Of a stretch of 64,000 nucleotides of DNA, positions 1 to 64,000 are shown one piece after another. The position numbers were made by a program, and so were the translations under genes. Source of the stretch: Bacteroidota bacterium (lineage in GTDB: Bacteria; Bacteroidota; Bacteroidia; Bacteroidales; GCA-2711565). Within the stretch, counting starts at the first letter, position 1. Each line of letters begins with the position of its first letter. A model generated the notes under the pieces. The model did no database searches. It had not been told where the DNA came from and saw only the letters and a program-made list of their open reading frames with translations. The stretch spans positions 192,554 through 256,553 of the forward strand of contig JAHIVC010000099.1 of the NCBI GenBank assembly GCA_018816945.1, given 5' to 3'.

Positions 1-1668
1 GCCTGAAACTACCGGAATAATAGGTAAATTGAAATGTTTAGCGAAAGAATAATCCCTGCTGTCGTGCGCGGGAACGGCCATAATAGCCCCAGATCCGTAA
101 CCGGCAAGCACATAATCAGCAACCCAAATTTGGATTTCTTTTCCGTTCAAAGGATTAATTCCATAAGCTCCTGTAAATTCTCCACTAATATTTTTAACCT
201 CCGATTGCCGTTCGCGCTCCGAGCGGTTTTTCGCCCATGTGACATATTTATCGATGGCTTCTTTTCTATCGGGAGTTGTAATTTTGTCAACTAATTCATG
301 TTCAGGTGCAAGTACCATATAGGTTGCGCCAAATATGGTATCCGGCCGGGTTGTAAAAACATCGATCACCTCTCCTAAATCCTCCCCAATGGGGAGGACT
401 TTATTGTCCAAATAACTTTTAATTTCATTAATTACCTTTTCGGGATTGGCAACTACTTCTTCATTTTTAAAGCGGATTACTGAATAACCATAGGTATTTA
501 ATATTTCTGTTCTCTCTGCATCTTGTTCTAACTGCCTTTCATGAATTTTCCCATCAATTTCAATGACAACTTTTTTCCTCAAGCAAACAAAATCAGCAAT
601 AAAACGATTGATAACATGTTGCCTTCGTATTTTATGCCCAAGTTGTTTTGCCCGAACACGTTCCCAAATTATTGATTCTGCTTCGGTCGGTTTTTTTCTG
701 GCTTCTTTAACTTTTTCTTCTAAAAGTGACCACATCTGCCCATCCGAGGTCATATAACCCGGTCTTGCTCCCTCTCCTCTGGAGAGGGCTGGGGAGAGGC
801 GAAAGTAAATAGTTGCACCCTGAGACCGACCAATCCAGTTACGCTGCATTTCTTTAATCGAATCCGACCAGTCAATTTTATCAAGTCCGTCAAGCAATCG
901 TTGGGCATAGGCTGTAATCCGCAACGACCATTGTTTCATCAGCTTTCTTTCAACCGGATGACCTCCTCTTTCAGACAGTCCTTCTTTTACTTCATCATTA
1001 GCCAGTACAGTTCCCAATTCAGGGCACCAGTTAACCATGGTATTGGACAAATAAGCCAACCGATAGTGCATTAACAATTCCCGTTGTGCTTTTTCATCCA
1101 TTGCATTCCAATCTTCAGCACTAAAAATTACCTCCTGATCAGTGGCCGCATTTATATTTTTATTTCCTTCTTTCTTAAATTTAGAAATCAATTGATCAAC
1201 TGATTCTGACTTGTCATTATCTTTATTGTACCATGAATTGAAAAGCTGAATAAAGGTCCATTGTGTCCATTTATAATAACCGGGATCACAAGTGCGAACT
1301 TCCCGGTCCCAATCAAATGAAAAACCAATTTTATCGAGTTGCTCACGATAACGATCAATATTTTTAACCGTTGTTATTTCAGGATGTGTTCCGGTTTGAA
1401 TGGCATATTGTTCGGCAGGCAAACCATAGGCATCATACCCCATCGGATGTAATACATTATGGCCCTTTTGGCGCATATACCTGGCATAAATATCAGAAGC
1501 AATATAACCCAAGGGATGACCAACGTGAAGACCTGCACCGGAAGGATACGGAAACATATCCAGTACATAAAATTTGGGTCTTGAATGATCTATTTCAGCC
1601 TTAAACGTTTTGTTTTCGCTCCAATATTTTTGCCATTTAGGCTCTATTTCATTAAAATTATAATCCAT
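1..1668 (-). CDS. leuS: Leucyl-tRNA synthetase, 5' part, with in-frame DUF559 insert
   Basis: Class I synthetase that charges tRNA-Leu in the cytoplasm. The first 556 codons are present; the gene runs off the left edge, so the KMSKS loop and anticodon-binding domain are not seen. The N-terminus ([16 protein letters not shown]), the HIGH-type motif ([14 protein letters not shown], about residues 46-60) and the start of the CP1 editing domain ([10 protein letters not shown] near residue 280, then [20 protein letters not shown] from about 435) are clear. Between these two CP1 strands, about 145 residues (roughly 287-430) match a DUF559 nuclease-like domain instead of the usual short loop. I read every codon through the insert and found no stop and no frameshift. 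The start at 1668 has an AGGAG-like site just upstream. It is divergent from ftsX. Identity is sure; whether the inserted protein is spliced, tolerated or inactivating is unknown. Confidence 0.95.
366..803 (-). mobile_element. DUF559 nuclease-like nomadic element inside leuS
   Basis: In-frame insert in the CP1 editing domain of LeuRS. The translated core carries the DUF559 hallmarks: [20 protein letters not shown], then IADF with Asp359, then EIDG with Glu370 and Asp372, then His376, and a C-terminal [13 protein letters not shown] stretch. DUF559 belongs to the PD-(D/E)xK/Vsr-like nuclease superfamily, and the putative acidic residues are kept. Each end has a small GC-rich palindrome: CCCTCTCC-TCT-GGAGAGGG at 770-788 and TCCTCCCC-AAT-GGGGAGGA at 380-398. 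These hairpins lie in the coding frame and look like element ends. The exact boundaries are estimated from where LeuRS similarity stops and resumes. Confidence 0.7.
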
Positions 1669-1885
1669 GCCTCACTCCTATATTTCCTGTTTAGTATTGT
1701 AATTTCAGGCTGCGAAGTTAGAAAAAAGATGGAAAACTATTAATAAAGAGTTTGGGCTAATGTTCACAATTTTAAAATTTTATCTTCTCATGAAGTGTTT
1801 CAATCCCAAACATTCTTGTTAAGAATCTACATCTCCATTCAATTGTTGATTAAAATGATTATTTTAGCTTTAACTATATTTTGCA

Positions 1886-2764
1886 ATGGCAAGGAAAGAA
1901 GATAAATATAATAAACGAAGACTTCAAACATCTTATTTAACGTCCATCGTAAGTACGACGCTTGTTTTGTTGATGTTAGGTGTTCTGGGTTTAATTGTGT
2001 TGCATGCACAAAAACTATCTAATCACGTGAAAGAAAATATAGGGATCAGGGTTATCATGAAAGATGACTCAAGAGAAGCCGCAATTTTACAACTTCAAAA
2101 ATACTTGGATGCCACTTCATATACAAAATCTACCGAATACATCACCAAAGAAAAAGCTGCTGAGGAATTAAAAGCAGAACTGGGAGAAGATTTCATTGAC
2201 TTTTTGGGTTTTAACCCGTTACCCTCCTCAATTGATCTAAGATTAAAAGCAGACTATGCGAATATTGCAAGTATCGGGGCTATTGAAAAAGAATTGCTGG
2301 AAAATAAAAATGTGAAAGAGGTTTATTATCAGAAATCTTTGGTGCAGGCAATCAATCAGAATGTTCAAAAAATCGGTATTTTGTTGTTGGGATTCAGTTT
2401 ATTATTGTTGGTTATTGCTATCGCACTTATAAACAATACCATTCGGCTATCGGTTTATTCCAAACGATTCATCATAAAAAGCATGTTGCTTGTTGGAGCT
2501 ACGGAGTCATTTATCCGCAGGCCCTTTTTAATAAAAGGAGCTGTTCAAGGGATTTATAGTGCAATCATTGCCCTAATATTGATCAGTGTTATTCTTTACT
2601 TTGCCCAACTTGAACTACCGGAATTAATAGACTTTCAGGACACAAACCTTTTTATAAGCCTGATTGTTTTGGTTGTAGTTTCAGGAATCATGATTACCTG
2701 GCTTTCAACTTACGCAGCACTTCGTAAATTCCTGAATATGAAAACAGATGACTTGTATTATTAA
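1886..2764 (+). CDS. ftsX: Cell division protein FtsX
   Basis: Membrane permease-like subunit of the FtsEX complex, which couples ATP hydrolysis by FtsE to activation of peptidoglycan hydrolases at the septum. The 292 residues show the usual layout: a cytoplasmic N-tail, a first membrane segment (about 22-43), a periplasmic domain of about 120 residues, then three membrane segments near 167-188, 218-242 and 258-282. The length is normal. No ftsE lies beside it, which is common in Bacteroidota. It heads a same-strand run with the DUF3098 gene, uppP and truB. The ATG at 1886 follows a TATATTTTG stretch by only a few bases, so the leader may be very short. Confidence 0.9.
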   Translation: MARKEDKYNKRRLQTSYLTSIVSTTLVLLMLGVLGLIVLHAQKLSNHVKENIGIRVIMKDDSREAAILQLQKYLDATSYTKSTEYITKEKAAEELKAELGEDFIDFLGFNPLPSSIDLRLKADYANIASIGAIEKELLENKNVKEVYYQKSLVQAINQNVQKIGILLLGFSLLLLVIAIALINNTIRLSVYSKRFIIKSMLLVGATESFIRRPFLIKGAVQGIYSAIIALILISVILYFAQLELPELIDFQDTNLFISLIVLVVVSGIMITWLSTYAALRKFLNMKTDDLYY

Positions 2765-2801
2765 AAAAAGTTAATTCTTTTTTCATCTCGAAAAATACTG
2801 T

Positions 2802-2809
2802 TACTTTTG
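2802..2809 (+). promoter_or_regulatory. -7 promoter box TACTTTTG
   Basis: A perfect match to the Bacteroidota -7 consensus TAnnTTTG, 19 bp before the chosen ATG of the DUF3098 gene. It covers an upstream in-frame TTG at 2807, which argues against that codon as the start. Confidence 0.5.
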
Positions 2810-2827
2810 AAAAGAAAATTCATAATA

Positions 2828-3133
2828 ATGATAACAAAACACAAATCCATGCAAAAGCAAGCCAAATCAAAACCAACTCATGTTGCCCCAAATAAACAAA
2901 CAACCGATGATGAATTGGTAACCTTTGCATTTAGCCGACAAAATTATCGATTACTTATTATTGGTGTTGTTTTAATCGCCCTTGGCTTTATTTTCATGAT
3001 TGGAGGTGGTACAGATGATCCTAATATTTTTAATTATAAAATTTTCAACTTTCAACGCTTAACCTTAGCACCCATTTTAATCCTTGCGGGATTTATCGTT
3101 GAAATTTTTGCGATCATGAAACGATCCAAATAA
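2828..3133 (+). CDS. DUF3098 family small membrane protein
   Basis: Small protein of about 101 residues with two membrane segments (about 43-62 and 80-98) separated by a short loop with GGGTDDPN and FNYKIFNFQRLTLAP, the hallmark of DUF3098. The N-terminal 35 residues are polar and lysine-rich. Family function is unknown. The gene sits between ftsX and uppP, a conserved place in Bacteroidota, which suggests an envelope role. ATG 2828 is chosen; ATG 2849 is also possible, while the TTG at 2807 falls within a promoter-like box. Confidence 0.8.
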   Translation: MITKHKSMQKQAKSKPTHVAPNKQTTDDELVTFAFSRQNYRLLIIGVVLIALGFIFMIGGGTDDPNIFNYKIFNFQRLTLAPILILAGFIVEIFAIMKRSK

Positions 3134-3179
3134 TTAAAATCATTATTTTCATAATTCTTCCTCTTAAAAAATTCAAAAA

Positions 3180-3965
3180 GTGAATTGGTTTGAAGCATTA
3201 ATTCTTGGTATCATTCAGGGTTTGACAGAATTTTTACCCGTTAGCAGCAGCGGGCATTTAGAACTTGGCAAGGCCCTATTGGGTATTAATGCCGAACGAA
3301 GTTTGATTTTCACGGTAATCGTTCATGGGGCCACCGTTTTAAGCACTATCGTCATTTTTTACAGAGATATTTTACAATTGCTAAAGGGCATATTCCGGTT
3401 TAAATGGAATGAAGAAACCCAGTATTTTTTTAAAATTATTATTTCGATGATCCCGGTGGTAATTCTGGGATTATTTTTCATGGAAGAAGTTGAAGGCTTT
3501 TTTACCGGAAATATTCGCTTTGTAGGCTTCATGTTAATTTTAACATCGATACTGTTAGCATTTACATATTTGAAAAAATCGAACAAACGAACAATAAATT
3601 TTTGGGATTCGTTCATTATTGGAATTGCTCAAGCCATAGCTGTTATTCCCGGAATTTCCCGTTCCGGTGCAACAATTGCAACAGGAATACTCCTTGGTAA
3701 TCGCAAAGAAATAATTGCAAAATTTTCATTTTTAATGGTTTTAATTCCCATTATTGGAGCCAATGCCAAAGATTTATTTTCAAATGAGATGGCTTCCGAA
3801 TCATCTATTGGTGCAATCCCTTTGTTTATTGGCTTCATGGCCGCTTTCATTACTGGAGCCCTGGCCTGCAAGTGGATGATTAAAATGGTAAGTAAAGGCA
3901 ATTTAATTTATTTTTCAATCTACTGCTTTGTAATAGGCGTTTTGGCTATTATCTTCGCGGCATGA
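3180..3965 (+). CDS. uppP: Undecaprenyl-diphosphatase UppP/BacA
   Basis: Integral membrane phosphatase that dephosphorylates undecaprenyl diphosphate to recycle the lipid carrier for peptidoglycan and surface glycans; family members give bacitracin resistance. The 261 residues carry the family motifs E17-F-L-P-V-S-S-S-G-H26 and PGISRSGAT near 157-165, with about eight hydrophobic segments. The start is GTG at 3180, directly giving MNWFEALILGIIQGLTEF, the normal N-terminus. It overlaps truB by 4 bp (ATGA), which indicates translational coupling. Confidence 0.95.
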   Translation: MNWFEALILGIIQGLTEFLPVSSSGHLELGKALLGINAERSLIFTVIVHGATVLSTIVIFYRDILQLLKGIFRFKWNEETQYFFKIIISMIPVVILGLFFMEEVEGFFTGNIRFVGFMLILTSILLAFTYLKKSNKRTINFWDSFIIGIAQAIAVIPGISRSGATIATGILLGNRKEIIAKFSFLMVLIPIIGANAKDLFSNEMASESSIGAIPLFIGFMAAFITGALACKWMIKMVSKGNLIYFSIYCFVIGVLAIIFAA

Positions 3966-4690
3966 TCGAAGAAATCAAAAAGCAGTCTTTTAATTTTCAG
4001 GAAGGAGAAGTATTACTATTTAACAAGCCCTTTGAATGGACCTCTTTTAACCTTGTAAATAGTATCCGTCATCTGTTAAGGCACCATACAGGGATTAAAA
4101 AGATTAAAGTCGGGCATGCAGGAACGCTGGATCCACTGGCCACAGGATTACTGATTATATGTACCGGAAAATTCACCAAAAAAATAGATGAATATCAAGG
4201 ACTGGAAAAAGAATATAGCGGAACTTTCACACTCGGTAAAACTACTCCATCTTTTGATCTGGAAACCGAAATCAATCAAATATTTCCAACAAATCATATT
4301 TCAGATTCGTTAATTAAGGTAACTGCAAAAACTTTTATTGGCGAAATTGAGCAAACCCCTCCTGTATTTTCGGCTATTAAAATTGATGGAAAACGAGCTT
4401 ATTTGTATGCCCGTAAAAAGGAAGAGGTGGTAATCAAATCTAAAATTGTAAAAATCAGTGAATTTGAAATAACAGCAATTGAAATGCCAGTCATTTATTT
4501 CCGGATTGTTTGTAGTAAAGGTACTTACATCAGATCACTGGCAAATGATTTTGGCATTAAGATTGAAAGTGGGGCCTACCTTAGCTCCTTAACCCGAACC
4601 CGAATTGGTAATTTTAAACTTGAAGATAGCCTTGAAATTAATGATTTTAAAGAAACGTTAATAAAGCTTAAAAATCACCCTGTTTCTTGA
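3962..4690 (+). CDS. truB: tRNA pseudouridine(55) synthase TruB
   Basis: Makes pseudouridine at position 55 in the T-loop of tRNAs. The catalytic motif GHAGTLDPLATG contains the nucleophile Asp57, and the later motifs GKRAYLYARK and CSKGTYIRSLA are present. At 242 residues it is of the short bacterial form without a long PUA extension. Its ATG overlaps the uppP stop by 4 bp, so the two are probably co-translated. Confidence 0.95.
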   Translation: MIEEIKKQSFNFQEGEVLLFNKPFEWTSFNLVNSIRHLLRHHTGIKKIKVGHAGTLDPLATGLLIICTGKFTKKIDEYQGLEKEYSGTFTLGKTTPSFDLETEINQIFPTNHISDSLIKVTAKTFIGEIEQTPPVFSAIKIDGKRAYLYARKKEEVVIKSKIVKISEFEITAIEMPVIYFRIVCSKGTYIRSLANDFGIKIESGAYLSSLTRTRIGNFKLEDSLEINDFKETLIKLKNHPVS

Positions 4691-4729
4691 CAAAACCCCT
4701 GTAATTTACTATTTTAGAATGAGGCGCAC

Positions 4730-4760
4730 TTGACTTTGCCTTTTAAATAGCCTACTTTTG
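4730..4760 (+). promoter_or_regulatory. Promoter of queA
   Basis: TTGAC at 4730 and the -7 box TACTTTTG at 4753-4760, separated by about 20 bp, fit the Bacteroidota housekeeping promoter. queA starts 30 bp downstream. Confidence 0.6.
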
Positions 4761-4789
4761 CGACCTTTTACTAATACATCTATAAGCAC

Positions 4790-5839
4790 ATGAAATTATC
4801 TCAATTTAAGTATAATCTACCACCAGAACTGATTGCAAGCCACCCATCCGAAAATAGAGATGAATCAAGATTAATGGTATTAAACCGAAAGAAACAAACC
4901 ATTGAACATCGAACATTTAAAGATATCCTGGACTATTTTAATGATGGTGACGTTTTTGTTCTTAACAATACCAAAGTATTTCCGGCTCGCTTATATGGCG
5001 AAAAAGAAAAAACAGGTGCTAAAATAGAAGTATTTCTACTTAGGGAATTAAACTCCGAGACCCGTCTTTGGGATGTTTTAGTTGATCCGGCGCGTAAAAT
5101 AAGAATAGGGAACAAACTATATTTCGGAGAAGATGAATCTCTTGTAGCCGAAGTCATTGACAATACAACTTCCCGGGGAAGAACACTCAGGTTTTTATTC
5201 GATGGTTCCTATGAAGAATTTAAACAAACTATTTATTCTTTAGGTAAAACTCCTTTACCAAAAATTCATAAAAGAGAAAGTAATCAGATAGATCAGGAAC
5301 GTTATCAGACAATCTACGCAAAACACGAAGGTGCTGTTGCAGCCCCTACTGCCGGTCTTCACTTTAGCAGGGAATTAATGAAGCGATTAGAGCTGATAGG
5401 GGTTTCTTTCGCCGAAGTTACCTTACATGCCGGTTTGGGTAATTTCAGAAATATTGAAGTTGAGGATTTGACCAAGCATAAAATGGACTCAGAGGAAATG
5501 AATATTCTTGAAAAAAATTGCAATATTATCAATCTGGCCAAGGAAAACAAAAAAAATGTGTGTGCTGTTGGCACCACTACAATGAAAGCACTTGAATCTT
5601 CAGTTTCTATTGCCGGATTTGTGAAACCATATGAAGGATGGACCAATAAATTTATCTTTCCGCCTTACGAGTGTACAGTGGCGAACAGCATGATCAGTAA
5701 TTTTCATTTACCCCAATCATCAATGATGATGATGGTATCGGCATTTGCCGGTTTCGATTTTTTGAAAAAAGCGTATAAAGAAGCTGTTGATAAGAAGTAT
5801 AAATTTTTCACCTATGGTGATGCCATGTTAATCCTCTAA
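4790..5839 (+). CDS. queA: S-adenosylmethionine:tRNA ribosyltransferase-isomerase QueA
   Basis: Transfers and isomerises the ribosyl moiety of SAM onto 7-aminomethyl-7-deazaguanine in tRNA, giving epoxyqueuosine in the queuosine pathway. The 349-residue length is typical. Visible family motifs are [20 protein letters not shown] at the N-terminus, [34 protein letters not shown] and the C-terminal YGDAMLIL. A good -7 box lies just upstream, so it probably has its own transcript although it follows truB. Confidence 0.96.
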
Positions 5840-5887
5840 TAAAAACACCCAATCCCCATAAGCATATGGTGATTTCCTTTTTACTGC

Positions 5888-6571
5888 ATGAGAGAAGCAA
5901 GAACCGTAATTATTGTAGCTGGCGGATCAGGACTAAGAATGAAAGACCAGATTCCGAAGCAATTCCTATTGCTTAAAGGCAAACCCATTTTGATGTATAG
6001 CCTTGAAATTTTTAAAAAATTTGATCCTGAAATTAACATCATTGTAGTATTGCCGGAATCGCAAATAAAACGTTGGGTGAAGCTATGTTCTGAATTCAAG
6101 CTTCAGATAAATCATGAGGTAGTTATTGGAGGAGATACACGGTTCTACTCAGTAAAAAACGGTTTACAGGATATTAAAGATGATGGTTTGGTTGCAATTC
6201 ACGATGGCGTTCGACCACTTGTTAGCTTACAAACCATACAAAATGCTTTTGAAACGGCCAAATCATTTGGAAATGCAGTTCCGGTTATTGAAGTTAACGA
6301 ATCTGTTCGCGAACTTACAGAACGCGGGAACCAGATTGTAGATCGTCAAAAATTAAGGTTGATTCAAACACCACAGGTTTTTCAGGTATCTGAAATCAAA
6401 AAAGCCTACGATTTGTCATATCAAAGCAGTTTCACTGATGATGCAAGTGTTTATGAGATGATTGAAGAACCTATTTATCTTACCGAAGGAAACTGGGAAA
6501 ATATCAAAATTACACGCCCTGTTGATTTAATAATTGCAGAATCCATATTAAATGCCAGCCAAACTGAATAA
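5888..6571 (+). CDS. ispD: 2-C-methyl-D-erythritol 4-phosphate cytidylyltransferase
   Basis: Third enzyme of the non-mevalonate isoprenoid pathway; it joins CTP and MEP to give CDP-ME. The 227 residues show the nucleotidyltransferase P-loop-like GGSGLRMKDQIPKQF (about 12-26), IHDGVRPLV, RLIQTPQVFQ and TDDASVYE, all standard for IspD. It supplies the isoprenoid precursors ultimately used as the undecaprenyl substrate of UppP encoded nearby. It lies 48 bp after queA on the same strand. Confidence 0.95.
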   Translation: MREARTVIIVAGGSGLRMKDQIPKQFLLLKGKPILMYSLEIFKKFDPEINIIVVLPESQIKRWVKLCSEFKLQINHEVVIGGDTRFYSVKNGLQDIKDDGLVAIHDGVRPLVSLQTIQNAFETAKSFGNAVPVIEVNESVRELTERGNQIVDRQKLRLIQTPQVFQVSEIKKAYDLSYQSSFTDDASVYEMIEEPIYLTEGNWENIKITRPVDLIIAESILNASQTE

Positions 6572-6591
6572 TATTTCATTAAATGTTTTAT

Positions 6592-6599
6592 TACATTTG
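6592..6599 (+). promoter_or_regulatory. -7 promoter box TACATTTG
   Basis: Perfect TAnnTTTG match 28 bp before the TTG start of ruvC. Confidence 0.5.
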
Positions 6600-6627
6600 A
6601 TCTTTTAACCAGGTTAATTATAATATT

Positions 6628-7182
6628 TTGAAATCAGAACGCATTATTATCGGAATTGATCCGGGAACCAATATTTTAGGTTATGGTATTATTTTATGCA
6701 CCGGCAATAAAATGAGTTTGATTGAAATGGGTGTATTAAAACTGGGAAATCATGCTAATCATGCCTTAAAACTAAAATCGATCTTTGAAGAATTGTCTGT
6801 GTTAATAGATCAACATCATCCGGATGAAATGGCTATAGAAGCTCCTTTTTTTGGTAAGAATGTGCAATCAATGTTAAAATTAGGGAGGGCTCAGGGGGTT
6901 GCAATGGCTGCCGGTTTGGCTAAGGGGCTCCCTATTTTCGAGTATTCGCCAAAAAAAATCAAACAATCAATTACCGGTAAGGGCAATGCCTCAAAAGAAC
7001 AGGTAGCTGCGATGTTGCAAAATATATTACATATCAAAGAAACACCAAAATACCTGGATGCAACGGATGCTCTGGCTGCTGCAGTTTGTCATTATTTTCA
7101 AAGAGAAAATTCAGGAGGAGCAGAATCATATTCTGGATGGAAAAGTTTTATCGCCAAAAATCCGAAAAGAGCAATTCGTTAA
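6628..7182 (+). CDS. ruvC: Holliday junction resolvase RuvC
   Basis: Endonuclease that resolves Holliday junctions during recombination together with RuvAB. The 184 residues carry the catalytic acids of the RNase H-like fold: Asp11 in IGIDPGTNILGYG, Glu in AIEAPFFGKN, and the C-terminal DATDALAAAVCHY. The start is TTG at 6628, giving the normal N-terminus; no better ATG lies upstream. ruvA and ruvB are not in the window. Confidence 0.95.
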   Translation: MKSERIIIGIDPGTNILGYGIILCTGNKMSLIEMGVLKLGNHANHALKLKSIFEELSVLIDQHHPDEMAIEAPFFGKNVQSMLKLGRAQGVAMAAGLAKGLPIFEYSPKKIKQSITGKGNASKEQVAAMLQNILHIKETPKYLDATDALAAAVCHYFQRENSGGAESYSGWKSFIAKNPKRAIR

Positions 7183-7220
7183 TTTGAAAATTTGAAGATG
7201 TGCTAATAATAAATTAAAAC

Positions 7221-7280
7221 GTATTGCAACAATTGTATTCCCATTGTATATCAACTGTATTACTACTGAATAACATATGA
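7221..7280. repeat. ATTGTAT/ATACAAT-type dispersed repeat, copy 1
   Basis: Intergenic block between ruvC and the convergent arginase-like gene with repeated ATTGTAT units and the tail TATTACTACTGAATAAC. Its second half aligns well with 12560-12592 (ATTGTATAnCAAnTG, then ACTACTGA). Confidence 0.45.
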
Positions 7281-7331
7281 TTAGAAGGGATTTGAACAAA
7301 CATCTATTTCCCAAATTCAATCAATAAGCAT

Positions 7332-8507
7332 CTACATCAACTTCTGATAAGCTTGCCACCAGCGGTCCGGAATGTCATTATCGCAGGCAATCTGATAATC
7401 ATGGTAAGAACAAGGAATCATATGATGCCGTTTGAATTTTACCTTGTTCTGGGATCGGATAGGCACTTCCATCCACCAACGATCACTTTTTTTGCTTTTG
7501 TAAAAAACCAAATCATCCTTCTCTCCTGCAATAGCTACGTGATATTTTACAAATTGTCGTTTATCTTTATGCGGAAATTCATCTTTTCTGTTATAAAATC
7601 CATCCACAAAATACCAAATCATTTGAGCTACCAAATGTGCAGTCTGACCATGATTATCAAACTCCGGATTCATTTCGTAGAAACCAATTGAAGTTAATTT
7701 ATCGCTCATTCCGGCATATCTAGCAATCTGACAAGCTTCTTCACCATAAAATCCGTTTGGTGCTACATTTTTATTTCCGGGGGCATCTGAATGCCGAATA
7801 GCAGAAATATCAAAACTGACCAAATCTGCATTACGAACAATGGGTTCCACTTCATCAATTTTTGATCTTACAAACCCAAGACGATAGGCATCAAAGAACA
7901 AATTTTTCATCAACTCAATAGCATCCTGATCGACAAAATAAGTTTGATAACCTATGTTTGAGAAATTAAAAAGATAATTGGGCTGATGCAAAATAATTTT
8001 ACTCAGATAAGATTGTGAGCTCATTTCCTGTTCTGTTTTCCCCAAATCGAAAATCGGATCAATTGCCACAATATTTATAATCTGACCCAAATCCTCGTAA
8101 GCCTGATAATTGGCATAGGTTAAATCCTGGCCCCCACCAATAATTACCGGTACTATGTTTTGTTTCAATAATTCTTTAACAACACTGCTCAAAGCAAAGT
8201 AAGTGTCTTCAATGGTATGCCCACTTTTTATATTGCCCAAATCAACCAATCTGGTTTTATAGGCTCCTTCATATAATTGATAAAAATATTTTCTAATCTG
8301 GTCTGGAGCTGCTGCACAGCCTTTATTTCCAACGGTATTACGATCTTCCAGCACCCCAATGATGGCTATATCAAAATCTTTTAATTCGGGGAAACTTCGG
8401 TTTTTTATATAAGCATTTACCACATCTCCAAGGCGTCTTCGACTGGCTTTATCGGCAAATTCGTAACCTGATAAATCGATGGGGTTTAAATATAGATCGA
8501 TGTCCAT
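7332..8507 (-). CDS. Arginase/formimidoylglutamase-fold protein with altered metal site
   Basis: A 391-residue ureohydrolase-fold protein of the kind annotated as formimidoylglutamase or arginase in Bacteroidota. The fold is recognisable from VIIGGGQDLTY (about 121-131), NIVAIDPIFDLG (145-156) and LVSFDISAIRHSDAPG (229-244). Active ureohydrolases have GG(D/G)H, DxHxD and SFDxDxxDP, which supply the Mn ligands. Here the GGxH His is Gln127, the middle His of DxHxD is Ile, and the second Asp of SFDxD is Ser235. Three of six usual ligands therefore appear to be lost, so hydrolysis of the classical substrates is doubtful. The C-terminal 90 residues (QMIWYFVDGFYNRK onward) are an extension seen in this phylum's version. 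No hut genes flank it, so I give no gene symbol. Confidence 0.75.
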   Translation of the reverse strand: MDIDLYLNPIDLSGYEFADKASRRRLGDVVNAYIKNRSFPELKDFDIAIIGVLEDRNTVGNKGCAAAPDQIRKYFYQLYEGAYKTRLVDLGNIKSGHTIEDTYFALSSVVKELLKQNIVPVIIGGGQDLTYANYQAYEDLGQIINIVAIDPIFDLGKTEQEMSSQSYLSKIILHQPNYLFNFSNIGYQTYFVDQDAIELMKNLFFDAYRLGFVRSKIDEVEPIVRNADLVSFDISAIRHSDAPGNKNVAPNGFYGEEACQIARYAGMSDKLTSIGFYEMNPEFDNHGQTAHLVAQMIWYFVDGFYNRKDEFPHKDKRQFVKYHVAIAGEKDDLVFYKSKKSDRWWMEVPIRSQNKVKFKRHHMIPCSYHDYQIACDNDIPDRWWQAYQKLM

Positions 8508-8567
8508 AACGTAGATTTAGATATTCGATATTTTATAATTAATAAAAATACAGTAGATATACGCTTG

Positions 8568-8592
8568 ACATACAATCGTAATACTATTGTTG
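8568..8592. repeat. ATTGTAT/ATACAAT-type dispersed repeat, copy 2
   Basis: Short intergenic block between topA and the arginase-like gene containing CATACAATCGTAATACTATT, resembling the units at 12541 and 50565 in the same or opposite orientation. Confidence 0.35.
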
Positions 8593-8650
8593 ATAATTAT
8601 GAATAAAAATAATCTTTCATTGGCACATCAACAAATTAGCTAATCAAATT

Positions 8651-10975
8651 TTATTTTTTCTTTCTAACAAATTTCTTTTTAGGAGCATTTTTAGGATCTT
8701 CTGAAATTTTGATACAATCTTCAAGTGTTAATTCTTCCGGGATTACTCCTTTGGGAATTTTGAAGTTTTGTTTCTTAATTGAAATATAGGGCCCGTATCT
8801 CCCTACAAGTACCTTTACATCCTTATTTTCTTTGAACTCCTTAATGACACTTTCACGAACTTTCTGTTTTTTTAGCTCAATAATTTCAATGGCACGTTCA
8901 AGATCAATACTTACCGGATCGTCAGTTTTATCAAGTGAATAGAATAATTTTTCATGCGTAATATAAGGACCAAATCTTCCAATTGCAGCTTTAACTTCTG
9001 CTCCTTGATATTCGCCAAGTAATCTTGGAAATTTGAAAAGTTCCAAAACTTCTTCAATGGTTATATCATCTATACTTTGATCCTTTTTTAACCCTGCAAA
9101 CTTAGGTTTCTCTTCACTTTCAGATTCTCCTATCTGCGCCATAGCGCCGTAACGCCCAATTTTAACATAAATATTTTGACCACTTACAGGATCAATTCCT
9201 AATAGTTTTTCTCCACTAAATTTTTTCGAGTTTTCCTGAGTGTTTTCAATTTTTGAATGGAAGGGGCCATAGAAATCGCTGATCATGCTATTCCAGACTT
9301 TTTTTCCGGCTGCAATTTCATCAAATTCCAATTCAACACTGGCTGTAAAATTAAAATCCATTATGTCTTCAAAATATTGCATTAAGAATTGGGTAACCAA
9401 AATTCCGATATCCGTCGGGAACAGTTTTGATTTTTCGAAACCTGTATTTTCTTTTTTTACAACTGCTTTAATTTCGCCACTCTTCAGTTGTATGCAATTA
9501 TATTTACGTTCTACTCCTTCACGATCCTCCCTAACAACATATTCTCTTTTTTGGATGGTTGAAATGGTTGGTGCATAGGTAGATGGCCTGCCAATTCCAA
9601 GCTCTTCCATTTTTCTTACCAAAGAAGCCTCGGTATATCTTGCCGGATGTTGCGTAAATCGTTCTTCACCATTAATTTCTTTGTACTTTAACTTATCTCC
9701 GGTTTTTAATGGAGGTAAAACGTCTTCATGCTCTTGTCCATTTTCATCATCTGTTGATTCCATATAGAGTTTCAAGAATCCATCAAACTTGATAACTTCA
9801 CCTTTAGCAACAAATTTTTCATTGTGATTAGAGATTTCAATATCTACATTGGTTTTTTCAAAAACGGCATCACTCATTTGTGAAGCAACCGTTCTTTTCC
9901 AAATCAAATCATATAATCGCTTCTGCGATGAATCACCATCAATACCTGATTGATTCAAATAAGTGGGTCGAATGGCTTCGTGTGCTTCCTGCGCTCCTTT
10001 TGATTTGGTTTTGTATTGTCGGATTTTTACATACTCTTCTCCATAAAGCTTGGTAATTTCATCCTTAGCCATGGCAATTGCCATCCCAGATAAATTTACC
10101 GAGTCGGTTCTCATATAAGTAATCCTCCCCGATTCGTAAAGTTGCTGAGCAACACGCATGGTATTGGCAACCGAAAAACCAAGTTTACGACTTGCTTCCT
10201 GTTGTAAAGTAGAAGTCGTAAATGGTGGAGCGGGCGATTTTTTACCCGGTTTCTTCTCTACCGATTTTACGGTAAAGAATGCATCCTTGCATTTTTCTAA
10301 AAACTTGGCAACTTCTTCTTTGCTCTCAAATCTTTTAGGGACTTCGGCACTAAATTGTATTGTTTTATCTTTAATCAATACTTCAAAAATGCCAATTACC
10401 CGATAATTGGATGTGACTACAAAATTTTTAATCTCTTCCTCGCGATCAACAATCAATCTTACGGCTACCGATTGAACCCGGCCGGCCGATAAGGATGGTT
10501 TTACTTTTTTCCAAAGTAGTGGTGACAACTCAAACCCAACCAAGCGGTCAAGTACCCTTCGCGCCTGTTGAGCATCGACAAGATGTTTATCAATTTTTCG
10601 CGGATTTTGAATGGCTTCAGTGATGGCAGTTTTTGTAATTTCGTGAAAAACAATCCGCTGTGTTTTTTTATCTTCAAGATTCAGTGCATTGAATAAATGC
10701 CAAGAAATGGCCTCTCCTTCGCGGTCCTCATCTGATGCAAGCCAAACCATTTCAGCTTCTTTCGCTAATTTCTTTAATTCTGTAACTATCTTCTTCTTAT
10801 CCGAAGAAATTTCATAACTTGGAATAAATCCATTCTCAATATCTACCCCAAGATTCTTCTTTGCTAAATCCATAACATGCCCAAAACTCGACTTTACAAG
10901 AAATTCTTTTCCTAAAAATCCTTCAATCGTTTTGGCCTTTGCCGGTGATTCAACAATAACTAAATTTTTCGCCAT
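8651..10975 (-). CDS. topA: DNA topoisomerase I
   Basis: Type IA topoisomerase that relaxes negative supercoils. From the start chosen at 10975 it is 774 residues. The TOPRIM domain has Glu9 in VIVESPAKAKTIEGFLG and the acidic motif DEDREGE (82-88). The active Tyr287 lies in GRITYMRTDSVNLS. The C-terminus has no cysteines: the zinc ribbons are replaced by three Topo_C-type repeats with the recurring signature GRYGPYI/GRFGPYI, ending in a basic KKKFVRKKK tail. The open frame reaches upstream to 11029, but a -7 box at 11016-11023 lies within that extension, so MAKNLVIVES is the credible start. Confidence 0.96.
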   Translation of the reverse strand: MAKNLVIVESPAKAKTIEGFLGKEFLVKSSFGHVMDLAKKNLGVDIENGFIPSYEISSDKKKIVTELKKLAKEAEMVWLASDEDREGEAISWHLFNALNLEDKKTQRIVFHEITKTAITEAIQNPRKIDKHLVDAQQARRVLDRLVGFELSPLLWKKVKPSLSAGRVQSVAVRLIVDREEEIKNFVVTSNYRVIGIFEVLIKDKTIQFSAEVPKRFESKEEVAKFLEKCKDAFFTVKSVEKKPGKKSPAPPFTTSTLQQEASRKLGFSVANTMRVAQQLYESGRITYMRTDSVNLSGMAIAMAKDEITKLYGEEYVKIRQYKTKSKGAQEAHEAIRPTYLNQSGIDGDSSQKRLYDLIWKRTVASQMSDAVFEKTNVDIEISNHNEKFVAKGEVIKFDGFLKLYMESTDDENGQEHEDVLPPLKTGDKLKYKEINGEERFTQHPARYTEASLVRKMEELGIGRPSTYAPTISTIQKREYVVREDREGVERKYNCIQLKSGEIKAVVKKENTGFEKSKLFPTDIGILVTQFLMQYFEDIMDFNFTASVELEFDEIAAGKKVWNSMISDFYGPFHSKIENTQENSKKFSGEKLLGIDPVSGQNIYVKIGRYGAMAQIGESESEEKPKFAGLKKDQSIDDITIEEVLELFKFPRLLGEYQGAEVKAAIGRFGPYITHEKLFYSLDKTDDPVSIDLERAIEIIELKKQKVRESVIKEFKENKDVKVLVGRYGPYISIKKQNFKIPKGVIPEELTLEDCIKISEDPKNAPKKKFVRKKK

Positions 10976-11015
10976 CTTCCTTCTTATCTGATAATGATTT
11001 ATATAAATTGTGTTG

Positions 11016-11023
11016 CAAAAGTA
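11016..11023 (-). promoter_or_regulatory. -7 promoter box of topA
   Basis: On the minus strand this reads TACTTTTG, a perfect TAnnTTTG match about 40 bp before the topA start at 10975. It supports the shorter start. Confidence 0.6.
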
Positions 11024-11101
11024 AGACAAATAAAAACTTCAAACCCTAATAGTATGTTGTAAAAATAAATTTAGAGTTCTGATTTCCATAGATATTTTAA
11101 T

Positions 11102-11109
11102 TATTTTTG
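11102..11109 (+). promoter_or_regulatory. -7 promoter box of miaB
   Basis: TATTTTTG followed by GCAC, 61 bp before the miaB ATG. No clear -33 element is visible. Confidence 0.45.
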
Positions 11110-11170
11110 CACTTCTTAATACATACTAAATACTTGATTATAAATAAAATCAACTAAGTGGGAGAGTTTA

Positions 11171-12505
11171 ATGATCGACAATAATACAAAAAAAATTTAT
11201 ATAGAAACTTATGGTTGCCAAATGAATTTTTCGGATAGCGAAATCGTTGGCTCCATAATGACCGATCATAATTATGCAACAACTGATAAAATTGAATTGG
11301 CTGATATTATCCTAATCAATACTTGCTCAATACGCGACAACGCTGAACAAAGGGTTAGAAAAAGAATTACCGTTTTAGCTAAATTAAAGAAAAAACAGCC
11401 AAATCTAAAAATTGGCATCATTGGTTGCATGGCCGAAAGATTAAAATCACAGCTATTGGAAGAAGAAAAAGATGTTGATATCATTGCCGGTCCTGATGCT
11501 TATCGTGATTTACCTCAACTGATGGATTCTGTTGAAAACGGACAAAAGGCAATCAATGTTTTGTTATCTTCCGAAGAAACTTATGGCGATATTCGCCCTG
11601 TTCGTTTAGATCCAAATAAAATTTCTGCATTTATTTCGATTATGCGTGGCTGCCAAAACTTTTGCTCTTATTGTGTAGTGCCGTTTACCCGCGGAAAAGA
11701 AAGAAGCCGGAATCCGGAAACCATCATCAATGAAGCCAGGGAATTATTTGAACTTGGATATCGTGAAGTTACACTGCTTGGTCAAAACGTTAATTCTTAT
11801 AACTGGGATGAAAACGGTCAAATGAGTTTCCCCGACTTACTTCAAAAAATTGCAGAAATTAATCCTTTACTTCGAGTTCGGTTTGCCACCTCACACCCTA
11901 AAGATATTTCGGATGAGCTGATCCAAACCATAGCAAAGTATCCGAATATTTGTAATAATATTCACTTACCTGTTCAATCGGGTAGCAGTCGAATATTGAA
12001 ATTGATGAACCGGAAATATGACCGTGAATGGTATTTGGATCGGATTGCCAGTATTAAAAAACACATTCCTGATTGCGGTTTGTCAACTGATATGATCAGT
12101 GGCTTTTGCAGCGAAACTGAAGAAGATCATCAACAAACCCTTTCGTTAATGGAGGCAGTTGGTTATGATTATGCCTTCATGTTTAAATATTCCGAACGAC
12201 CCGATACGCTTGCAGCAAAAAAATTCAAGGATGATGTTCCTGAAGAGGTGAAAAGCAGGCGTTTGGCCGAAATAATTGACCTTCAACGCAAATTATCACA
12301 TCAAAGTAACAAAAAAGATCTTGGTTTAACCTTTGAGGTATTGGTAGAAGGGTTTTCAAAAAAATCAGAGGAACAATTATCCGGTCGCAATAGTCAGAAC
12401 AAGATGGTTGTTTTTCCGAAAATGAACTACAAAAAGGGTGATTACGTTCAGGTTAAAATTGATCGTTGTACTGCCGCAACCTTAATTGGAGAAGCAATAT
12501 TGTGA
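11171..12505 (+). CDS. miaB: tRNA-2-methylthio-N6-dimethylallyladenosine synthase MiaB
   Basis: Radical SAM methylthiotransferase that adds a methylthio group to i6A37 of tRNAs. At 444 residues it shows the three-domain order: UPF0004 with cysteines in [20 protein letters not shown] and IIGCMAERL (second Fe-S cluster); the radical SAM core with the CxxxCxxC motif in [15 protein letters not shown] near residue 160; and a C-terminal TRAM domain from about 380. A GGGAG site lies about 6 bp before the ATG. Confidence 0.95.
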
Positions 12506-12540
12506 GTTGTGTAATTTGAATTTAAGTGAATATCCAGAAC

Positions 12541-12592
12541 AATCGTATTACAATGTATTATTATTGTATAACAATTGAATACTACTGATTTG
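12541..12592. repeat. ATTGTAT/ATACAAT-type dispersed repeat, copy 3
   Basis: Between the convergent genes miaB and ppa. Contains AATCGTATTACAATGTATTA, ATTGTATAACAATTG and ACTACTGA, sharing the last two with the copy at 7240-7275. Confidence 0.45.
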
Positions 12593-12629
12593 CCAATTCA
12601 GATATAAATCTGACTATGTTAACTCTATT

Positions 12630-13301
12630 CTAAACATCCAACAATGCTGTCGTCAGGTTATCAAATTTATGATGATAATCTTCCATCGATCTTCGGATAA
12701 TTTCATGGGCTTCATCAATTCCAAAAGTGTGCGTTATTTCAACATCTCTTGGGTTGCCAGGCAAATCCTTATAGGTTAAAAAATAATGTTTAAGCCGATC
12801 GAGTACCAACGAAGGACAATCCGTAATGTCCTTGTAATTTCCATAAACCGCATCATTATTTAGTACGGCAATAATTTTATCATCCGATTCATTTCCGTCA
12901 ATCATTCGAAACCCACCAATGGGCCTGGCCATTACAAGAATATCTCCATGTACGATTTGTTTTTCGGTAAGTACACAAATATCAATCGGATCATCATCTC
13001 CTTTAATATTTTTTCTACCGGTTTTTTCCATACAAAAATCTGCAGTGCGCATTGAGCTAAAGGTCTGTGGAATAAATCCATAAAGTGCAGGCACTGTATT
13101 TGAGTATTTTTGTGGACGATCAATCATCAAATACCCGGTTTTTTTATCAACCTCATATTTAACGGTGTCAGTTGTCACCATTTCGATAAAACAGGTTAAA
13201 ACCTCAGGTGCATCCTTTCCAATATCTACCCCATGCCATGGGTGCGATTTATACCTCAACCCCATTAATCTTCCGATTGGATCCATCAATTTGTTCGACA
13301 T
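12630..13301 (-). CDS. ppa: Inorganic pyrophosphatase, family I
   Basis: Hydrolyses pyrophosphate to phosphate, pulling biosynthetic reactions such as ATP sulfurylase forward. The 223 residues contain the family I core: KYEVDKKTGYLMIDR, the signature GDDDPIDICVL with metal-binding aspartates, and a Lys-Tyr/Asn-containing C-terminal region. The N-terminus has an extra 35 residues before the conserved fold, as seen in Bacteroidota versions. It lies close to cysD/cysN, whose reaction releases pyrophosphate, though it is on the opposite strand. Confidence 0.93.
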   Translation of the reverse strand: MSNKLMDPIGRLMGLRYKSHPWHGVDIGKDAPEVLTCFIEMVTTDTVKYEVDKKTGYLMIDRPQKYSNTVPALYGFIPQTFSSMRTADFCMEKTGRKNIKGDDDPIDICVLTEKQIVHGDILVMARPIGGFRMIDGNESDDKIIAVLNNDAVYGNYKDITDCPSLVLDRLKHYFLTYKDLPGNPRDVEITHTFGIDEAHEIIRRSMEDYHHKFDNLTTALLDV

Positions 13302-13326
13302 TTTTTTTGTTTTAAATATTATGGTG

Positions 13327-13334
13327 CAAAATTA
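13327..13334 (-). promoter_or_regulatory. -7 promoter box of ppa
   Basis: On the minus strand this reads TAATTTTG, followed by CACC, 25 bp before the ppa start. Confidence 0.5.
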
Positions 13335-13388
13335 CGTATTTATTATCTGTAAACTACAATGATGCTTGATTAGAAAAAGGAAGAATAA

Positions 13389-13520
13389 TTGGCTTTCAAA
13401 TCAAAATTGAATAGACATGCAATGGCCTTTGGAAGAAATTCCTTCAGAGACAAAAATAAATTTTATACAATTGCCAGAGGATCAATTTTTGAAACTCAAA
13501 GCCACTTATTTTATGGCTAA
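13389..13520 (+). pseudogene. Decayed four-helix-bundle (IVS/S23-like) ORF remnant
   Basis: In the 392-bp gap between ppa and cysD, one frame is open for 43 codons and encodes FGRNSFRDKNKFYTIARGSI followed by FETQSHLFYG and a stop. The pattern of a basic/aromatic helix, then IARGS, E and SHL is that of the middle of four-helix-bundle proteins (23S rRNA intervening-sequence protein family). The N-terminal half is missing: a TAA lies immediately upstream. The rest of the gap holds only the cysD promoter. Recognition is by motif alone, so confidence is moderate. Confidence 0.5.
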
Positions 13521-13656
13521 AAAGCAAGTTGTTTTCAGGAAAATTACGTTCTAAAATGTATTAATTCCTATAACCAATTAATCTTTGACATTAACAAGAT
13601 TATGAAATCTCTTTCTCAACCTTCCTTAACCTCATCCTCAATCATTATCTTTTCAC

Positions 13657-13664
13657 TACATTTG
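13657..13664 (+). promoter_or_regulatory. -7 promoter box of cysD
   Basis: TACATTTG followed by CAC, 29 bp before the cysD ATG: a perfect TAnnTTTG match. Confidence 0.55.
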
Positions 13665-13693
13665 CACTTCAAAATAAAGCCTAAAACAATACA

Positions 13694-14602
13694 ATGAACA
13701 GTTATAATTTAACCAACCTACGTCAACTCGAGGCAGAATCAATTCACATTATCCGTGAAGTGGCAGCCGAATTTGAGAACCCTGTAATGCTTTATTCTAT
13801 AGGTAAAGACTCTTCAGTAATGGTTCGCCTTGCTGAAAAAGCTTTTGCACCGGGTAAAGTACCATTTCCGTTAATGCATATCGATTCCAAATGGAAGTTC
13901 AGGGAAATGGTTGAGTTTCGAGATAAATATGCTAAAGAAAAAGGTTGGGATTTGATTGTTCACTACAATAAAGAAGGATTTGAAACAGGGGTGGGGCCAT
14001 TCACCCATGGGAGTAAAGTTCATACCGATATAATGAAGACTCAGGCCTTATTGGCCGGGCTTGATAAATATGGTTTCGACGCTGCTTTTGGTGGTGCTCG
14101 TCGCGATGAAGAAAAATCAAGAGCTAAAGAGCGGATTTATTCTTTTCGCGATCGTTTTCACCAATGGGACCCCAAAAACCAACGTCCTGAATTATGGAAT
14201 GTTTATAATGCCAAAGTACATAAAGGTGAATCGATTAGGGTGTTCCCAATTTCAAACTGGACCGAATTGGATATCTGGCAATACATCCGTTTGGAAAATA
14301 TCCCAATTGTTCCATTGTATTTTGCAAAAGAAAGGCCTATTGTTGAATATAACGGAGCAATGATTCTGGTTGATGACGATAGAATGCCAAAAGAATTGGC
14401 TGAAAAAGCAAAAATGCGCACGGTTCGATTTAGAACTCTGGGTTGCTATCCATTAACCGGTGCTGTAAAATCAGACGCAGATACCATTGAAAAAATTGTG
14501 GAAGAGATGATGACTACCACTGTATCAGAGCGAACAACACGGGTCATCGATTTTGATCAGGAAGGAAGCATGGAGCAGAAAAAGAGGGAGGGATATTTCT
14601 AG
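13694..14602 (+). CDS. cysD: Sulfate adenylyltransferase subunit 2 (CysD)
   Basis: Small subunit of ATP sulfurylase; with the GTPase CysN it converts sulfate and ATP to adenosine 5'-phosphosulfate. The 302 residues show the PP-loop [13 protein letters not shown] (about 36-48), [16 protein letters not shown] and the [11 protein letters not shown] motif. The length is normal. It is followed 53 bp later by a four-helix-bundle ORF and then cysN, so the usual tight cysDN operon is interrupted here. Confidence 0.96.
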
Positions 14603-14606
14603 TTAC

Positions 14607-14625
14607 CCTGCCTGCGGCAGGCAGG
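14607..14625. repeat. Perfect GC-rich palindrome after cysD
   Basis: CCTGCCTGCGGCAGGCAGG: two perfect 9-bp arms around one central base. It starts 4 bp after the cysD stop and directly before the four-helix-bundle ORF. It may act as a terminator-like stem or as the end of the inserted element. Confidence 0.7.
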
Positions 14626-14655
14626 TGGTTACTTGTTTCTCGTTAGTTAAAAGAC

Positions 14656-15021
14656 ATGGGAAGTTATAAAGAACTTGAAATATATGATTTAGCTTTCAAA
14701 TTGGCCATTGAGGTTCATACCTTAAGTTTAGAATTGCCATCTTTTGAAAAGTATGAACAAGGAAGTCAAATAAGAAGATCTTCAAAAAGCATCAAAGATC
14801 AGATTGCTGAAGGTTATGGAAGAAAGAAATATAAAGCTGATTTTATTAAATTTTTAACTTATGCTCAAGCTTCGTGTGATGAATGTTCGTGCCAAATTGA
14901 AATGATAATTCAACTATACCCCGAAAATGAAAAATGGGCTGAATTATATAAAGAATTTGATCTTCTAGGCAAAAAGATCAATCGTTTTATTCAATATGTC
15001 GAACAAAACTGGAAAACCTAA
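14656..15021 (+). CDS. Four-helix-bundle protein (IVS/S23-like) inside cysD-cysN
   Basis: A 121-residue protein of the four-helix-bundle family first named for proteins encoded in 23S rRNA intervening sequences; similar folds serve as accessory proteins of diversity-generating retroelements. Motifs seen: LEIYDLAFKLAIEVHTL (helix 1), QIRRSSKSIKDQIAEGYGRK (helix 2), DFIKFLTYAQASCDECSCQI (helix 3) and a final amphipathic helix. It is not a ribosomal protein here: no rRNA is near. It splits the cysD-cysN pair, with the palindrome at 14607-14625 upstream and short inverted repeats CTCGTTAG (14639-14646) and CTAACGAG (15018-15025) at its borders, so it looks like a small nomadic gene. Function unknown. 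Confidence 0.85.
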   Translation: MGSYKELEIYDLAFKLAIEVHTLSLELPSFEKYEQGSQIRRSSKSIKDQIAEGYGRKKYKADFIKFLTYAQASCDECSCQIEMIIQLYPENEKWAELYKEFDLLGKKINRFIQYVEQNWKT

Positions 15022-15081
15022 CGAGTAACCAGAATCTAGCAACCAGCAACATTTTATTTAAAGAACCGAATTTAGAAAATA

Positions 15082-17004
15082 ATGACAAACTCTGTAAACA
15101 TCGACATAAAAGCATTCCTCGATCAGGATGAGAAAAAGGATCAATTAAGACTATTAACAGCAGGTTCTGTTGATGATGGTAAATCAACCCTTATTGGTCG
15201 TTTATTATTCGACAGTAAGAAAATTTATGATGATCAGCTTTCAGCCTTGGAACGCGATAGTAAGCGTATGGGTCATGCCGGTGGCGATATTGATTATGCT
15301 TTATTATTGGATGGATTGAAAGCCGAGCGCGAACAGGGAATTACAATTGATGTTGCCTATCGTTATTTTTCAACCAATAAACGAAAATTTATTATCGCCG
15401 ATACACCAGGGCACGAACAGTATACCCGAAATATGGTTACGGGTGCTTCTACTGCCAATTTAGCTATTCTATTGGTTGACGCACGCACAGGAGTAATTAC
15501 ACAAACCAAACGCCACACTTATATTGTTTCCCTTTTAGGCATAAATCACATTGTGGTTGCAATTAATAAAATGGATTTGGTTGAATACAGTCAGGAGAAA
15601 TATGATGAAATCTGTGCCAGCTATAAAAATTTCATTACCGGATTAAATATTCCTGATATCAATTTTATTCCAATCTCGGCTCTGAAAGGCGATAATGTGG
15701 TCGATAAATCTCACAACATGGATTGGTATCATGGAAAATGTATGCTTGAGTTTTTAGAGACCGTTCATGTTGGAAGCGACCGCAACTTCGAAGATTTGCG
15801 ATTTCCGGTACAATTTGTAAACCGCCCAAGTTTGGATTTCCGGGGATTTTCAACCACCATAGCATCAGGAGTAATCAAAAAAGGAGACACCATTAAAGCA
15901 TTGCCTTCTGGTCAAACTTCTGTGGTAACAAACATTTTTGGAACAGCCGGAGAGCAGGAAGAAGCATTTCCTCCGCAAGCGATAACCATTACCCTGGCCG
16001 ATGAAATTGATATTTCAAGAGGCGAGATGATTGTTCATCCTGATAATATGCCACGTACCGAACGTCATTTTGAAGCCATGCTTGTTTGGATGGACGAGAA
16101 ACCGATGAATCCAAATACCCAGTTTTACATAAAACATACAACCAATACAACCAAAGCCAGATTCGATCAGATTAAATACAAGGTAGATGTAAACACCATG
16201 GAAAAATCTGAAATCGGTCATTTGGAATTAAACGAAATCGGAAGGGTTGTTCTTACTACCGTAAAACCTTTATTTTTTGATCCGTATAAAAAAAATCGTG
16301 AAACGGGCTCCTTCATTTTAATTGATCCCATAAGCCATAACACCTGTGCCGTAGGAATGATCATTGATAAATTACATGATAAAGATTTGCCGTCTCGAAT
16401 CACTGATCGCGAAAAAGAAATGATTATCAAGGGCCAGGCTTTAATTTCTATAGAAGAAAGACAACAAAAACTCAACCAAAAAGCTGCCACACTCTGGATT
16501 ACAGGCTTACATGGCTCAGGCAAAAATAACCTTGCCTATAAACTCGAACATAAATTATTTGAGCAAGGAGCTTCGGCAGTATTAATGGACGGAAGTACTG
16601 TCAGATCAGGCTTATCAAAAGAACTTGACTATTCTCCTGCTGATCGTGCCGAACATTTGCGTCGTGTTGCTGAAGTTTGTAAAATTTTAAATGATCAGGG
16701 AATTATTGTAATCTGTTCGTTCATCTCCCCAAAAGAAATTATTCGCCAACAAATTGCTGATATTATCGGCAAAGAAAAATTCCATCTAATTTATATGGAT
16801 GCAGATCTCGATTTTTGCAAAAATCATAAACCTGAATTTTATAAAAAAGTAGAAGAGGGAATGCTCTTGCACGTTCCCGGGATTAATGAACCATTTGAAA
16901 TTCCGGAAAATGCAAATCTAGCGCTTGATCCGGAGGAAGAAGAAAGCAATGTACAGGAAATTCAAAATTATTTGAAAGAAAAGAAAATATTCCCGTTGGG
17001 ATAA
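15082..17004 (+). CDS. cysN: CysN GTPase fused to a degenerate APS kinase-like domain
   Basis: Large subunit of ATP sulfurylase: a translation-factor-like GTPase that drives APS synthesis with CysD. Residues 1 to about 460 are CysN, with G1 [20 protein letters not shown]3 [12 protein letters not shown] and G4 NKMDLV, followed by two beta-barrel domains. From about 465 to 640 comes a CysC-like domain. Its P-loop reads GLHGSGKNN where active APS kinases have GLSGSGKST; DGDNVR is changed to DGSTVR; and the RDPKGLY segment is HKPEFY. It is therefore probably inactive as a kinase, or has a changed role, although FISP and the general fold remain. The four-helix-bundle ORF lies 60 bp upstream. Confidence 0.92.
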
Positions 17005-17041
17005 CAACAACGGAAAAAGAAGCTGTCTGTTGGCTTTTTAC

Positions 17042-17049
17042 TATATTTG
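17042..17049 (+). promoter_or_regulatory. -7 promoter box TATATTTG
   Basis: Perfect TAnnTTTG match 34 bp before the C69 peptidase gene, suggesting a transcript separate from cysN. Confidence 0.5.
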
Positions 17050-17083
17050 TATCCATCCTAAAAAATGATGAGTGTTAACTTAA

Positions 17084-18817
17084 ATGAATATGTATATGAA
17101 AAAGATTTTTTTTGTTTTTAGTTTGGTTTTGGCTTTAACAATCCATACCACTACCAATGCTTGTACCAATTATTTAATTACAAAAGGGGCCTCTGTTGAT
17201 GGATCAACCATGATTTCTTATGCAGCGGATTCACATGTTCTCTATGGTGAATTATATCATTGGCAAGCAGCCACCTGGCCAGAGGGAAGCATGTTGGATA
17301 TTTACGAATGGGATACCGGTAAATATCTTGGCAAAATAAAACAAGCCAAACAAACCTATAATGTAGTAGGTAACATGAACGAATTCCAGGTAGCCATAGG
17401 CGAAACAACTTATGGCGGCCGATCTGAATTGGCTAGCCAAACAGGTGCGATCATGGATTATGGAAGTTTGATTTATATCGCTCTTCAACGTTCAAAAACT
17501 GCTCGTGAAGCGATCAAAATTATTGCTGATTTAATGGACGAATATGGATATGCCAGTAGCGGAGAATCTTTTTCGGTAGCTGATAAAAATGAAGTTTGGA
17601 TCATGGAATTGATCGGTAAGGGTGAAGGCGAAAAAGGTGCTGTTTGGGTTGCCATGCGTATTCCCGACGGATATGTATCCGGTCATGCCAATCATGCCCG
17701 AATTACCACTTTCCAGTACCAAAAAGAAAATAAATGGAACGACCCAAATGCAATTATTTTCAATGCTAAAGATGTAGTTTCATTTGCAAAGCGTAAAAAC
17801 TTTTATATTGGAGAAGATAAAGATTTTAATTTTTCAGAAGTATATGCACCGGTTGATTTTAGCGGAGCCCGTTTTTGCGAAATCCGTGTATGGAGTATGT
17901 TTAACAAGGTTGCTGATGGAATGGATAAATACTGGGATTATGCTAAAGGGATGGTTGAAAACCCAAAAGCCCACAAAGAAGGTGAACCTTTTGTAAAAGA
18001 AAATTTTGCTTCAAATCGTATGCCTTTATGGATCAAACCAAAAGCCAAAGTTTCGGTTCATGATATGATGATGTTTATGCGCGATCATTTAGAAGGAACC
18101 GAATTAGACATGAGTCTTGATGTCGGAGCAGGTCCTTTTAATGTACCCTACAGATGGAGACCCATGACTTGGGAAGTTGACGGAATTGCGTATTGTAATG
18201 AAAGAGCCACAGCTACTCAGCAAACCGGATTTTCTTTTATTTCACAATCCCGATCGTGGTTACCTGACGAAGTCGGAGGAATCATTTGGTTTGGTGTTGA
18301 CGATGCAGCCAGCTCAGTTTATATTCCTATGTACTCAAGTATTACTAACGTACCTGAAACTTTTGCCGTTGGCAATGGTGCAATGATGGAATGGTCTGAT
18401 AATTCAGCATTTTGGGTATTTAATCAAGTAACCAACTTAGCATATACGCGTTACAAAAATATACATCCTGAAGTTGCCGATGCACAGCTTGCTTATGAGA
18501 TGGAATTTATAAAAAACACCCCTGCTATTGATGCCGGAGCATTAGAATTATTAAAGACAGATAAAAATGCAGCGGTTGCATTCTTAACCAATTACTCCGT
18601 AAACCAAGGTGATCGTGTAACTTATGGATGGAAGAAATTATATCAATATCTTTTCATGAGATATATGGACGGGAACATAAAAACCGATAGGCCTGTTCCC
18701 CCTGGATATAAATACTATACGCCGAAGGTTGAACAACCCGGTTATGGTGAAGAATATTATAAAAAAGTAGTGGAAGGAACCGGAGATAAATTAAAAGTAA
18801 TAGGTAGTGGTCATTAA
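17084..18817 (+). CDS. C69 family dipeptidase, exported
   Basis: N-terminal-nucleophile hydrolase of peptidase family C69 (PepD-like), which cleaves dipeptides. The 577 residues begin with a signal peptide (hydrophobic stretch about 8-24) ending just before Cys27 of ACTNYLITKGASVDGSTM. Exposure of this Cys by cleavage would create the catalytic N-terminus. Further family motifs are QVAIGETTYGGR, WIMELIGKG and YCNERATATQQTGF. It is probably periplasmic or surface-linked. ATG codons at 17084, 17090 and 17096 are all possible starts; the last gives the neatest signal peptide. A terminator follows. Confidence 0.9.
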   Translation: MNMYMKKIFFVFSLVLALTIHTTTNACTNYLITKGASVDGSTMISYAADSHVLYGELYHWQAATWPEGSMLDIYEWDTGKYLGKIKQAKQTYNVVGNMNEFQVAIGETTYGGRSELASQTGAIMDYGSLIYIALQRSKTAREAIKIIADLMDEYGYASSGESFSVADKNEVWIMELIGKGEGEKGAVWVAMRIPDGYVSGHANHARITTFQYQKENKWNDPNAIIFNAKDVVSFAKRKNFYIGEDKDFNFSEVYAPVDFSGARFCEIRVWSMFNKVADGMDKYWDYAKGMVENPKAHKEGEPFVKENFASNRMPLWIKPKAKVSVHDMMMFMRDHLEGTELDMSLDVGAGPFNVPYRWRPMTWEVDGIAYCNERATATQQTGFSFISQSRSWLPDEVGGIIWFGVDDAASSVYIPMYSSITNVPETFAVGNGAMMEWSDNSAFWVFNQVTNLAYTRYKNIHPEVADAQLAYEMEFIKNTPAIDAGALELLKTDKNAAVAFLTNYSVNQGDRVTYGWKKLYQYLFMRYMDGNIKTDRPVPPGYKYYTPKVEQPGYGEEYYKKVVEGTGDKLKVIGSGH

Positions 18818-18838
18818 TAAAACAGTACTTAAAATATC

Positions 18839-18870
18839 AAAAAAGGAGCTAAAAAATTGGCTCCTTTTTT
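18839..18870 (+). terminator. Rho-independent terminator
   Basis: AAAAGGAGC, a 10-base loop, then GCTCC and a run of six T. Lies 22 bp after the C69 peptidase stop. Confidence 0.85.
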
Positions 18871-18966
18871 AATTTCTAATAAACGATTTATCAGCGATAA
18901 TCCGTTTAAATGGATTGTTGATGGGTATTTTATCTGCTTTGAATGGTAAAAATTCCATTTTTTTAT

Positions 18967-18974
18967 TATATTTG
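18967..18974 (+). promoter_or_regulatory. -7 promoter box TATATTTG
   Basis: Perfect TAnnTTTG match about 100 bp before the coiled-coil gene, implying a leader of roughly 90 bases with no structure that I recognise. Confidence 0.5.
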
Positions 18975-19073
18975 CCTTTCACACATATTTATTTCAAAAT
19001 ATTTTATTAATATTCATAAAATATTTATAAGAACCCAAATTAAACTAATTATATAAATTGAAAAACAATAATT

Positions 19074-19982
19074 ATGAGTCCACAAACTGAAAATCAAAAA
19101 GGCGGAATGGTGTTTAAAGTATTGACCATCGTTTTTGCTGTTGCCATTGCCGCATTAATCTTCTGGTCGTTGAGTACCAAAAAAGAATTAAACGGTCTTT
19201 TGGTAGAAAAAGAAAACCTAAGGTTAGAACTTAAGGCTGAGCTTGATCAACTTATGACACAACACAATCAGTTAAAAGCTGAAAATGAAACCCTTTCCGC
19301 AACTTTAAGCGAAAAAGATCTTCTTATTCAGGAGAATGCCAAACAAATTGAAGAGGGATTAAAATACAAATGGAGTTATTTTAACATCAAAAAACAGCTT
19401 ACTGCTCTTCAGGAAGTTGCCAAAGGTTATGAGGCAAAAATTGAAGATTTAAAGTTACAGAATCAAAATTTGATCGATGAAAATACTGAGGTGAAAGGTC
19501 AATTAGGAGCAGAGCAACAAAAAACTTCGGAATTAACAGTAATCAAAAATCAACTTACCGAAAAAGTAGAGATCGCAACCATTCATAAAACCTATGAGGT
19601 TTCAGCAATTGGTATCAGGGCTAAATCAAGCGGAAAAGAGGTTATAACTGATAAATCGAAAAGAGTAGATAAAATCAAAGTTTGTTTTACACTTGCTGAA
19701 AATGCACTTATACAAGCAGGCAATTGTGATATTTATATTCGTATCGCTCAGCCTGATAATGCTATTTTAACTCCAGATATGGGTGATGCATATGCATTTG
19801 ATTATAATGGTGAAAAACTACAATATTCGATCAAGACCGTTGTAAATTACGAAAATCAAACAACCGATGTTTGTTGTTATTGGAACAAAGTTGATGAACA
19901 AGAACTTGCTACCGGAACTTATCAGGTTGATATTTACCATGGAAATTCAGTGATCGGCCATGGTTCATTAATGCTGAAATAA
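19074..19982 (+). CDS. Membrane-anchored coiled-coil protein of unknown function
   Basis: I do not recognise a named family. The 302 residues have a short polar N-tail, one membrane segment (about 15-34, FKVLTIVFAVAIAALIFWSL), then a long coiled coil rich in Glu, Lys, Leu and Gln (about 38-170), and a C-terminal globular domain from about 178 with beta-like segments and three cysteines (VCFTL, AGNCDIYI, DVCCYW). The topology suggests a cytoplasm-anchored periplasmic protein. It is a monocistronic gene with its own -7 box and a strong terminator 20 bp downstream. Confidence 0.7.
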   Translation: MSPQTENQKGGMVFKVLTIVFAVAIAALIFWSLSTKKELNGLLVEKENLRLELKAELDQLMTQHNQLKAENETLSATLSEKDLLIQENAKQIEEGLKYKWSYFNIKKQLTALQEVAKGYEAKIEDLKLQNQNLIDENTEVKGQLGAEQQKTSELTVIKNQLTEKVEIATIHKTYEVSAIGIRAKSSGKEVITDKSKRVDKIKVCFTLAENALIQAGNCDIYIRIAQPDNAILTPDMGDAYAFDYNGEKLQYSIKTVVNYENQTTDVCCYWNKVDEQELATGTYQVDIYHGNSVIGHGSLMLK

Positions 19983-20000
19983 GAAATGTAATTTAATTTT

Positions 20001-20030
20001 AAAAAGGCCGTGAAATTTCACGGCCTTTTT
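20001..20030. terminator. Strong bidirectional-type terminator hairpin
   Basis: AAAAAGGCCGTG, a 6-base loop, and CACGGCCTTTTT: a perfect 12-bp stem with A and T runs on both sides. It lies between the convergent coiled-coil and RNase H genes and can serve both. Confidence 0.9.
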
Positions 20031-20064
20031 ATTTATTATTATGATTTGTAATAAAACTATTTAA

Positions 20065-20685
20065 TTATTTTCTTCCAAAATCAGCTGGAATTTCGCCCCA
20101 GGAATCAGTTTCCCATTTTAATATGGGGTTTGGATATTCATTATTAATCAACCATAAAATGCCGCGATCAACCATTTCAAATAATGGTTCTGTGATGGCA
20201 TTTCTTTCAAGGTTTGTTTTTATTTTTTTATCCCTTACCCATTTCATGGCAGTCACCGAATCGGTGTAAATCGGAATATCAAGATTTCTCTTTTTTAAAA
20301 ATGCTAACCCATGAACAATAGCCAAAAATTCACCCAGGTTAACTGTTCCTTCTTCAAATGGTCCGAGATGGAATAATAATTTTCCGGTTGCAGTTTCAAC
20401 ACCTTGGTATTCTAATTTTCCAGGATTGCCACTACATGCGGCATCTACCGAAATCGTATTCATCAAAGGTTTTTTCAAAGTCTTTTTTGATTTTGTACCG
20501 GCATTGGCTTTGCCGATGTATAAGCCGGGTTTGCTTGCAAAAGCCCTTATGGCATTGGTTTCACTTTCGAAGGATTTATATAGTGCACCTGTGAAATTTT
20601 CTATTTGCATCTTACAATCGTCCCAATGCTCATAAACACCGGGGTTTTTGCCTTTCCACACCACATAATACTTTTTTTTTGGCAT
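20065..20685 (-). CDS. rnhA: Ribonuclease H with N-terminal viroplasmin domain
   Basis: Cleaves RNA in RNA-DNA hybrids. The 206 residues begin with a viroplasmin-like hybrid-binding domain (YYVVWKGKNPGVYEHWDDC, about 5-55), also found in eukaryotic RNase H1, followed by an RNase HI domain. Catalytic acids are visible: Asp in SVDAACSGNPG, Glu in NLGEFLAIVHGL, Asp in IYTDSVTAMKWV and the C-terminal Asp in PADFGRK. It lies 7 bp downstream of ribF and is probably co-transcribed with it. Confidence 0.92.
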   Translation of the reverse strand: MPKKKYYVVWKGKNPGVYEHWDDCKMQIENFTGALYKSFESETNAIRAFASKPGLYIGKANAGTKSKKTLKKPLMNTISVDAACSGNPGKLEYQGVETATGKLLFHLGPFEEGTVNLGEFLAIVHGLAFLKKRNLDIPIYTDSVTAMKWVRDKKIKTNLERNAITEPLFEMVDRGILWLINNEYPNPILKWETDSWGEIPADFGRK

Positions 20686-20692
20686 TATGTTT

Positions 20693-21619
20693 TTATTTTA
20701 AAATCTTTAAAACAGTAATCTTATCTAACTGAAGTTGATTTCTAAGCCCGGCAAGATTTTCAAATTTTACCTCATCCCTAATTCTATCAATAAAAAAGAT
20801 AGTGATGCTTTCGTCATAAATTTCCTTGTCAAAATCAAAAATATTTACTTCAATGGTCAGCTCGCTATGCATAACAGTAGGCCTCAAGCCAATGTTTCCC
20901 ATTCCTTTGTAAATTTTTCCATCATGAGCCACCTTACATGCATACACGCCATTAGCCGTTACCAGTTTGTACTCATCCTCCAATTCAATATTTGCTGTAG
21001 GAAATCCAATGGTTCGACCAATTTTTTGCCCACGAACAACCTTACCTGTAATTGAATATTCGTATCCGAGTAATGTGTTCGCAATTTTAATTTTCCCTTC
21101 ATTGAGTGCTCTACGGATTTTTGTTGAGCTGATGGCAATATTCTCTACATTTTGTGCAGCGAGTTTTTCAACTACAAATCCATGTTTATGACCCAAATCA
21201 TAAAGTGTCGAAAAATCACCAAGACGATTTTTCCCGAAATGATGGTCGTAACCAATAATTAACTTTTTGGTTTTAATTTTATCAACAAGATATTCTTTGA
21301 TAAATGTCGCTGAGTTTAATCTGGAAAAATCACGGGTAAAATTAACAATGATTAAATGATCAACTCCTGCAAGTTCAAGCAGTTCTACTTTTCGTTTTTG
21401 GGTATTTATAAACTTAAGATCTTTACTATCGGAATGCAAAACCAGTCGGGGATGGGGATAAAACGTAATTACAACTGTTTCACCATCATATTTTTCCGCG
21501 TTAACCCTCATCAACTCGAAGATTTTTTGATGTCCAAGATGCACCCCATCAAATGTTCCAATTGTAACTATTGGATTTTTAACATCCTTGAATTCATCAA
21601 TATGATTATATATTTTCAC
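20693..21619 (-). CDS. ribF: Bifunctional riboflavin kinase/FAD synthetase RibF
   Basis: Makes FMN from riboflavin and FAD from FMN. The 308 residues carry the FAD synthetase nucleotidyltransferase motif GTFDGVHLGHQKIF (about 22-35) and ISSTKIRRALNEGKI, followed by the riboflavin kinase domain (GRTIGFPTANIELED and NGVYACKV, from about 185). It heads a two-gene minus-strand unit with rnhA. A -7 box lies about 70 bp upstream. Confidence 0.95.
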   Translation of the reverse strand: MKIYNHIDEFKDVKNPIVTIGTFDGVHLGHQKIFELMRVNAEKYDGETVVITFYPHPRLVLHSDSKDLKFINTQKRKVELLELAGVDHLIIVNFTRDFSRLNSATFIKEYLVDKIKTKKLIIGYDHHFGKNRLGDFSTLYDLGHKHGFVVEKLAAQNVENIAISSTKIRRALNEGKIKIANTLLGYEYSITGKVVRGQKIGRTIGFPTANIELEDEYKLVTANGVYACKVAHDGKIYKGMGNIGLRPTVMHSELTIEVNIFDFDKEIYDESITIFFIDRIRDEVKFENLAGLRNQLQLDKITVLKILK

Positions 21620-21689
21620 GCCAGTTAAATTCCATTAAATCAACACTCTTTTCACAAAAAAATCTCTTCAAAAGATTGATTTTTTTTGG

Positions 21690-21697
21690 CAAAAATA
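21690..21697 (-). promoter_or_regulatory. -7 promoter box of ribF-rnhA
   Basis: On the minus strand this reads TATTTTTG followed by CC, about 70 bp before ribF. Confidence 0.45.
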
Positions 21698-21740
21698 CTA
21701 TATTTAACCTGTTAATTGAGAAAATCATTTAATTTTTATT

Positions 21741-24374
21741 ATGGCAAACACAATAAGGACGAGCCTTAAAAGGCTATTCCTTCTATTTACAGTGATTTGC
21801 TCCCCGCTTTTTATTTTTGCTCAAATTTCCGAAGATTTCTCTGACGGAGATTTTATGTATAATCCGGAATGGTTTGGCGATATTAACCGATTTATTATTA
21901 ATGAAAATGGCAGATTGCAGCTTAAAGCAATTGAGGCTGGCTCTGCTGTACTTTATACCAAGAATGCTTGTTCGGTAAATTGTGAATGGCAATTTTATAT
22001 ACGCCTGTCCTTTAGTCCATCAGCAAATAATAATGCCCGGGTTTATCTGGCAGCCGATAATGCAGATTTACGCGGGGATTTGAACGGATATTTCTTGCAA
22101 TTTGGAGAAGCTGGTTCTGGTGATGCTATAGAACTTTTCCGACAAAACGGGCAAAATCTGACGTCCATTTGCAGGGGTACAGAATCAAAAATCGCAACTT
22201 CATTTGAAATGCGAATCAAGGTACAGCACCTACACAATGGCAATTGGAACATTTATTCCGATTTATTAAAAGGCGAAGGTTTTGTTCTTGAAACATCAGG
22301 ATTTGACAGCAAAACAATTACGTCTAATTATTTTGGAATTTTATGCACCTATACCAATAGTAATTCCGAAAAATTTTATTTTGACGATATCCTTATAGTT
22401 TCATTAAATGACCCGGCTCCGATTGACAGTATTCCTCCTCAAATACTAAATTTCAATTGTAATACAAATACAGAACTTGAGCTTACTTTTTCTGAACACA
22501 TTTCTGAAGAAAGTGGTTTTAATACTTTTAATTATCTTGTTAACAATGAAGCTGGAAATCCGGAAACTATTGAATTATCCGAAAATAATACGAAAACCAC
22601 CCTTCATTTCACCCATCCTTTTGAAAATGGTAAAATGCATACACTCTCCATAAAGAATATTTCCGATACTTCATATAACCAGATGAAAGATACCATTTTA
22701 AACTTTTTATTTTTTGAAGCGTCGGCGCTTGATATTGTGATTAACGAAATATTGGACGATCCTGCTCCTTCTGTTGAGTTGCCCGAATTTGAATACATTG
22801 AACTTTTTAACACGACCGCTTTCGAAATTGATCTTAATGGATGGATGCTTCAAATCAATGATAAAACCCAAAAATTTGAGAATTGTATTTTACCTCCTCA
22901 TGGCTATCTCATCCTCTGTAACCATTCAGCGAAAGGAGTACTTTCTGATTTTGGACCGGTTTATTCTTTTTCGAGTTTTTTATTACCAAATGCAGGATCA
23001 AAACTTTCACTTATAAACCATAAAGGCTTGTTCATTTGTTCATTCAACTACAATAAAACCGATTTTAAGAATGATGAAAAGGAAAACGGAGGATGGTCAA
23101 TAGAACAAAAAGATTATAGCAGCACATGCCTGGGAGTTGACAATTGGGCTTATTCAAGTAATACTTTGGGGGGAAGTCCCGGAGGTCAAAATTCAATTTC
23201 AGAAAATTATAAACCTAAACCGGAAATTATCTCGTTCGAAGTTATAAATGATACCACCCTTCAGCTGATTTTCGCAAACACCATGGATACCGAATCCATC
23301 GAAAATCCTCTTAATTTTAAAATTATTGAAAGCGGTAAAACCCCGGTTCGGAGTAAGATAGAGGATCTGAACCATAAATTAATTGTGCTTATTTTTTCTG
23401 AAAGATTTTCAAAAAATAATTTTTACACTTTAGAAATATCATCCCGTTTACAAAATTGTCTTGGTTTAAATTTAGCAAATGATCATTTTTTCACCTTTGG
23501 GATTCCTGATGAAATTGAAATTAATGACATTGTTATCAATGAAATATTGTACCAGCATTTGAATAATGGTGAAGAATACATTGAAATTTATAACCGTTCC
23601 GAAAAAATATTGAATATCGCTGATTTGGAAATTTGCTTAATCAAAGAAAAATCATTCCCACAACCTGCAGATACGACCTGCAAGGGGGTTTTGGATCATT
23701 CACGACTAATAAATCCTTCAACTTATTTAGTACTTACACGATCACCCGAAAAGGTGCTTGAACAATATGATACCCCTAACCCCGAAAATTTTATTACAGT
23801 AGCCGAAATGCCAAGGCTAGTTAATGATGGTGGAACAATAGGAATCATAAATCAAAAGGGCGTTTATTTAGATCGGGTTGCATACGATGAAGAAATGCAT
23901 TCTCCCATGTTAAATTATACCGAAGGAGTTTCTCTTGAAAAAATTCATTTTAACCTTTCCGGGCTTGAGAAATCCAATTGGCATTCTGCATCATTTGCTG
24001 TTGGCTTTGGAACCCCGGCTTATCAAAATTCCCAATTCTTATCTTTAGAAAATGCCGAAACACCCATTACTGTTTCGCCCCATGTTTTCACCCCCGATAA
24101 TGATGGCCGTGACGATTTGCTTAAAATTGAATATCAGTTGGAAAAGGCCGGTTACACTGCCAATGTGATTATTTTCAGTGCAGAAGGCATTAAAGTAAAG
24201 CAGCTCGTTAACAATGAATTATTAGGAACTCAAGGCGCCTTTTTTTGGAACGGCACTGATGAAAATTCGGAAAAAATGCCACGTGGAATTTATATTGTAT
24301 TTGTTGAACTTTTTGATTTGAACGGAAATATTAAACATTATAAACAAACTGCTGTGTTGGGTGAAAGATTTTAA
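21741..24374 (+). CDS. Lamin-tail-domain surface protein with FlgD-like C-terminus
   Basis: Large exported protein of 877 residues. A signal peptide (about 1-29, ending FAQIS) is followed by a concanavalin-like N-terminal region (FSDGDFMYNPEWFGD onward), Ig-like SbsA-type segments, and two lamin tail domains whose starts are almost repeated (IVINEILDDP near 332 and IVINEILYQH near 600, each followed by EYIEL/EYIEI). The end (VFTPDNDGRDDLLKIEYQL to RGIYIVFVELFD) resembles the FlgD-like domain of gliding and type IX secretion-associated proteins. A surface role is likely but no enzymatic function is visible. Its stop codon overlaps the convergent comF stop. Confidence 0.75.
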   Translation: MANTIRTSLKRLFLLFTVICSPLFIFAQISEDFSDGDFMYNPEWFGDINRFIINENGRLQLKAIEAGSAVLYTKNACSVNCEWQFYIRLSFSPSANNNARVYLAADNADLRGDLNGYFLQFGEAGSGDAIELFRQNGQNLTSICRGTESKIATSFEMRIKVQHLHNGNWNIYSDLLKGEGFVLETSGFDSKTITSNYFGILCTYTNSNSEKFYFDDILIVSLNDPAPIDSIPPQILNFNCNTNTELELTFSEHISEESGFNTFNYLVNNEAGNPETIELSENNTKTTLHFTHPFENGKMHTLSIKNISDTSYNQMKDTILNFLFFEASALDIVINEILDDPAPSVELPEFEYIELFNTTAFEIDLNGWMLQINDKTQKFENCILPPHGYLILCNHSAKGVLSDFGPVYSFSSFLLPNAGSKLSLINHKGLFICSFNYNKTDFKNDEKENGGWSIEQKDYSSTCLGVDNWAYSSNTLGGSPGGQNSISENYKPKPEIISFEVINDTTLQLIFANTMDTESIENPLNFKIIESGKTPVRSKIEDLNHKLIVLIFSERFSKNNFYTLEISSRLQNCLGLNLANDHFFTFGIPDEIEINDIVINEILYQHLNNGEEYIEIYNRSEKILNIADLEICLIKEKSFPQPADTTCKGVLDHSRLINPSTYLVLTRSPEKVLEQYDTPNPENFITVAEMPRLVNDGGTIGIINQKGVYLDRVAYDEEMHSPMLNYTEGVSLEKIHFNLSGLEKSNWHSASFAVGFGTPAYQNSQFLSLENAETPITVSPHVFTPDNDGRDDLLKIEYQLEKAGYTANVIIFSAEGIKVKQLVNNELLGTQGAFFWNGTDENSEKMPRGIYIVFVELFDLNGNIKHYKQTAVLGERF

Positions 24375-25060
24375 ATTGCAGCAAAAGCCAATGCGGCAAC
24401 ATTAAGCTTTACATTTTCTATTTGCAACAAATGTTGGGAAGCCGCTTCGATGGTGGCACCGGTTGTAATTACATCATCAACCAATAAAATATGTTTGTTT
24501 GCAAGAGCTGTGGAATTTGGAGCTTCAAAAATATCCTTCACATTTTCCCATCTTTTATATTTACTTTTTTTTGTTTGGGTTTCCGAAAATTTGATCCTGC
24601 TCAACAGATCACTTCTTACCGGAATATCAAGAACATTAGAAATTCCATTGGCAAATACTTCACTTTGATTGAACCCTCGTTTTTTTAATTTTAAAGGGTG
24701 CAATGGAATGGGGATAAGGTAATCAATTGATTTTATCCAATCTGTCTGCATGAGTTCATTGGCATAAAGCTCCCCCAGAAAAAACCCAATTTCCTTTTTG
24801 TTTTTATATTTAAACTCATGGATAAGTCGTTGCACCATTCCGCCCTTGCTAAACCTTAAAAAGGTGGCTGCATGGGATATGTTGACCCTACCGAAAAACA
24901 GTTCCTGTACCGGGTTGTTTGCATCTAAATGATAATTGGTTTTTGGTAGTTTATAAAAACAGACCGTACACAATATTTTTTCTCCCACGAGTAATGCGTT
25001 TCCACATATAGGGCATACTTCAGGGTAAAGTAATGACAGAAAATCTGTAAAAAATTTCAT
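24371..25060 (-). CDS. comF: ComF family phosphoribosyltransferase-like protein
   Basis: The 229 residues have an N-terminal zinc-binding segment with CPICGNALL and CTVCF (four cysteines, about 16-39) and a C-terminal phosphoribosyltransferase fold with HILLVDDVITTGATIEA near 190-206. ComF proteins are needed for DNA uptake in naturally competent bacteria and act on the cytoplasmic side. No other competence gene is nearby. The gene is convergent with the lamin-tail gene, and the two stop codons overlap by 4 bp. Confidence 0.9.
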   Translation of the reverse strand: MKFFTDFLSLLYPEVCPICGNALLVGEKILCTVCFYKLPKTNYHLDANNPVQELFFGRVNISHAATFLRFSKGGMVQRLIHEFKYKNKKEIGFFLGELYANELMQTDWIKSIDYLIPIPLHPLKLKKRGFNQSEVFANGISNVLDIPVRSDLLSRIKFSETQTKKSKYKRWENVKDIFEAPNSTALANKHILLVDDVITTGATIEAASQHLLQIENVKLNVAALAFAAI

Positions 25061-25112
25061 CGTTTGTTTTTCATTTATACCATCATTTTAAAAAAGTACA
25101 GGATTAAAAACC

Positions 25113-25120
25113 TATTTTTG
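25113..25120 (+). promoter_or_regulatory. -7 promoter box TATTTTTG
   Basis: Perfect TAnnTTTG match 16 bp before the ABC transporter ATG, giving a very short leader. Confidence 0.5.
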
Positions 25121-25136
25121 AATAACAATTTCAATT

Positions 25137-26861
25137 ATGTCAACAAATCCCTTGCTTCGCATCGAAAAATTATTGGTTTCATTTCAAATGAAAGGTGGCG
25201 ACATTGAAGCCGTTTCCAATATTTCATTCCATCTTAATCAGGGCGAAACTTTAGGAATTGTTGGAGAATCGGGATCCGGAAAATCGGTCACAGCTTTGTC
25301 GATAATGAAACTGATTGCTTGTCCACCAGGTAAATTTTCTTCCGGAAGAATTATTTTTCATGATAATGATAGCGATCTGGATTTACTTGGATTAACAGAG
25401 CATGAACTACAGAAATACCGCGGAAACAGAATTGGCATGATATTTCAGGAACCCATGACGTCTTTAAATCCGGTTTACAGTTGTGGAACACAGATCTCGG
25501 AAGCATTGATTATTCACAAAAACTTAAATAAAAAAGAAGCAAAAAAACGAACGCTTGAACTTTTTAAAGAAGTTAAACTTCCCCGACCGGAAAGCATTTA
25601 CGACGCTTATCCGCATCAAATTTCAGGCGGTCAAAAACAGCGGGTCATGATTGCCATGGCCATTTCATGCAATCCGGATATTCTGATTGCCGATGAGCCA
25701 ACAACCGCACTTGATGTAACGGTTCAGAAATCAATATTGGATTTGTTAAAATCACTTCAGCAAAAATATGGGATGAGCATTATTTTCATCACGCACGATT
25801 TGGGTGTTGTTGCTGAAATTGCTGATCGGGTTTTGGTCATGTATCGTGGAAAAATTGTCGAAGAGGGAAAGGTTAAAGATTTGTTTACAAATCCCCAGCA
25901 TCCTTACACTCGAGGTTTGATTGCGTGCCGCCCGCCCACCGATATTAAACTAAAGCGCCTTCCTACTATTGCAGATTTTGTTGATTCAGATCAGGATCAA
26001 ACGATTGATCAATTTATCGCGAAGCTCAGGTTGCAAGAAAAATCGGAAGTCAAAAAATCAGATTTAGAAAATCCGGTATTGGAAATTGTTAACCTAAAAA
26101 CATACTTCCCTCTGAATGGTAGCTTTTTTGGAAAAGCAAAATCGTGGGTAAAGGCTGTAGATGATGTAAGTTTTAAGGTTTATCCGGGAGAAACTTTGGG
26201 ACTGGTTGGTGAATCGGGCTGTGGAAAAACAAGTTTGGGAAGAACCATTCTTCATTTAACTCAGGCATCTGCAGGAAATGTAATTTTTAATGGACAAGAT
26301 TTAAATAAAATGAATGCGGAGCAGTTGCGCACCATTCGCAAGAAAATGCAAATTATTTTTCAGGATCCTTATTCATCTTTGAACCCACGCAAGATGGTTG
26401 GGGAGGCAATCATGGAGCCGATGAAGGTTCATTCAATATTTCCGAACGAAAAGGATCGTAAAGAAAAAGCAATGAATTTGCTGGAGAAAACCGGGCTCAG
26501 CAATGATTATTTTTATCGTTATCCGCACGAATTATCAGGAGGTCAGCGTCAACGAATTTGTATTGCACGCGCCCTGAGTCTAAATCCTGAATTTATTATT
26601 TGCGACGAATCGGTTTCCGCATTGGATGTTTCCATTCAGGCACAAATATTAAATCTGTTAAACGATTTAAAACATGATTTCAATTTGACTTATATTTTTA
26701 TTTCGCATGATTTGTCGGTTGTTAAATACATGTCGGATCGAATGGCCGTGATGAAAGATGGAAAAATACTGGAAATTGACACGACCGATCGAATTTACAA
26801 TCATCCCCAAACCGAATACACCCAAAAATTAATAGATGCTATTCCGAAAGCAAAGTTTTAA
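25137..26861 (+). CDS. Double-ATPase ABC protein for peptide import (DppD-DppF fusion type)
   Basis: Cytoplasmic ATPase of a di/oligopeptide ABC importer with two nucleotide-binding domains in one chain of 574 residues. Domain 1 (about 5-265) has Walker A GESGSGKSV, signature ISGGQKQRV and Walker B ILIADEPTT. Domain 2 (about 318-570) has GESGCGKTS, LSGGQRQRI and FIICDESVS. Both carry the oligopeptide-type tail after the H-loop (NPQHPYTRGLI, NHPQTEYTQKLI). No permease or binding protein is adjacent. The 3' end of this gene is partly duplicated 5.3 kb downstream at 32117-32151, across an accessory block. Confidence 0.93.
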   Translation: MSTNPLLRIEKLLVSFQMKGGDIEAVSNISFHLNQGETLGIVGESGSGKSVTALSIMKLIACPPGKFSSGRIIFHDNDSDLDLLGLTEHELQKYRGNRIGMIFQEPMTSLNPVYSCGTQISEALIIHKNLNKKEAKKRTLELFKEVKLPRPESIYDAYPHQISGGQKQRVMIAMAISCNPDILIADEPTTALDVTVQKSILDLLKSLQQKYGMSIIFITHDLGVVAEIADRVLVMYRGKIVEEGKVKDLFTNPQHPYTRGLIACRPPTDIKLKRLPTIADFVDSDQDQTIDQFIAKLRLQEKSEVKKSDLENPVLEIVNLKTYFPLNGSFFGKAKSWVKAVDDVSFKVYPGETLGLVGESGCGKTSLGRTILHLTQASAGNVIFNGQDLNKMNAEQLRTIRKKMQIIFQDPYSSLNPRKMVGEAIMEPMKVHSIFPNEKDRKEKAMNLLEKTGLSNDYFYRYPHELSGGQRQRICIARALSLNPEFIICDESVSALDVSIQAQILNLLNDLKHDFNLTYIFISHDLSVVKYMSDRMAVMKDGKILEIDTTDRIYNHPQTEYTQKLIDAIPKAKF

Positions 26862-26924
26862 AATATTGGTGAGTTATAAGTTATGAGTATAAGAAAGTCT
26901 ATTGTCTTGTGTCCAGTTCTAAAT

Positions 26925-27060
26925 AACGGCTGGGGGTTGGTAAAGTGCAGGAGTTTGAAACGATTTCTTATACCACGCTACGAGGCTACAAAAAAGCGAG
27001 AAAGATTCCTAATCCGCTAGAAACCTGCATTTTATTAACCCCTTGTTGCCAGCTGGTGTT
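26925..27060. repeat. Long imperfect inverted repeat at left edge of the accessory block
   Basis: The left arm (26925-26956, GGCTGG, GGGTTGG, AAAGTGCAGG) pairs imperfectly with the right arm (27021-27060, CCTGCATTTTA, TTAACCCC, CCAGCTGG) around a 64-base interior that itself contains GCTACGAGGCTAC. A 136-bp folded element of this type resembles intergenic repeats or cassette boundaries. The rest of the 231-bp gap after the ABC gene shows nothing else. Confidence 0.55.
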
Positions 27061-27092
27061 CTGTTCATTTAATTGTATCTCAGCAAATTAAT

Positions 27093-27746
27093 TTATTTAA
27101 ATTTTTCATCTACGATTGATTTTAGTATTCCATCGTCAAGCTGTTGCGTGTATCCTTTTTCTTTAAGCAACGTATAACCAAACTTTTGATAGAAACCTAT
27201 TACATCAGGAAGTATGTTAACGTATAAACTTGACAAGTGTCTTACTTTTCTGAGTCTTGTGAACTCCAAATCGTTTATTGTTAATTCAATGATTGAATTA
27301 TCAGCATCTTCAATGAGTTTTTGTACAGAATAAATATCAGCAAGAGATTTCTGAGTCTCAAAATTAAGTTTGCTTACTAAACCTGAATTCGTTATAGTTT
27401 TGTAGGCAGTTGAGCGAAGCATTGGTAATTGAATACCTTGCCATCCTTCTATTTGGAAACCGTGAAGTTCTTCAAAAGAATCCGGATTATGATTTGCAAT
27501 ACTATCAATCTGCTGTGATATTTTGTAATGATAGTTGAAAGTATGTACAATTCTATCGTGGTTGTAACTTAATTCAAGGGCTATGCTTTGAAGGGCTATT
27601 TCAACTTCCTTTTCAGACTTACTGTTCTCCCGAATTTCTGTTAACCAAAAAGCAAGAAATACACTTGCAAAAACAATAACACCTTGTATCAAATGATTCA
27701 AAATACTTTCCTTTATCTGGATTGTAGGAATTTTTAGTTTTTTCAT
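27093..27746 (-). CDS. DUF6090-like membrane protein
   Basis: A 217-residue protein with one N-terminal membrane segment (about 16-34, LIQGVIVFASVFLAFWLTEI) directly followed by RENSKSEKEVEIALQSIALEL, the pattern of the Bacteroidota family DUF6090. The remainder is a helical soluble domain. Function unknown. Its start overlaps the stop of the upstream 96-residue gene by 4 bp (ATGA), so the two are translationally coupled. Confidence 0.7.
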   Translation of the reverse strand: MKKLKIPTIQIKESILNHLIQGVIVFASVFLAFWLTEIRENSKSEKEVEIALQSIALELSYNHDRIVHTFNYHYKISQQIDSIANHNPDSFEELHGFQIEGWQGIQLPMLRSTAYKTITNSGLVSKLNFETQKSLADIYSVQKLIEDADNSIIELTINDLEFTRLRKVRHLSSLYVNILPDVIGFYQKFGYTLLKEKGYTQQLDDGILKSIVDEKFK

Positions 27747-28033
27747 AATTCTTTGATTAATCTGAGTTTATGTGGACTTGTTTTGGGAACTCTTTCGATC
27801 AGTTTCCGTGCTTCAAGGTCGAGTTTAACTGTAACCATATACCAAACAACTTTACCATCAAAGTTAGCCGAAAGCTCTTTTACTGCAAGGTCGGTTAATT
27901 CATCAAAACCTATTTCCGAATGTTCTTTTAGCTTTGAAAGGATGAAGGTTTTGATTACTTCATATCTTCTTAAAAGAATGTTGACCCCTTGTTTACAGCT
28001 TGGGTGCAAGGTCATTATTTTTGCCTCATTCAT
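27743..28033 (-). CDS. Small DUF6958-like protein
   Basis: A 96-residue soluble protein beginning with an IMTLHPSCKQGVNILLRRYE stretch, which resembles the DUF6958 family (a small winged-helix-like fold is plausible: DELTDLAVKEL then VVWYMVTVKLDLEARKLIER). Function unknown. It overlaps the DUF6090-like gene by 4 bp, so the pair forms a unit. Confidence 0.65.
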   Translation of the reverse strand: MNEAKIMTLHPSCKQGVNILLRRYEVIKTFILSKLKEHSEIGFDELTDLAVKELSANFDGKVVWYMVTVKLDLEARKLIERVPKTSPHKLRLIKEL

Positions 28034-28070
28034 ACAGTTCTCACTTTAAATGAGTATTTACTAATTATTA

Positions 28071-28280
28071 TTAGAACTTCTTTTTTTCCTTTGCTGCTAT
28101 TCCAATAGGTAATCCAATTGCTACACCAATGGGAATTGACCAAATCCAAATAGAGTTGTCTTTTGTAGCAAGTTGCACTACTATTGAAATCAATGCTGCA
28201 ACGATAGCACCCATTGCCATTCCAGTTGCCGGGTTTAATTTTAACTTATTCTTCATTGATATTACTTTTAAATTTGACAT
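28071..28280 (-). CDS. Small two-helix membrane protein
   Basis: 69 residues with two glycine/alanine-rich membrane segments (about 19-39 GMAMGAIVAALISIVVQLA and 45-62 IWSIPIGVAIGLPIGIAA) and a lysine-rich end. No family recognised. It may start at the internal ATG at 28259. It lies 37 bp upstream of the DUF6958-like gene on the same strand. Confidence 0.55.
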   Translation of the reverse strand: MSNLKVISMKNKLKLNPATGMAMGAIVAALISIVVQLATKDNSIWIWSIPIGVAIGLPIGIAAKEKKKF

Positions 28281-28322
28281 TACTTAGCTGTCGCAAGTTG
28301 ATTTATTATTTTTTCAAACTCT

Positions 28323-29471
28323 TTATGGGATTGCTCCCTTTCGTTTCATTCCAAAGAAAAATCTCATCATATTATTTCTCCGTATGATTTGGTACAGGCC
28401 AATGCTAACAAGAAAGGATATAGTAAGAATAATAAGAAATTTATCCAGAATTGATAAATCCCATTGAACCACAAAATATCCAAAAATCACAATAACGGTT
28501 TGGTGCAGGATGTAAAAAGGTAAAATCCCCTGATTGAGGTCGTTCAAATAGCGATGATTAAAATCCAGAAATTTCTTTCCAAGTCCTATAAATGCAAATA
28601 CCCAACTGATGCTGTTCAGGTTTTTCAAAATGATTGAGAAAAAGTAATTCAATGTATATTCTGGTATTGAAATATTGTCAAGAAAAGTTTTATTGATTAA
28701 ATACAAACTCCAACAAGTGATGGCTATCAATAGAAATTTATAAGTATTATTTTCAATGAATAAAATGATTTTCTGATTGATTTGCATAAGAAACCCAAAA
28801 AGGAAATAGAGTGAAAATGTTGCGAAATCTGCCCAGTTCAGATATTGAGGAAATACAGGTCGCAAAAGAAACTCAAGTAATACAAACGGTATTATGATAT
28901 ACCAAAAAGTATAAAATGACCGGAATAATTTATTGGATTGTTCACACACCTTATTTTGGTATCTAAGTATAAGTTTGAATAGCGGGAGAAACAAAATTGT
29001 TTGAACAAATAAATACACTAAATACCAGATGTGGTATCCTAAATATCCAGTCCATATTAGGTTCCACCCAAAATTTTCATTTATTAAACCATTTGGCAAT
29101 TGTGTTAGAAATAGAAGATAATTGCCTTCAAATCCTGATTGTTGAATAGCTTCAAGAAATTTTTGAGGTGGAATCAATATAAAAACACCAAAAATATAAG
29201 GGATGACCAGCCGCTTTATTCTTCCATTTAAAAAATTTTCCCTGTTGGATTTCATTGCGAAATAAGTACCTGCACCTGAAACAAGGAAAATAATATACAT
29301 TCGCCAACTATGCATAAACTCTATGATATAGTTAATCGAAATGCTTGTTTCAGCGTTTTTCAAATGCCACGGATAAGTATCGAACAGGCGAAATGAGTGG
29401 AAAACAAATAACAGACCGAAGGCTATAACTCTTAGCCAGTCAATATAATACATACGTTGATTAGAGCTCAT
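28323..29471 (-). CDS. Acyltransferase family 3 membrane protein
   Basis: Integral membrane O-acyltransferase of the acyltransferase_3/OpgC type, which transfers acyl groups to glycans or other envelope substrates. The 382 residues begin YYIDWLRVIAFGLLFVFHSF, the family opening with the key His, and show about ten hydrophobic segments. The substrate cannot be told. It starts 2 bp after the upstream esterase gene stops, so the two are probably co-transcribed. Confidence 0.85.
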   Translation of the reverse strand: MSSNQRMYYIDWLRVIAFGLLFVFHSFRLFDTYPWHLKNAETSISINYIIEFMHSWRMYIIFLVSGAGTYFAMKSNRENFLNGRIKRLVIPYIFGVFILIPPQKFLEAIQQSGFEGNYLLFLTQLPNGLINENFGWNLIWTGYLGYHIWYLVYLFVQTILFLPLFKLILRYQNKVCEQSNKLFRSFYTFWYIIIPFVLLEFLLRPVFPQYLNWADFATFSLYFLFGFLMQINQKIILFIENNTYKFLLIAITCWSLYLINKTFLDNISIPEYTLNYFFSIILKNLNSISWVFAFIGLGKKFLDFNHRYLNDLNQGILPFYILHQTVIVIFGYFVVQWDLSILDKFLIILTISFLVSIGLYQIIRRNNMMRFFFGMKRKGAIP

Positions 29472-29473
29472 AT

Positions 29474-30604
29474 CTAATTGCTGGTTTGAGTTTCAAAATA
29501 CTTTGAGATAGACGGAAGCATATGTTCTTTCATCCTGATGTGGAGCTTGTCTGTGTGCCCACCATCAAACCATAGAGTTTTAACCTTTATTTGGTTTTTT
29601 TCCAGTAAGTTAGAAACATACTTTGTCCCATCAGTTATCCAGCCATCATTTAACCCACAGTCCAGAATGATGTTTATTTTCTTTAGATTGGAATGATGTT
29701 CTTTTATTTTTTCTTCCCATCCACCAAAGCCATTAATCCAACATTTAAACTGTTTGTCATCTATGTTAGTTTCTGTAACCGATGTATCCGGTAAATTAAA
29801 AAATGGCGGGGTCTCTAATTCAGAATCCGGACAAAAAGCACTACCATAAGCGAGCAAAAAACCTTTAAGATAACCTTCATATGGTCCATATCTCAAATTA
29901 GCAGTAAGATATTTATACCGTTCAATCTCATTTAATTCGGGCTCATTAAAGTATTTGTTTATTGCTTGCTGCATTTCTGAAAGGTTCTGATATGAAGTTA
30001 AAAATCTGCTATTGAGAATACCATTTACATCAAATAGACCTGGGCTTAATGAATATACCATACCAAATATATCAGGATGTTTCATTGCTATATGTAAAGC
30101 ACCAAAGCCCCCCATTGAATTACCTGCAATAGCACGCGAATTGGGTGAAGGATTTGTTTTGTATTTCTTGTCTATGTATTGAACTATATCATAAGCAATA
30201 TAGTCTTCCCAATTCCCATTGATTGATGAATTAACATAAAAGCTACCGCCTAAAAAGGTATTGTCGTCAACTAATACTATAATCATTTCATTTATCAATT
30301 GTCGTTCAATTAAAGAATCTACCGCTTTTTGCAGTTCAAACCCACTGTACTCGCCAAATAGAAACTCGTTAATTGGGCTTGTAAAGCCGGGTAAATAATA
30401 AACAACAGGGTAGCTTTTATTTGAGCTGGCATAATTTGGGGGCAAATAAACAGCAATATTTTGAAGAGTGTCTACGCTCAACTTATTATTATTCAGCGAA
30501 AATGCGTTAATAGTTTCAATGGATAAGTGGCTTTGACCAAAGCTTTTTTCTGATGTTAATACCATCAAAAAAAGTGATACGAGAAAAAAAAGTTTTGTCT
30601 TCAT
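29474..30604 (-). CDS. Exported esterase, alpha/beta-hydrolase fold
   Basis: A 376-residue protein with a signal peptide (about 1-23, ending KSFGQS) and an esterase D-like alpha/beta hydrolase domain. Visible are the oxyanion region VVYYLPGFTSP, the nucleophile elbow AGNSMGGFGAL (Ser near 168), and a late DGGHTDKLH with the likely catalytic His. Pairing with an acyltransferase suggests removal and addition of acyl groups on an envelope or extracellular substrate; this is inference from adjacency. Confidence 0.85.
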   Translation of the reverse strand: MKTKLFFLVSLFLMVLTSEKSFGQSHLSIETINAFSLNNNKLSVDTLQNIAVYLPPNYASSNKSYPVVYYLPGFTSPINEFLFGEYSGFELQKAVDSLIERQLINEMIIVLVDDNTFLGGSFYVNSSINGNWEDYIAYDIVQYIDKKYKTNPSPNSRAIAGNSMGGFGALHIAMKHPDIFGMVYSLSPGLFDVNGILNSRFLTSYQNLSEMQQAINKYFNEPELNEIERYKYLTANLRYGPYEGYLKGFLLAYGSAFCPDSELETPPFFNLPDTSVTETNIDDKQFKCWINGFGGWEEKIKEHHSNLKKINIILDCGLNDGWITDGTKYVSNLLEKNQIKVKTLWFDGGHTDKLHIRMKEHMLPSISKYFETQTSN

Positions 30605-30730
30605 CCGATTTTTTTAAAGTTTCGGACAAAACTACATTTTCATGTTGGGATAAATGCCCGAAAGTGTAAGTTCGGACTACAAGTATTGTTTTAAGAAAAT
30701 ATTGAGATGTCTGATTAGGTAAGATTGGAC

Positions 30731-31879
30731 TCAGCCGGGCAAGTCAAAATCCGATTTCTTGAATTCAGTTGGCGTTTTACCGGTGAGTTGTTTGAACACG
30801 CTGTTAAAGGTTGATTTTGAATTAAATCCGCACTCGAAGGCTATTCCAAGCATAGAATAATGAGAATACTTCGGGTCAGCCAACAAACTTTTCACTTCAT
30901 TAATCCTGTATTCATTAATAAACTCGTAAAAATTTTTATTAAACTTTTGATTAATTATTTGGGAAAGATTATTGGGTGTAGTTTCAAGTTTGTTCGCCAA
31001 TTCTTTTAAAGTCAGGTTTTCATTTAAATATGGCTTTTCGTCCTCCATATATTCGGTCAGCCGCTTTATAAGTTTTTCTTTTTCAATATCTTTTAAAGAT
31101 GATGTTGCATATTTGGGTTTAGTAGTTAGAGTAGTTTCAATTTGTGAAATTGGATTTTCATTTGACAATATAGGTTTTTGTTTAATACCATAATAACCTA
31201 AAAAATAAATTATTACGGTAAGAGTGATGTACATTAAATAGTCCCCGTCTTCATAAGAGATAAAATTTAAAAAATCACTTAACAAGCCCATCAATACAGA
31301 CACGAATGAAACAAATACCATACAAATCAAAACTATTTTTAACCAATGCAAGTCTATGTTTTTTGTGTTCGAGTAGTTTTGTTTGATTTGTTTAAGGTGT
31401 TTCTTCAATAAAAGAAGGGAAACTATAGAATAAAAAGGAATAGAAAAATTAATAAAGAATTCGGCAATGTAAATGAAACCGGAAGTCTCCCCCTGTGTTT
31501 CTTTTTCGTAATAAATTAACTTCTCTTGCGGGCTTAAAAAATAAAAGTCATAAATTAAAAAAGTGGATACGAATAAAAACGGTATTGCGTGAAGGAAAAA
31601 ATTTCGAAACGAAATCGCATTATTTTCATTTACCAATGATTTTGTATAAAAAAACAAAATGGGGCCTATTATTATTGGGAAAGTATAAGTAAGTCCTAGC
31701 AAATATGGGTATTCAAATATGATCTTTCTTTGAAATAAATAATGTTCAATCAACACAAAACCAATTAAGCTGAAGAACAGTAAAAGTAATTTTGGAGGAA
31801 GTCTGTTTTTCCCTCTATCTAGAAGTAAAACCCCAAAGAAGAAAGCCTGAACAGCACCAAGTAAAAATATTATATCCAT
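30731..31879 (-). CDS. AraC-type regulator with seven-helix membrane N-terminus
   Basis: A 382-residue membrane-bound transcription factor. The first ~230 residues form about seven membrane segments, and residues 275-380 are an AraC/HTH_18 DNA-binding domain (LTLKELANKLETTPNNLSQIIN, then GIAFECGFNSKSTFNSVFKQLTGKTPTEFKK). Such proteins are thought to sense envelope signals directly. It sits 127 bp upstream of the esterase gene in the same direction and is the likely local regulator. Confidence 0.88.
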   Translation of the reverse strand: MDIIFLLGAVQAFFFGVLLLDRGKNRLPPKLLLLFFSLIGFVLIEHYLFQRKIIFEYPYLLGLTYTFPIIIGPILFFYTKSLVNENNAISFRNFFLHAIPFLFVSTFLIYDFYFLSPQEKLIYYEKETQGETSGFIYIAEFFINFSIPFYSIVSLLLLKKHLKQIKQNYSNTKNIDLHWLKIVLICMVFVSFVSVLMGLLSDFLNFISYEDGDYLMYITLTVIIYFLGYYGIKQKPILSNENPISQIETTLTTKPKYATSSLKDIEKEKLIKRLTEYMEDEKPYLNENLTLKELANKLETTPNNLSQIINQKFNKNFYEFINEYRINEVKSLLADPKYSHYSMLGIAFECGFNSKSTFNSVFKQLTGKTPTEFKKSDFDLPG

Positions 31880-31941
31880 AATTTTAGGTATTCAATTTTA
31901 TTGCTGTTAGTCATCTGAAGTTGTCAATGCTTTCTCGTTAC

Positions 31942-31965
31942 ACTTGCTGCCAACACTGTTATATA
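31942..31965. repeat. Possible element-end motif
   Basis: In the 465-bp stretch between the AraC-type gene and rnr. ACTTGCTGCCAACACTGTTA followed by TATA resembles the right arm of the inverted repeat at 27041-27060 (TTGTTGCCAGCTGGTGTT) and may mark the other end of a cassette. The rest of the gap holds the duplicated ABC 3' end (32117-32151) and the T/G-rich TGCTGGTTGCTTGTTCCTCG at 32168-32187, which resembles 15025-15052 read on the other strand. Confidence 0.3.
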
Positions 31966-32344
31966 TTCACCTTTCTTCCACAATAACATTCAAATTTGCA
32001 TGTATTGTTTCGCTTTTGTGTCCTTATATATTTCATCGATTAATAAAAATCGATTTAATCTTCAATCAACCGGTTGTATCTTTTACATAAAGAATTTCTG
32101 GTCTAAATGTAACTAAAAAATTGATGCTGGTCCGAAAGCAAAGGTTTAAAAAACATTAGTTGCTTGATGCTGGTTGCTTGTTCCTCGTTGAACAAAAATA
32201 TAATCCTTTATGATGCTCTTTTAATACCCTTATAAACTATTGATTATCAAAACATTTTCACTCATCACTGATAATTTATCACTTATAATTTTAATCTCAC
32301 TGGCTACATTGTCTTATCTTTATTTAAAATTTCACTATAAACCT

Positions 32345-34507
32345 ATGGTCAAGTCAACCGATAAAAATAAAAAGTTAAAAGGAAAGAGCACCTTCATTGC
32401 AAGCATAATGAGTGTTTTTGGTAAAAATCCTTATCGTCCGTTTAATTACAAACAAATTTCAGCCCAGCTTGGCATAAAAGATAAAGCTTCAAAAGATTTG
32501 GTGGCAGCCATATTAAAAGAAATGGCCGCCGGCAAAGATATTGTTGAAACGAAACTCGGAAAATATAAATTAAACCCGGAAGCCTTAAAAACACTGGGGC
32601 ATTCAAGTTCATATATCACCGGAATTGTGGACATGAAAAATACAGGCAAGGCTTATATTTTGCCTGACGAAGGTGGTGATGACATTTTTATTTCTGCCAA
32701 TAACACTTTCAGGGCCATGGATGGAGATCACGTGAAAGTTATGATGTTTCCACAACGAAAAGGCAGAAAAATTGAAGGTCAGATTGTTGAGGTTTTAAAA
32801 CGGGTAAAGGAAAACTATGTTGGCGTGCTTGAGGTTTCAGAAAATTTTGCTTTTCTTGTTCCCGACAATGCTAATGTTCCGGTTCATATTTTCATTCCAA
32901 AATCGCAAATAAAAGGTGCGAAAAATGGCGAAAAAGTCATTGTAAGACTTACTGAATGGCCCGAGCATTCAAAAAATCCATTCGGTGAAGTAACACAGGT
33001 GCTTGGAATGCCGGGTAACAATGATGTTGAAATGCAATCCATTTTAGCGGAATTTGATTTTCCGCTCTCCTTTCCAAAGCATGTTGAAAAAGCCGCCGAT
33101 GAGATTTCTAAAATCATTCCAAAAGAAGAGATTGCTAAAAGAAGGGATTTCAGGAATAGCACAACTTTTACCATCGATCCCCTTGATGCCAAAGATTTTG
33201 ATGATGCACTTTCTATACAAAAAATAGCTTCCGGAAATTGGGAAGTTGGGGTTCATATTGCCGATGTTTCTCATTATGTTGAACAAAATTCAACCATCGA
33301 TAAAGAAGCGCTTAACAGAGGTACTTCTATTTACCTGGTTGATCGCGTAATTCCAATGTTACCGGAAGTATTATCAAATGAACTGTGTTCACTCAGGCCA
33401 AATGAAGATAAATTATGTTTTTCGGCCGTTTTTGAAATGGATGACCATGCCAATATTTTAACCCAATGGTTTGGCAAGACCATTATTAATTCCGATCGCA
33501 GATTTACTTATGAGGAGGTTCAGGAAATCATAGAATCCAATGCCGGTGAGTTTCTTCAGGAAATTAATACGCTGAACCGATTGGCAAAAATATTAAGAGA
33601 CAAACGATTTAAGAATGGTTCAATTAATTTCCACTCCGAAGATATCAGGTTTAATCTGGACGAAAACGGTAAACCCCTAAGCGTTTATGTGAAGGAACAA
33701 AAAGATTCGAATCGGCTGATCGAAGATTTTATGCTGTTGGCCAATAAAAAAGTTGCCGAATTTATTGGAAAAACCAAATCTAAAAAAGAAGCTAAGACCT
33801 TTATTTATCGTATTCACGACGAACCCAACCCTGAAAAACTGAATACTTTTATTCAATTCATCACAAAATTGGGCTATTCGCTTAATATAAATACACGTGG
33901 AAAATTGGCTGATTCATTTAATGAATTATTTGAAAAAATTCATGGTAAAGGCGAGGAAAATATGATTGAAACCATCGCCATCCGTACCATGTCGAAAGCC
34001 GAATATTCAACACATAATATTGGGCATTATGGTTTGGCCTTTTCACATTATTCGCATTTCACCTCTCCTATTCGTCGATATCCCGATTTAATCACCCATC
34101 GTATTTTGCATTGGTATTTAAATGGACATAAATCTGTAAATCAAAATGAATATGAAAAAATCTGTCAGCAAGCATCTGAATTGGAACGCAGGGCCGAAAA
34201 AGCTGAAAGGGAATCGATCAAATACAAACAGGCCGAATACATGCTTGAACATATTGGGAAAAGGTTTAGTGGCTTGATTTCCGGGGTCAGTAAATGGGGG
34301 CTTTTTGTGCAAATTGAAGAAAACAAATGCGAAGGAATGGTAAGGCTGCGCGACATGAAAGACGATTTTTATTATCTGGATGAAGACAATTATCAGGTGA
34401 TAGGGCAACGCTCAGGCGATAAGTATAAATTGGGCGACCGGGTTTATATTTTTGTTAAAAAAATAGATTTGTCCAAAAAGCAAGTGGACTTCGAATTGGT
34501 TAATTAA
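32345..34507 (+). CDS. rnr: Ribonuclease R
   Basis: Processive 3'-5' exoribonuclease for structured RNA turnover. From ATG 32345 it has 720 residues. Domain order: N-terminal winged helix (NPYRPFNYKQISAQLGI), two cold-shock domains, the RNB catalytic domain with the metal-binding motif IDPLDAKDFDDAL (about 278-290) and HYGLAFSHYSHFTSPIRRYPDL, and a C-terminal S1 domain (GKRFSGLISGVSKWGLFVQI). The frame is also open upstream to a TTG at 32240, which would add a hydrophobic segment; that seems unlikely for a cytoplasmic nuclease, so the internal ATG is preferred. Confidence 0.94.
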   Translation: MVKSTDKNKKLKGKSTFIASIMSVFGKNPYRPFNYKQISAQLGIKDKASKDLVAAILKEMAAGKDIVETKLGKYKLNPEALKTLGHSSSYITGIVDMKNTGKAYILPDEGGDDIFISANNTFRAMDGDHVKVMMFPQRKGRKIEGQIVEVLKRVKENYVGVLEVSENFAFLVPDNANVPVHIFIPKSQIKGAKNGEKVIVRLTEWPEHSKNPFGEVTQVLGMPGNNDVEMQSILAEFDFPLSFPKHVEKAADEISKIIPKEEIAKRRDFRNSTTFTIDPLDAKDFDDALSIQKIASGNWEVGVHIADVSHYVEQNSTIDKEALNRGTSIYLVDRVIPMLPEVLSNELCSLRPNEDKLCFSAVFEMDDHANILTQWFGKTIINSDRRFTYEEVQEIIESNAGEFLQEINTLNRLAKILRDKRFKNGSINFHSEDIRFNLDENGKPLSVYVKEQKDSNRLIEDFMLLANKKVAEFIGKTKSKKEAKTFIYRIHDEPNPEKLNTFIQFITKLGYSLNINTRGKLADSFNELFEKIHGKGEENMIETIAIRTMSKAEYSTHNIGHYGLAFSHYSHFTSPIRRYPDLITHRILHWYLNGHKSVNQNEYEKICQQASELERRAEKAERESIKYKQAEYMLEHIGKRFSGLISGVSKWGLFVQIEENKCEGMVRLRDMKDDFYYLDEDNYQVIGQRSGDKYKLGDRVYIFVKKIDLSKKQVDFELVN

Positions 34508-34576
34508 CCTCAGTTTGATCTAAGCATTTCTCATGAAACTGGTACAGTATGTCAGAAATTTAGCCTTTTGAGTTAA

Positions 34577-34652
34577 TAAGACGTTAGATATTAGAAGTTA
34601 GACTATGAATTAAAAACTTCTTTTTTTCTAATATCTAACATCTAACGTCTTA
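34577..34652. repeat. Large imperfect hairpin of GTTAGA/ATTAGA units
   Basis: The left arm at 34577-34602 starts TAAGACGTTAGATATTAGA. The right arm at 34627-34652 ends CATCTAACGTCTTA. They pair over 26 positions with about four mismatches around a 24-base loop. Each arm is built of 8-10-base near repeats (GTTAGA, ATTAGA). It lies in the 308-bp gap between rnr and the porin gene; the remainder of the gap holds an AT-rich upstream region with a weak -7-like AATCTTTG at 34780-34787. Confidence 0.75.
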
Positions 34653-34815
34653 TATCTTAATGTATTAAAACAAAGAATTTTTTAGTTCCGACTTACTCTA
34701 ATTGACTCAAATAAAAGTAATTGTATTGTTGTAACAATTCCTTAACATTTTTGTAATTCCTGATTAATAACATTTATTGAATCTTTGCACATTATTCATT
34801 AAGCAGGATATATAT

Positions 34816-35805
34816 ATGAAAAAATTAATTTTAACAGTAATTGTTATTGCTATGTTTATAGGCGCAGTGAGTGCGCAATCTAAAGATGCTGGCGGAGAGT
34901 TTAAATCTTTCGGCAAGCCATTTGTTAAAATCTTCACCAATTATCACAGTAGTTTCTCAGATGGAGAAAATGCAAATGTGTTCGAAATTACGCGTGCATA
35001 TTTTGGTTATGAATATAATTTTAGTAAAGAGTTTTCGGGTAAATTAACGCTTGATGTCGGAAATCCCGGAACCGGATCATTACAACAAACAATTTTCTTA
35101 AAAACAGCTTATTTACAATACAAGAAAGACAAAATTTCAGTGGGACTTGGCTTGTTGGGCTTGGTTCAGTTTAAAGAACAAGAAGAAGTTTGGGGATACC
35201 GTTATATTTATAAATCCTTTCAGGATGAACATAAATACAATTCAAGTGCCGACTTGGGTATGATTGTAGCCTACGATTTTTCCGATCAATTCAGCATGGA
35301 TTTTTCTTTAACCAACGGTGAGGGTTATAAAATCATAGTTGTTGACTCTTTACTAAGAACAGGATTCGGCGCAACCATAAAGCCGGTCAAAGACCTTGTG
35401 TTCCGTGCCTATTACGATTTTATTAAAAAGCAAGGTGTATCTCAACAGTCAATCGCTTTATTTGCAGGATATACAGGAAAAAATCTGAGTTTGGGAACAG
35501 AGTATAACCGTTTTTTAAATGCTAAAAATGCTACTGATAAAAACCTGAATGGTTATTCGTTTTACGGCACTTTTACCTCAAAAAATAAATCAAAAATCTT
35601 TGCCCGTTTTGATTTACTTAACTCGAACGAAATATCGGGCAATAACTGGAATTTGAACAAAGACGGGTCATTAATCATCTTAGGATATGAATTTTCGCCT
35701 GTTAAAGGGGTGAAAATTGCACCCAATTATCAGGGATGGAATCCAAAAGACGATTCTAAAAAAATGACTTCCGCTTTTTACCTGAATTTAGAAATTAAAC
35801 TATAG
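34816..35805 (+). CDS. Outer-membrane porin-like barrel ahead of the pst operon
   Basis: A 329-residue protein with a signal peptide (MKKLILTVIVIAMFIGAVSA, then QS) and alternating beta strands rich in aromatic residues through to the C-terminus, ending in a strand YLNLEIKL. It resembles Bacteroidota porin or phosphate-selective-porin-like barrels. It lies 28 bp before pstS in the same direction, so a role as the outer-membrane entry for phosphate is a reasonable inference, not proven. The frame is open upstream to 34777, but the signal peptide fixes the start at 34816. Confidence 0.75.
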   Translation: MKKLILTVIVIAMFIGAVSAQSKDAGGEFKSFGKPFVKIFTNYHSSFSDGENANVFEITRAYFGYEYNFSKEFSGKLTLDVGNPGTGSLQQTIFLKTAYLQYKKDKISVGLGLLGLVQFKEQEEVWGYRYIYKSFQDEHKYNSSADLGMIVAYDFSDQFSMDFSLTNGEGYKIIVVDSLLRTGFGATIKPVKDLVFRAYYDFIKKQGVSQQSIALFAGYTGKNLSLGTEYNRFLNAKNATDKNLNGYSFYGTFTSKNKSKIFARFDLLNSNEISGNNWNLNKDGSLIILGYEFSPVKGVKIAPNYQGWNPKDDSKKMTSAFYLNLEIKL

Positions 35806-35833
35806 GATCAATTAAAAACTTAAATCAAAAAGG

Positions 35834-36901
35834 ATGAAAAACATTTTATTATTAATCGTGGCCGTTGTAATTTTTGCATCATGCAACAATACACAACAAA
35901 AAAATGGAAAATCACAAAGCTCAGAAAAAGTAAGTGTAACTGCTGCCGGGGCAACTTTCCCTTTACCTTTCTATAATATGGTATTTAAAAAATATTCCGA
36001 TGAAAGCGGAACCCTGCTTACTTATGGTGGAATTGGTTCGGGTGGCGGAATCAGAAGTTTAAAAGACAAAGTTGTTGATTTTGGTGCAACCGATGCCTTT
36101 TTATCTGATCAGGAGGCTACTGAATTACCTGCCGAAATCATACATATCCCAACTTGTATCGGTGCTGTTGTAATTGCTTATAACCTTCCGGGTGTTGAGA
36201 ACCTGAAACTTTCGGATAAACTTCTTGAAGGAATATTTATGGGCCAAATAACCAATTGGAATGATGCACAAATTGCAGCCCTGAATCCAGGTATCAGTTT
36301 CCCTAATTTAGATATCACTTTTGTCCAACGATCTGATGGAAGCGGAACAACTTATATTTTCAGCGACTATATGAGTAAGGTTAGTAAAGTATGGGAAGAA
36401 CAAGTTGGTCGTGGTAAATCGTTGAAATGGCCTGTAGGCATTGGTGCCAAAGGAAATCCTGGAGTTGCCGGAACGATAGCTCAAACTGCCGGATCTATTG
36501 GTTATATCGGTTCTGAGTTTGCCTTCGCCCAAAAAATTGCAATAGCAGAAGTTCAAAACAGTTCCGGAAATTTCATCATGCCAACACTTGAAACAATCAG
36601 TGCATCGGCACAAGGTGAAATTCCTACAGATACCAGAGTGATGTTAACAAATTCTTCCGATCCGAATGCTTATCCAATCAGTGGATTTACCTGGTTAATT
36701 CTTTATAAAGAACAATCTTATAATAACAGATCGTTGAAACAAGCCGAAGAAACACTTAAATTTATAAGCTGGATCATAGAAGAGAAATCTCAGGCAATTG
36801 CTCAACAGGTTCATTACGCACCATTACCAGACAAAGCAATTGAGCAGGCCAAAAAAATTCTTGCATCCGTAACTTATGATGGTAAAACTTTAATCAAATA
36901 A
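35834..36901 (+). CDS. pstS: Phosphate-binding lipoprotein PstS
   Basis: Periplasmic phosphate-binding component of the high-affinity Pst importer. The 355 residues have a lipoprotein signal with a lipobox ending at Cys17 (FASC), then the PstS motifs AAGATFPLPFYNMVFKKY, YGGIGSGGGIRSL, FGATDAFLS and QRSDGSGTTYIFSDY, which form the phosphate pocket. It is anchored in a membrane by lipid. First of four contiguous pst genes. Confidence 0.96.
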   Translation: MKNILLLIVAVVIFASCNNTQQKNGKSQSSEKVSVTAAGATFPLPFYNMVFKKYSDESGTLLTYGGIGSGGGIRSLKDKVVDFGATDAFLSDQEATELPAEIIHIPTCIGAVVIAYNLPGVENLKLSDKLLEGIFMGQITNWNDAQIAALNPGISFPNLDITFVQRSDGSGTTYIFSDYMSKVSKVWEEQVGRGKSLKWPVGIGAKGNPGVAGTIAQTAGSIGYIGSEFAFAQKIAIAEVQNSSGNFIMPTLETISASAQGEIPTDTRVMLTNSSDPNAYPISGFTWLILYKEQSYNNRSLKQAEETLKFISWIIEEKSQAIAQQVHYAPLPDKAIEQAKKILASVTYDGKTLIK

Positions 36902-36926
36902 TTAAAAAAGGATTGGGCAACATCTA

Positions 36927-37778
36927 ATGAATAATGAAAAAATAACAAAAGGCATCCTTTTTATTGCTTCTTTAATCATTATTTTAATATCGGCAGGAAT
37001 GGTCCTATCACTTGTTAGGGGAGCCATTCCTGTTTTTAAAGAATTCGGCCTTGGTTTCATCGTTTCTGATGAATGGAACCCTTCTGAAGGGCGCGAGGTT
37101 TATGGAGCCCTACCATTTATAGCAGGTACTTTAATTACCTCTGTTCTGGCCCTAATTATTAGTTTGCCACTCGCTTTTTCAACTTCCCTGTTCATTGGCG
37201 AATATTATCGAAACAAACCCATCTCAAAAATAATTGGAACCATGGTAGATTTACTTGCCGGAATTCCATCCATTGTTTATGGTTTGTGGGGATTTTACGT
37301 ATTGCGACCTTTTATTGTTCAATTGGGATTAAGCCCACAGGGCTTTGGGATTTTTACTTCCGGGCTTATTCTCGCAATCATGATTATCCCTTATGCGACT
37401 TCAATTACAACCGAAATTATTCAAATGGTTCCGAACGACCTTAAAGAAGCAGCCTACTCTTTAGGTGCTACCAGGCTTGAGGTGCTTTTTAATGTAATTA
37501 TCCCATCGGCTCGTTCAGGAATAGTTGCCAGTTATATTCTTGCTTTTGGAAGAGCGCTGGGCGAAACAATGGCTGTAACCATGCTAATTGGAAATTCCAA
37601 CAACATTCCCGGTGGATTGTTTGATACCGGAAATACCATGGCCAGTGTTATTGCCAATCAGTTTGGTGAAGCTGACGGACTTAAGTTAAGTGCTTTGATT
37701 GCAATAGGCCTACTATTATTTGTATTGACCGGCATTATAAACGGAGCAGGTAAGTTAATCATTAAAAAATTTGCTTAA
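36927..37778 (+). CDS. pstC: Phosphate ABC transporter permease PstC
   Basis: Inner-membrane permease of the Pst system, 283 residues with six membrane segments. The permease EAA-like loop is DLKEAAYSLGATRLEVLFNVIIPSARSGI, and the conserved GRALGETMAVTML follows. It ends 1 bp before the ATG of pstA. Confidence 0.95.
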   Translation: MNNEKITKGILFIASLIIILISAGMVLSLVRGAIPVFKEFGLGFIVSDEWNPSEGREVYGALPFIAGTLITSVLALIISLPLAFSTSLFIGEYYRNKPISKIIGTMVDLLAGIPSIVYGLWGFYVLRPFIVQLGLSPQGFGIFTSGLILAIMIIPYATSITTEIIQMVPNDLKEAAYSLGATRLEVLFNVIIPSARSGIVASYILAFGRALGETMAVTMLIGNSNNIPGGLFDTGNTMASVIANQFGEADGLKLSALIAIGLLLFVLTGIINGAGKLIIKKFA

Positions 37779-37779
37779 G

Positions 37780-38679
37780 ATGAACTTATCGCTAACATAT
37801 AAATTTAAAGATAACAACGACGGAGGTTATCGTGCCTCAAAGAACAAAGTTTTTCAAGGACTTGTTATCTTTTTTGCCCTTATTACGATTTCCCCAATTA
37901 TTCTGATCATCTACACCCTTGTTGTTAAAGGAATTGGACAAATAAATTTAAGTTTTTTCACCGAAATTGCCCCAAACACCTTTGATGCGATGACTGCTGT
38001 TAACAATGGTAAAATCATACCGGGTGGAATTTTAAATGGCATTGCAGGTACAGTATTTATGGTTTTGATGGCTAGCATCATCGCAATTCCGGTTGGAATA
38101 CTCATAGGCTTGTTTTTATATGAAAACCCGGGAAAATTTTATGCAAATATTGTTCGTGATATCGCGGATATCTTACAAGGTGTTCCATCAATCGTTTTAG
38201 GTTTAATCTCATATATCTGGATTGTCAAAAATGTAACTATGGGTTATTCAGCATTAGCCGGAAGTGTTGCACTTGCAATCATGATGTTACCCTTAATTTT
38301 ACGTTCGACCGAGGAGACTTTAAAAATGATCCCGAAAAGCCTGAAAGAAGCCGGAGCTGCATTAGGAGTTCCTTATTATAAAATTATTTTACGGGTTTTA
38401 ATCCCAACAGGGTTTAGCGGTTTATTGACCGGGATTTTATTGGCTATTTCAAGGGTTGTTGGCGAAACCGCTCCCCTAATGTTAACGGCACTTGGATCTT
38501 CAGTCGTTAATTTTCATATTGACAAACCAACCAATGCTGTTCCATTATTAATTTGGGAATTTTATAATAATCCGAACATGGTTAATTTAATTTGGAGTTC
38601 ATCCTTATTTCTGATGGCCTTTATATTAACTTTAAATTTGATTTCTAAACGAATCGCATCAAAAAGAGGAGCTTTCTAA
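37780..38679 (+). CDS. pstA: Phosphate ABC transporter permease PstA
   Basis: Second permease subunit, about 299 residues with six membrane segments. It has the coupling loop SLKEAGAALGVPYYKIILRV and the motif SRVVGETAPLMLTALG. ATG 37780 is preferred to the in-frame TTG at 37771, which lies inside pstC. Its last base is shared with the pstB ATG (TAATG), a coupled arrangement. Confidence 0.95.
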   Translation: MNLSLTYKFKDNNDGGYRASKNKVFQGLVIFFALITISPIILIIYTLVVKGIGQINLSFFTEIAPNTFDAMTAVNNGKIIPGGILNGIAGTVFMVLMASIIAIPVGILIGLFLYENPGKFYANIVRDIADILQGVPSIVLGLISYIWIVKNVTMGYSALAGSVALAIMMLPLILRSTEETLKMIPKSLKEAGAALGVPYYKIILRVLIPTGFSGLLTGILLAISRVVGETAPLMLTALGSSVVNFHIDKPTNAVPLLIWEFYNNPNMVNLIWSSSLFLMAFILTLNLISKRIASKRGAF

Positions 38680-39461
38680 TGACAATATCAAACCTAAATA
38701 TTAAAGAACCTGTTTTAAGTATACACGATTTATCGATTGCATACGAAGAAGACAAGTATGCTGTAAAAGATGTAAGTGCTGATATTAAAAAAGATTCAAT
38801 TACAGCCATTATGGGCCCTTCGGGTTGTGGAAAAAGTACGCTTCTTCGTGCCTTAAATCGAATGCACGATTTATATCCAAACATTATCACAAAAGGTAAA
38901 ATTGAATTAAACGGGGTTGATATTGCAGAAATGTCAAACATTAACCTGCGACGAAAAGTAGGAATGGTTTTTCAGCACCCAAATCCATTTCCAACCATGA
39001 GCATTTACGATAATGTAATTGCCGGATATAAACTGAACGGGATTCGCCAGAGTAAAACTGAACGGGATGAAATTGTTGAAAAATCATTGGTTGATGTTTC
39101 TCTTTGGAACGAGGTAAAGGATTCGTTACAGAAAAAAGGTACATTTTTATCGGGTGGACAACAACAACGACTGTGCATTGCACGGGCACTTGCATTTCAG
39201 CCCGATGTAATCTTACTCGATGAACCTACCTCAGCCTTAGATCCAATTGCCACAGCTAAAATTGAAGAGTTATTGCTGGAGCTTAAAAATAAATACTCCA
39301 TTGTCTTGGTTACGCACAACATGGCTCAGGCAGCGCGAATTTCTAACCAATCAATGTTTATGTATCTTGGCGAATTGGTTGAATATGGTAAAACCAAAGC
39401 CATGTTTACTAACCCAAGCGACAAAAGAACAGAAGAATATTTAACCGGAAAATTCGGATAA
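38679..39461 (+). CDS. pstB: Phosphate ABC transporter ATPase PstB
   Basis: ATPase of the Pst importer, 260 residues. Walker A GPSGCGKSTLLRALNRM, the Q-loop GMVFQHPNPFP typical of PstB, signature LSGGQQQRLCIARAL and Walker B VILLDEPTSALDP are all intact. It overlaps pstA by one base and is followed 13 bp later by phoU. Confidence 0.97.
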   Translation: MTISNLNIKEPVLSIHDLSIAYEEDKYAVKDVSADIKKDSITAIMGPSGCGKSTLLRALNRMHDLYPNIITKGKIELNGVDIAEMSNINLRRKVGMVFQHPNPFPTMSIYDNVIAGYKLNGIRQSKTERDEIVEKSLVDVSLWNEVKDSLQKKGTFLSGGQQQRLCIARALAFQPDVILLDEPTSALDPIATAKIEELLLELKNKYSIVLVTHNMAQAARISNQSMFMYLGELVEYGKTKAMFTNPSDKRTEEYLTGKFG

Positions 39462-39474
39462 AAACCCAAATCTC

Positions 39475-40173
39475 ATGAACCCAAAAAAAGAACTTGCCAT
39501 CAAAAAAATAGTCGATGACTTTGAAAGTCTTTCAAACCTGGTATTACTTCAGTTGAACAATCTTGAAAAGATTATTGATGATTTTTCTGTAGAAAACGCA
39601 AACTTAAAAGAAAAAACACTTGAAAAAAACGAGGCTAAACTCGATCAATTCGAAGTTAAAATAAGTGAACACATTATTAATGCCATCGTACTTTATCAGC
39701 CAATGGCATCTGATTTAAGAAGTCTTTTTGCGATTTACCGGATGACGCTTAATCTTGAGCGAATTGGTGATATGGTGATCAATATTATTCACTATATGCA
39801 ACAAATTAACAATCCGGCTTTGTTTCAGAAAAATTCAGTGCTCATTAAAAATATGCTGATCATGAGTACGAATATGGTCACTAAAGCATTGTTATCATTC
39901 ACAAATAATGATAAATCGTATGCCATTTGGACCATTAAAAATGATGAGGTAATTGATGAGCTAAATCATAAGCTGATGAAAAATGCCATTAAGCAAGATT
40001 ACTTAAGTGACGAAACGCGAGATTTATTATTAAATTTCATCAACCTAAAAGGCATTATTTCAGATATCGAAAGAATTGCCGATCATGCGACCAATATTGC
40101 CGAAGCATCAATTTATGCTTCTGAGGGCACGGATATCAGGCATAAGGGAATTGAAAACCTTGATGAACTTTAA
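39475..40173 (+). CDS. phoU: Phosphate uptake regulator PhoU
   Basis: Helical regulator that links Pst transport to PhoR signalling and prevents excessive phosphate uptake. The 232 residues form the two three-helix repeats of the family, with the metal-binding-type motifs RMTLNLERIGDM and ISDIERIADHATNIAE. Last of the transport genes and 24 bp before phoB. Confidence 0.93.
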   Translation: MNPKKELAIKKIVDDFESLSNLVLLQLNNLEKIIDDFSVENANLKEKTLEKNEAKLDQFEVKISEHIINAIVLYQPMASDLRSLFAIYRMTLNLERIGDMVINIIHYMQQINNPALFQKNSVLIKNMLIMSTNMVTKALLSFTNNDKSYAIWTIKNDEVIDELNHKLMKNAIKQDYLSDETRDLLLNFINLKGIISDIERIADHATNIAEASIYASEGTDIRHKGIENLDEL

Positions 40174-40197
40174 AATTTCTGATTAATCAAATAAATA

Positions 40198-40887
40198 ATG
40201 AGCGACAAAAAAAATAAAATACTGATTGTTGACGACGAGGAAGATTTGTGTGAAATCATTCAGTTCAACCTCAATGGAGAAGGCTATGATACCGATGTAG
40301 CCAATTCGGCTGAAGCGGTACTAAAAATGGATCTTGGTCAATATAAATTGATTCTTTTGGATGTGATGATGGGGCAAATATCAGGGTTTAAATTAGCCGA
40401 TATCATGAGAAAGGAGCTAAAATTAAGCACGCCAATTATATTTATTACTGCTAAGACAACCGAAAATGATTTGCTGACCGGATTTAGTTTAGGTGCTGAT
40501 GATTACATCACCAAACCCTTTTCAATTAAAGAACTTACAGCAAGAGTCAAAGCAGTTTTAACTCGTTCAAAAACCCAGGATTATCAACCTGATCAGGTTT
40601 TAAAAATTGAAGATGTTGAATTAAATTTTAACAAAAAGGAGCTTATCATCAAAGGACAAACAATTAGTTTAACCCGTAAAGAATTTGAGATATTGAATTT
40701 ATTAATGTCTAATACCGATCGTATTTTTAGTCGTGAAGAAATATTAAGAACAGTGTGGGAGGATGACATTATTGTAACTGATCGAACAGTTGACGTACAC
40801 ATTTCCAGACTTCGAAAAAAGATGAACAAACACGGCGAATATCTAAAAAACAAAGCCGGTTACGGTTACTGTTTTGATTACAGCTAA
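40198..40887 (+). CDS. phoB: Response regulator, PhoB type
   Basis: OmpR/PhoB-family regulator of 229 residues. The receiver domain has IVDDEED (acidic pocket), the phospho-acceptor Asp in ILLDVMM (near 53), and Lys in ITKPFS; the C-terminal winged helix shows LTRKEFEILNLLMSN and TVDVHISRLRKKM. Its place between phoU and the kinase gene identifies it as the phosphate-starvation regulator. No known Bacteroidota Pho box could be tested by eye. Confidence 0.9.
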   Translation: MSDKKNKILIVDDEEDLCEIIQFNLNGEGYDTDVANSAEAVLKMDLGQYKLILLDVMMGQISGFKLADIMRKELKLSTPIIFITAKTTENDLLTGFSLGADDYITKPFSIKELTARVKAVLTRSKTQDYQPDQVLKIEDVELNFNKKELIIKGQTISLTRKEFEILNLLMSNTDRIFSREEILRTVWEDDIIVTDRTVDVHISRLRKKMNKHGEYLKNKAGYGYCFDYS

Positions 40888-40946
40888 AACATAATTTGAT
40901 AAAAATGAAACGTCAATCTGATCATTGATAAATAAAAAATAAATAG

Positions 40947-42728
40947 ATGAAAATAAAGTTGACTTTTAAACGAAGATTATTCCTATACCTTTTTATTGTA
41001 TTGGTTGGTTTTACTACACTTGTGCTTGTATTTCAATCTCAAAGGGAAAGTGAATTCAGGCGAAGCCAACTCGAAAATACCCTGGATAATATTACCGTTA
41101 CAACCAATAAATATTTACAGAAATATAATATTCTAAATTCGGGTGAATTTTCAAGCCTAAACACCTTAATGGAAATCCTTCCACAATCCTCAATACGAAT
41201 TACTATTATTGACGCAAAGGGAATTGTTCTTTTTGATAGTGAAGTTAATGACGTAACGTTATTGGAAAATCATTTGCGCAGGCCTGAAATCCAAGAATCA
41301 ATCGGAGCCGATTTTGGTGCCAATATCAGAAGATCTTCTAGCACTCACGAAACATATTATTACTACGCAAAATTCTACGGTAAGTATTTTATCCGTACGG
41401 CTGTTTTGTACGATATAAGTATTATTAGTTACCTCAAATCAGAACGTTTATTTTGGGTTTTCATTATTGGGTTATTTTTTATAATATGGGCTGTGTTAAC
41501 TGCTGTCACAAATAAATTCGGTAAAACTATCGACCGCCTCAAAGACTTTGTAATCCGATTGCACAATCATGAAATCATATCAAAAGAATCTGATTTTCCG
41601 GATGATGAATTGGGGGTTATTAGCCGTCAGATTGTAGAAATTTACGAAGAACTGAAAACAGCCAAAGATGAAATTACGCTTGAAAAAGAAAAGTTATTCA
41701 ACCATCTGTATGCCCTGAATGAGGGAGTTGCGTTTTTCTCTTCTGAGAAAAAGAAAATATTGACCAATAATTATTTTATTCAATTTCTGAATATTATTTC
41801 CGACAAATCAAGTATATCGGCAGAAAAAATATTTGAGGCTGAAGAATTTCAACCCATTTTAGATTTTATTAACGAATACCTAAAGGCCGATCGTTATATT
41901 TCAAGGGAACAGTTGCCGCAAAAAGATCACAGTCTGACTAAAAATGGCCGGTATTTCGACATTAAATGCATCATTTTCCCCGATAAAAGTTTTGAAATTA
42001 TCATTATTGATACCACACGGTTTGCCAAGCGTCAGCTGATGAAGCAACAAATGACCTCAAATATTGCACACGAACTTAAAACACCTGTTGCAGCGGTTAT
42101 GGGTTATTTAGAAACCCTGCAAAACAATAAACTCGATAAAGAAAAACAAACCCATTTTATTGATAAAGCTTATGCCCAGGCATATCGTTTAAAAGATTTA
42201 ATTGATGATATTCAGGTATTAAACCAGATTGAAGAAGCCAGTGGTAAATTTAAATTTGAATCTTTAAATGTAAAAGAAATTATTGATGAGGTTGTTGAAA
42301 ATTTAAAAGACAGGCTCGAAGAAAATAGGATCAATTTAAATTGCAGCATTGGCAACGAAGTTATTGTAAATGGAAATCATTCTTTATTACTCTCCATTTT
42401 TTATAATCTGATTGATAACTCTTTAAAATATGCCGGCCAAAATATTTCGATAAATATTTCTGTATATTCTGAAGATAAAAATTATTATTATTTCTCACTT
42501 AGCGATACCGGGCAAGGTATCCCGGAGGAACATTTAAACCGGATTTTTGAACGATTTTACAGGATTGATTCGGGGCGTTCGCGAAAGACCGGAGGAACGG
42601 GTTTGGGTCTGGCAATAGTCAAAAATGCCATTCATCTGCATCAGGGCGACATCTCAGCCAGAAATGCCAAAGATGGCGGGCTTGAGTTTCTTTTTACTTT
42701 AACTAAATATGCAGAATCGCACTTCTAA
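40947..42728 (+). CDS. phoR: Sensor histidine kinase, PhoR type
   Basis: Membrane histidine kinase of 593 residues. Two membrane segments (about 9-29 and 168-189) bracket a periplasmic or extracytoplasmic domain, followed by a HAMP-like linker, a PAS-like domain (about 255-345) and the kinase core: H-box SNIAHELKTPVAAVMGYLETL, N-box NLIDNSLKYA, G1 DTGQGIPEEH and G2 GGTGLGLAIV. Partner of the regulator encoded 59 bp upstream. Confidence 0.9.
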   Translation: MKIKLTFKRRLFLYLFIVLVGFTTLVLVFQSQRESEFRRSQLENTLDNITVTTNKYLQKYNILNSGEFSSLNTLMEILPQSSIRITIIDAKGIVLFDSEVNDVTLLENHLRRPEIQESIGADFGANIRRSSSTHETYYYYAKFYGKYFIRTAVLYDISIISYLKSERLFWVFIIGLFFIIWAVLTAVTNKFGKTIDRLKDFVIRLHNHEIISKESDFPDDELGVISRQIVEIYEELKTAKDEITLEKEKLFNHLYALNEGVAFFSSEKKKILTNNYFIQFLNIISDKSSISAEKIFEAEEFQPILDFINEYLKADRYISREQLPQKDHSLTKNGRYFDIKCIIFPDKSFEIIIIDTTRFAKRQLMKQQMTSNIAHELKTPVAAVMGYLETLQNNKLDKEKQTHFIDKAYAQAYRLKDLIDDIQVLNQIEEASGKFKFESLNVKEIIDEVVENLKDRLEENRINLNCSIGNEVIVNGNHSLLLSIFYNLIDNSLKYAGQNISINISVYSEDKNYYYFSLSDTGQGIPEEHLNRIFERFYRIDSGRSRKTGGTGLGLAIVKNAIHLHQGDISARNAKDGGLEFLFTLTKYAESHF

Positions 42729-42778
42729 GATAATTTGAATACGTCGGTTATGTGAATAATTTTCATCTTCCTAACCTG

Positions 42779-42826
42779 TTGTGCGAAGTTTCTGAATTTA
42801 TCTGCCGTAGGCATGACTTCGCACAA
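42779..42826. repeat. Nested palindrome downstream of phoR
   Basis: TTGTGCGAAGT (42779-42789) and its exact complement ACTTCGCACAA (42816-42826) enclose 26 bases that hold a smaller stem TGCC-GTA-GGCA. No T-run follows, so it is not a classical terminator. The rest of the 348-bp gap before the lipoprotein gene shows only a short CAGCC-AA-GGCTG palindrome. Confidence 0.75.
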
Positions 42827-43076
42827 ATTAAATTGTAGTTTTTAACTATAAAATCATTTCAATTCTTATCCAAATAAATGGTATAAAAACCCAAGGCAGG
42901 CCCCGGAGAATTAAACCAAACCCCTCTCATCCGCCGAAGCGAACAGCCAAGGCTGATAAAAAACACACAGGTTAACATCTTTGTAATAATTATATAATGC
43001 TGCCTTAATCTCTGCTTAACTACTTAACTGCAATTTTGCTGAAAATTTAAAACTAAACGCAAAATTGAAAAACAAA

Positions 43077-44567
43077 ATGAAAAAAAATTTAATAATTCTA
43101 TCAGTCGTAATTTTTAGCAGCTTTATGCTTTTAACTTCATGTAAAAAGGATGAGGTTCTTCCCGATGCACCTATCGTTAATGCTCCAGCTACAGCTATCG
43201 ACGTTGATGCAAATCAAACTGTTGCCGTTACTTTTAATGTTATTGTTCCCGGTGGATTTTCTTCGGCTTCGGTAAGCGCATTAAATGGAACAGTGGCTAT
43301 TTCAACTAAACCCGAAGTAAATGCTACAACCGGTAATGTTATTGTTTCATTTACAGCAGGTAATACAGCAGGCGCTGCTTCGGTAACCTTAACCGTAACC
43401 GATAAAAACCAAAAAACAGATGATGCAACCGCTGTGTTATCAGTTGCTGAAGAGCAGATGATAATTACTGTAACTTCAAACATTACAGCCAACACTATCT
43501 GGGAATCAGGAAAAGTTTACATTCTTGCCTCGCGTATTGCCGTAATTGATGGGGCAACGCTTACTATCCAAGAAGGGGTTGTAGTTAAAGGACAGGCCGG
43601 AACAGGTGCAAATGCCACTGCATTGGTAGTAGCCCGTGGCGGTAAACTTATGGCTAATGGTACAGCTCAGAAACCCATTATTTTTACATCGGTTGCCGAT
43701 GAAATTATGCCAGGTCAGGTTGCGAGCCCTAATCTCGATCCTCAACTTAGTGGATTATGGGGCGGTTTAATTGTTTTAGGGAAAGCAAGAATTTCAGGAA
43801 GCGCCGAAGCAATTCAAATTGAAGGTATTCCACCTTCAGACCAGAACGGTTTGTACGGTGGAACAAACGATGCTGATAATTCAGGTGTTATTAAATATAT
43901 ATCTATCCGTCACGGTGGCGCCAACATTGGCGAAGGAAATGAAATTAATGGCTTAACTCTTGGCGGTGTTGGCTCAGGAACTATTATTGAAAATGTTGAA
44001 GTTATCGCTAACCAGGATGATGGTATCGAATGGTTTGGCGGCACAGTATCAGTTAAAAATGCAGTGGTTTGGAATTCAGGCGACGATGCATTTGATACAG
44101 ACCAGTCGTGGGCAGGAACATTGGATAATTTTGTTGGTATTTCTGGCTCTGCTACCGACCACGCCCTTGAAATTGACGGCCCCGAAGGCTCCTATTTAGC
44201 AGCACATACGCTTAAAAACGGAACAATTAAAGGTCACCCTGCTACAGAACTCGGTGATTTCAGAGATGGCGCAAGGGGTACATTTTCAAATATATATTTC
44301 TTTGGATTCCCGAATCCTGCTGATGCTGGTAGGGGCGACTTATCTCTTTCTGGCGATAAAACTTTAACAAGTTTTGCTGAAGGTAACCTTGTTTTCAGTA
44401 ATCTTCAGGTTACTTTGCCAGCAGGGGTAGCTTTAAATACAGTTTTCAGAAATGGTACCGATGTTCATGCAACTTCTGTTGCGTTGGGTGCAAATACAGT
44501 TGGCGCCGATTTAACAAAATTTACTGGTTGGTCATGGGCAGCCGTTTCCGGTGCTTTGAATTTCTAA
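43077..44567 (+). CDS. Beta-helix surface lipoprotein
   Basis: 496 residues from ATG 43077. A lipoprotein signal ends at the Cys of LLTSCKKDE. An Ig-like domain (about 30-130, VAVTFNVIVPGGFS to SVTLTVTDKN) is followed by a right-handed beta-helix region (GATLTIQEGVVVKGQ, GGKLMANGTAQKPIIFTS, then the IENVEVIANQDDGIEWFGG repeat pattern). Proteins of this kind stand beside TonB receptors in Bacteroidota and are usually described only as T9SS-like or hypothetical. Placement after phoR and before a TonB receptor suggests regulation by phosphate, but the sequence does not prove it. Confidence 0.75.
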   Translation: MKKNLIILSVVIFSSFMLLTSCKKDEVLPDAPIVNAPATAIDVDANQTVAVTFNVIVPGGFSSASVSALNGTVAISTKPEVNATTGNVIVSFTAGNTAGAASVTLTVTDKNQKTDDATAVLSVAEEQMIITVTSNITANTIWESGKVYILASRIAVIDGATLTIQEGVVVKGQAGTGANATALVVARGGKLMANGTAQKPIIFTSVADEIMPGQVASPNLDPQLSGLWGGLIVLGKARISGSAEAIQIEGIPPSDQNGLYGGTNDADNSGVIKYISIRHGGANIGEGNEINGLTLGGVGSGTIIENVEVIANQDDGIEWFGGTVSVKNAVVWNSGDDAFDTDQSWAGTLDNFVGISGSATDHALEIDGPEGSYLAAHTLKNGTIKGHPATELGDFRDGARGTFSNIYFFGFPNPADAGRGDLSLSGDKTLTSFAEGNLVFSNLQVTLPAGVALNTVFRNGTDVHATSVALGANTVGADLTKFTGWSWAAVSGALNF

Positions 44568-44600
44568 TATATTGCTGAGAAAGTTAAAACTCAATACCGA

Positions 44601-44632
44601 ACTCACAGGTAATTTTTACCTGTGGGTTTTTA
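44601..44632 (+). terminator. Terminator or attenuator hairpin
   Basis: ACTCACAGGTAA, a short loop, then TTACCTGTGGGT and a T-run. It stands between the lipoprotein gene and the TonB receptor gene and may lower expression of the latter. Confidence 0.75.
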
Positions 44633-44659
44633 ATTTATACTATTGAAATAAAATAAATT

Positions 44660-47551
44660 ATGCAAATAAATAAATTGTTGTTGATCATCCCATTATTATT
44701 GTTTACAAATTTGTTAATTGGCCAGAATGGTTTTATCAGGGGTTCTGTTTTTGATGGAAAAACAGGAGAATCGTTGCCCGGTGTAAATATTTCTGTTGAA
44801 GGAACAGGAAACGGTACAACTACCGATTTGGATGGTAAGTTTAATTTTGGGGTCGTCCCGGGAACCTATCGATTAAGAATTTCTTATATTTCTTACGAAA
44901 CAATTAGTATTAGTGATGTTGTTGTAAAAGCCAATGAAGCTGCTTTGTTTGAAAACCTTAAATTAAACGAAGTTGCGGTTCAGTTAGGTGAAACGGTCAT
45001 CACTGCTGCAGCTATTCGAAATACAGAGTCGGCCCTGCTTACCATGAAACAAAAATCTGCGAATGTGATTGACGGTATTTCTTCATCAGCCTTAAAAAGG
45101 ACTGGTGATTCGGATGCTGCTTCATCAATGAAGCGCATAACTGGCGTTTCGGTTGAAGGAGGAAAATATGTTTTTGTTCGAGGTTTGGGCGATCGTTATA
45201 CAAAAACGATTCTTAACGGCCTCGATATTCCGGGCCTCGATCCCGACAGGAATACCCTGCAAATGGACATATTCCCTACAGGTATTATCGATAATCTGGT
45301 GGTGAATAAATCATTTAGTGCCGATTTGCCTGCCGACTTTACCGGGGGTGTAATCAATATTAACATTAAAGCATTCCCCGAAACTAAACAGGCCAATATT
45401 TCCTTGGGATTGGGATACAATAAAAACTCTCATTTTAATCCTGATTTTTTGACTTATAAGGGTGGAAAAACAGACTGGCTGGGTTTTGACGACGGGATGC
45501 GTAAAATACCTACTACAAACGATATTCCCCTATTCTCGGAAGTGGTTGGCAGCCCGAACGGGGAAAGAGGCCTCAGGTACAGGGAAATTCTTCGTTCGTT
45601 TAATCCAACTTTAGCTGCTTCAAAACAAACCAGTTTTATGGATTACAGTTTTGGGGCTTCTTTCGGCAACCAGTTCCAGGTCGGTAAATATACAATGGGA
45701 TATATTTTTTCAGTATCATATAAAAGCAGTTCCGATTTTTTTAAAAACGCTGAATATGGAAGGTATGGAATGTCATCTGATGCCGATATAACTGAATTGG
45801 AAGTACGCGAAAAACAAGAGGGCGATTATGGAGTTAAAAACTTACTGTTAAGCGGACTGGCGGGTTTTGCAATAAAATCTCAAAAGTCAAAATACAGAAT
45901 TAACTTGCTTCACTTACAGAGCGGTGAATCGCAGGCAGGTATTTTCGATTATACGAACTCCGATCAGGGGGCTGAATTTTCAGGTTTTCAGCACAACCTC
46001 GAGTACAGCCAGCGTGCACTTTCTAATTTGTTAATTGATGGCAAACATAATTTGGTTTCAAGTGGATGGGATTTTGAATGGAAGATTTCGCCAACCATTT
46101 CAACGATAAAAGATCCCGATATCCGGTATACCCGGTATGAAGATCGCAGCGGTAATTATTCCATTGGTACGGAAGTGGGTTTTCCTGAAAGAATCTGGCG
46201 CGATTTGGATGAAATTAGCCTTGCAGGGGTTTTGCATATAACAAAAGATTTTAAATTTTTACAAGAAAATGCAAAACTGAAATTTGGTGGCGCTTATACT
46301 TATAAAGATCGTGATTTTGTTATTCAAAACTTTGCAATTAACATCCGAAACATCCCGTTAACCGGCGATCCGAATGAAATTTTCCGCGAAGATAATCTGT
46401 GGCCTTATAATGGGTCAATTAGCAGGGGAACGGCTTACGAAGTGCCGTTTATCCCGGTAAATCCAAATCAGTATAATGCAAACCTGAATAATATTGCCGG
46501 TTATGTGTCGTTCGATTTTAACCCGTTAAAAAAACTGAAAGCAATTGCAGGTGTCAGGGTTGAAAAATATGAAATGTATTACACCGGTCAGGATCAGTTA
46601 GGCACGAAAGTTCTTGACAATGAAAATGTTCTTGATAATTTTAATTTTTTCCCGACATTAAATTTGATATATAAGCTTAACGAAAGCCAGAATCTGCGTT
46701 TATCTTTTTCCAAAACAATTGCGCGGCCTTCATTCAAGGAATTGTCGTATGCCGAAATTTTCGACCCCATTAGCGGGCGTACTTTTATTGGCGGTTTGTT
46801 CCGCGATGCCAACGATGTTTCCGGCATAGAGTATTGGGATGGAAATTTAACCAGCACAGATATACTGAATTATGATTTTCGCTGGGAAATTTTTCAGAAA
46901 AACGGTCAAACTATTTCGGCAAGTTTATTCTACAAATTATTTGACAGGCCTATCGAGATGGTGCAATATGCAACCCAATCCGGCTCCTACCAACCCCGAA
47001 ATGTTGGCGATGGACAAATAATCGGCGCTGAGATTGAATTACGTCAGAATCTGCATTTATTCGGGGAAGCTTTCCGGAATTTCAGCTTAAATATGAATTT
47101 CACTTATACAAAATCAAAAATTGAATTAAGCTCAACTGAATATACTTCGCGGGTTTATCATGCCCGAACCGGACAGAAAATTGAAAAATACCGCGACATG
47201 GCAGGTCAGGCACCATTTATTATTAATGCTGGCTTTGCATATAGTGGAGGCGAAAATGGCTTTTGGAAAAGCCTTGAGGCCGGATTATATTATAATGTTC
47301 AGGGCGAAACCATACAGTATGTTGGCATTGCTGATCGACCCGATATTTATTTGGTTCCCTTTCACAGTTTGAATTTTAATGCCAACAAAAATTTTGGTAA
47401 AAATCAGCATTTTCAAATTAGCTTAAAAATTGAAAATTTGCTAAACAATATTAAAGAATCGGTTTATAAATCTTTTAATGCAGCGGACCAGTTTTATTCA
47501 AGAATCGATCCCGGAACTATTTATCAAGTTAAATTGAGTTATTCATTTTAA
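44660..47551 (+). CDS. TonB-dependent outer-membrane receptor
   Basis: 963-residue active outer-membrane importer. It has a signal peptide (about 1-21, LIGQNG), an N-terminal CarboxypepD_reg domain (GSVFDGKTGESLPGVNISVEG, about 27-105), a plug domain (about 125-235, including GVSVEGGKYVFVRGLGDRY and NKSFSADLPADFTGG), and a C-terminal 22-strand barrel ending in a YQVKLSYSF strand. The substrate is not evident. No SusD homologue follows, so it is not a classical glycan-utilisation pair; adjacency to the Pho genes leaves organophosphate or another nutrient possible. Confidence 0.92.
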   Translation: MQINKLLLIIPLLLFTNLLIGQNGFIRGSVFDGKTGESLPGVNISVEGTGNGTTTDLDGKFNFGVVPGTYRLRISYISYETISISDVVVKANEAALFENLKLNEVAVQLGETVITAAAIRNTESALLTMKQKSANVIDGISSSALKRTGDSDAASSMKRITGVSVEGGKYVFVRGLGDRYTKTILNGLDIPGLDPDRNTLQMDIFPTGIIDNLVVNKSFSADLPADFTGGVININIKAFPETKQANISLGLGYNKNSHFNPDFLTYKGGKTDWLGFDDGMRKIPTTNDIPLFSEVVGSPNGERGLRYREILRSFNPTLAASKQTSFMDYSFGASFGNQFQVGKYTMGYIFSVSYKSSSDFFKNAEYGRYGMSSDADITELEVREKQEGDYGVKNLLLSGLAGFAIKSQKSKYRINLLHLQSGESQAGIFDYTNSDQGAEFSGFQHNLEYSQRALSNLLIDGKHNLVSSGWDFEWKISPTISTIKDPDIRYTRYEDRSGNYSIGTEVGFPERIWRDLDEISLAGVLHITKDFKFLQENAKLKFGGAYTYKDRDFVIQNFAINIRNIPLTGDPNEIFREDNLWPYNGSISRGTAYEVPFIPVNPNQYNANLNNIAGYVSFDFNPLKKLKAIAGVRVEKYEMYYTGQDQLGTKVLDNENVLDNFNFFPTLNLIYKLNESQNLRLSFSKTIARPSFKELSYAEIFDPISGRTFIGGLFRDANDVSGIEYWDGNLTSTDILNYDFRWEIFQKNGQTISASLFYKLFDRPIEMVQYATQSGSYQPRNVGDGQIIGAEIELRQNLHLFGEAFRNFSLNMNFTYTKSKIELSSTEYTSRVYHARTGQKIEKYRDMAGQAPFIINAGFAYSGGENGFWKSLEAGLYYNVQGETIQYVGIADRPDIYLVPFHSLNFNANKNFGKNQHFQISLKIENLLNNIKESVYKSFNAADQFYSRIDPGTIYQVKLSYSF

Positions 47552-47630
47552 AGTAATGTTATATGAATGATAGATTATACTATGATTATAAACCAAAAAA
47601 AATAATATTTTACTAATAAACAATAACAGA

Positions 47631-48113
47631 ATGAAAATAAAATATAATCCCCAATTAATAATAGCATCCATTTTAACTTTTGTGGTAATTGCTGTTAACG
47701 CTCAAAATATCCAAATTAAAGATGGCCTTTATTATAAAATGGGAATGCTTTATACCGGAATTCATGTTGAACATTATGATAATAAACAACCAAAGGCACA
47801 GTATAAAATTAAAAATGGAACCCTGGATGGATTAACTGTTTTCTATTATGAAAGTGGTGCAAAAAAAGAACAAAGCTCATATAAAGAGGGTAAAAAAGAT
47901 GGCATTTGGATCAACTGGAGTGAAAAAGGATCTAAAATTGCTGAGGCACATTATGTGGGTGATAAAAAGCATGGAGCGTGGTTCATTTGGGATGAGAAAG
48001 GCAATCTTTTGTATGAGATGCATTATCGTATGGGTGAAAAAACAGGAATTTGGAAAATGTACGATGCCTCGGGTAAATTAATTAATGAAAGAACTTATCA
48101 GGGCATAAATTAA
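47631..48113 (+). CDS. MORN-repeat (YwqK-like) exported protein
   Basis: 160 residues with a signal peptide (about 1-24, ending NAQN) and four or five MORN-type repeats of about 22 residues (GTLDGLTVFYYESGAKKEQ, GKKDGIWINWSEKGSK, DKKHGAWFIWDEKGN, GEKTGIWKMYDASGK). Automatic annotation often calls such proteins YwqK antitoxins; here no toxin is adjacent and the signal peptide points to a periplasmic or surface role. It lies 79 bp after the TonB receptor. Confidence 0.8.
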   Translation: MKIKYNPQLIIASILTFVVIAVNAQNIQIKDGLYYKMGMLYTGIHVEHYDNKQPKAQYKIKNGTLDGLTVFYYESGAKKEQSSYKEGKKDGIWINWSEKGSKIAEAHYVGDKKHGAWFIWDEKGNLLYEMHYRMGEKTGIWKMYDASGKLINERTYQGIN

Positions 48114-48189
48114 CATTATTGTAACAGCATGGTAATATTAACTCAACCACTTTATGGTTTCTTTGCTTTGAATTTAAACAACAAACAAA

Positions 48190-48537
48190 ATGAAAAAAAT
48201 TCTGATCTCTGCCGTTTTAGTTATTGTTACAATTATTGCTTTTACAGCAAATAACACAAAAGAAACCAATACAGATACAGCAAATACTAGTGTTACGCTA
48301 AGTGGAAAAGTTATTGATTTGGTTTCCGGCGAAGCCCTTACGGGTGTAGGAATCGAAATTGAAGGTTCAAACAAAAAAGTTTATTCTGACTTTGACGGGA
48401 ACTATACCATTTCAAACCTAAAACCAGGCGAGTACAATGTTATTGCTTCTTATATTTCATATAACAAAAGTTATATCGAGAAAATTAATGTGAAGAGCAA
48501 TGAAGCCTTAAACATTAAATTACAAACTTCAAATTAA
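48190..48537 (+). CDS. Stand-alone CarboxypepD_reg domain protein
   Basis: 115 residues: a signal peptide (about 1-20) and a single carboxypeptidase-regulatory-like beta-sandwich (LSGKVIDLVSGEALTGVGIE to ASYISYNKSYIEKINVKSNE). The same domain forms the N-terminus of the TonB receptor encoded 0.6 kb upstream (compare SYISY in both), so this may be a free partner or a remnant of a longer receptor. Downstream is a terminator, so it ends its transcript. Confidence 0.8.
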   Translation: MKKILISAVLVIVTIIAFTANNTKETNTDTANTSVTLSGKVIDLVSGEALTGVGIEIEGSNKKVYSDFDGNYTISNLKPGEYNVIASYISYNKSYIEKINVKSNEALNIKLQTSN

Positions 48538-48582
48538 AATACTGCCTATCGGCTTTATTTATATATCCTGCTTAATCAGAAG

Positions 48583-48617
48583 AATAGCGAGCTAATGAAA
48601 TAGTTCGCTATTTTTTA
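48583..48617 (+). terminator. Rho-independent terminator
   Basis: AATAGCGAGCTA pairs with TAGTTCGCTATT (one mismatch) and is followed by a T-run. It closes the unit ending with the CarboxypepD_reg gene. Confidence 0.8.
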
Positions 48618-48795
48618 TTCTTTTATTTTTTGATGAATATTACTGATGCGTTAAAAAACATTTAAATTTCTAAAAGCCTTATCTATTTTTATTTCATGTT
48701 CATAGAGTCTGCTTATTCTTTGGTCTGTATTCTGCAAAATCTGAGCAATTGATCTGAATAATCATTATTTTTATATGCAAATCAATAATTTTATT

Positions 48796-50382
48796 ATGAT
48801 GAAAACGACCATTAAATTTCTATCCGCAATCTTTGTTTTTTTTGTACTCATTCCTTCAACAACGGCGCAAGGTCGTCGACAGGGCCCGGAATTGACTGAT
48901 GAACAGAAATTATTAAATATTATGCATACCATAAAAAGCCAAACCTTATATAATTATATCGACACTTTAGCGAGTGATGAGTTTGAAGGACGGCTATCCG
49001 GACATATTGGGTATGACAAATCAGCCGACTGGGTAATTAAAAAGTTCAAAGAATGGAACATTAAACCTTTGGGTGAAAATGGAACTTATCTGCAAAAATT
49101 CCCTCACCCATATTCTGATGTTTTTCCGGGATGCTATGTTCGCCTGAACATTGATCATAAAGGAGAAAATGTCGTTAAAGATTATATCTATGTGGATGAT
49201 TTTATCCCTGGATCTACCTCTGGAAATGGTGAAATAACAGCTGAAGCAATCTATGTAGGTTATGGAATTACAGCTCCCGAATTAGGTTATGACGATTATA
49301 AAGGCATGGATGTAAAAGGGAAGATAGTTGTAATGGAAAGTGAAGCCCCGGTAGGTACTTCCGATAAAGATTTTCTGAAATGGCGTGATTATACCTTCCA
49401 CCATTATAAACTTTTAAATGCTGTAAAGCATGGTGCAGCCGGATTATTATATAATTATGGCCCGATTTCAAATCCGAATAATGCCTATGTAGAGGGGTTT
49501 ATTTATTCACATATCGGGGATAACATCATGACTGATATTTTTGCCGGAACCGGTAAAAAACCTGAGGATCTTAAAAAAGAAATAGGGGAAAAACTCAAAC
49601 CTCAGTCATTTAAAACAGGAAAAATATTCAGCATTAAAAATAATACGCTTTACCATCCGGAAGGGGTCACAGCGAATGTGATTGCTTATATCGAAGGGTC
49701 TGACCCGGTGCTTAAAAATGAATTTATTATGGTTGGTGGTCACCTCGATTTCATGGGTAAAAACTGGGAAATTATGCCTGGTGCAGGCGATAATGCTGCT
49801 GCTGTTGCCGTTACTTTAGGACTAGCAGAAGCAATGTCGAAACTTGAAACAAAAATGAAACGGTCGGTTGTTTTTTTTGTTATTGCTGCCGAAGAGGCTG
49901 CATTAAAAGGAGTTCAGTATTTCCTAAAAAATCCAACTACAAATTCATTAAATAATATCGTTGGCTTTATAAACCTTGAAGGTGTTGGGATTGGCCATAG
50001 TATATCTTGTGGATTCGCTGGCAATTATCCTGACTTCTTTTCATATTTAGAGGGAAACAATAATAAATACATACACAGATATATCACGGGAGCTTATTCG
50101 ACCAACTTGGCCCGACCAAGACAAGATGCAGTTTTTTTCGATTGGTACGGAATTCCGGTGCTCTCTCTTGGTACGTTTGGAAATGCGGGAGGAGCCGGTA
50201 CTTATCGTTATCATACTCCTTATGATAATATTACTAATATTACGCCGGAAGTCACAGAAGATATTACTCAATTATTGTTTATGTCAATCTATCAAATGGC
50301 TAATGCAGACAAACTTGATTTCAAGCGTGGAGAAATGAAACCTCAATTTATCAATAAGGATCCAAATATTTTGCCTGATTAA
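48796..50382 (+). CDS. M28 family zinc peptidase with PA domain, exported
   Basis: About 528 residues from ATG 48796. A signal peptide (about 1-25, ending TTAQG) precedes a PA-like insert (about 150-245) and the M28 metallopeptidase core. Zinc-ligand regions are visible: VGGHLDFMG, GAGDNAAAVAV, AAEEAALKG, and a late YRYHTPYDN. It is probably an aminopeptidase in the periplasm or outside the cell. The frame also has an ATG at 48775 giving a less typical signal peptide. Confidence 0.9.
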   Translation: MMKTTIKFLSAIFVFFVLIPSTTAQGRRQGPELTDEQKLLNIMHTIKSQTLYNYIDTLASDEFEGRLSGHIGYDKSADWVIKKFKEWNIKPLGENGTYLQKFPHPYSDVFPGCYVRLNIDHKGENVVKDYIYVDDFIPGSTSGNGEITAEAIYVGYGITAPELGYDDYKGMDVKGKIVVMESEAPVGTSDKDFLKWRDYTFHHYKLLNAVKHGAAGLLYNYGPISNPNNAYVEGFIYSHIGDNIMTDIFAGTGKKPEDLKKEIGEKLKPQSFKTGKIFSIKNNTLYHPEGVTANVIAYIEGSDPVLKNEFIMVGGHLDFMGKNWEIMPGAGDNAAAVAVTLGLAEAMSKLETKMKRSVVFFVIAAEEAALKGVQYFLKNPTTNSLNNIVGFINLEGVGIGHSISCGFAGNYPDFFSYLEGNNNKYIHRYITGAYSTNLARPRQDAVFFDWYGIPVLSLGTFGNAGGAGTYRYHTPYDNITNITPEVTEDITQLLFMSIYQMANADKLDFKRGEMKPQFINKDPNILPD

Positions 50383-50402
50383 ACTCAAATTTGCTCTTTA
50401 AC

Positions 50403-50434
50403 AAAAATCCTCGGCTTACTAGTCGAGGATTTTT
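50403..50434 (+). terminator. Rho-independent terminator
   Basis: AAAAATCCTCG, a 10-base loop, CGAGGATTTTT. Closes the M28 peptidase gene. Confidence 0.88.
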
Positions 50435-50457
50435 TATTTTATCCAATTGATAAGCAA

Positions 50458-50643
50458 TTGTAATACATGGAAATACGATTGTTTAAGTTGGTTTTTAACA
50501 ATGAAACCATGAAACACATTAACACTTAAACACCCCAACACAATTGCAAATGCAGTCGTCATTCGATTGTCATACAATAGTAATACATTGTAATACATGG
50601 AAATACGATTGTTAAAGTTGGCTTTTAACAATAAAACCATGAA
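50458..50643. repeat. Direct 56-bp repeat pair with ATTGTAAT-type units
   Basis: Two 56-base copies, 50458-50513 and 50588-50643, spaced 130 bp apart and differing at only a few positions, each beginning TTGTAATACATGGAAATACG. The spacer holds further ATTGT/ACAAT units (GATTGTCATACAATAG). It fills most of the 334-bp gap between the M28 peptidase terminator and glyS and resembles the shorter blocks at 7221, 8568 and 12541. Confidence 0.85.
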
Positions 50644-50704
50644 TCAATCGAACAATGAAACACTTTAACATATCATTGACTAATTATCAAATCAACTAAT
50701 TGAT

Positions 50705-50712
50705 TATTTTTG
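50705..50712 (+). promoter_or_regulatory. -7 promoter box of glyS
   Basis: TATTTTTG ends only 4 bp before the glyS ATG, so transcription would begin at or next to the start codon: a leaderless or near-leaderless mRNA. Confidence 0.5.
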
Positions 50713-50716
50713 CAGC

Positions 50717-52234
50717 ATGGCAAACGAAGAACTTTTTAAAAAAATCATTGCCCATGCGAAGGAGTATGGCTTTGTTTTTCAGTCAAGCGAAATTTATGAT
50801 GGACTTAGTGCGGTATATGATTACGGTCAAAACGGAGCTGAGTTAAAGAAAAATATTAAAGATTATTGGTGGAAGTCGATGGTTCAATACCATGAAAATA
50901 TTGTGGGAATTGATTCTGCTATTTTTATGCATCCTACCATTTGGAAAGCATCGGGACATGTGGATGCTTTTAGTGACCCGATGATCGATAATAAAGATTC
51001 AAAAAAGCGTTATCGCGCAGATGTTTTAGTTGAAGATTTTATTGCAAAGATTGAATCCAAAATTGAAAAAGAAGTTGATAAAGCTGCTTCCAGATTTGGA
51101 GAATCTTTTGATAAGACTCAATTTTTAGCAACCAATCAAAGGGTGTTGGATAATCAGCTCAAAATCGATGATATCAAAAACCGCTTGTATCCTGCGATGG
51201 ATGCCAATGATTTTGCAGGCATTAAAAAATTGATCGAGGATTTAGAAATTGCATGCCCCTTATCAGGATCGAGGAACTGGACCGAGGTTCGACAATTTAA
51301 CCTGATGTTTTCTACCCAAATAGGCTCATTAAGTGAAGAAGCCAATCAAATTTATTTACGTCCGGAAACTGCACAAGGCATATTTGTGAATTATCTGAAC
51401 GTTCAAAAAACCGGACGGATGAAAATCCCATTTGGAATTGCCCAAATAGGTAAAGCTTTTAGAAATGAAATTGTTGCCCGTCAGTTCATTTTCCGTATGC
51501 GCGAATTTGAACAAATGGAAATGCAATTTTTTGTAAAACCAGGTGAAGAAATGAAATGGTACGAATACTGGAAGGAAGCAAGGATGAAATGGCATCTTTC
51601 ATTAGGTATCCCTGCCGAAAACTATCGTTTTCACAATCATGAAAAACTGGCACATTATGCCAATGCTGCTGCCGATATCGAATTCAATTTTCCTTTTGGA
51701 TTTAAAGAGTTGGAAGGGATTCATTCGAGAACCGATTTCGATTTGGGGGCCCATCAGGAATTTTCGGGTAAAAAACTACAGTATTTTGATCCAGAATTAA
51801 ATGAAAGTTATGTTCCTTATGTAGTTGAAACCTCGATAGGTCTTGACCGAACTTTTTTGGCCATTTTAAGTCATGCTTATACTGAGGAAAAATTGGAAGA
51901 CGGATCGGAGAGGGTTGTTATGAAAATACCCCCGGTTTTAGCCCCGATCAAAGCTGCTATATTGCCTTTAATGAAAAAAGATGGTTTGCCCGAAAAAGCG
52001 CGTGAAATCATGGATACCTTAAAGTTTGATTATATGTGTCAGTATGAGGAAAAAGATGCCATAGGACGTCGCTACCGTCGTTATGATGCCATCGGAACGC
52101 CTTATTGTATTACGATCGATCATCAAACTTTGGTGGATCAAACGGTAACCATTCGTGAACGGGATAGTATGAAGCAGGAACGAATTCCAATTGAAAATAT
52201 ATCGGGGATTATTGCAGAAAAGTTAAGAAATTAA
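50717..52234 (+). CDS. glyS: Glycyl-tRNA synthetase, dimeric type
   Basis: Class II synthetase of the eukaryote/archaea-like alpha2 form, 505 residues. Visible are the N-terminal motif FVFQSSEIYDGLSAVYDYG, motif 2 region GKAFRNEIVARQFIFRMREFEQMEMQ, ELEGIHSRTDFDLGAHQ, motif 3 ETSIGLDRTFLAIL and a C-terminal anticodon-binding domain (PPVLAPIKAAILPL onward). There is no separate alpha/beta pair. The ATG follows a promoter box so closely that the mRNA may be leaderless. Confidence 0.96.
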   Translation: MANEELFKKIIAHAKEYGFVFQSSEIYDGLSAVYDYGQNGAELKKNIKDYWWKSMVQYHENIVGIDSAIFMHPTIWKASGHVDAFSDPMIDNKDSKKRYRADVLVEDFIAKIESKIEKEVDKAASRFGESFDKTQFLATNQRVLDNQLKIDDIKNRLYPAMDANDFAGIKKLIEDLEIACPLSGSRNWTEVRQFNLMFSTQIGSLSEEANQIYLRPETAQGIFVNYLNVQKTGRMKIPFGIAQIGKAFRNEIVARQFIFRMREFEQMEMQFFVKPGEEMKWYEYWKEARMKWHLSLGIPAENYRFHNHEKLAHYANAAADIEFNFPFGFKELEGIHSRTDFDLGAHQEFSGKKLQYFDPELNESYVPYVVETSIGLDRTFLAILSHAYTEEKLEDGSERVVMKIPPVLAPIKAAILPLMKKDGLPEKAREIMDTLKFDYMCQYEEKDAIGRRYRRYDAIGTPYCITIDHQTLVDQTVTIRERDSMKQERIPIENISGIIAEKLRN

Positions 52235-52250
52235 AGATAGATCTAGAAAA

Positions 52251-52285
52251 TAGGGATGGCTTCCTAAAAGAGGAAGCCATCCCTA
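52251..52285. terminator. Perfect 15-bp hairpin after glyS
   Basis: TAGGGATGGCTTCCT, a 5-base loop, and its exact complement. It lies 16 bp after the glyS stop. Only a weak AT-rich tail follows, so it may be an mRNA-stabilising stem rather than the terminator. Confidence 0.7.
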
Positions 52286-52356
52286 TAAGAATTTCTTCAA
52301 TAATAGATAAAAAAATTAAAGGAATTTAATCTTATTTAGCTCAGGGTAAAGAAAGG

Positions 52357-52384
52357 AAAGCGACTTTATAGGTCGCTTTTTACT
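52357..52384 (+). terminator. Rho-independent terminator
   Basis: AAAGCGAC, a 7-base loop, GTCGCTTTTT. A second stem downstream of glyS with a T-run, between glyS and the convergent pth gene. Confidence 0.8.
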
Positions 52385-52459
52385 TATATTTTAGGACTAT
52401 GGGAGCCAGAGCTTAAGTCAAAATCTTAACATTACATCTCTACTTCGCTCGATATGACT

Positions 52460-53023
52460 TTATTTTTTATTATATTTTGTCATCGTAAGGCCAATTCCAA
52501 TACTTACAAAACTTTTAATAATATCAGTTGCAACTTTGATACGTGGGATAAGGATATCCTCTTCGGTTTTGGTCCATCTTCCAAGTACATAATCAGATTG
52601 AAAGCCTTGAGCAAAGTCATTACCAATGCCAACTCGGAGCCTAGGAAATTCAGTAGTTCCCAAATGTTCAATAATACTCGTTAATCCGTTGTGGCTTCCG
52701 TCGCCACCTTTGCTTTTTAATCGTAAACCTCCAACCGGGAGTGCTATATCATCTAAAATGCTTAGCGAATTCTCAATTGGAATGTTCTCTTGTGTTAACC
52801 AATATTTAACTGCTTTACCGCTTAAGTTCATATAAGTTGCAGGTTTCGCCAAAATAAGTACTCTTCCCCTATATTTCATCTTTGCAATAGAAGCGAGTCG
52901 TCCGGGTTCAAATTTAACACCAGCCTCCTGAGCTAAAGCATCCAATACTATAAATCCAATATTATGACGGGTATTTTGATACTCATCACCAATATTTCCT
53001 AATCCTGTAATTAAATATTTCAT
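52460..53023 (-). CDS. pth: Peptidyl-tRNA hydrolase
   Basis: Releases tRNA from peptidyl-tRNA dropped by ribosomes. From MKYLITGLGN it has 187 residues, with the family motifs GLGNIGDEYQNTRHNIGF (catalytic His in TRHN), KPATYMNLSG and GGDGSHNGLTSI. An in-frame ATG 9 bp upstream is less likely. Last gene of the prs-rplY-pth unit. Confidence 0.95.
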   Translation of the reverse strand: MKYLITGLGNIGDEYQNTRHNIGFIVLDALAQEAGVKFEPGRLASIAKMKYRGRVLILAKPATYMNLSGKAVKYWLTQENIPIENSLSILDDIALPVGGLRLKSKGGDGSHNGLTSIIEHLGTTEFPRLRVGIGNDFAQGFQSDYVLGRWTKTEEDILIPRIKVATDIIKSFVSIGIGLTMTKYNKK

Positions 53024-53095
53024 TATTAACAAAAAAATATGGGTGTAAAGTTAGAAAATAACCTTACACCCATTCTTAATGAGTTTTATAAAATG

Positions 53096-53716
53096 CTATT
53101 CTTCTGATTTTCCCTCGGTTGATTTGCTTTCTTCAGTTGATTCTTCTTCATCAGCAGCTTCAGCAACAGCTGCAGCACGGGCGGCAAATACTCCAACAAT
53201 AATCGAATTTGGATTATCAAGGAAAGTTATTTTATCGTTTTTAACATCAGAAACAAGTATTGAGTCTCCGATTTTTAATTTAGAAATATCAATTACCAAT
53301 TGATCTGGTAAATCTTCGAGCAAAGCTTTTATCTTAATTTTCCTAATTTTCTTCACAAGTTTCCCTCCGGTAATTACACCGGGTGCAGTACCTTCTAAAG
53401 CAACCGGAACAGCAATAGTTACTTGTTTGCCAGGTTGAATTTCCAAGAAATCGGCATGTAAAATATTATCATGTACAGGATGATATTGTATATCCTGAAG
53501 AACTGCGGTGTAATTTTTATCACCAATCGTTATTTCAACGATATAAACATGTGGTGTAAAGATGATTCCTTTAAAGTTTGTTTCATCAGTAAAGAACTGA
53601 ATTTGTTCTTTTCCGCCATAAATAACACAGGGAACTTTTCCTTCTTTTCTGTGTTTTTTAGCATCTTTTTTCCCTACGCTCTCTCTTAGAGAACCGCTCA
53701 ATGATACTGTTTTCAT
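53096..53716 (-). CDS. rplY: 50S ribosomal protein L25 (CTC form)
   Basis: 5S rRNA-binding ribosomal protein with the long CTC-type C-terminal domain, 206 residues. N-terminal SLSGSLRESVGKKDAKKHRK and GKVPCVIYGG are typical; the C-terminus is an acidic, Glu- and Ser-rich tail (ADEEESTEESKSTEGKSEE). It lies between prs and pth in the conserved order. Confidence 0.93.
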   Translation of the reverse strand: MKTVSLSGSLRESVGKKDAKKHRKEGKVPCVIYGGKEQIQFFTDETNFKGIIFTPHVYIVEITIGDKNYTAVLQDIQYHPVHDNILHADFLEIQPGKQVTIAVPVALEGTAPGVITGGKLVKKIRKIKIKALLEDLPDQLVIDISKLKIGDSILVSDVKNDKITFLDNPNSIIVGVFAARAAAVAEAADEEESTEESKSTEGKSEE

Positions 53717-53736
53717 AATTTGTTTGTTTTAATTTA

Positions 53737-54660
53737 TTAGAATTTGAATAATGAACTTATCGACTCTTTATTCTCCAGTCGTTTAATTACTTCTGCAAAA
53801 AGATCGGCGGTCGAAAGCACCGTAAATTTTTCGTGGTTTTTCTTAATCGGTATGGTATCGGTAAATACAATCTCGCTGAACGGAGAGTTTACCAATCTGT
53901 CAAACGCTTTTTTTGAGAAAACCGGGTGTGTACAAAACGCGCGTACACTTGAAGCACCATTTTCCATCATTAATTCGGCTGCCTTGGTTATGGTGCCTGC
54001 TGTATCAATTATATCATCAACTAAAACGATATCTTTTCCATTAACATCTCCAATCAAAGCCATCTTTGCAATTTCATTTGGTTTTGCTCTTGTTTTATAA
54101 CAAATCACAAAATCTGTCCCTAAAATTTTTGCATAAGCGGCTGCCCTTCTGGTTCCGCCTGTATCAGGAGAAGCCATAGTAAGATTGGGCAAATTCAAAC
54201 TTTTCAAATACTTAACAAAAATGCTTGAGGCAAATAAATGATCAACCGGAACATCAAAAAATCCTTGAATTTGATCTGCATGTAAATCGATGGTAATTAT
54301 ACGACTAACACCGGCAGCAGTTAATAAATTGGCAACCAATTTAGCTCCAATTGCTACACGCGGTTTATCTTTTCGATCTTGTCGGGCAAAACCAAAATAA
54401 GGAATTACGGCTACTATACTTTTGGCAGAAGCTCTTCGGGCTGCATCAACCATCAATAATAATTCAAAAAGATTTTCCATCGGAGGCTGAGTAGACTGAA
54501 CAATATATACGTCTAAACCCCTAATGTTGTCTTCGAAGGAAGGCTGAAATTCGCCGTCTGCAAAAACAGTTATAGAAGAGTTTCCGAGTTTTGTTCCGTA
54601 ACTTTTTGCTATTTGTTCGCTTAGGTATTTTGAATTTCTTCCTGAGAATATAACACTCAT
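53737..54660 (-). CDS. prs: Ribose-phosphate pyrophosphokinase
   Basis: Makes PRPP from ribose 5-phosphate and ATP for nucleotide, His and Trp synthesis. The 307 residues carry YFGFARQDRKDKPR, IDLHADQIQGFFDVPVDH and the PRPP-binding signature DIVLVDDIIDTAGTITKA. First gene of the three-gene operon with rplY and pth; a -7 box lies 42 bp upstream. Confidence 0.96.
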   Translation of the reverse strand: MSVIFSGRNSKYLSEQIAKSYGTKLGNSSITVFADGEFQPSFEDNIRGLDVYIVQSTQPPMENLFELLLMVDAARRASAKSIVAVIPYFGFARQDRKDKPRVAIGAKLVANLLTAAGVSRIITIDLHADQIQGFFDVPVDHLFASSIFVKYLKSLNLPNLTMASPDTGGTRRAAAYAKILGTDFVICYKTRAKPNEIAKMALIGDVNGKDIVLVDDIIDTAGTITKAAELMMENGASSVRAFCTHPVFSKKAFDRLVNSPFSEIVFTDTIPIKKNHEKFTVLSTADLFAEVIKRLENKESISSLFKF

Positions 54661-54701
54661 GATGCTTGCTTATTGTTAAATGGATGAGTAAGTTTCGGCT
54701 G

Positions 54702-54709
54702 CAAAATTA
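54702..54709 (-). promoter_or_regulatory. -7 promoter box of prs-rplY-pth
   Basis: On the minus strand this reads TAATTTTG followed by CAGCC, 42 bp before prs. Confidence 0.5.
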
Positions 54710-54793
54710 TGATATAAAATCTTCTCCTGCAAAATAATCGCGTACTATCTCAAAAACTTAAAATATTTTCTGGGGATAATATGTTTTTTTGAG

Positions 54794-54801
54794 TATTTTT
54801 G
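54794..54801 (+). promoter_or_regulatory. -7 promoter box of tRNA-Leu
   Basis: TATTTTTG followed by CAC, 31 bp before the tRNA 5' end. Confidence 0.55.
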
Positions 54802-54831
54802 CACTTTCAGAGACGTCCTGATTTCATTTAT

Positions 54832-54915
54832 GCCCGGGTGGCGGAATTGGTAGACGCGATGGTCTCAAACACCATTGAGGTAACACTCGTGCCGGTTCGA
54901 TCCCGGCCCCGGGTA
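54832..54915 (+). tRNA. tRNA-Leu (anticodon CAA)
   Basis: 84 bases with a long variable arm as in class II tRNAs. The acceptor stem GCCCGGG pairs with CCCGGGT (terminal G-U). The anticodon stem ATGGT/ACCAT holds loop CTCAAAC with anticodon CAA at 54866-54868, reading UUG. The T-arm GGTTCGATCC is standard. The discriminator is A, and CCA is not encoded. Confidence 0.95.
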
Positions 54916-54918
54916 CAG

Positions 54919-54962
54919 AAACGGAAAAGACAGATTTTTTATCAGTTTTTTCCGTTTTTTTC
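54919..54962 (+). terminator. Terminator of tRNA-Leu
   Basis: AAACGGAAAA and TTTTCCGTTT arms around a 19-base loop, ending in a T-run, 4 bp after the tRNA. Confidence 0.75.
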
Positions 54963-55230
54963 TTGCGTAATTCATTAGTATCCTGAAATATCCAATCAAG
55001 CACTTTGGAGCTTTATTGGCAAATTTACCTATAACCTGTGCAGCATGAGTTCCCTCATTGGTTCTTTTTGTAATTTTATCGTTCTCTACTTCAGGGGTTA
55101 CAAGATAGAAAACCATCATTAATTTATTATCCGAGTTTGAAAGATCAAGCGGATTTTCGTCTGAGTGGATATATGTGTTTATTTCTAAACTAAAGTCTAA
55201 AGTTTGGTTTAAGATAATACAATAATGAAT
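54963..55230 (-). other. Coding-like remnant next to tRNA-Leu
   Basis: On the minus strand this stretch is one open frame from just after a TAA at 55231-55233 down into the tRNA. It includes TYIHSDENPLDLSNSDNK, MMVFYLVTPEVENDK and NEGTHAAQVIGKFANKAPKC, a composition that looks protein-like. The only ATG start near its head is at 55119. I recognise no family. It may be the remains of a gene or chance; the part running through the tRNA and its terminator is certainly not coding. The 322-bp gap between the tRNA and the permease gene holds nothing else. Confidence 0.25.
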
Positions 55231-55237
55231 TTAATAA

Positions 55238-56905
55238 TTACACAATTAGTTGATTTTGTCTTCTGAAATAAGCCAAATAAAAAAGCATTATTGAAATACA
55301 TAAATAGAGAATAGTTATCCCTTTAAAATTGAATCCATCACCTCGTTCTATAATGCTGCGAAAAGGCAATCCTATCAAAGGCCCAATAATCCATAGTATG
55401 ATATAAACAATGTCAAAAACTACAGATTTTTTACTCAATACGACCAAGCATATGGACAGTGATGGAATGAAAGTAGCACTAATTAACCATGCATATAAAC
55501 TATTCCAATCTGCTTCAAAAATAAAGCGTAGCCCTGCTCCCGAACCAGTAATCATCGAAATTACTATTCCTACACCATATAATGCAATAAGTTGGCGAGT
55601 TGAAATTGCGCTTATCGAAAAAATTATTTTTTCTGTATGATATTTAACTTCTTTGTTGCCAAGACCTGACCAAATGGATATTGGCCAAAGCCAACATAAG
55701 GGGAGAACCTGCCTTACAAGTTCTTCCTTACTTACAATAAAAGAAGAAATGAATAATATAAATGTCACCATAAACCACCACCATCTTTGCTCTTTTGATA
55801 TTAAGTATAGTTCAATGAACATTATTCTTAATATACTTTTAATAGAAGCCCACCACCTTATTCTATTTGGGTATTGTTTTAGGTTATTGGGGGTATGGAT
55901 AAAATTTATTACTGTCGGTTTTAATTTTGTTTTTATTTCAATGGGATTATATGAGGGTTCTCTTTGCGCATCCTTAAATAATGTTGATTTTGCCTTCTTC
56001 TTTCTATCTTTATTAATATAATGGGATGGATCGAACCTATCGAAAGGAACTGCAGCACAAAATACCATCAAAATTGATATCCCAATCCAGAGTATTCTTT
56101 CAAAAAACATATTTAATGTCCATTTTATTCCTGTCCATTCGAAAACACTTATTTCTTGCTCACCCTTTGGAACAAATAGATCGCTTACTCCATTTTGAAT
56201 TTCACCATGTTGTGTCATCAATTGATCACGAATACTAATAACAATTCTCGACAAACCGAAAACATCATTTTGCGGTTCAATATCAACCGATGTTCCAAAT
56301 AATCGACCTATAAAAATCAATATAGCCGAAATCCAAATAGCAAAATATAGAACATTACCAAAACTTTGACGCAAAAACGGAATACTTTCAAAAAAAATGG
56401 CCAGAGCAGACACAATTGCCAATGTTGGAAAGCTAATTAACCATAAGTATGCAATTAATTCAATTAACTGATAACTGGAGCTTTCAGCTCGCAATAGTTG
56501 CATTAAAAATGCAATGATTGTTAAAATGAACAAAATGATTGAGAAAAACGTCAGATTACTTATGAATTTACCCATCAAATAAGTTGGCTTAGTGATAGGG
56601 TTTGATGCGATAATCAAACCAAAATGTGTTTCATAATCCGATATAATAGAACCCTTAATAAAATAGAACCCGAACAGTGAGAAGATGGTCGATGATAATA
56701 TTCCATAAATTACACCAATCCATGCCGAGTTATAATATCCCCTGCAACTATTAATAACAAATGCTTCATATCCTGCATCAGCAGAAGGAACCATAAAGTA
56801 ACCAAACATAATGGTAACAAAGATTAACACAAAGAAACTATTTTGACGTGTTCGTTGGAGCAGATCGACGCGAATTAAATGAGAAAGTATGTTTATCGTT
56901 ACCAT
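55238..56905 (-). CDS. ABC-2 type transporter permease
   Basis: A 555-residue membrane protein with about twelve hydrophobic segments in two halves joined by a soluble stretch (about 285-345, PFDRFDPSHYINKDRKKKAK). The first half opens like ABC-2/gliding-type permeases (LIRVDLLQRTRQNSFFVLI, then a large extracytoplasmic loop and IISDYETHFGLIIASNPITK). It lies 9 bp after its ATPase and is probably its membrane partner. Substrate unknown. Confidence 0.8.
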   Translation of the reverse strand: MVTINILSHLIRVDLLQRTRQNSFFVLIFVTIMFGYFMVPSADAGYEAFVINSCRGYYNSAWIGVIYGILSSTIFSLFGFYFIKGSIISDYETHFGLIIASNPITKPTYLMGKFISNLTFFSIILFILTIIAFLMQLLRAESSSYQLIELIAYLWLISFPTLAIVSALAIFFESIPFLRQSFGNVLYFAIWISAILIFIGRLFGTSVDIEPQNDVFGLSRIVISIRDQLMTQHGEIQNGVSDLFVPKGEQEISVFEWTGIKWTLNMFFERILWIGISILMVFCAAVPFDRFDPSHYINKDRKKKAKSTLFKDAQREPSYNPIEIKTKLKPTVINFIHTPNNLKQYPNRIRWWASIKSILRIMFIELYLISKEQRWWWFMVTFILFISSFIVSKEELVRQVLPLCWLWPISIWSGLGNKEVKYHTEKIIFSISAISTRQLIALYGVGIVISMITGSGAGLRFIFEADWNSLYAWLISATFIPSLSICLVVLSKKSVVFDIVYIILWIIGPLIGLPFRSIIERGDGFNFKGITILYLCISIMLFYLAYFRRQNQLIV

Positions 56906-56914
56906 AATTAATTT

Positions 56915-57796
56915 TTATTTAGAAAAATTATTTGATAAAGAAATATGATAAAGGTATGCATCTTCCAAATTTGGGGAGGTTTGCTGTGTATTTATTGCAG
57001 GAGGCACATCAGAAATAACCCTGATCAGTATACCCTCACTTCTTCTTATTATACCAGAAACGATGTGTTTCTTTTGAAAAGTCAATAATTCATCGCTTTT
57101 AATTGTTAGCATCCATACTTTACCTTCCGCTTTCTGAATCAACACTTCTGGAGATTCATGACAAAGCAATTCCCCTTTTTTAATTATTGCAATATTATTA
57201 GCCGTCGCCTCTACATCTGAAACAATATGGGTGGATAAGATCACTATTCTACTTCCAGATAAATCGGAAAGTAAATTTCTAAATCGGATACGCTCTTCAG
57301 GATCAAGCCCTGCAGTTGGTTCATCAACGATCAATAGTTTTGGATCATTAAGGAGTGCCTGAGCAATTCCAATACGTTGTTTCATTCCCTGAGAATAACT
57401 TCCAAGGAGACGTTTTGATACATCAACTAAATTTACCAGTTCAAGTAGTTCTCCAATCCTTTTTTTTGTATGGTTGCGATTCATCCCCTTAAGTATGGAA
57501 ATATATTTAAGGAATTCAATTGCATTAAGATTTGGATAAATACCGAAATATTGAGGTAAATATCCCAGTTCTTTTCTTAAGTCATTAGGATAAAGGCTAA
57601 TATCTTTATCATTCCAAAAAACTGCACCTTCAGTAGGCTTTGTTATCGTAGCCAAAATATTCATCAAGGTAGATTTACCTGCCCCATTTGGTCCTAAGAG
57701 TCCTAATATCCCATTTTCGAGGTTAAGCGAAAAATTTTTCGCACCCCAAATATTGTTCTTATATAGTTTGCTTACATTGTTTATTTCCAGTCTCAT
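56915..57796 (-). CDS. ABC transporter ATPase
   Basis: About 293 residues from ATG 57796 (an in-frame ATG at 57811 adds five). Walker A LGPNGAGKSTLMNILAT, signature SYSQGMKQRIGIAQALL, Walker B LLIVDEPTAGLDPEERI and the H-loop ILSTHIVSD are intact. After about residue 215 comes an extension typical of export ATPases of the CcmA/NatA type. It pairs with the downstream permease. Confidence 0.9.
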   Translation of the reverse strand: MRLEINNVSKLYKNNIWGAKNFSLNLENGILGLLGPNGAGKSTLMNILATITKPTEGAVFWNDKDISLYPNDLRKELGYLPQYFGIYPNLNAIEFLKYISILKGMNRNHTKKRIGELLELVNLVDVSKRLLGSYSQGMKQRIGIAQALLNDPKLLIVDEPTAGLDPEERIRFRNLLSDLSGSRIVILSTHIVSDVEATANNIAIIKKGELLCHESPEVLIQKAEGKVWMLTIKSDELLTFQKKHIVSGIIRRSEGILIRVISDVPPAINTQQTSPNLEDAYLYHISLSNNFSK

Positions 57797-57900
57797 ATGT
57801 TTTTTAATCATTTTTTAAGCCGATGAATTCATAGGTAATATTTGAAGTTGGTAAATTTCAAATCCCTCAATAGTTTATCATGATTGGATAATAACCTGTT

Positions 57901-59058
57901 TTAATCTTTTATATAAACAAGTACATTCCACGAAGGTTTTTGATAAAGAAGGAAACTAAAACTAGCATCTATTGCACATTGATTTATGATATCTCTTGTT
58001 AAACCTGAGTTTGAATGATAACTATCAACAAAAGCAATTTTTCCACCTTTTTTTAAATATTTATAGGCATTTTTTAACCATTCGTTTTTTTTCTCAAACT
58101 CATGAAACCCATGATAAATAACTATTAAATCCAATTCTTTTTTTGGAAAACAGGGATCGATTTCAGTCCCCTTAACTGTTATAATATTATCTAAAATATT
58201 CAACTCTTTTTGAAAGTCCTTAGAATATTTGGTTAAAATATTAAGATTCTCTTCAGATATGTCATTAGCATAAATAATTCCATTCAATCCTATCCTTTCT
58301 GATAAGTGAAATGTAAAATATCCTTCCCCTGCACCAGCTTCACCAATAAACATTCCGGGTTTTATTTCCAATAAGTTCATGATAATGTTTGGTCTTTCAA
58401 GTGAGTCCCTTTCTGCTCGACTTTGAAGATAGAAGTCCTTAGTTATTGACGGTTTTTTTTGATTATTAACTAAAATATTTAAATGTTGGTCAGGATTTCT
58501 ATTTCTGGTGTCGTTAGAAATATTATTAAAATATTTTGCAAATTCATCTTTCATATTCTGTGGTGGATCAACCCCCGGTCGCAAAGCTTCATTTACAATA
58601 GATATAATATACCATCTGCCATTTTGTTTTATCAAATGAAAACAATCAATACCTAATTGGGGTGGGTAGTTAAGGGTTGGAATAGTTACAGCATAGATAA
58701 CATAGCAGGTAGCAATATCACCCATTATTTCGTAACTGTCGATTATTTTTTCTTCCTTAATTCCAGTCTCTTTAAGGTTTTGTTCTTCCATATCCTTCAA
58801 CCACAGAGCTACAAAACCATCCCGGTCAACCAATGTCATTTCAGTTGGACTGGTACGCAATATAATATTAGCCTGAGGATGAAATAGATTTTTAATTTTC
58901 TCCCAGTCTGGCGGATTCCCTCCATCAAAGGACATTAATGTGTAAGCAGTTGTTATCAGCTCCTGGGGAGTCAGGTATTCAGTGTTCTGAGAATTTAGAT
59001 TCATTGTCAGGACCATAAACAAGCTTATGGTTAGCCCTATCTGCCTTGCTATTTTCAT
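57901..59058 (-). CDS. Exported NTF2-like domain fused to a SAM methyltransferase-like domain
   Basis: 385 residues with a signal peptide (about 1-23, NLNSQN). Residues 30-165 look like an NTF2/SnoaL-type fold (LITTAYTLMSFDGGNPPDWEKI; FHLIKQNGRWYIISIVNE). Residues about 205-385 are a class I methyltransferase-like domain: motif I GEAGAGEGYFTFHLSERIG, acidic NDIS after the second strand, and LDLIVIYHGFHEFEK. Exported methyltransferase-like domains are odd because SAM is cytoplasmic, though Bacteroidota have many such predicted proteins. Function unknown. Confidence 0.75.
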   Translation of the reverse strand: MKIARQIGLTISLFMVLTMNLNSQNTEYLTPQELITTAYTLMSFDGGNPPDWEKIKNLFHPQANIILRTSPTEMTLVDRDGFVALWLKDMEEQNLKETGIKEEKIIDSYEIMGDIATCYVIYAVTIPTLNYPPQLGIDCFHLIKQNGRWYIISIVNEALRPGVDPPQNMKDEFAKYFNNISNDTRNRNPDQHLNILVNNQKKPSITKDFYLQSRAERDSLERPNIIMNLLEIKPGMFIGEAGAGEGYFTFHLSERIGLNGIIYANDISEENLNILTKYSKDFQKELNILDNIITVKGTEIDPCFPKKELDLIVIYHGFHEFEKKNEWLKNAYKYLKKGGKIAFVDSYHSNSGLTRDIINQCAIDASFSFLLYQKPSWNVLVYIKD

Positions 59059-59088
59059 GTTGTAATTTAATTAAATTTTTAATTCCTC

Positions 59089-61260
59089 TTATCTCCTATA
59101 CAGATAGGAGATTTTCATAAAAAACCCTCTTTGCTGTTCCACCGGATTAATCCTTGAGCTAAAGAAAGGTTCAGTTGGTTCTTCCTGTCTGAAGATATTG
59201 CCGTAGCCCATAAAGAATACTGTACCGGGAATATAGGTAAAGGATACCAGGTAATCAGAAAGAAGGGTTTTCCGGTAGCTATTGTACTCTTCGATAGCTC
59301 TTAGAAATAAATATTTATTAATCTGATAAGTTATCTGAACGCGCCCAATCTGATAATTATAAAGGGGAGAATTATCGTTCTCATTTTTGAAGTCTGCTAG
59401 GATATGGCTTAATGTAATACTCAGTTTTGGGACAGGGGTTAAAGCAATATTACTAGTCAACCTATTACTTACACCCCCATAAGGGTCTGATGAATAATAA
59501 ATTGCATGGGTTCTACGATAAAGTATTCCGGCTGAAAGCCATGTTCCTATTCTGCTAGATAACAAAGCATGATAACCGCTGGTATTAAAGGTCTGACCAA
59601 GATAGACCTCATTTGACAATGAGTATTTTATCTTGAAAACTGTGGAGTTTCCAAGATAGAATTGAACTGAAGCATGATTAAAGGTTTCCCACAGATTGTA
59701 GAATTTATCATAAGTGGCTGATGCTAGGGCCTCAAAATCAATTCTCTTCATGAAACTTGAGTCGAAATACACTTTGGGCCTGATCAATGCGCTAACCTGG
59801 CTAACTCCCGTTCTGTTATAATAACCAGAAGCCACATTAAAGTCTTTGGCAATATCCCGTTGGGTGAGGAAAAAGTCAAGATTTCTCTTCAAATTAATGT
59901 AAGTAAATCCGAAGGTATGACCTGATTGATTCTTATTGGTATTATTGGATACCTCATTTGAAGTGGTATGAGTGTTATAAGCATTGTACTCCAGAAAAGA
60001 AGACTTGCCAATTTTCGTCTTTCCATCAATTCCGTAGGCATGGTTATTAATATCCTTGTCTAATCGCCCGGAATATAAAAGTCCCAGAAAATTTTCACCC
60101 TGGTAATTAAATTTATATCTCAAAATCGGAACCTGGGCAAAGGTTTTACTTTCTTCAAGGGTCTCCCCCAATTCGTCAATGGCATAAAGAACAGCTAATG
60201 TGTTCTTTTTATTAATACTACCCGACAATTTCAAACCAGCAATTGGATTTGCAATGGTCCTTGTGTAAATCATGTAATGCAACGGATCCACTACCGAGGT
60301 GCTTGTTGATGCAACCAGAAATTGATCATTTCCCTCAAGAAAAAAAGGTCTTTTCTCCTGGAAAAACAATTGTGATCTCAGGTTTATATCAACCTTACCT
60401 GCGTCTGCTTCAATCTGACTAAAATCAGGGTTTATCGCAGCATCCAATATTAATGAAGAAGTTAAGCCATATTTCAGGTTAACACCCGGTGATAATTGAT
60501 TTAAATCGTTCTTTAAAACTCCTTCTGATGATCTTGATTGATGGAATGAATAAGTCAGTGTAGGTAATGCCTCAAACAGTTTATAGGATTTAATATCCGG
60601 GAATTGAATCTTGGCTAATTGGTTTAAAAAGGCCCCACCCTGCTGAGGATCAAAAGAGGGATAGGTAACGTGAGTGGATATCTTACTTGAGCGGCGCTCT
60701 AGTAAGAAGCCCATAGTGACCGGTGATTTCTCAGAATATCTCAGACTTTTGAAAGGAATTTGTATTTCAACCGTATAACCATTCTCATTGAGTTTACCTG
60801 CACTGTACCAAACAAGGTCAACCCCAATATCTTCGCTGGTAGTTGATGAAAAAGAATCATATTGAATCCCTCTTGGATTGACCACAAAGCTCATCATACC
60901 CTGAAGATCATTTTTTGAATTAAGCCCAATGCATACCCAATCATCATTCACAATCTTATCCCTTGCAGACATGGTTGCAATGATCTTTTCTGGTTCTGAC
61001 TCATGACAGATGAATGCGCAATAAATGTTCTCTGCATCATAAGCTATATAGGCAATGGTTGAATCATTTAGCTTTTTACCAAAATCAGGAAGATATGAAG
61101 TAAAATCAGTAAAACCGGTTAACTTAGACCATATTGGTTCATCCAGAACTCCATCGATGGTAATTTTTTCGTCCACTTTTCTCGGTTTTACTGAATTAGT
61201 AGCGTTTAATGTGACGTTATTCAAAATAATAATGAAAAGGATTATAAATTTTATTTTCAT
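59089..61260 (-). CDS. DUF5916 outer-membrane barrel with CBM9-like N-domain
   Basis: 723 residues with a signal peptide (about 1-20), an N-terminal carbohydrate-binding family 9-like beta-sandwich (KITIDGVLDEPIWSKL to VEIQIPFKSLRYSE, about 30-190) and a C-terminal DUF5916 barrel with many aromatic strands, closing with FFMKISYLYRR. The motif FFLEGNDQF near 310 is typical. Localised to the outer membrane by inference. Substrate unknown. It lies 30 bp upstream of the methyltransferase fusion gene. Confidence 0.88.
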   Translation of the reverse strand: MKIKFIILFIIILNNVTLNATNSVKPRKVDEKITIDGVLDEPIWSKLTGFTDFTSYLPDFGKKLNDSTIAYIAYDAENIYCAFICHESEPEKIIATMSARDKIVNDDWVCIGLNSKNDLQGMMSFVVNPRGIQYDSFSSTTSEDIGVDLVWYSAGKLNENGYTVEIQIPFKSLRYSEKSPVTMGFLLERRSSKISTHVTYPSFDPQQGGAFLNQLAKIQFPDIKSYKLFEALPTLTYSFHQSRSSEGVLKNDLNQLSPGVNLKYGLTSSLILDAAINPDFSQIEADAGKVDINLRSQLFFQEKRPFFLEGNDQFLVASTSTSVVDPLHYMIYTRTIANPIAGLKLSGSINKKNTLAVLYAIDELGETLEESKTFAQVPILRYKFNYQGENFLGLLYSGRLDKDINNHAYGIDGKTKIGKSSFLEYNAYNTHTTSNEVSNNTNKNQSGHTFGFTYINLKRNLDFFLTQRDIAKDFNVASGYYNRTGVSQVSALIRPKVYFDSSFMKRIDFEALASATYDKFYNLWETFNHASVQFYLGNSTVFKIKYSLSNEVYLGQTFNTSGYHALLSSRIGTWLSAGILYRRTHAIYYSSDPYGGVSNRLTSNIALTPVPKLSITLSHILADFKNENDNSPLYNYQIGRVQITYQINKYLFLRAIEEYNSYRKTLLSDYLVSFTYIPGTVFFMGYGNIFRQEEPTEPFFSSRINPVEQQRGFFMKISYLYRR

Positions 61261-61310
61261 TTTGTAGGATTATTAGATAATGGTATAAAAGATTTGATTA
61301 TGTTCTAACT

Positions 61311-62675
61311 CTATTTTTTCCAGTACTCTACTGGAGGGATTCTGTTCTTTATTTCAACTCTATAAATATTACCTTTTTTATCACGCAGAAATTTGAAGGT
61401 AATAAACGATTGATCAAACTGAAATTTATCCTTGGCAACAGGAATTAATTTGATTTTATCACCATTGTTTCTTTTATAAATAAGTTGTTCACTTTCAATT
61501 ATTATATTTCTGTTCTCGTTTTGAGAGTTGAGATACTCACCCTTATATTCAAGCAAGTTAGTTGGTTTATATGTTGGTTTCCATTGATAAGGCTTGCCAA
61601 TTATCAGTGCAGCAATTTTAACTGATAAATCAGAAGGGGAATCGTAATCGCGGTTGGTCAGGATAACAACAAAAACATCCTCGTTAGGCAGATAAATTGC
61701 ATTTGAACGGTATCCATTTATGCTTCCCGCATGTTCGTATGCAATACTTCCATTTACATCGGAGATATTCCAGCCAAGTCCATACCCCGTGCCTGTACCA
61801 TCATTGAGTTTAAATTCGGTTCTGGCAATTTCAAGTGATTTTGGGTTTATAAGGATATTCCTTTTTAGTGCCTCATTCCATTTAAGCAGATCACCAGCAG
61901 TTGTAATAATAGACCCACTTGAGAAACGTTGAGAAATGCTTACATACTCCGCATTAATCATCTCTCCATTAACTGCCTGATAGGGATATGCCCTATTCTT
62001 TATAACTTTCTGATTATTTCCATAATATGTATTTGACATTTCGGTAGGCTTAAAGAGTTTTTCCTTTAAATAGTTTGGATAGGACATTCCTGAAACAATT
62101 TCAATTATCTTTCCTGCAAGGGTGTATCCCGAATTGCAATAACTCCATTTTGTACCTGGAGCGAACTCCATAGGTTGATTTTTAAATTCATTAATCAATT
62201 CATCCACCGAAAAATCTATTCTTTCCTTGTTGGCATTCCAGCCATCTATATCTCCAAAGCTCTTGATTCCAGACGTATGGCTCAATAAATGCCTTACAGA
62301 AATAGAATGTCCGTGAGTGGGGTAGTCTTTAATGAATTTGGTGATATCATCATCGAGTGACAATTTTCCCTGCTCAACTAGCTGTAAAATGGCTACTGCA
62401 GTAAATTGTTTAGTTATTGATCCTATACCCAAAATCATATTGGTATCCATAGGAACATTCAATTCCAGGTTGGCCATACCAAAGGCTTTTTGGTAGATTA
62501 CCTTCCCTTTTAAAGCAACAAGGATGACACAACCAGGGTCGGTTGATTTATATTGTTCAACTATCAGCTTTTCAAACTTTGTCTTTAATATATTAGAGTC
62601 ATCATTTTGCGCAGATATATTTAATTCACATAAAAACAATATCAATAGAATGTTAAAATATGTTGTTATTTTCAT
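61311..62675 (-). CDS. Serine hydrolase, class C beta-lactamase fold
   Basis: 454 residues with a signal peptide (about 1-22, NISAQ). Catalytic motifs of the beta-lactamase/DD-peptidase superfamily: SITK with nucleophile Ser86 and Lys89, YCN (about 178-180), and HAG near 315. A C-terminal domain (about 365-450) follows, as in many periplasmic hydrolases. True beta-lactam activity cannot be inferred; peptide or ester hydrolysis is as likely. Confidence 0.9.
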   Translation of the reverse strand: MKITTYFNILLILFLCELNISAQNDDSNILKTKFEKLIVEQYKSTDPGCVILVALKGKVIYQKAFGMANLELNVPMDTNMILGIGSITKQFTAVAILQLVEQGKLSLDDDITKFIKDYPTHGHSISVRHLLSHTSGIKSFGDIDGWNANKERIDFSVDELINEFKNQPMEFAPGTKWSYCNSGYTLAGKIIEIVSGMSYPNYLKEKLFKPTEMSNTYYGNNQKVIKNRAYPYQAVNGEMINAEYVSISQRFSSGSIITTAGDLLKWNEALKRNILINPKSLEIARTEFKLNDGTGTGYGLGWNISDVNGSIAYEHAGSINGYRSNAIYLPNEDVFVVILTNRDYDSPSDLSVKIAALIIGKPYQWKPTYKPTNLLEYKGEYLNSQNENRNIIIESEQLIYKRNNGDKIKLIPVAKDKFQFDQSFITFKFLRDKKGNIYRVEIKNRIPPVEYWKK

Positions 62676-62692
62676 ATTAGATAGATTAAGTT

Positions 62693-63676
62693 TTATTTTA
62701 ATTCGTTAATTATTTTAGCATCAACCCAATAGATGTCACTAAAGTAATTTTGTGGAGAGTTATTAAACCGTTTGAAATCTGAGTAATCCTGTGGATTCTC
62801 AGGAATAGTACTCAACGGTGTTCTTCTTGAGCCGGTAAAGAACATGTATTTCCCATCCGGACTTAGCATCGGGCTATATTCACTTCCCATCGAATTAATT
62901 TTATCGCCCATATTCCTTGCTTTAGTCCAATATCCATCGGGTTTTCTAAAACTGATATACAAATCATCCCCTCCAAAACCATTGGGTCGGCTTGATGCAA
63001 ATATTATAAAGCTTTCGTCAGGAGAAACATAAGGGTCAAACTCCCGAAACTCTGAATTAATGGAACTATCAAGCTTTTCGGCAGTAGAATATTCACCTTT
63101 TACAAGTTTTGACCTGTAAATATTGTTTGTTCCCTGACCTTCCCTTTGGCTTGAAAAATATAAATTTCCATTCTTGGTAACCATAGGGAAATAGTCCTCG
63201 CTTTCGGAGTTAATAAGTTTACCCAAATAAACCGGATTACCCCATGTGTTGCCTTTTCTATCTACCATCCAAAAATCGTTATCCTTTTTTGGCTCGGTAG
63301 TTCCCGGCAATGGTCTTCTGGAAGAAAAGAATAGTTTCGTTCCATCGGAAGAGATATTGATATCAATATCCCCAAATCTGCTTGCAAAAGGTAAGAGTTC
63401 TGGTTTACCCCAAATACCATTTCTCATTTTCATTTGGAATATTGAAGCGCCAGTGGGTTTTCGTAAACAAAAATATAATTCAGAACCATCAGGTGAGAAT
63501 ACAGAGTTAAGCTCGTCGAGTCCGGTTGATACAATACCAGGGGCAAATAGTTCAGGTACATCACCTGGCAACTTTTGTCCGAGGTATAAACCTGTTGGCC
63601 TTGAAACGCCATTTTGTTGTGCGAATAGAGTTCCACACGCTATTATAAGTATCGCTGAAAATACAATCTTTTTCAT
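62693..63676 (-). CDS. PD40/TolB-like beta-propeller protein, exported
   Basis: 327 residues with a signal peptide (about 1-19, TLFAQQ) and at least four PD40 (WD40-like) repeats with the marker S.DG..L.F.S (SPDGSELYFCLRK, SSDGTKLFFSSRR, TKNGNLYFSSQR, SPDESFIIFASSR, SPDGKYMFFTGSR). Ends IYWVDAKIINELK. The start has a good GGAGG site 8 bp upstream. A truncated copy of its C-terminus lies 16 bp upstream. Confidence 0.88.
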   Translation of the reverse strand: MKKIVFSAILIIACGTLFAQQNGVSRPTGLYLGQKLPGDVPELFAPGIVSTGLDELNSVFSPDGSELYFCLRKPTGASIFQMKMRNGIWGKPELLPFASRFGDIDINISSDGTKLFFSSRRPLPGTTEPKKDNDFWMVDRKGNTWGNPVYLGKLINSESEDYFPMVTKNGNLYFSSQREGQGTNNIYRSKLVKGEYSTAEKLDSSINSEFREFDPYVSPDESFIIFASSRPNGFGGDDLYISFRKPDGYWTKARNMGDKINSMGSEYSPMLSPDGKYMFFTGSRRTPLSTIPENPQDYSDFKRFNNSPQNYFSDIYWVDAKIINELK

Positions 63677-63691
63677 GACAAGTCCTCCATT

Positions 63692-63880
63692 TTAAAGTTC
63701 TTTCATTCTAATATTATCAATTATCTTAGCATTAACCCAATAGATATCACCATTGTCGTTTACCCTTCGGTGAAAAAAGAAGCACTTCCCATTGGGAGAA
63801 ACACTTTCTGGAAGCTTGATTTTCGTGGTATTAATATCAAGTCCTGTATTCTTTAGATTTGTCCATGAACCATCGGCATA
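63692..63880 (-). pseudogene. Truncated C-terminus of a PD40 protein
   Basis: 63 codons encoding YADGSWTNLKNTGLDINTTK, then a PD40 blade (SVSPNGKCFFFHRR) and GDIYWVNAKIIDNIRMKEL-stop. The end matches the neighbouring intact gene (DIYWVDAKIINELK). The frame is closed directly upstream by TAA at 63881-63883, and no start is present, so it is the tail of a paralogue left by duplication or deletion. Confidence 0.8.
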
Positions 63881-63913
63881 TTAATATTACATAAATGACG
63901 TTATTTCATCTAT

Positions 63914-64000
63914 TTAATGTTTTCTATAGCCAACAATCAGCGCATAGATTGAAATGAACAACATTGGTAAATGCATTATTCCACCCCACCATGCTTGAGA
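63914..64000 (-). CDS. C-terminus of a membrane protein (partial)
   Basis: The last 28 codons of a gene that enters from the right edge: SQAWWGGIMHLPMLFISIYA followed by LIVGYRKH-stop, one hydrophobic segment with a basic tail. The family cannot be determined from so little. Confidence 0.55.
   Translation of the reverse strand, partial: SQAWWGGIMHLPMLFISIYALIVGYRKH

Follow-up and report, generated by a model that had tools for sequence, protein, structure and literature searches.

Introduction

On the usual view, homing elements spare their hosts by relying on introns, inteins or intergenic gaps. One group of homing nucleases, the EDxHD endonucleases, includes I-Bth0305I, which was reportedly described in Taylor 2011. 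The DUF559 family has already been placed in the EDxHD homing family, according to the available text of PMC9403480. Rickettsia palindromic elements (RPEs) resemble the present case in another way: in the portion of PMC10969869 at hand, they are palindromic DNA of about 150 bp with a peptide ORF, inserted into the reading frames of many unrelated genes and translated there. In REP/RAYT (TnpA-REP) systems, paired inverted hairpins with a tail (BIME) flank a Y1 HUH transposase. A search of titles and abstracts, with preprints and most subscription journals outside its scope, found no paper on in-frame DUF559 elements among those listed.

Here we describe a DUF559 nuclease domain carried in frame by the leucyl-tRNA synthetase (LeuRS) gene, leuS, at the start of a 64,000-nucleotide stretch of DNA (the window). 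We read the insert, with a rough probability of 0.65, as a mobile homing-type selfish nuclease element that remains an unspliced domain of the host protein and is tolerated by keeping the frame.

Results

An in-frame nuclease domain in leuS

The leuS gene lies on the minus strand of the window (1668-1), where a single frame remains open across the insert for 556 codons to the window edge; in the genome the frame extends over 1,165 open codons. The features of the locus are as follows.

1..1668, minus strand: leuS, leucyl-tRNA synthetase, residues 1-556, remainder beyond the window (open frame, Pfam)
364..801, minus strand: in-frame inserted element, residues 290-435, replacing the 9-codon loop of the empty gene (comparison with L010)
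789..799, minus strand: outer tail of the element's 5' end (coding sense)
770..788, minus strand: 5'-end hairpin with 8-bp arms and a 3-nt loop, translated within a 12-residue stretch
409..717, minus strand: DUF559 (PF04480) nuclease domain of predicted Vsr/I-Bth0305I fold, active-site motif kept (Pfam, predicted structure)
380..398, minus strand: 3'-end hairpin with 9-bp arms and a 1-nt loop, translated within an 11-residue stretch
369..379, minus strand: outer tail of the element's 3' end
4..375, minus strand: LeuRS CP1 editing domain (PF13603), continued beyond the insert (Pfam)

Pfam placed three domains on one leuS protein: tRNA-synt_1, DUF559 at residues 318-420 (E = 1.2e-32) and, at 432-555, the LeuRS editing domain. 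The DUF559 match scored 112.5 bits against a curated cut-off of 20.6 and covered profile positions 5-108 of 109. The insert comprises 146 codons, compared with 9 in an empty leuS of the same genus (L010), and lies in the first beta-hairpin of the CP1 editing domain, after the strand ending ...GATIYF and before the strand starting DVFTTRPDT. The open frame, the three domains on one protein and the empty L010 confirmed the original prediction of an in-frame DUF559 insert in the LeuRS editing domain. Its borders, given as 366-803 with about 145 extra residues, were shifted to 364-801 (residues 290-435) by the alignment with a related LeuRS that had been proposed to set them, with L010 as the reference. 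The two flanking palindromes were also found; the 8-bp arms claimed for both are correct at 770-788, but the arms at 380-398 are 9 bp long, and both hairpins carry tails.

An assembly chimera at the insert was excluded. A second genome of the genus (G001) carries the same insert at the same place, with a dS of 0.355 for the insert and 0.333 for the host, and named isolates carry copies in LeuRS (Cellulophaga baltica, Gillisia mitskevichiae) or RecG (Maribacter luteus, Flavobacterium difficile). A pseudogene beside a second intact leuS was likewise rejected: this gene was the sole strong LeuRS match in its own genome among the matches listed, and the HIGH, KMSKS and TTRPDT motifs, which we take to be the LeuRS motif names, are all present in the carrier. 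The genome holds two further DUF559 matches: L002, an ordinary gene, and L003, a frame that contains helicase-like sequence.

Beyond the window, at residues ~765-880 of the same LeuRS (L001/L004/L005), a second nuclease-like in-frame stretch was observed (..AEHLLWEYI...FDFF...LIIEIKS..). It was also seen in G003 (L012), in G050 (L033) and, more diverged, in G200 (L214), and this region was highly variable in length among the LeuRS read. Contig C130 of G001 holds a second LeuRS-like frame of 771 codons, about 53% identical, perhaps through genome contamination.

The fold of the insert was predicted separately from the rest of LeuRS, with a pLDDT of 80.8. The model matched a stand-alone DUF559 structure (3hrl; Z 15.4, rmsd 1.2 over 93 residues), I-Bth0305I (3r3p; Z 12.2, rmsd 2.4 over 94 residues; Foldseek E = 4.2e-4) and Vsr (Z 10.2). 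Sequence comparison supported both 3hrl and I-Bth0305I, the profile match to the latter having an E value of 3.6e-6. These results agree with the earlier description of DUF559 as PD-(D/E)xK/Vsr-like and indicated that the catalytic domain and fold of the insert are homologous to those of the EDxHD homing endonucleases. The model of the whole LeuRS was poor (mean pLDDT 63.8, pTM 0.39), with the insert at about 75-85 and the junctions at 296-306 and 424-432 both below 50, which fits flexible linkers in the predicted structure. The nuclease is about 105 residues long with no added DNA-binding part; this is small for a homing endonuclease and counts against the homing reading.

The insert recurs in LeuRS and in other host proteins

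Among the 60 nearest genomes, the insert was bridged in at least six, its own included (G000, G001, G058, G024, G007 and G035). Within the genus it was present in G001, and the LeuRS loop was empty in four genomes (G002-G005). In a sample of the class, at least 18 of 395 genomes, again including its own, had DUF559 in the LeuRS loop (at least 16 bridged, plus G123 and G386 on reading), a lower bound, since further copies may lie hidden among split matches. Within one genus, the insert was found in at least 6 of 45 genomes (G471, G296, G270, G452, G386 and G462). A LeuRS tree of 135 rows, built with the insert removed, required 26 changes of insert state (perhaps 25, as L137 was scored empty though it has the insert), 19 of which were forced by starred branches. 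Three LeuRS copies occupy a second site. The insert also lies at the same LeuRS place on a contig labelled Paceibacterota (L138), which would be a transfer between phyla if there is no binning error. An unrelated in-frame tandem repeat (SQQSAVS, NSELKTQ) was observed in the same LeuRS loop in G051 (L020).

Comparison of nine occupied and empty LeuRS pairs revealed that the element takes the place of all or part of the hairpin loop, and host codons were also replaced in the corresponding RecG comparison. No target-site duplication was seen by eye in the nine pairs or in RecG; the neighbours have diverged, and a short old duplication could be lost.

A DUF559 search of 20 carrier genomes identified additional long-frame copies: two in recG, both at a single site, and others in metH, acs and the gene for a 7TMR-DISM/SpoIIE protein. 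Named genomes were then scanned with 15 in-frame cores as the query, and the best 80 loci of 575 relatives were kept. These contained 84 DUF559 matches, 72 in frames of at least 260 residues and 12 in short ORFs, proportions that are no census, since the scan was biased towards in-frame copies; two of the 72 were chance second stretches (L138 818-845 and L194 1000-1053). The 94 host frames from both sets formed 20 groups, with Pfam run on 19 representatives: LeuRS (51), IleRS (7), MetH (6), RecG (4), methylmalonyl-CoA mutase (4), MetRS (3), RecJ, Acs, ValRS, UvrD-type and guanylate kinase (2 each), and nine singles. The DUF559 domain is N-terminal instead of internal in the guanylate kinase, LeuB, LeuC and RNase H hosts. 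Full copies were found in RecG in at least 4 of 149 genomes of one family (30 loci read). In a phylum sample of 296 genomes, a profile of the in-frame copies gave at least 24 matches in at least 21 genomes at 146 bits or more; 22 of the 24 such matches listed were in frames of at least 400 codons, the profile itself having been built from such copies. Carriage by phages or plasmids was rejected, only 2 phage and 27 plasmid records having matched, all below 60% identity.

Seven of the 12 short-ORF copies end -11 to +27 nt from the start codon of the next gene, the N-terminus of which contains the translated right end, and all seven are in Prevotellaceae, Bacteroidaceae or Prevotella records. 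Copies at the 5' ends of genes, with stop and start overlapping or nearly so, were seen at L154, L155, L177, L185, L192 and L193; the downstream genes resemble what are presumably argC (three times), trxB, argG and a ferredoxin oxidoreductase gene. Another DUF559 group (L247, L337, L338, L340, L342-L344) has a different N-terminus and is in frame with similar translated ends, in hosts that look like what we take to be restriction-modification genes.

Divergence of inserts and hosts

A DUF559 tree was built on 109 columns; of its 123 inner branches, 64 are open, which counts against the reading given here. In it, 94 of the 95 in-frame rows grouped with 11 short-ORF copies (105 rows together, SH-aLRT 92). 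The 20 ordinary DUF559 genes fell outside this group, as did a single in-frame row, the decayed L114. The tree as drawn gives no single origin for the LeuRS copies. The LeuRS label changed 19 times on this tree, compared with a shuffled mean of 38.6, which indicated that copies are clustered by site. This clustering is in keeping with the best-surviving alternative to a mobile element, namely that the insertions are old and vertically inherited, with many losses and occasional ordinary recombination, and that the element is no longer mobile. The MCM, RecJ and UvrD copies also form one group each. In the insert's own genus, dS fits vertical descent: insert and gene have travelled together since G000 and G001 split, which counts against the mobile reading.

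A clearly young insert in an old host was found in only 2 of 1,272 same-site pairs (L137, L162, L189 and L175 dropped). In L148/L152, from two Cyclobacteriaceae MAGs, dS was 0.10 for the insert and 1.35 for LeuRS; in L125/L132 (RecJ) it was 0.36 for the insert and 1.40 for the host. Four pairs (L144/L189 and three of genus g71) were left out of the dS and dN/dS comparisons. Plain recombination could explain both young-insert pairs, and these were the two in which flanks were inspected. To the right of the L148/L152 insert, divergence is low for about 23 codons, as after homing in the available part of PMC3943268. The left flank contains an 11-codon run without a difference, yet 4 differences fall within the 8 host codons next to the insert. 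Because this flank is not clean, we place less confidence in the homing reading and more in vertical inheritance. A shared low-divergence flank was also sought in L125/L132, and none was seen on either side.

Vertical inheritance is nevertheless at odds with the 19 changes of state forced on the LeuRS tree and with these same two pairs, in which the insert is young and the host old. It is equally at odds with pairs in which the hosts are close and the inserts far apart: hosts and inserts are 93% and 65% identical, respectively, in L217/L221, and 79% and 55% in L124/L166. Clean in-frame loss would also be expected to be rare. From these sequence comparisons, insert and host divergence disagree in both directions, with a younger insert in some pairs and a foreign insert in close hosts in others, and we consider vertical inheritance of an immobile element unlikely.

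Selection, decay and in-frame scars

The dN/dS of the insert was 0.04-0.12 where dS was finite, which places the nuclease under purifying selection. These values were similar to or mostly slightly above those of the host, a point against the element reading. Of 25 LeuRS inserts identified by way of LeuRS, 23 retain the E, D, E, D and H residues; the count was restricted to these because conservation among 72 rows is biased, many of them having come from a scan with patterns that include the motif. The two exceptions were G001, with an Asp to Asn change in EIDG (EING), and the decayed copy in G035, in whose translated flanks no end motif was evident by eye. In-frame scars without the nuclease were found in the LeuRS of G140 (L201) and in the RecG of G563 (L279), G586 (L276) and G509 (L264).

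Purifying selection and the kept active site would also suit a functional domain fusion, in which the nuclease was recruited to LeuRS for the host, for example to cut tRNA or DNA during stress or in defence against phages. Such recruitment is difficult to reconcile with related domains in some 20 host groups, with a patchy presence among near relatives, with the decayed G035 and altered G001 copies, and with scars that persist without the nuclease. A host function of this kind is, in our judgement, very unlikely.

Palindromic ends

On the coding strand, the left end of the element consists of the tail CCTCTCCCCAG followed by a hairpin, and the right end of a hairpin followed by TTTAGGAGAGG. 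Each end is a GC-rich hairpin with a tail, and by eye one end is the inverted repeat of the other. The exact end pattern CTCCN{2,12}GGAGN{4,9}GGNGAGG matched three times in the 4.14 Mb genome, with two of the matches overlapping, and all matches were at the two ends of the insert (control, 0). Further copies with the same flanking palindromes, for which the original prediction had proposed a search, were thus absent from the genome by exact pattern search. A dispersed REP family in the genome was also unsupported, as a looser hairpin pattern gave six sites, one in the insert and five without the tail. Several of these five other CTCCCC..GGGGAG hairpins (L034-L038) have a TTACCCCTCT stretch and a further small hairpin next to them, and the five resemble a separate family of short repeats.

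Hairpins on both sides were detected in 68 of 94 in-frame copies (L151, at a contig end, was left out), compared with 1 of 89 windows 600 nt farther out and 0 of 94 shuffled sequences. In 26 of the 94, the hairpin was undetected on one side or both, which counts against the element reading. Both hairpins were also detected in 7 of 11 short-ORF copies of the in-frame group and in 13 of 20 ordinary stand-alone DUF559 genes, against 7 of 46 control ORFs of the same loci; the hairpins of the ordinary genes likewise count against the element reading. A stricter test, requiring a hairpin with an outward G-rich tail, identified 46 left and 40 right ends among 95 in-frame copies (both in 24), and 2 left and 3 right ends among the 20 ordinary genes (both in 0). 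Inspection by eye indicated that left and right end types are mostly alike within a copy and different between genomes, and that the two copies in one gene or locus at L187 and at L195 share an end type. Ordinary DUF559 genes (L086, L094, L095, L103, L104, L106, L108 and others) often have genome-specific flanking hairpins, some with tails that point inward.

The ends resemble paired REPs, and a RAYT (TnpA-REP, HUH) transposase could in principle move the palindromes with DUF559 as cargo. Y1 transposase matches were present in 9 of 10 carrier genomes, and the portion of PMC6006769 available to us describes a Bacteroidetes TnpA-REP subclass flanked by atypical hairpins. However, hairpins lay on both sides of only 7 of 23 Y1 loci and differed in sequence by eye, and an outward-tailed element end was found on either side of none of the 23 (L290 has one in the turned sense). 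Moreover, G193, a single contig that is 100% complete, carries the LeuRS element and has no Y1 match at E 0.001, and the end motif is not dispersed in the insert's own genome. Movement by a RAYT is improbable on this evidence.

Removal of the insert after transcription or translation (intein-like, as an intron or by ribosome bypass) would suit an interrupted essential gene with hairpins around the insert, but it is highly improbable given that the frame is kept through the copies, selection acts on the insert, no Hint domain was found among the Pfam matches of the leuS protein and host representatives, and an insert in a variable loop needs no excision.

Discussion

A proposed homing-type element within host proteins

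The selfish or nomadic in-frame element of the original prediction is supported by the spread over about 20 host groups, the recurrent gain in LeuRS, the two-way mismatch of insert and host divergence, and the in-frame scars. The present analysis adds that the element is widespread, that it is kin to a known homing endonuclease and that it replaces codons of the host loop. No sign emerged that it alters LeuRS editing, which the original prediction had raised as a possibility.

We propose the following cycle for this mobile homing-type element. Its inverted palindromic ends would be translated as linkers, and the nuclease would fold as a module of its own on a LeuRS surface hairpin, within what we infer to be a full-length fusion protein; the LeuRS enzyme is probably spared. 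The nuclease would then cut the empty leuS loop in a related cell or in incoming DNA, and repair of the cut leuS would copy the element into it (homing). Occasionally the element may enter a new gene, where only in-frame, loop-placed copies would survive, and the palindromes presumably have a role in this cycle. The nuclease would later decay or be deleted, leaving an in-frame scar. The insertion, its frame and ends, the recurrent change of state, the transfer apart from the host (in single pairs), selection, predicted fold, decay and scars are read from sequence data, whereas cleavage of an empty site, repair by homing, the fusion protein, the role of the palindromes and the way into a new gene are inferred.

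The odds slightly favour regarding these copies as a new class of mobile element: a splicing-free homing element, consisting of a palindrome-bounded nuclease frame with neither start nor stop, that persists in essential proteins across Bacteroidota (perhaps beyond, given L138) and is a steady source of inserted domains and loop scars. Its host would seemingly be spared by the element being a tolerable extra domain. Such a class would trace the "domain insertions" of essential enzymes to an origin at the DNA level and would explain odd sizes of LeuRS, IleRS, RecG and MetH in Bacteroidota. It would also be a system in which to study how proteins accommodate added domains, and would offer compact nucleases with known natural sites.

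Comparison with known systems

The insert has its catalytic domain in common with I-Bth0305I and other EDxHD homing endonucleases. It also spreads independently of the host gene while bound to one site, partly with a flank that appears co-converted, and this recalls homing. Unlike those endonucleases, the insert has no intron or intein, no extra DNA-binding domain was seen in it, it stays in the host protein, and it is bounded by palindromes. It is apparently neither spliced out nor free-standing: the host frame is continuous, the insert has no start or stop of its own, and the Pfam matches of leuS and the host representatives include no Hint family that would place it among inteins.

Stand-alone DUF559 proteins (3hrl) share the family and fold of the insert, and hairpins on both sides are common to many of their genes. 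They differ in having their own start and stop, in lying outside the in-frame group of the tree and in that none of the 20 genes has an outward-tailed end on each side. REP/RAYT systems share the paired inverted hairpins with a tail; the element differs in having no HUH transposase, and no Y1 HUH transposase flanked by the same palindromes was found at the 23 Y1 loci. The likeness to RPEs that had been suggested in concept holds by form, since the element is likewise a palindrome-bounded insert, in frame and translated, in the genes of many host proteins. It differs from RPEs, as far as the available text of PMC10969869 describes them, in holding a nuclease between two palindromic ends and in belonging to another phylum. 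The element is a DUF559 member that stands outside inteins, intron-borne nucleases and RAYT systems, and we take it to work like a homing element and to look like an RPE with a gene inside.
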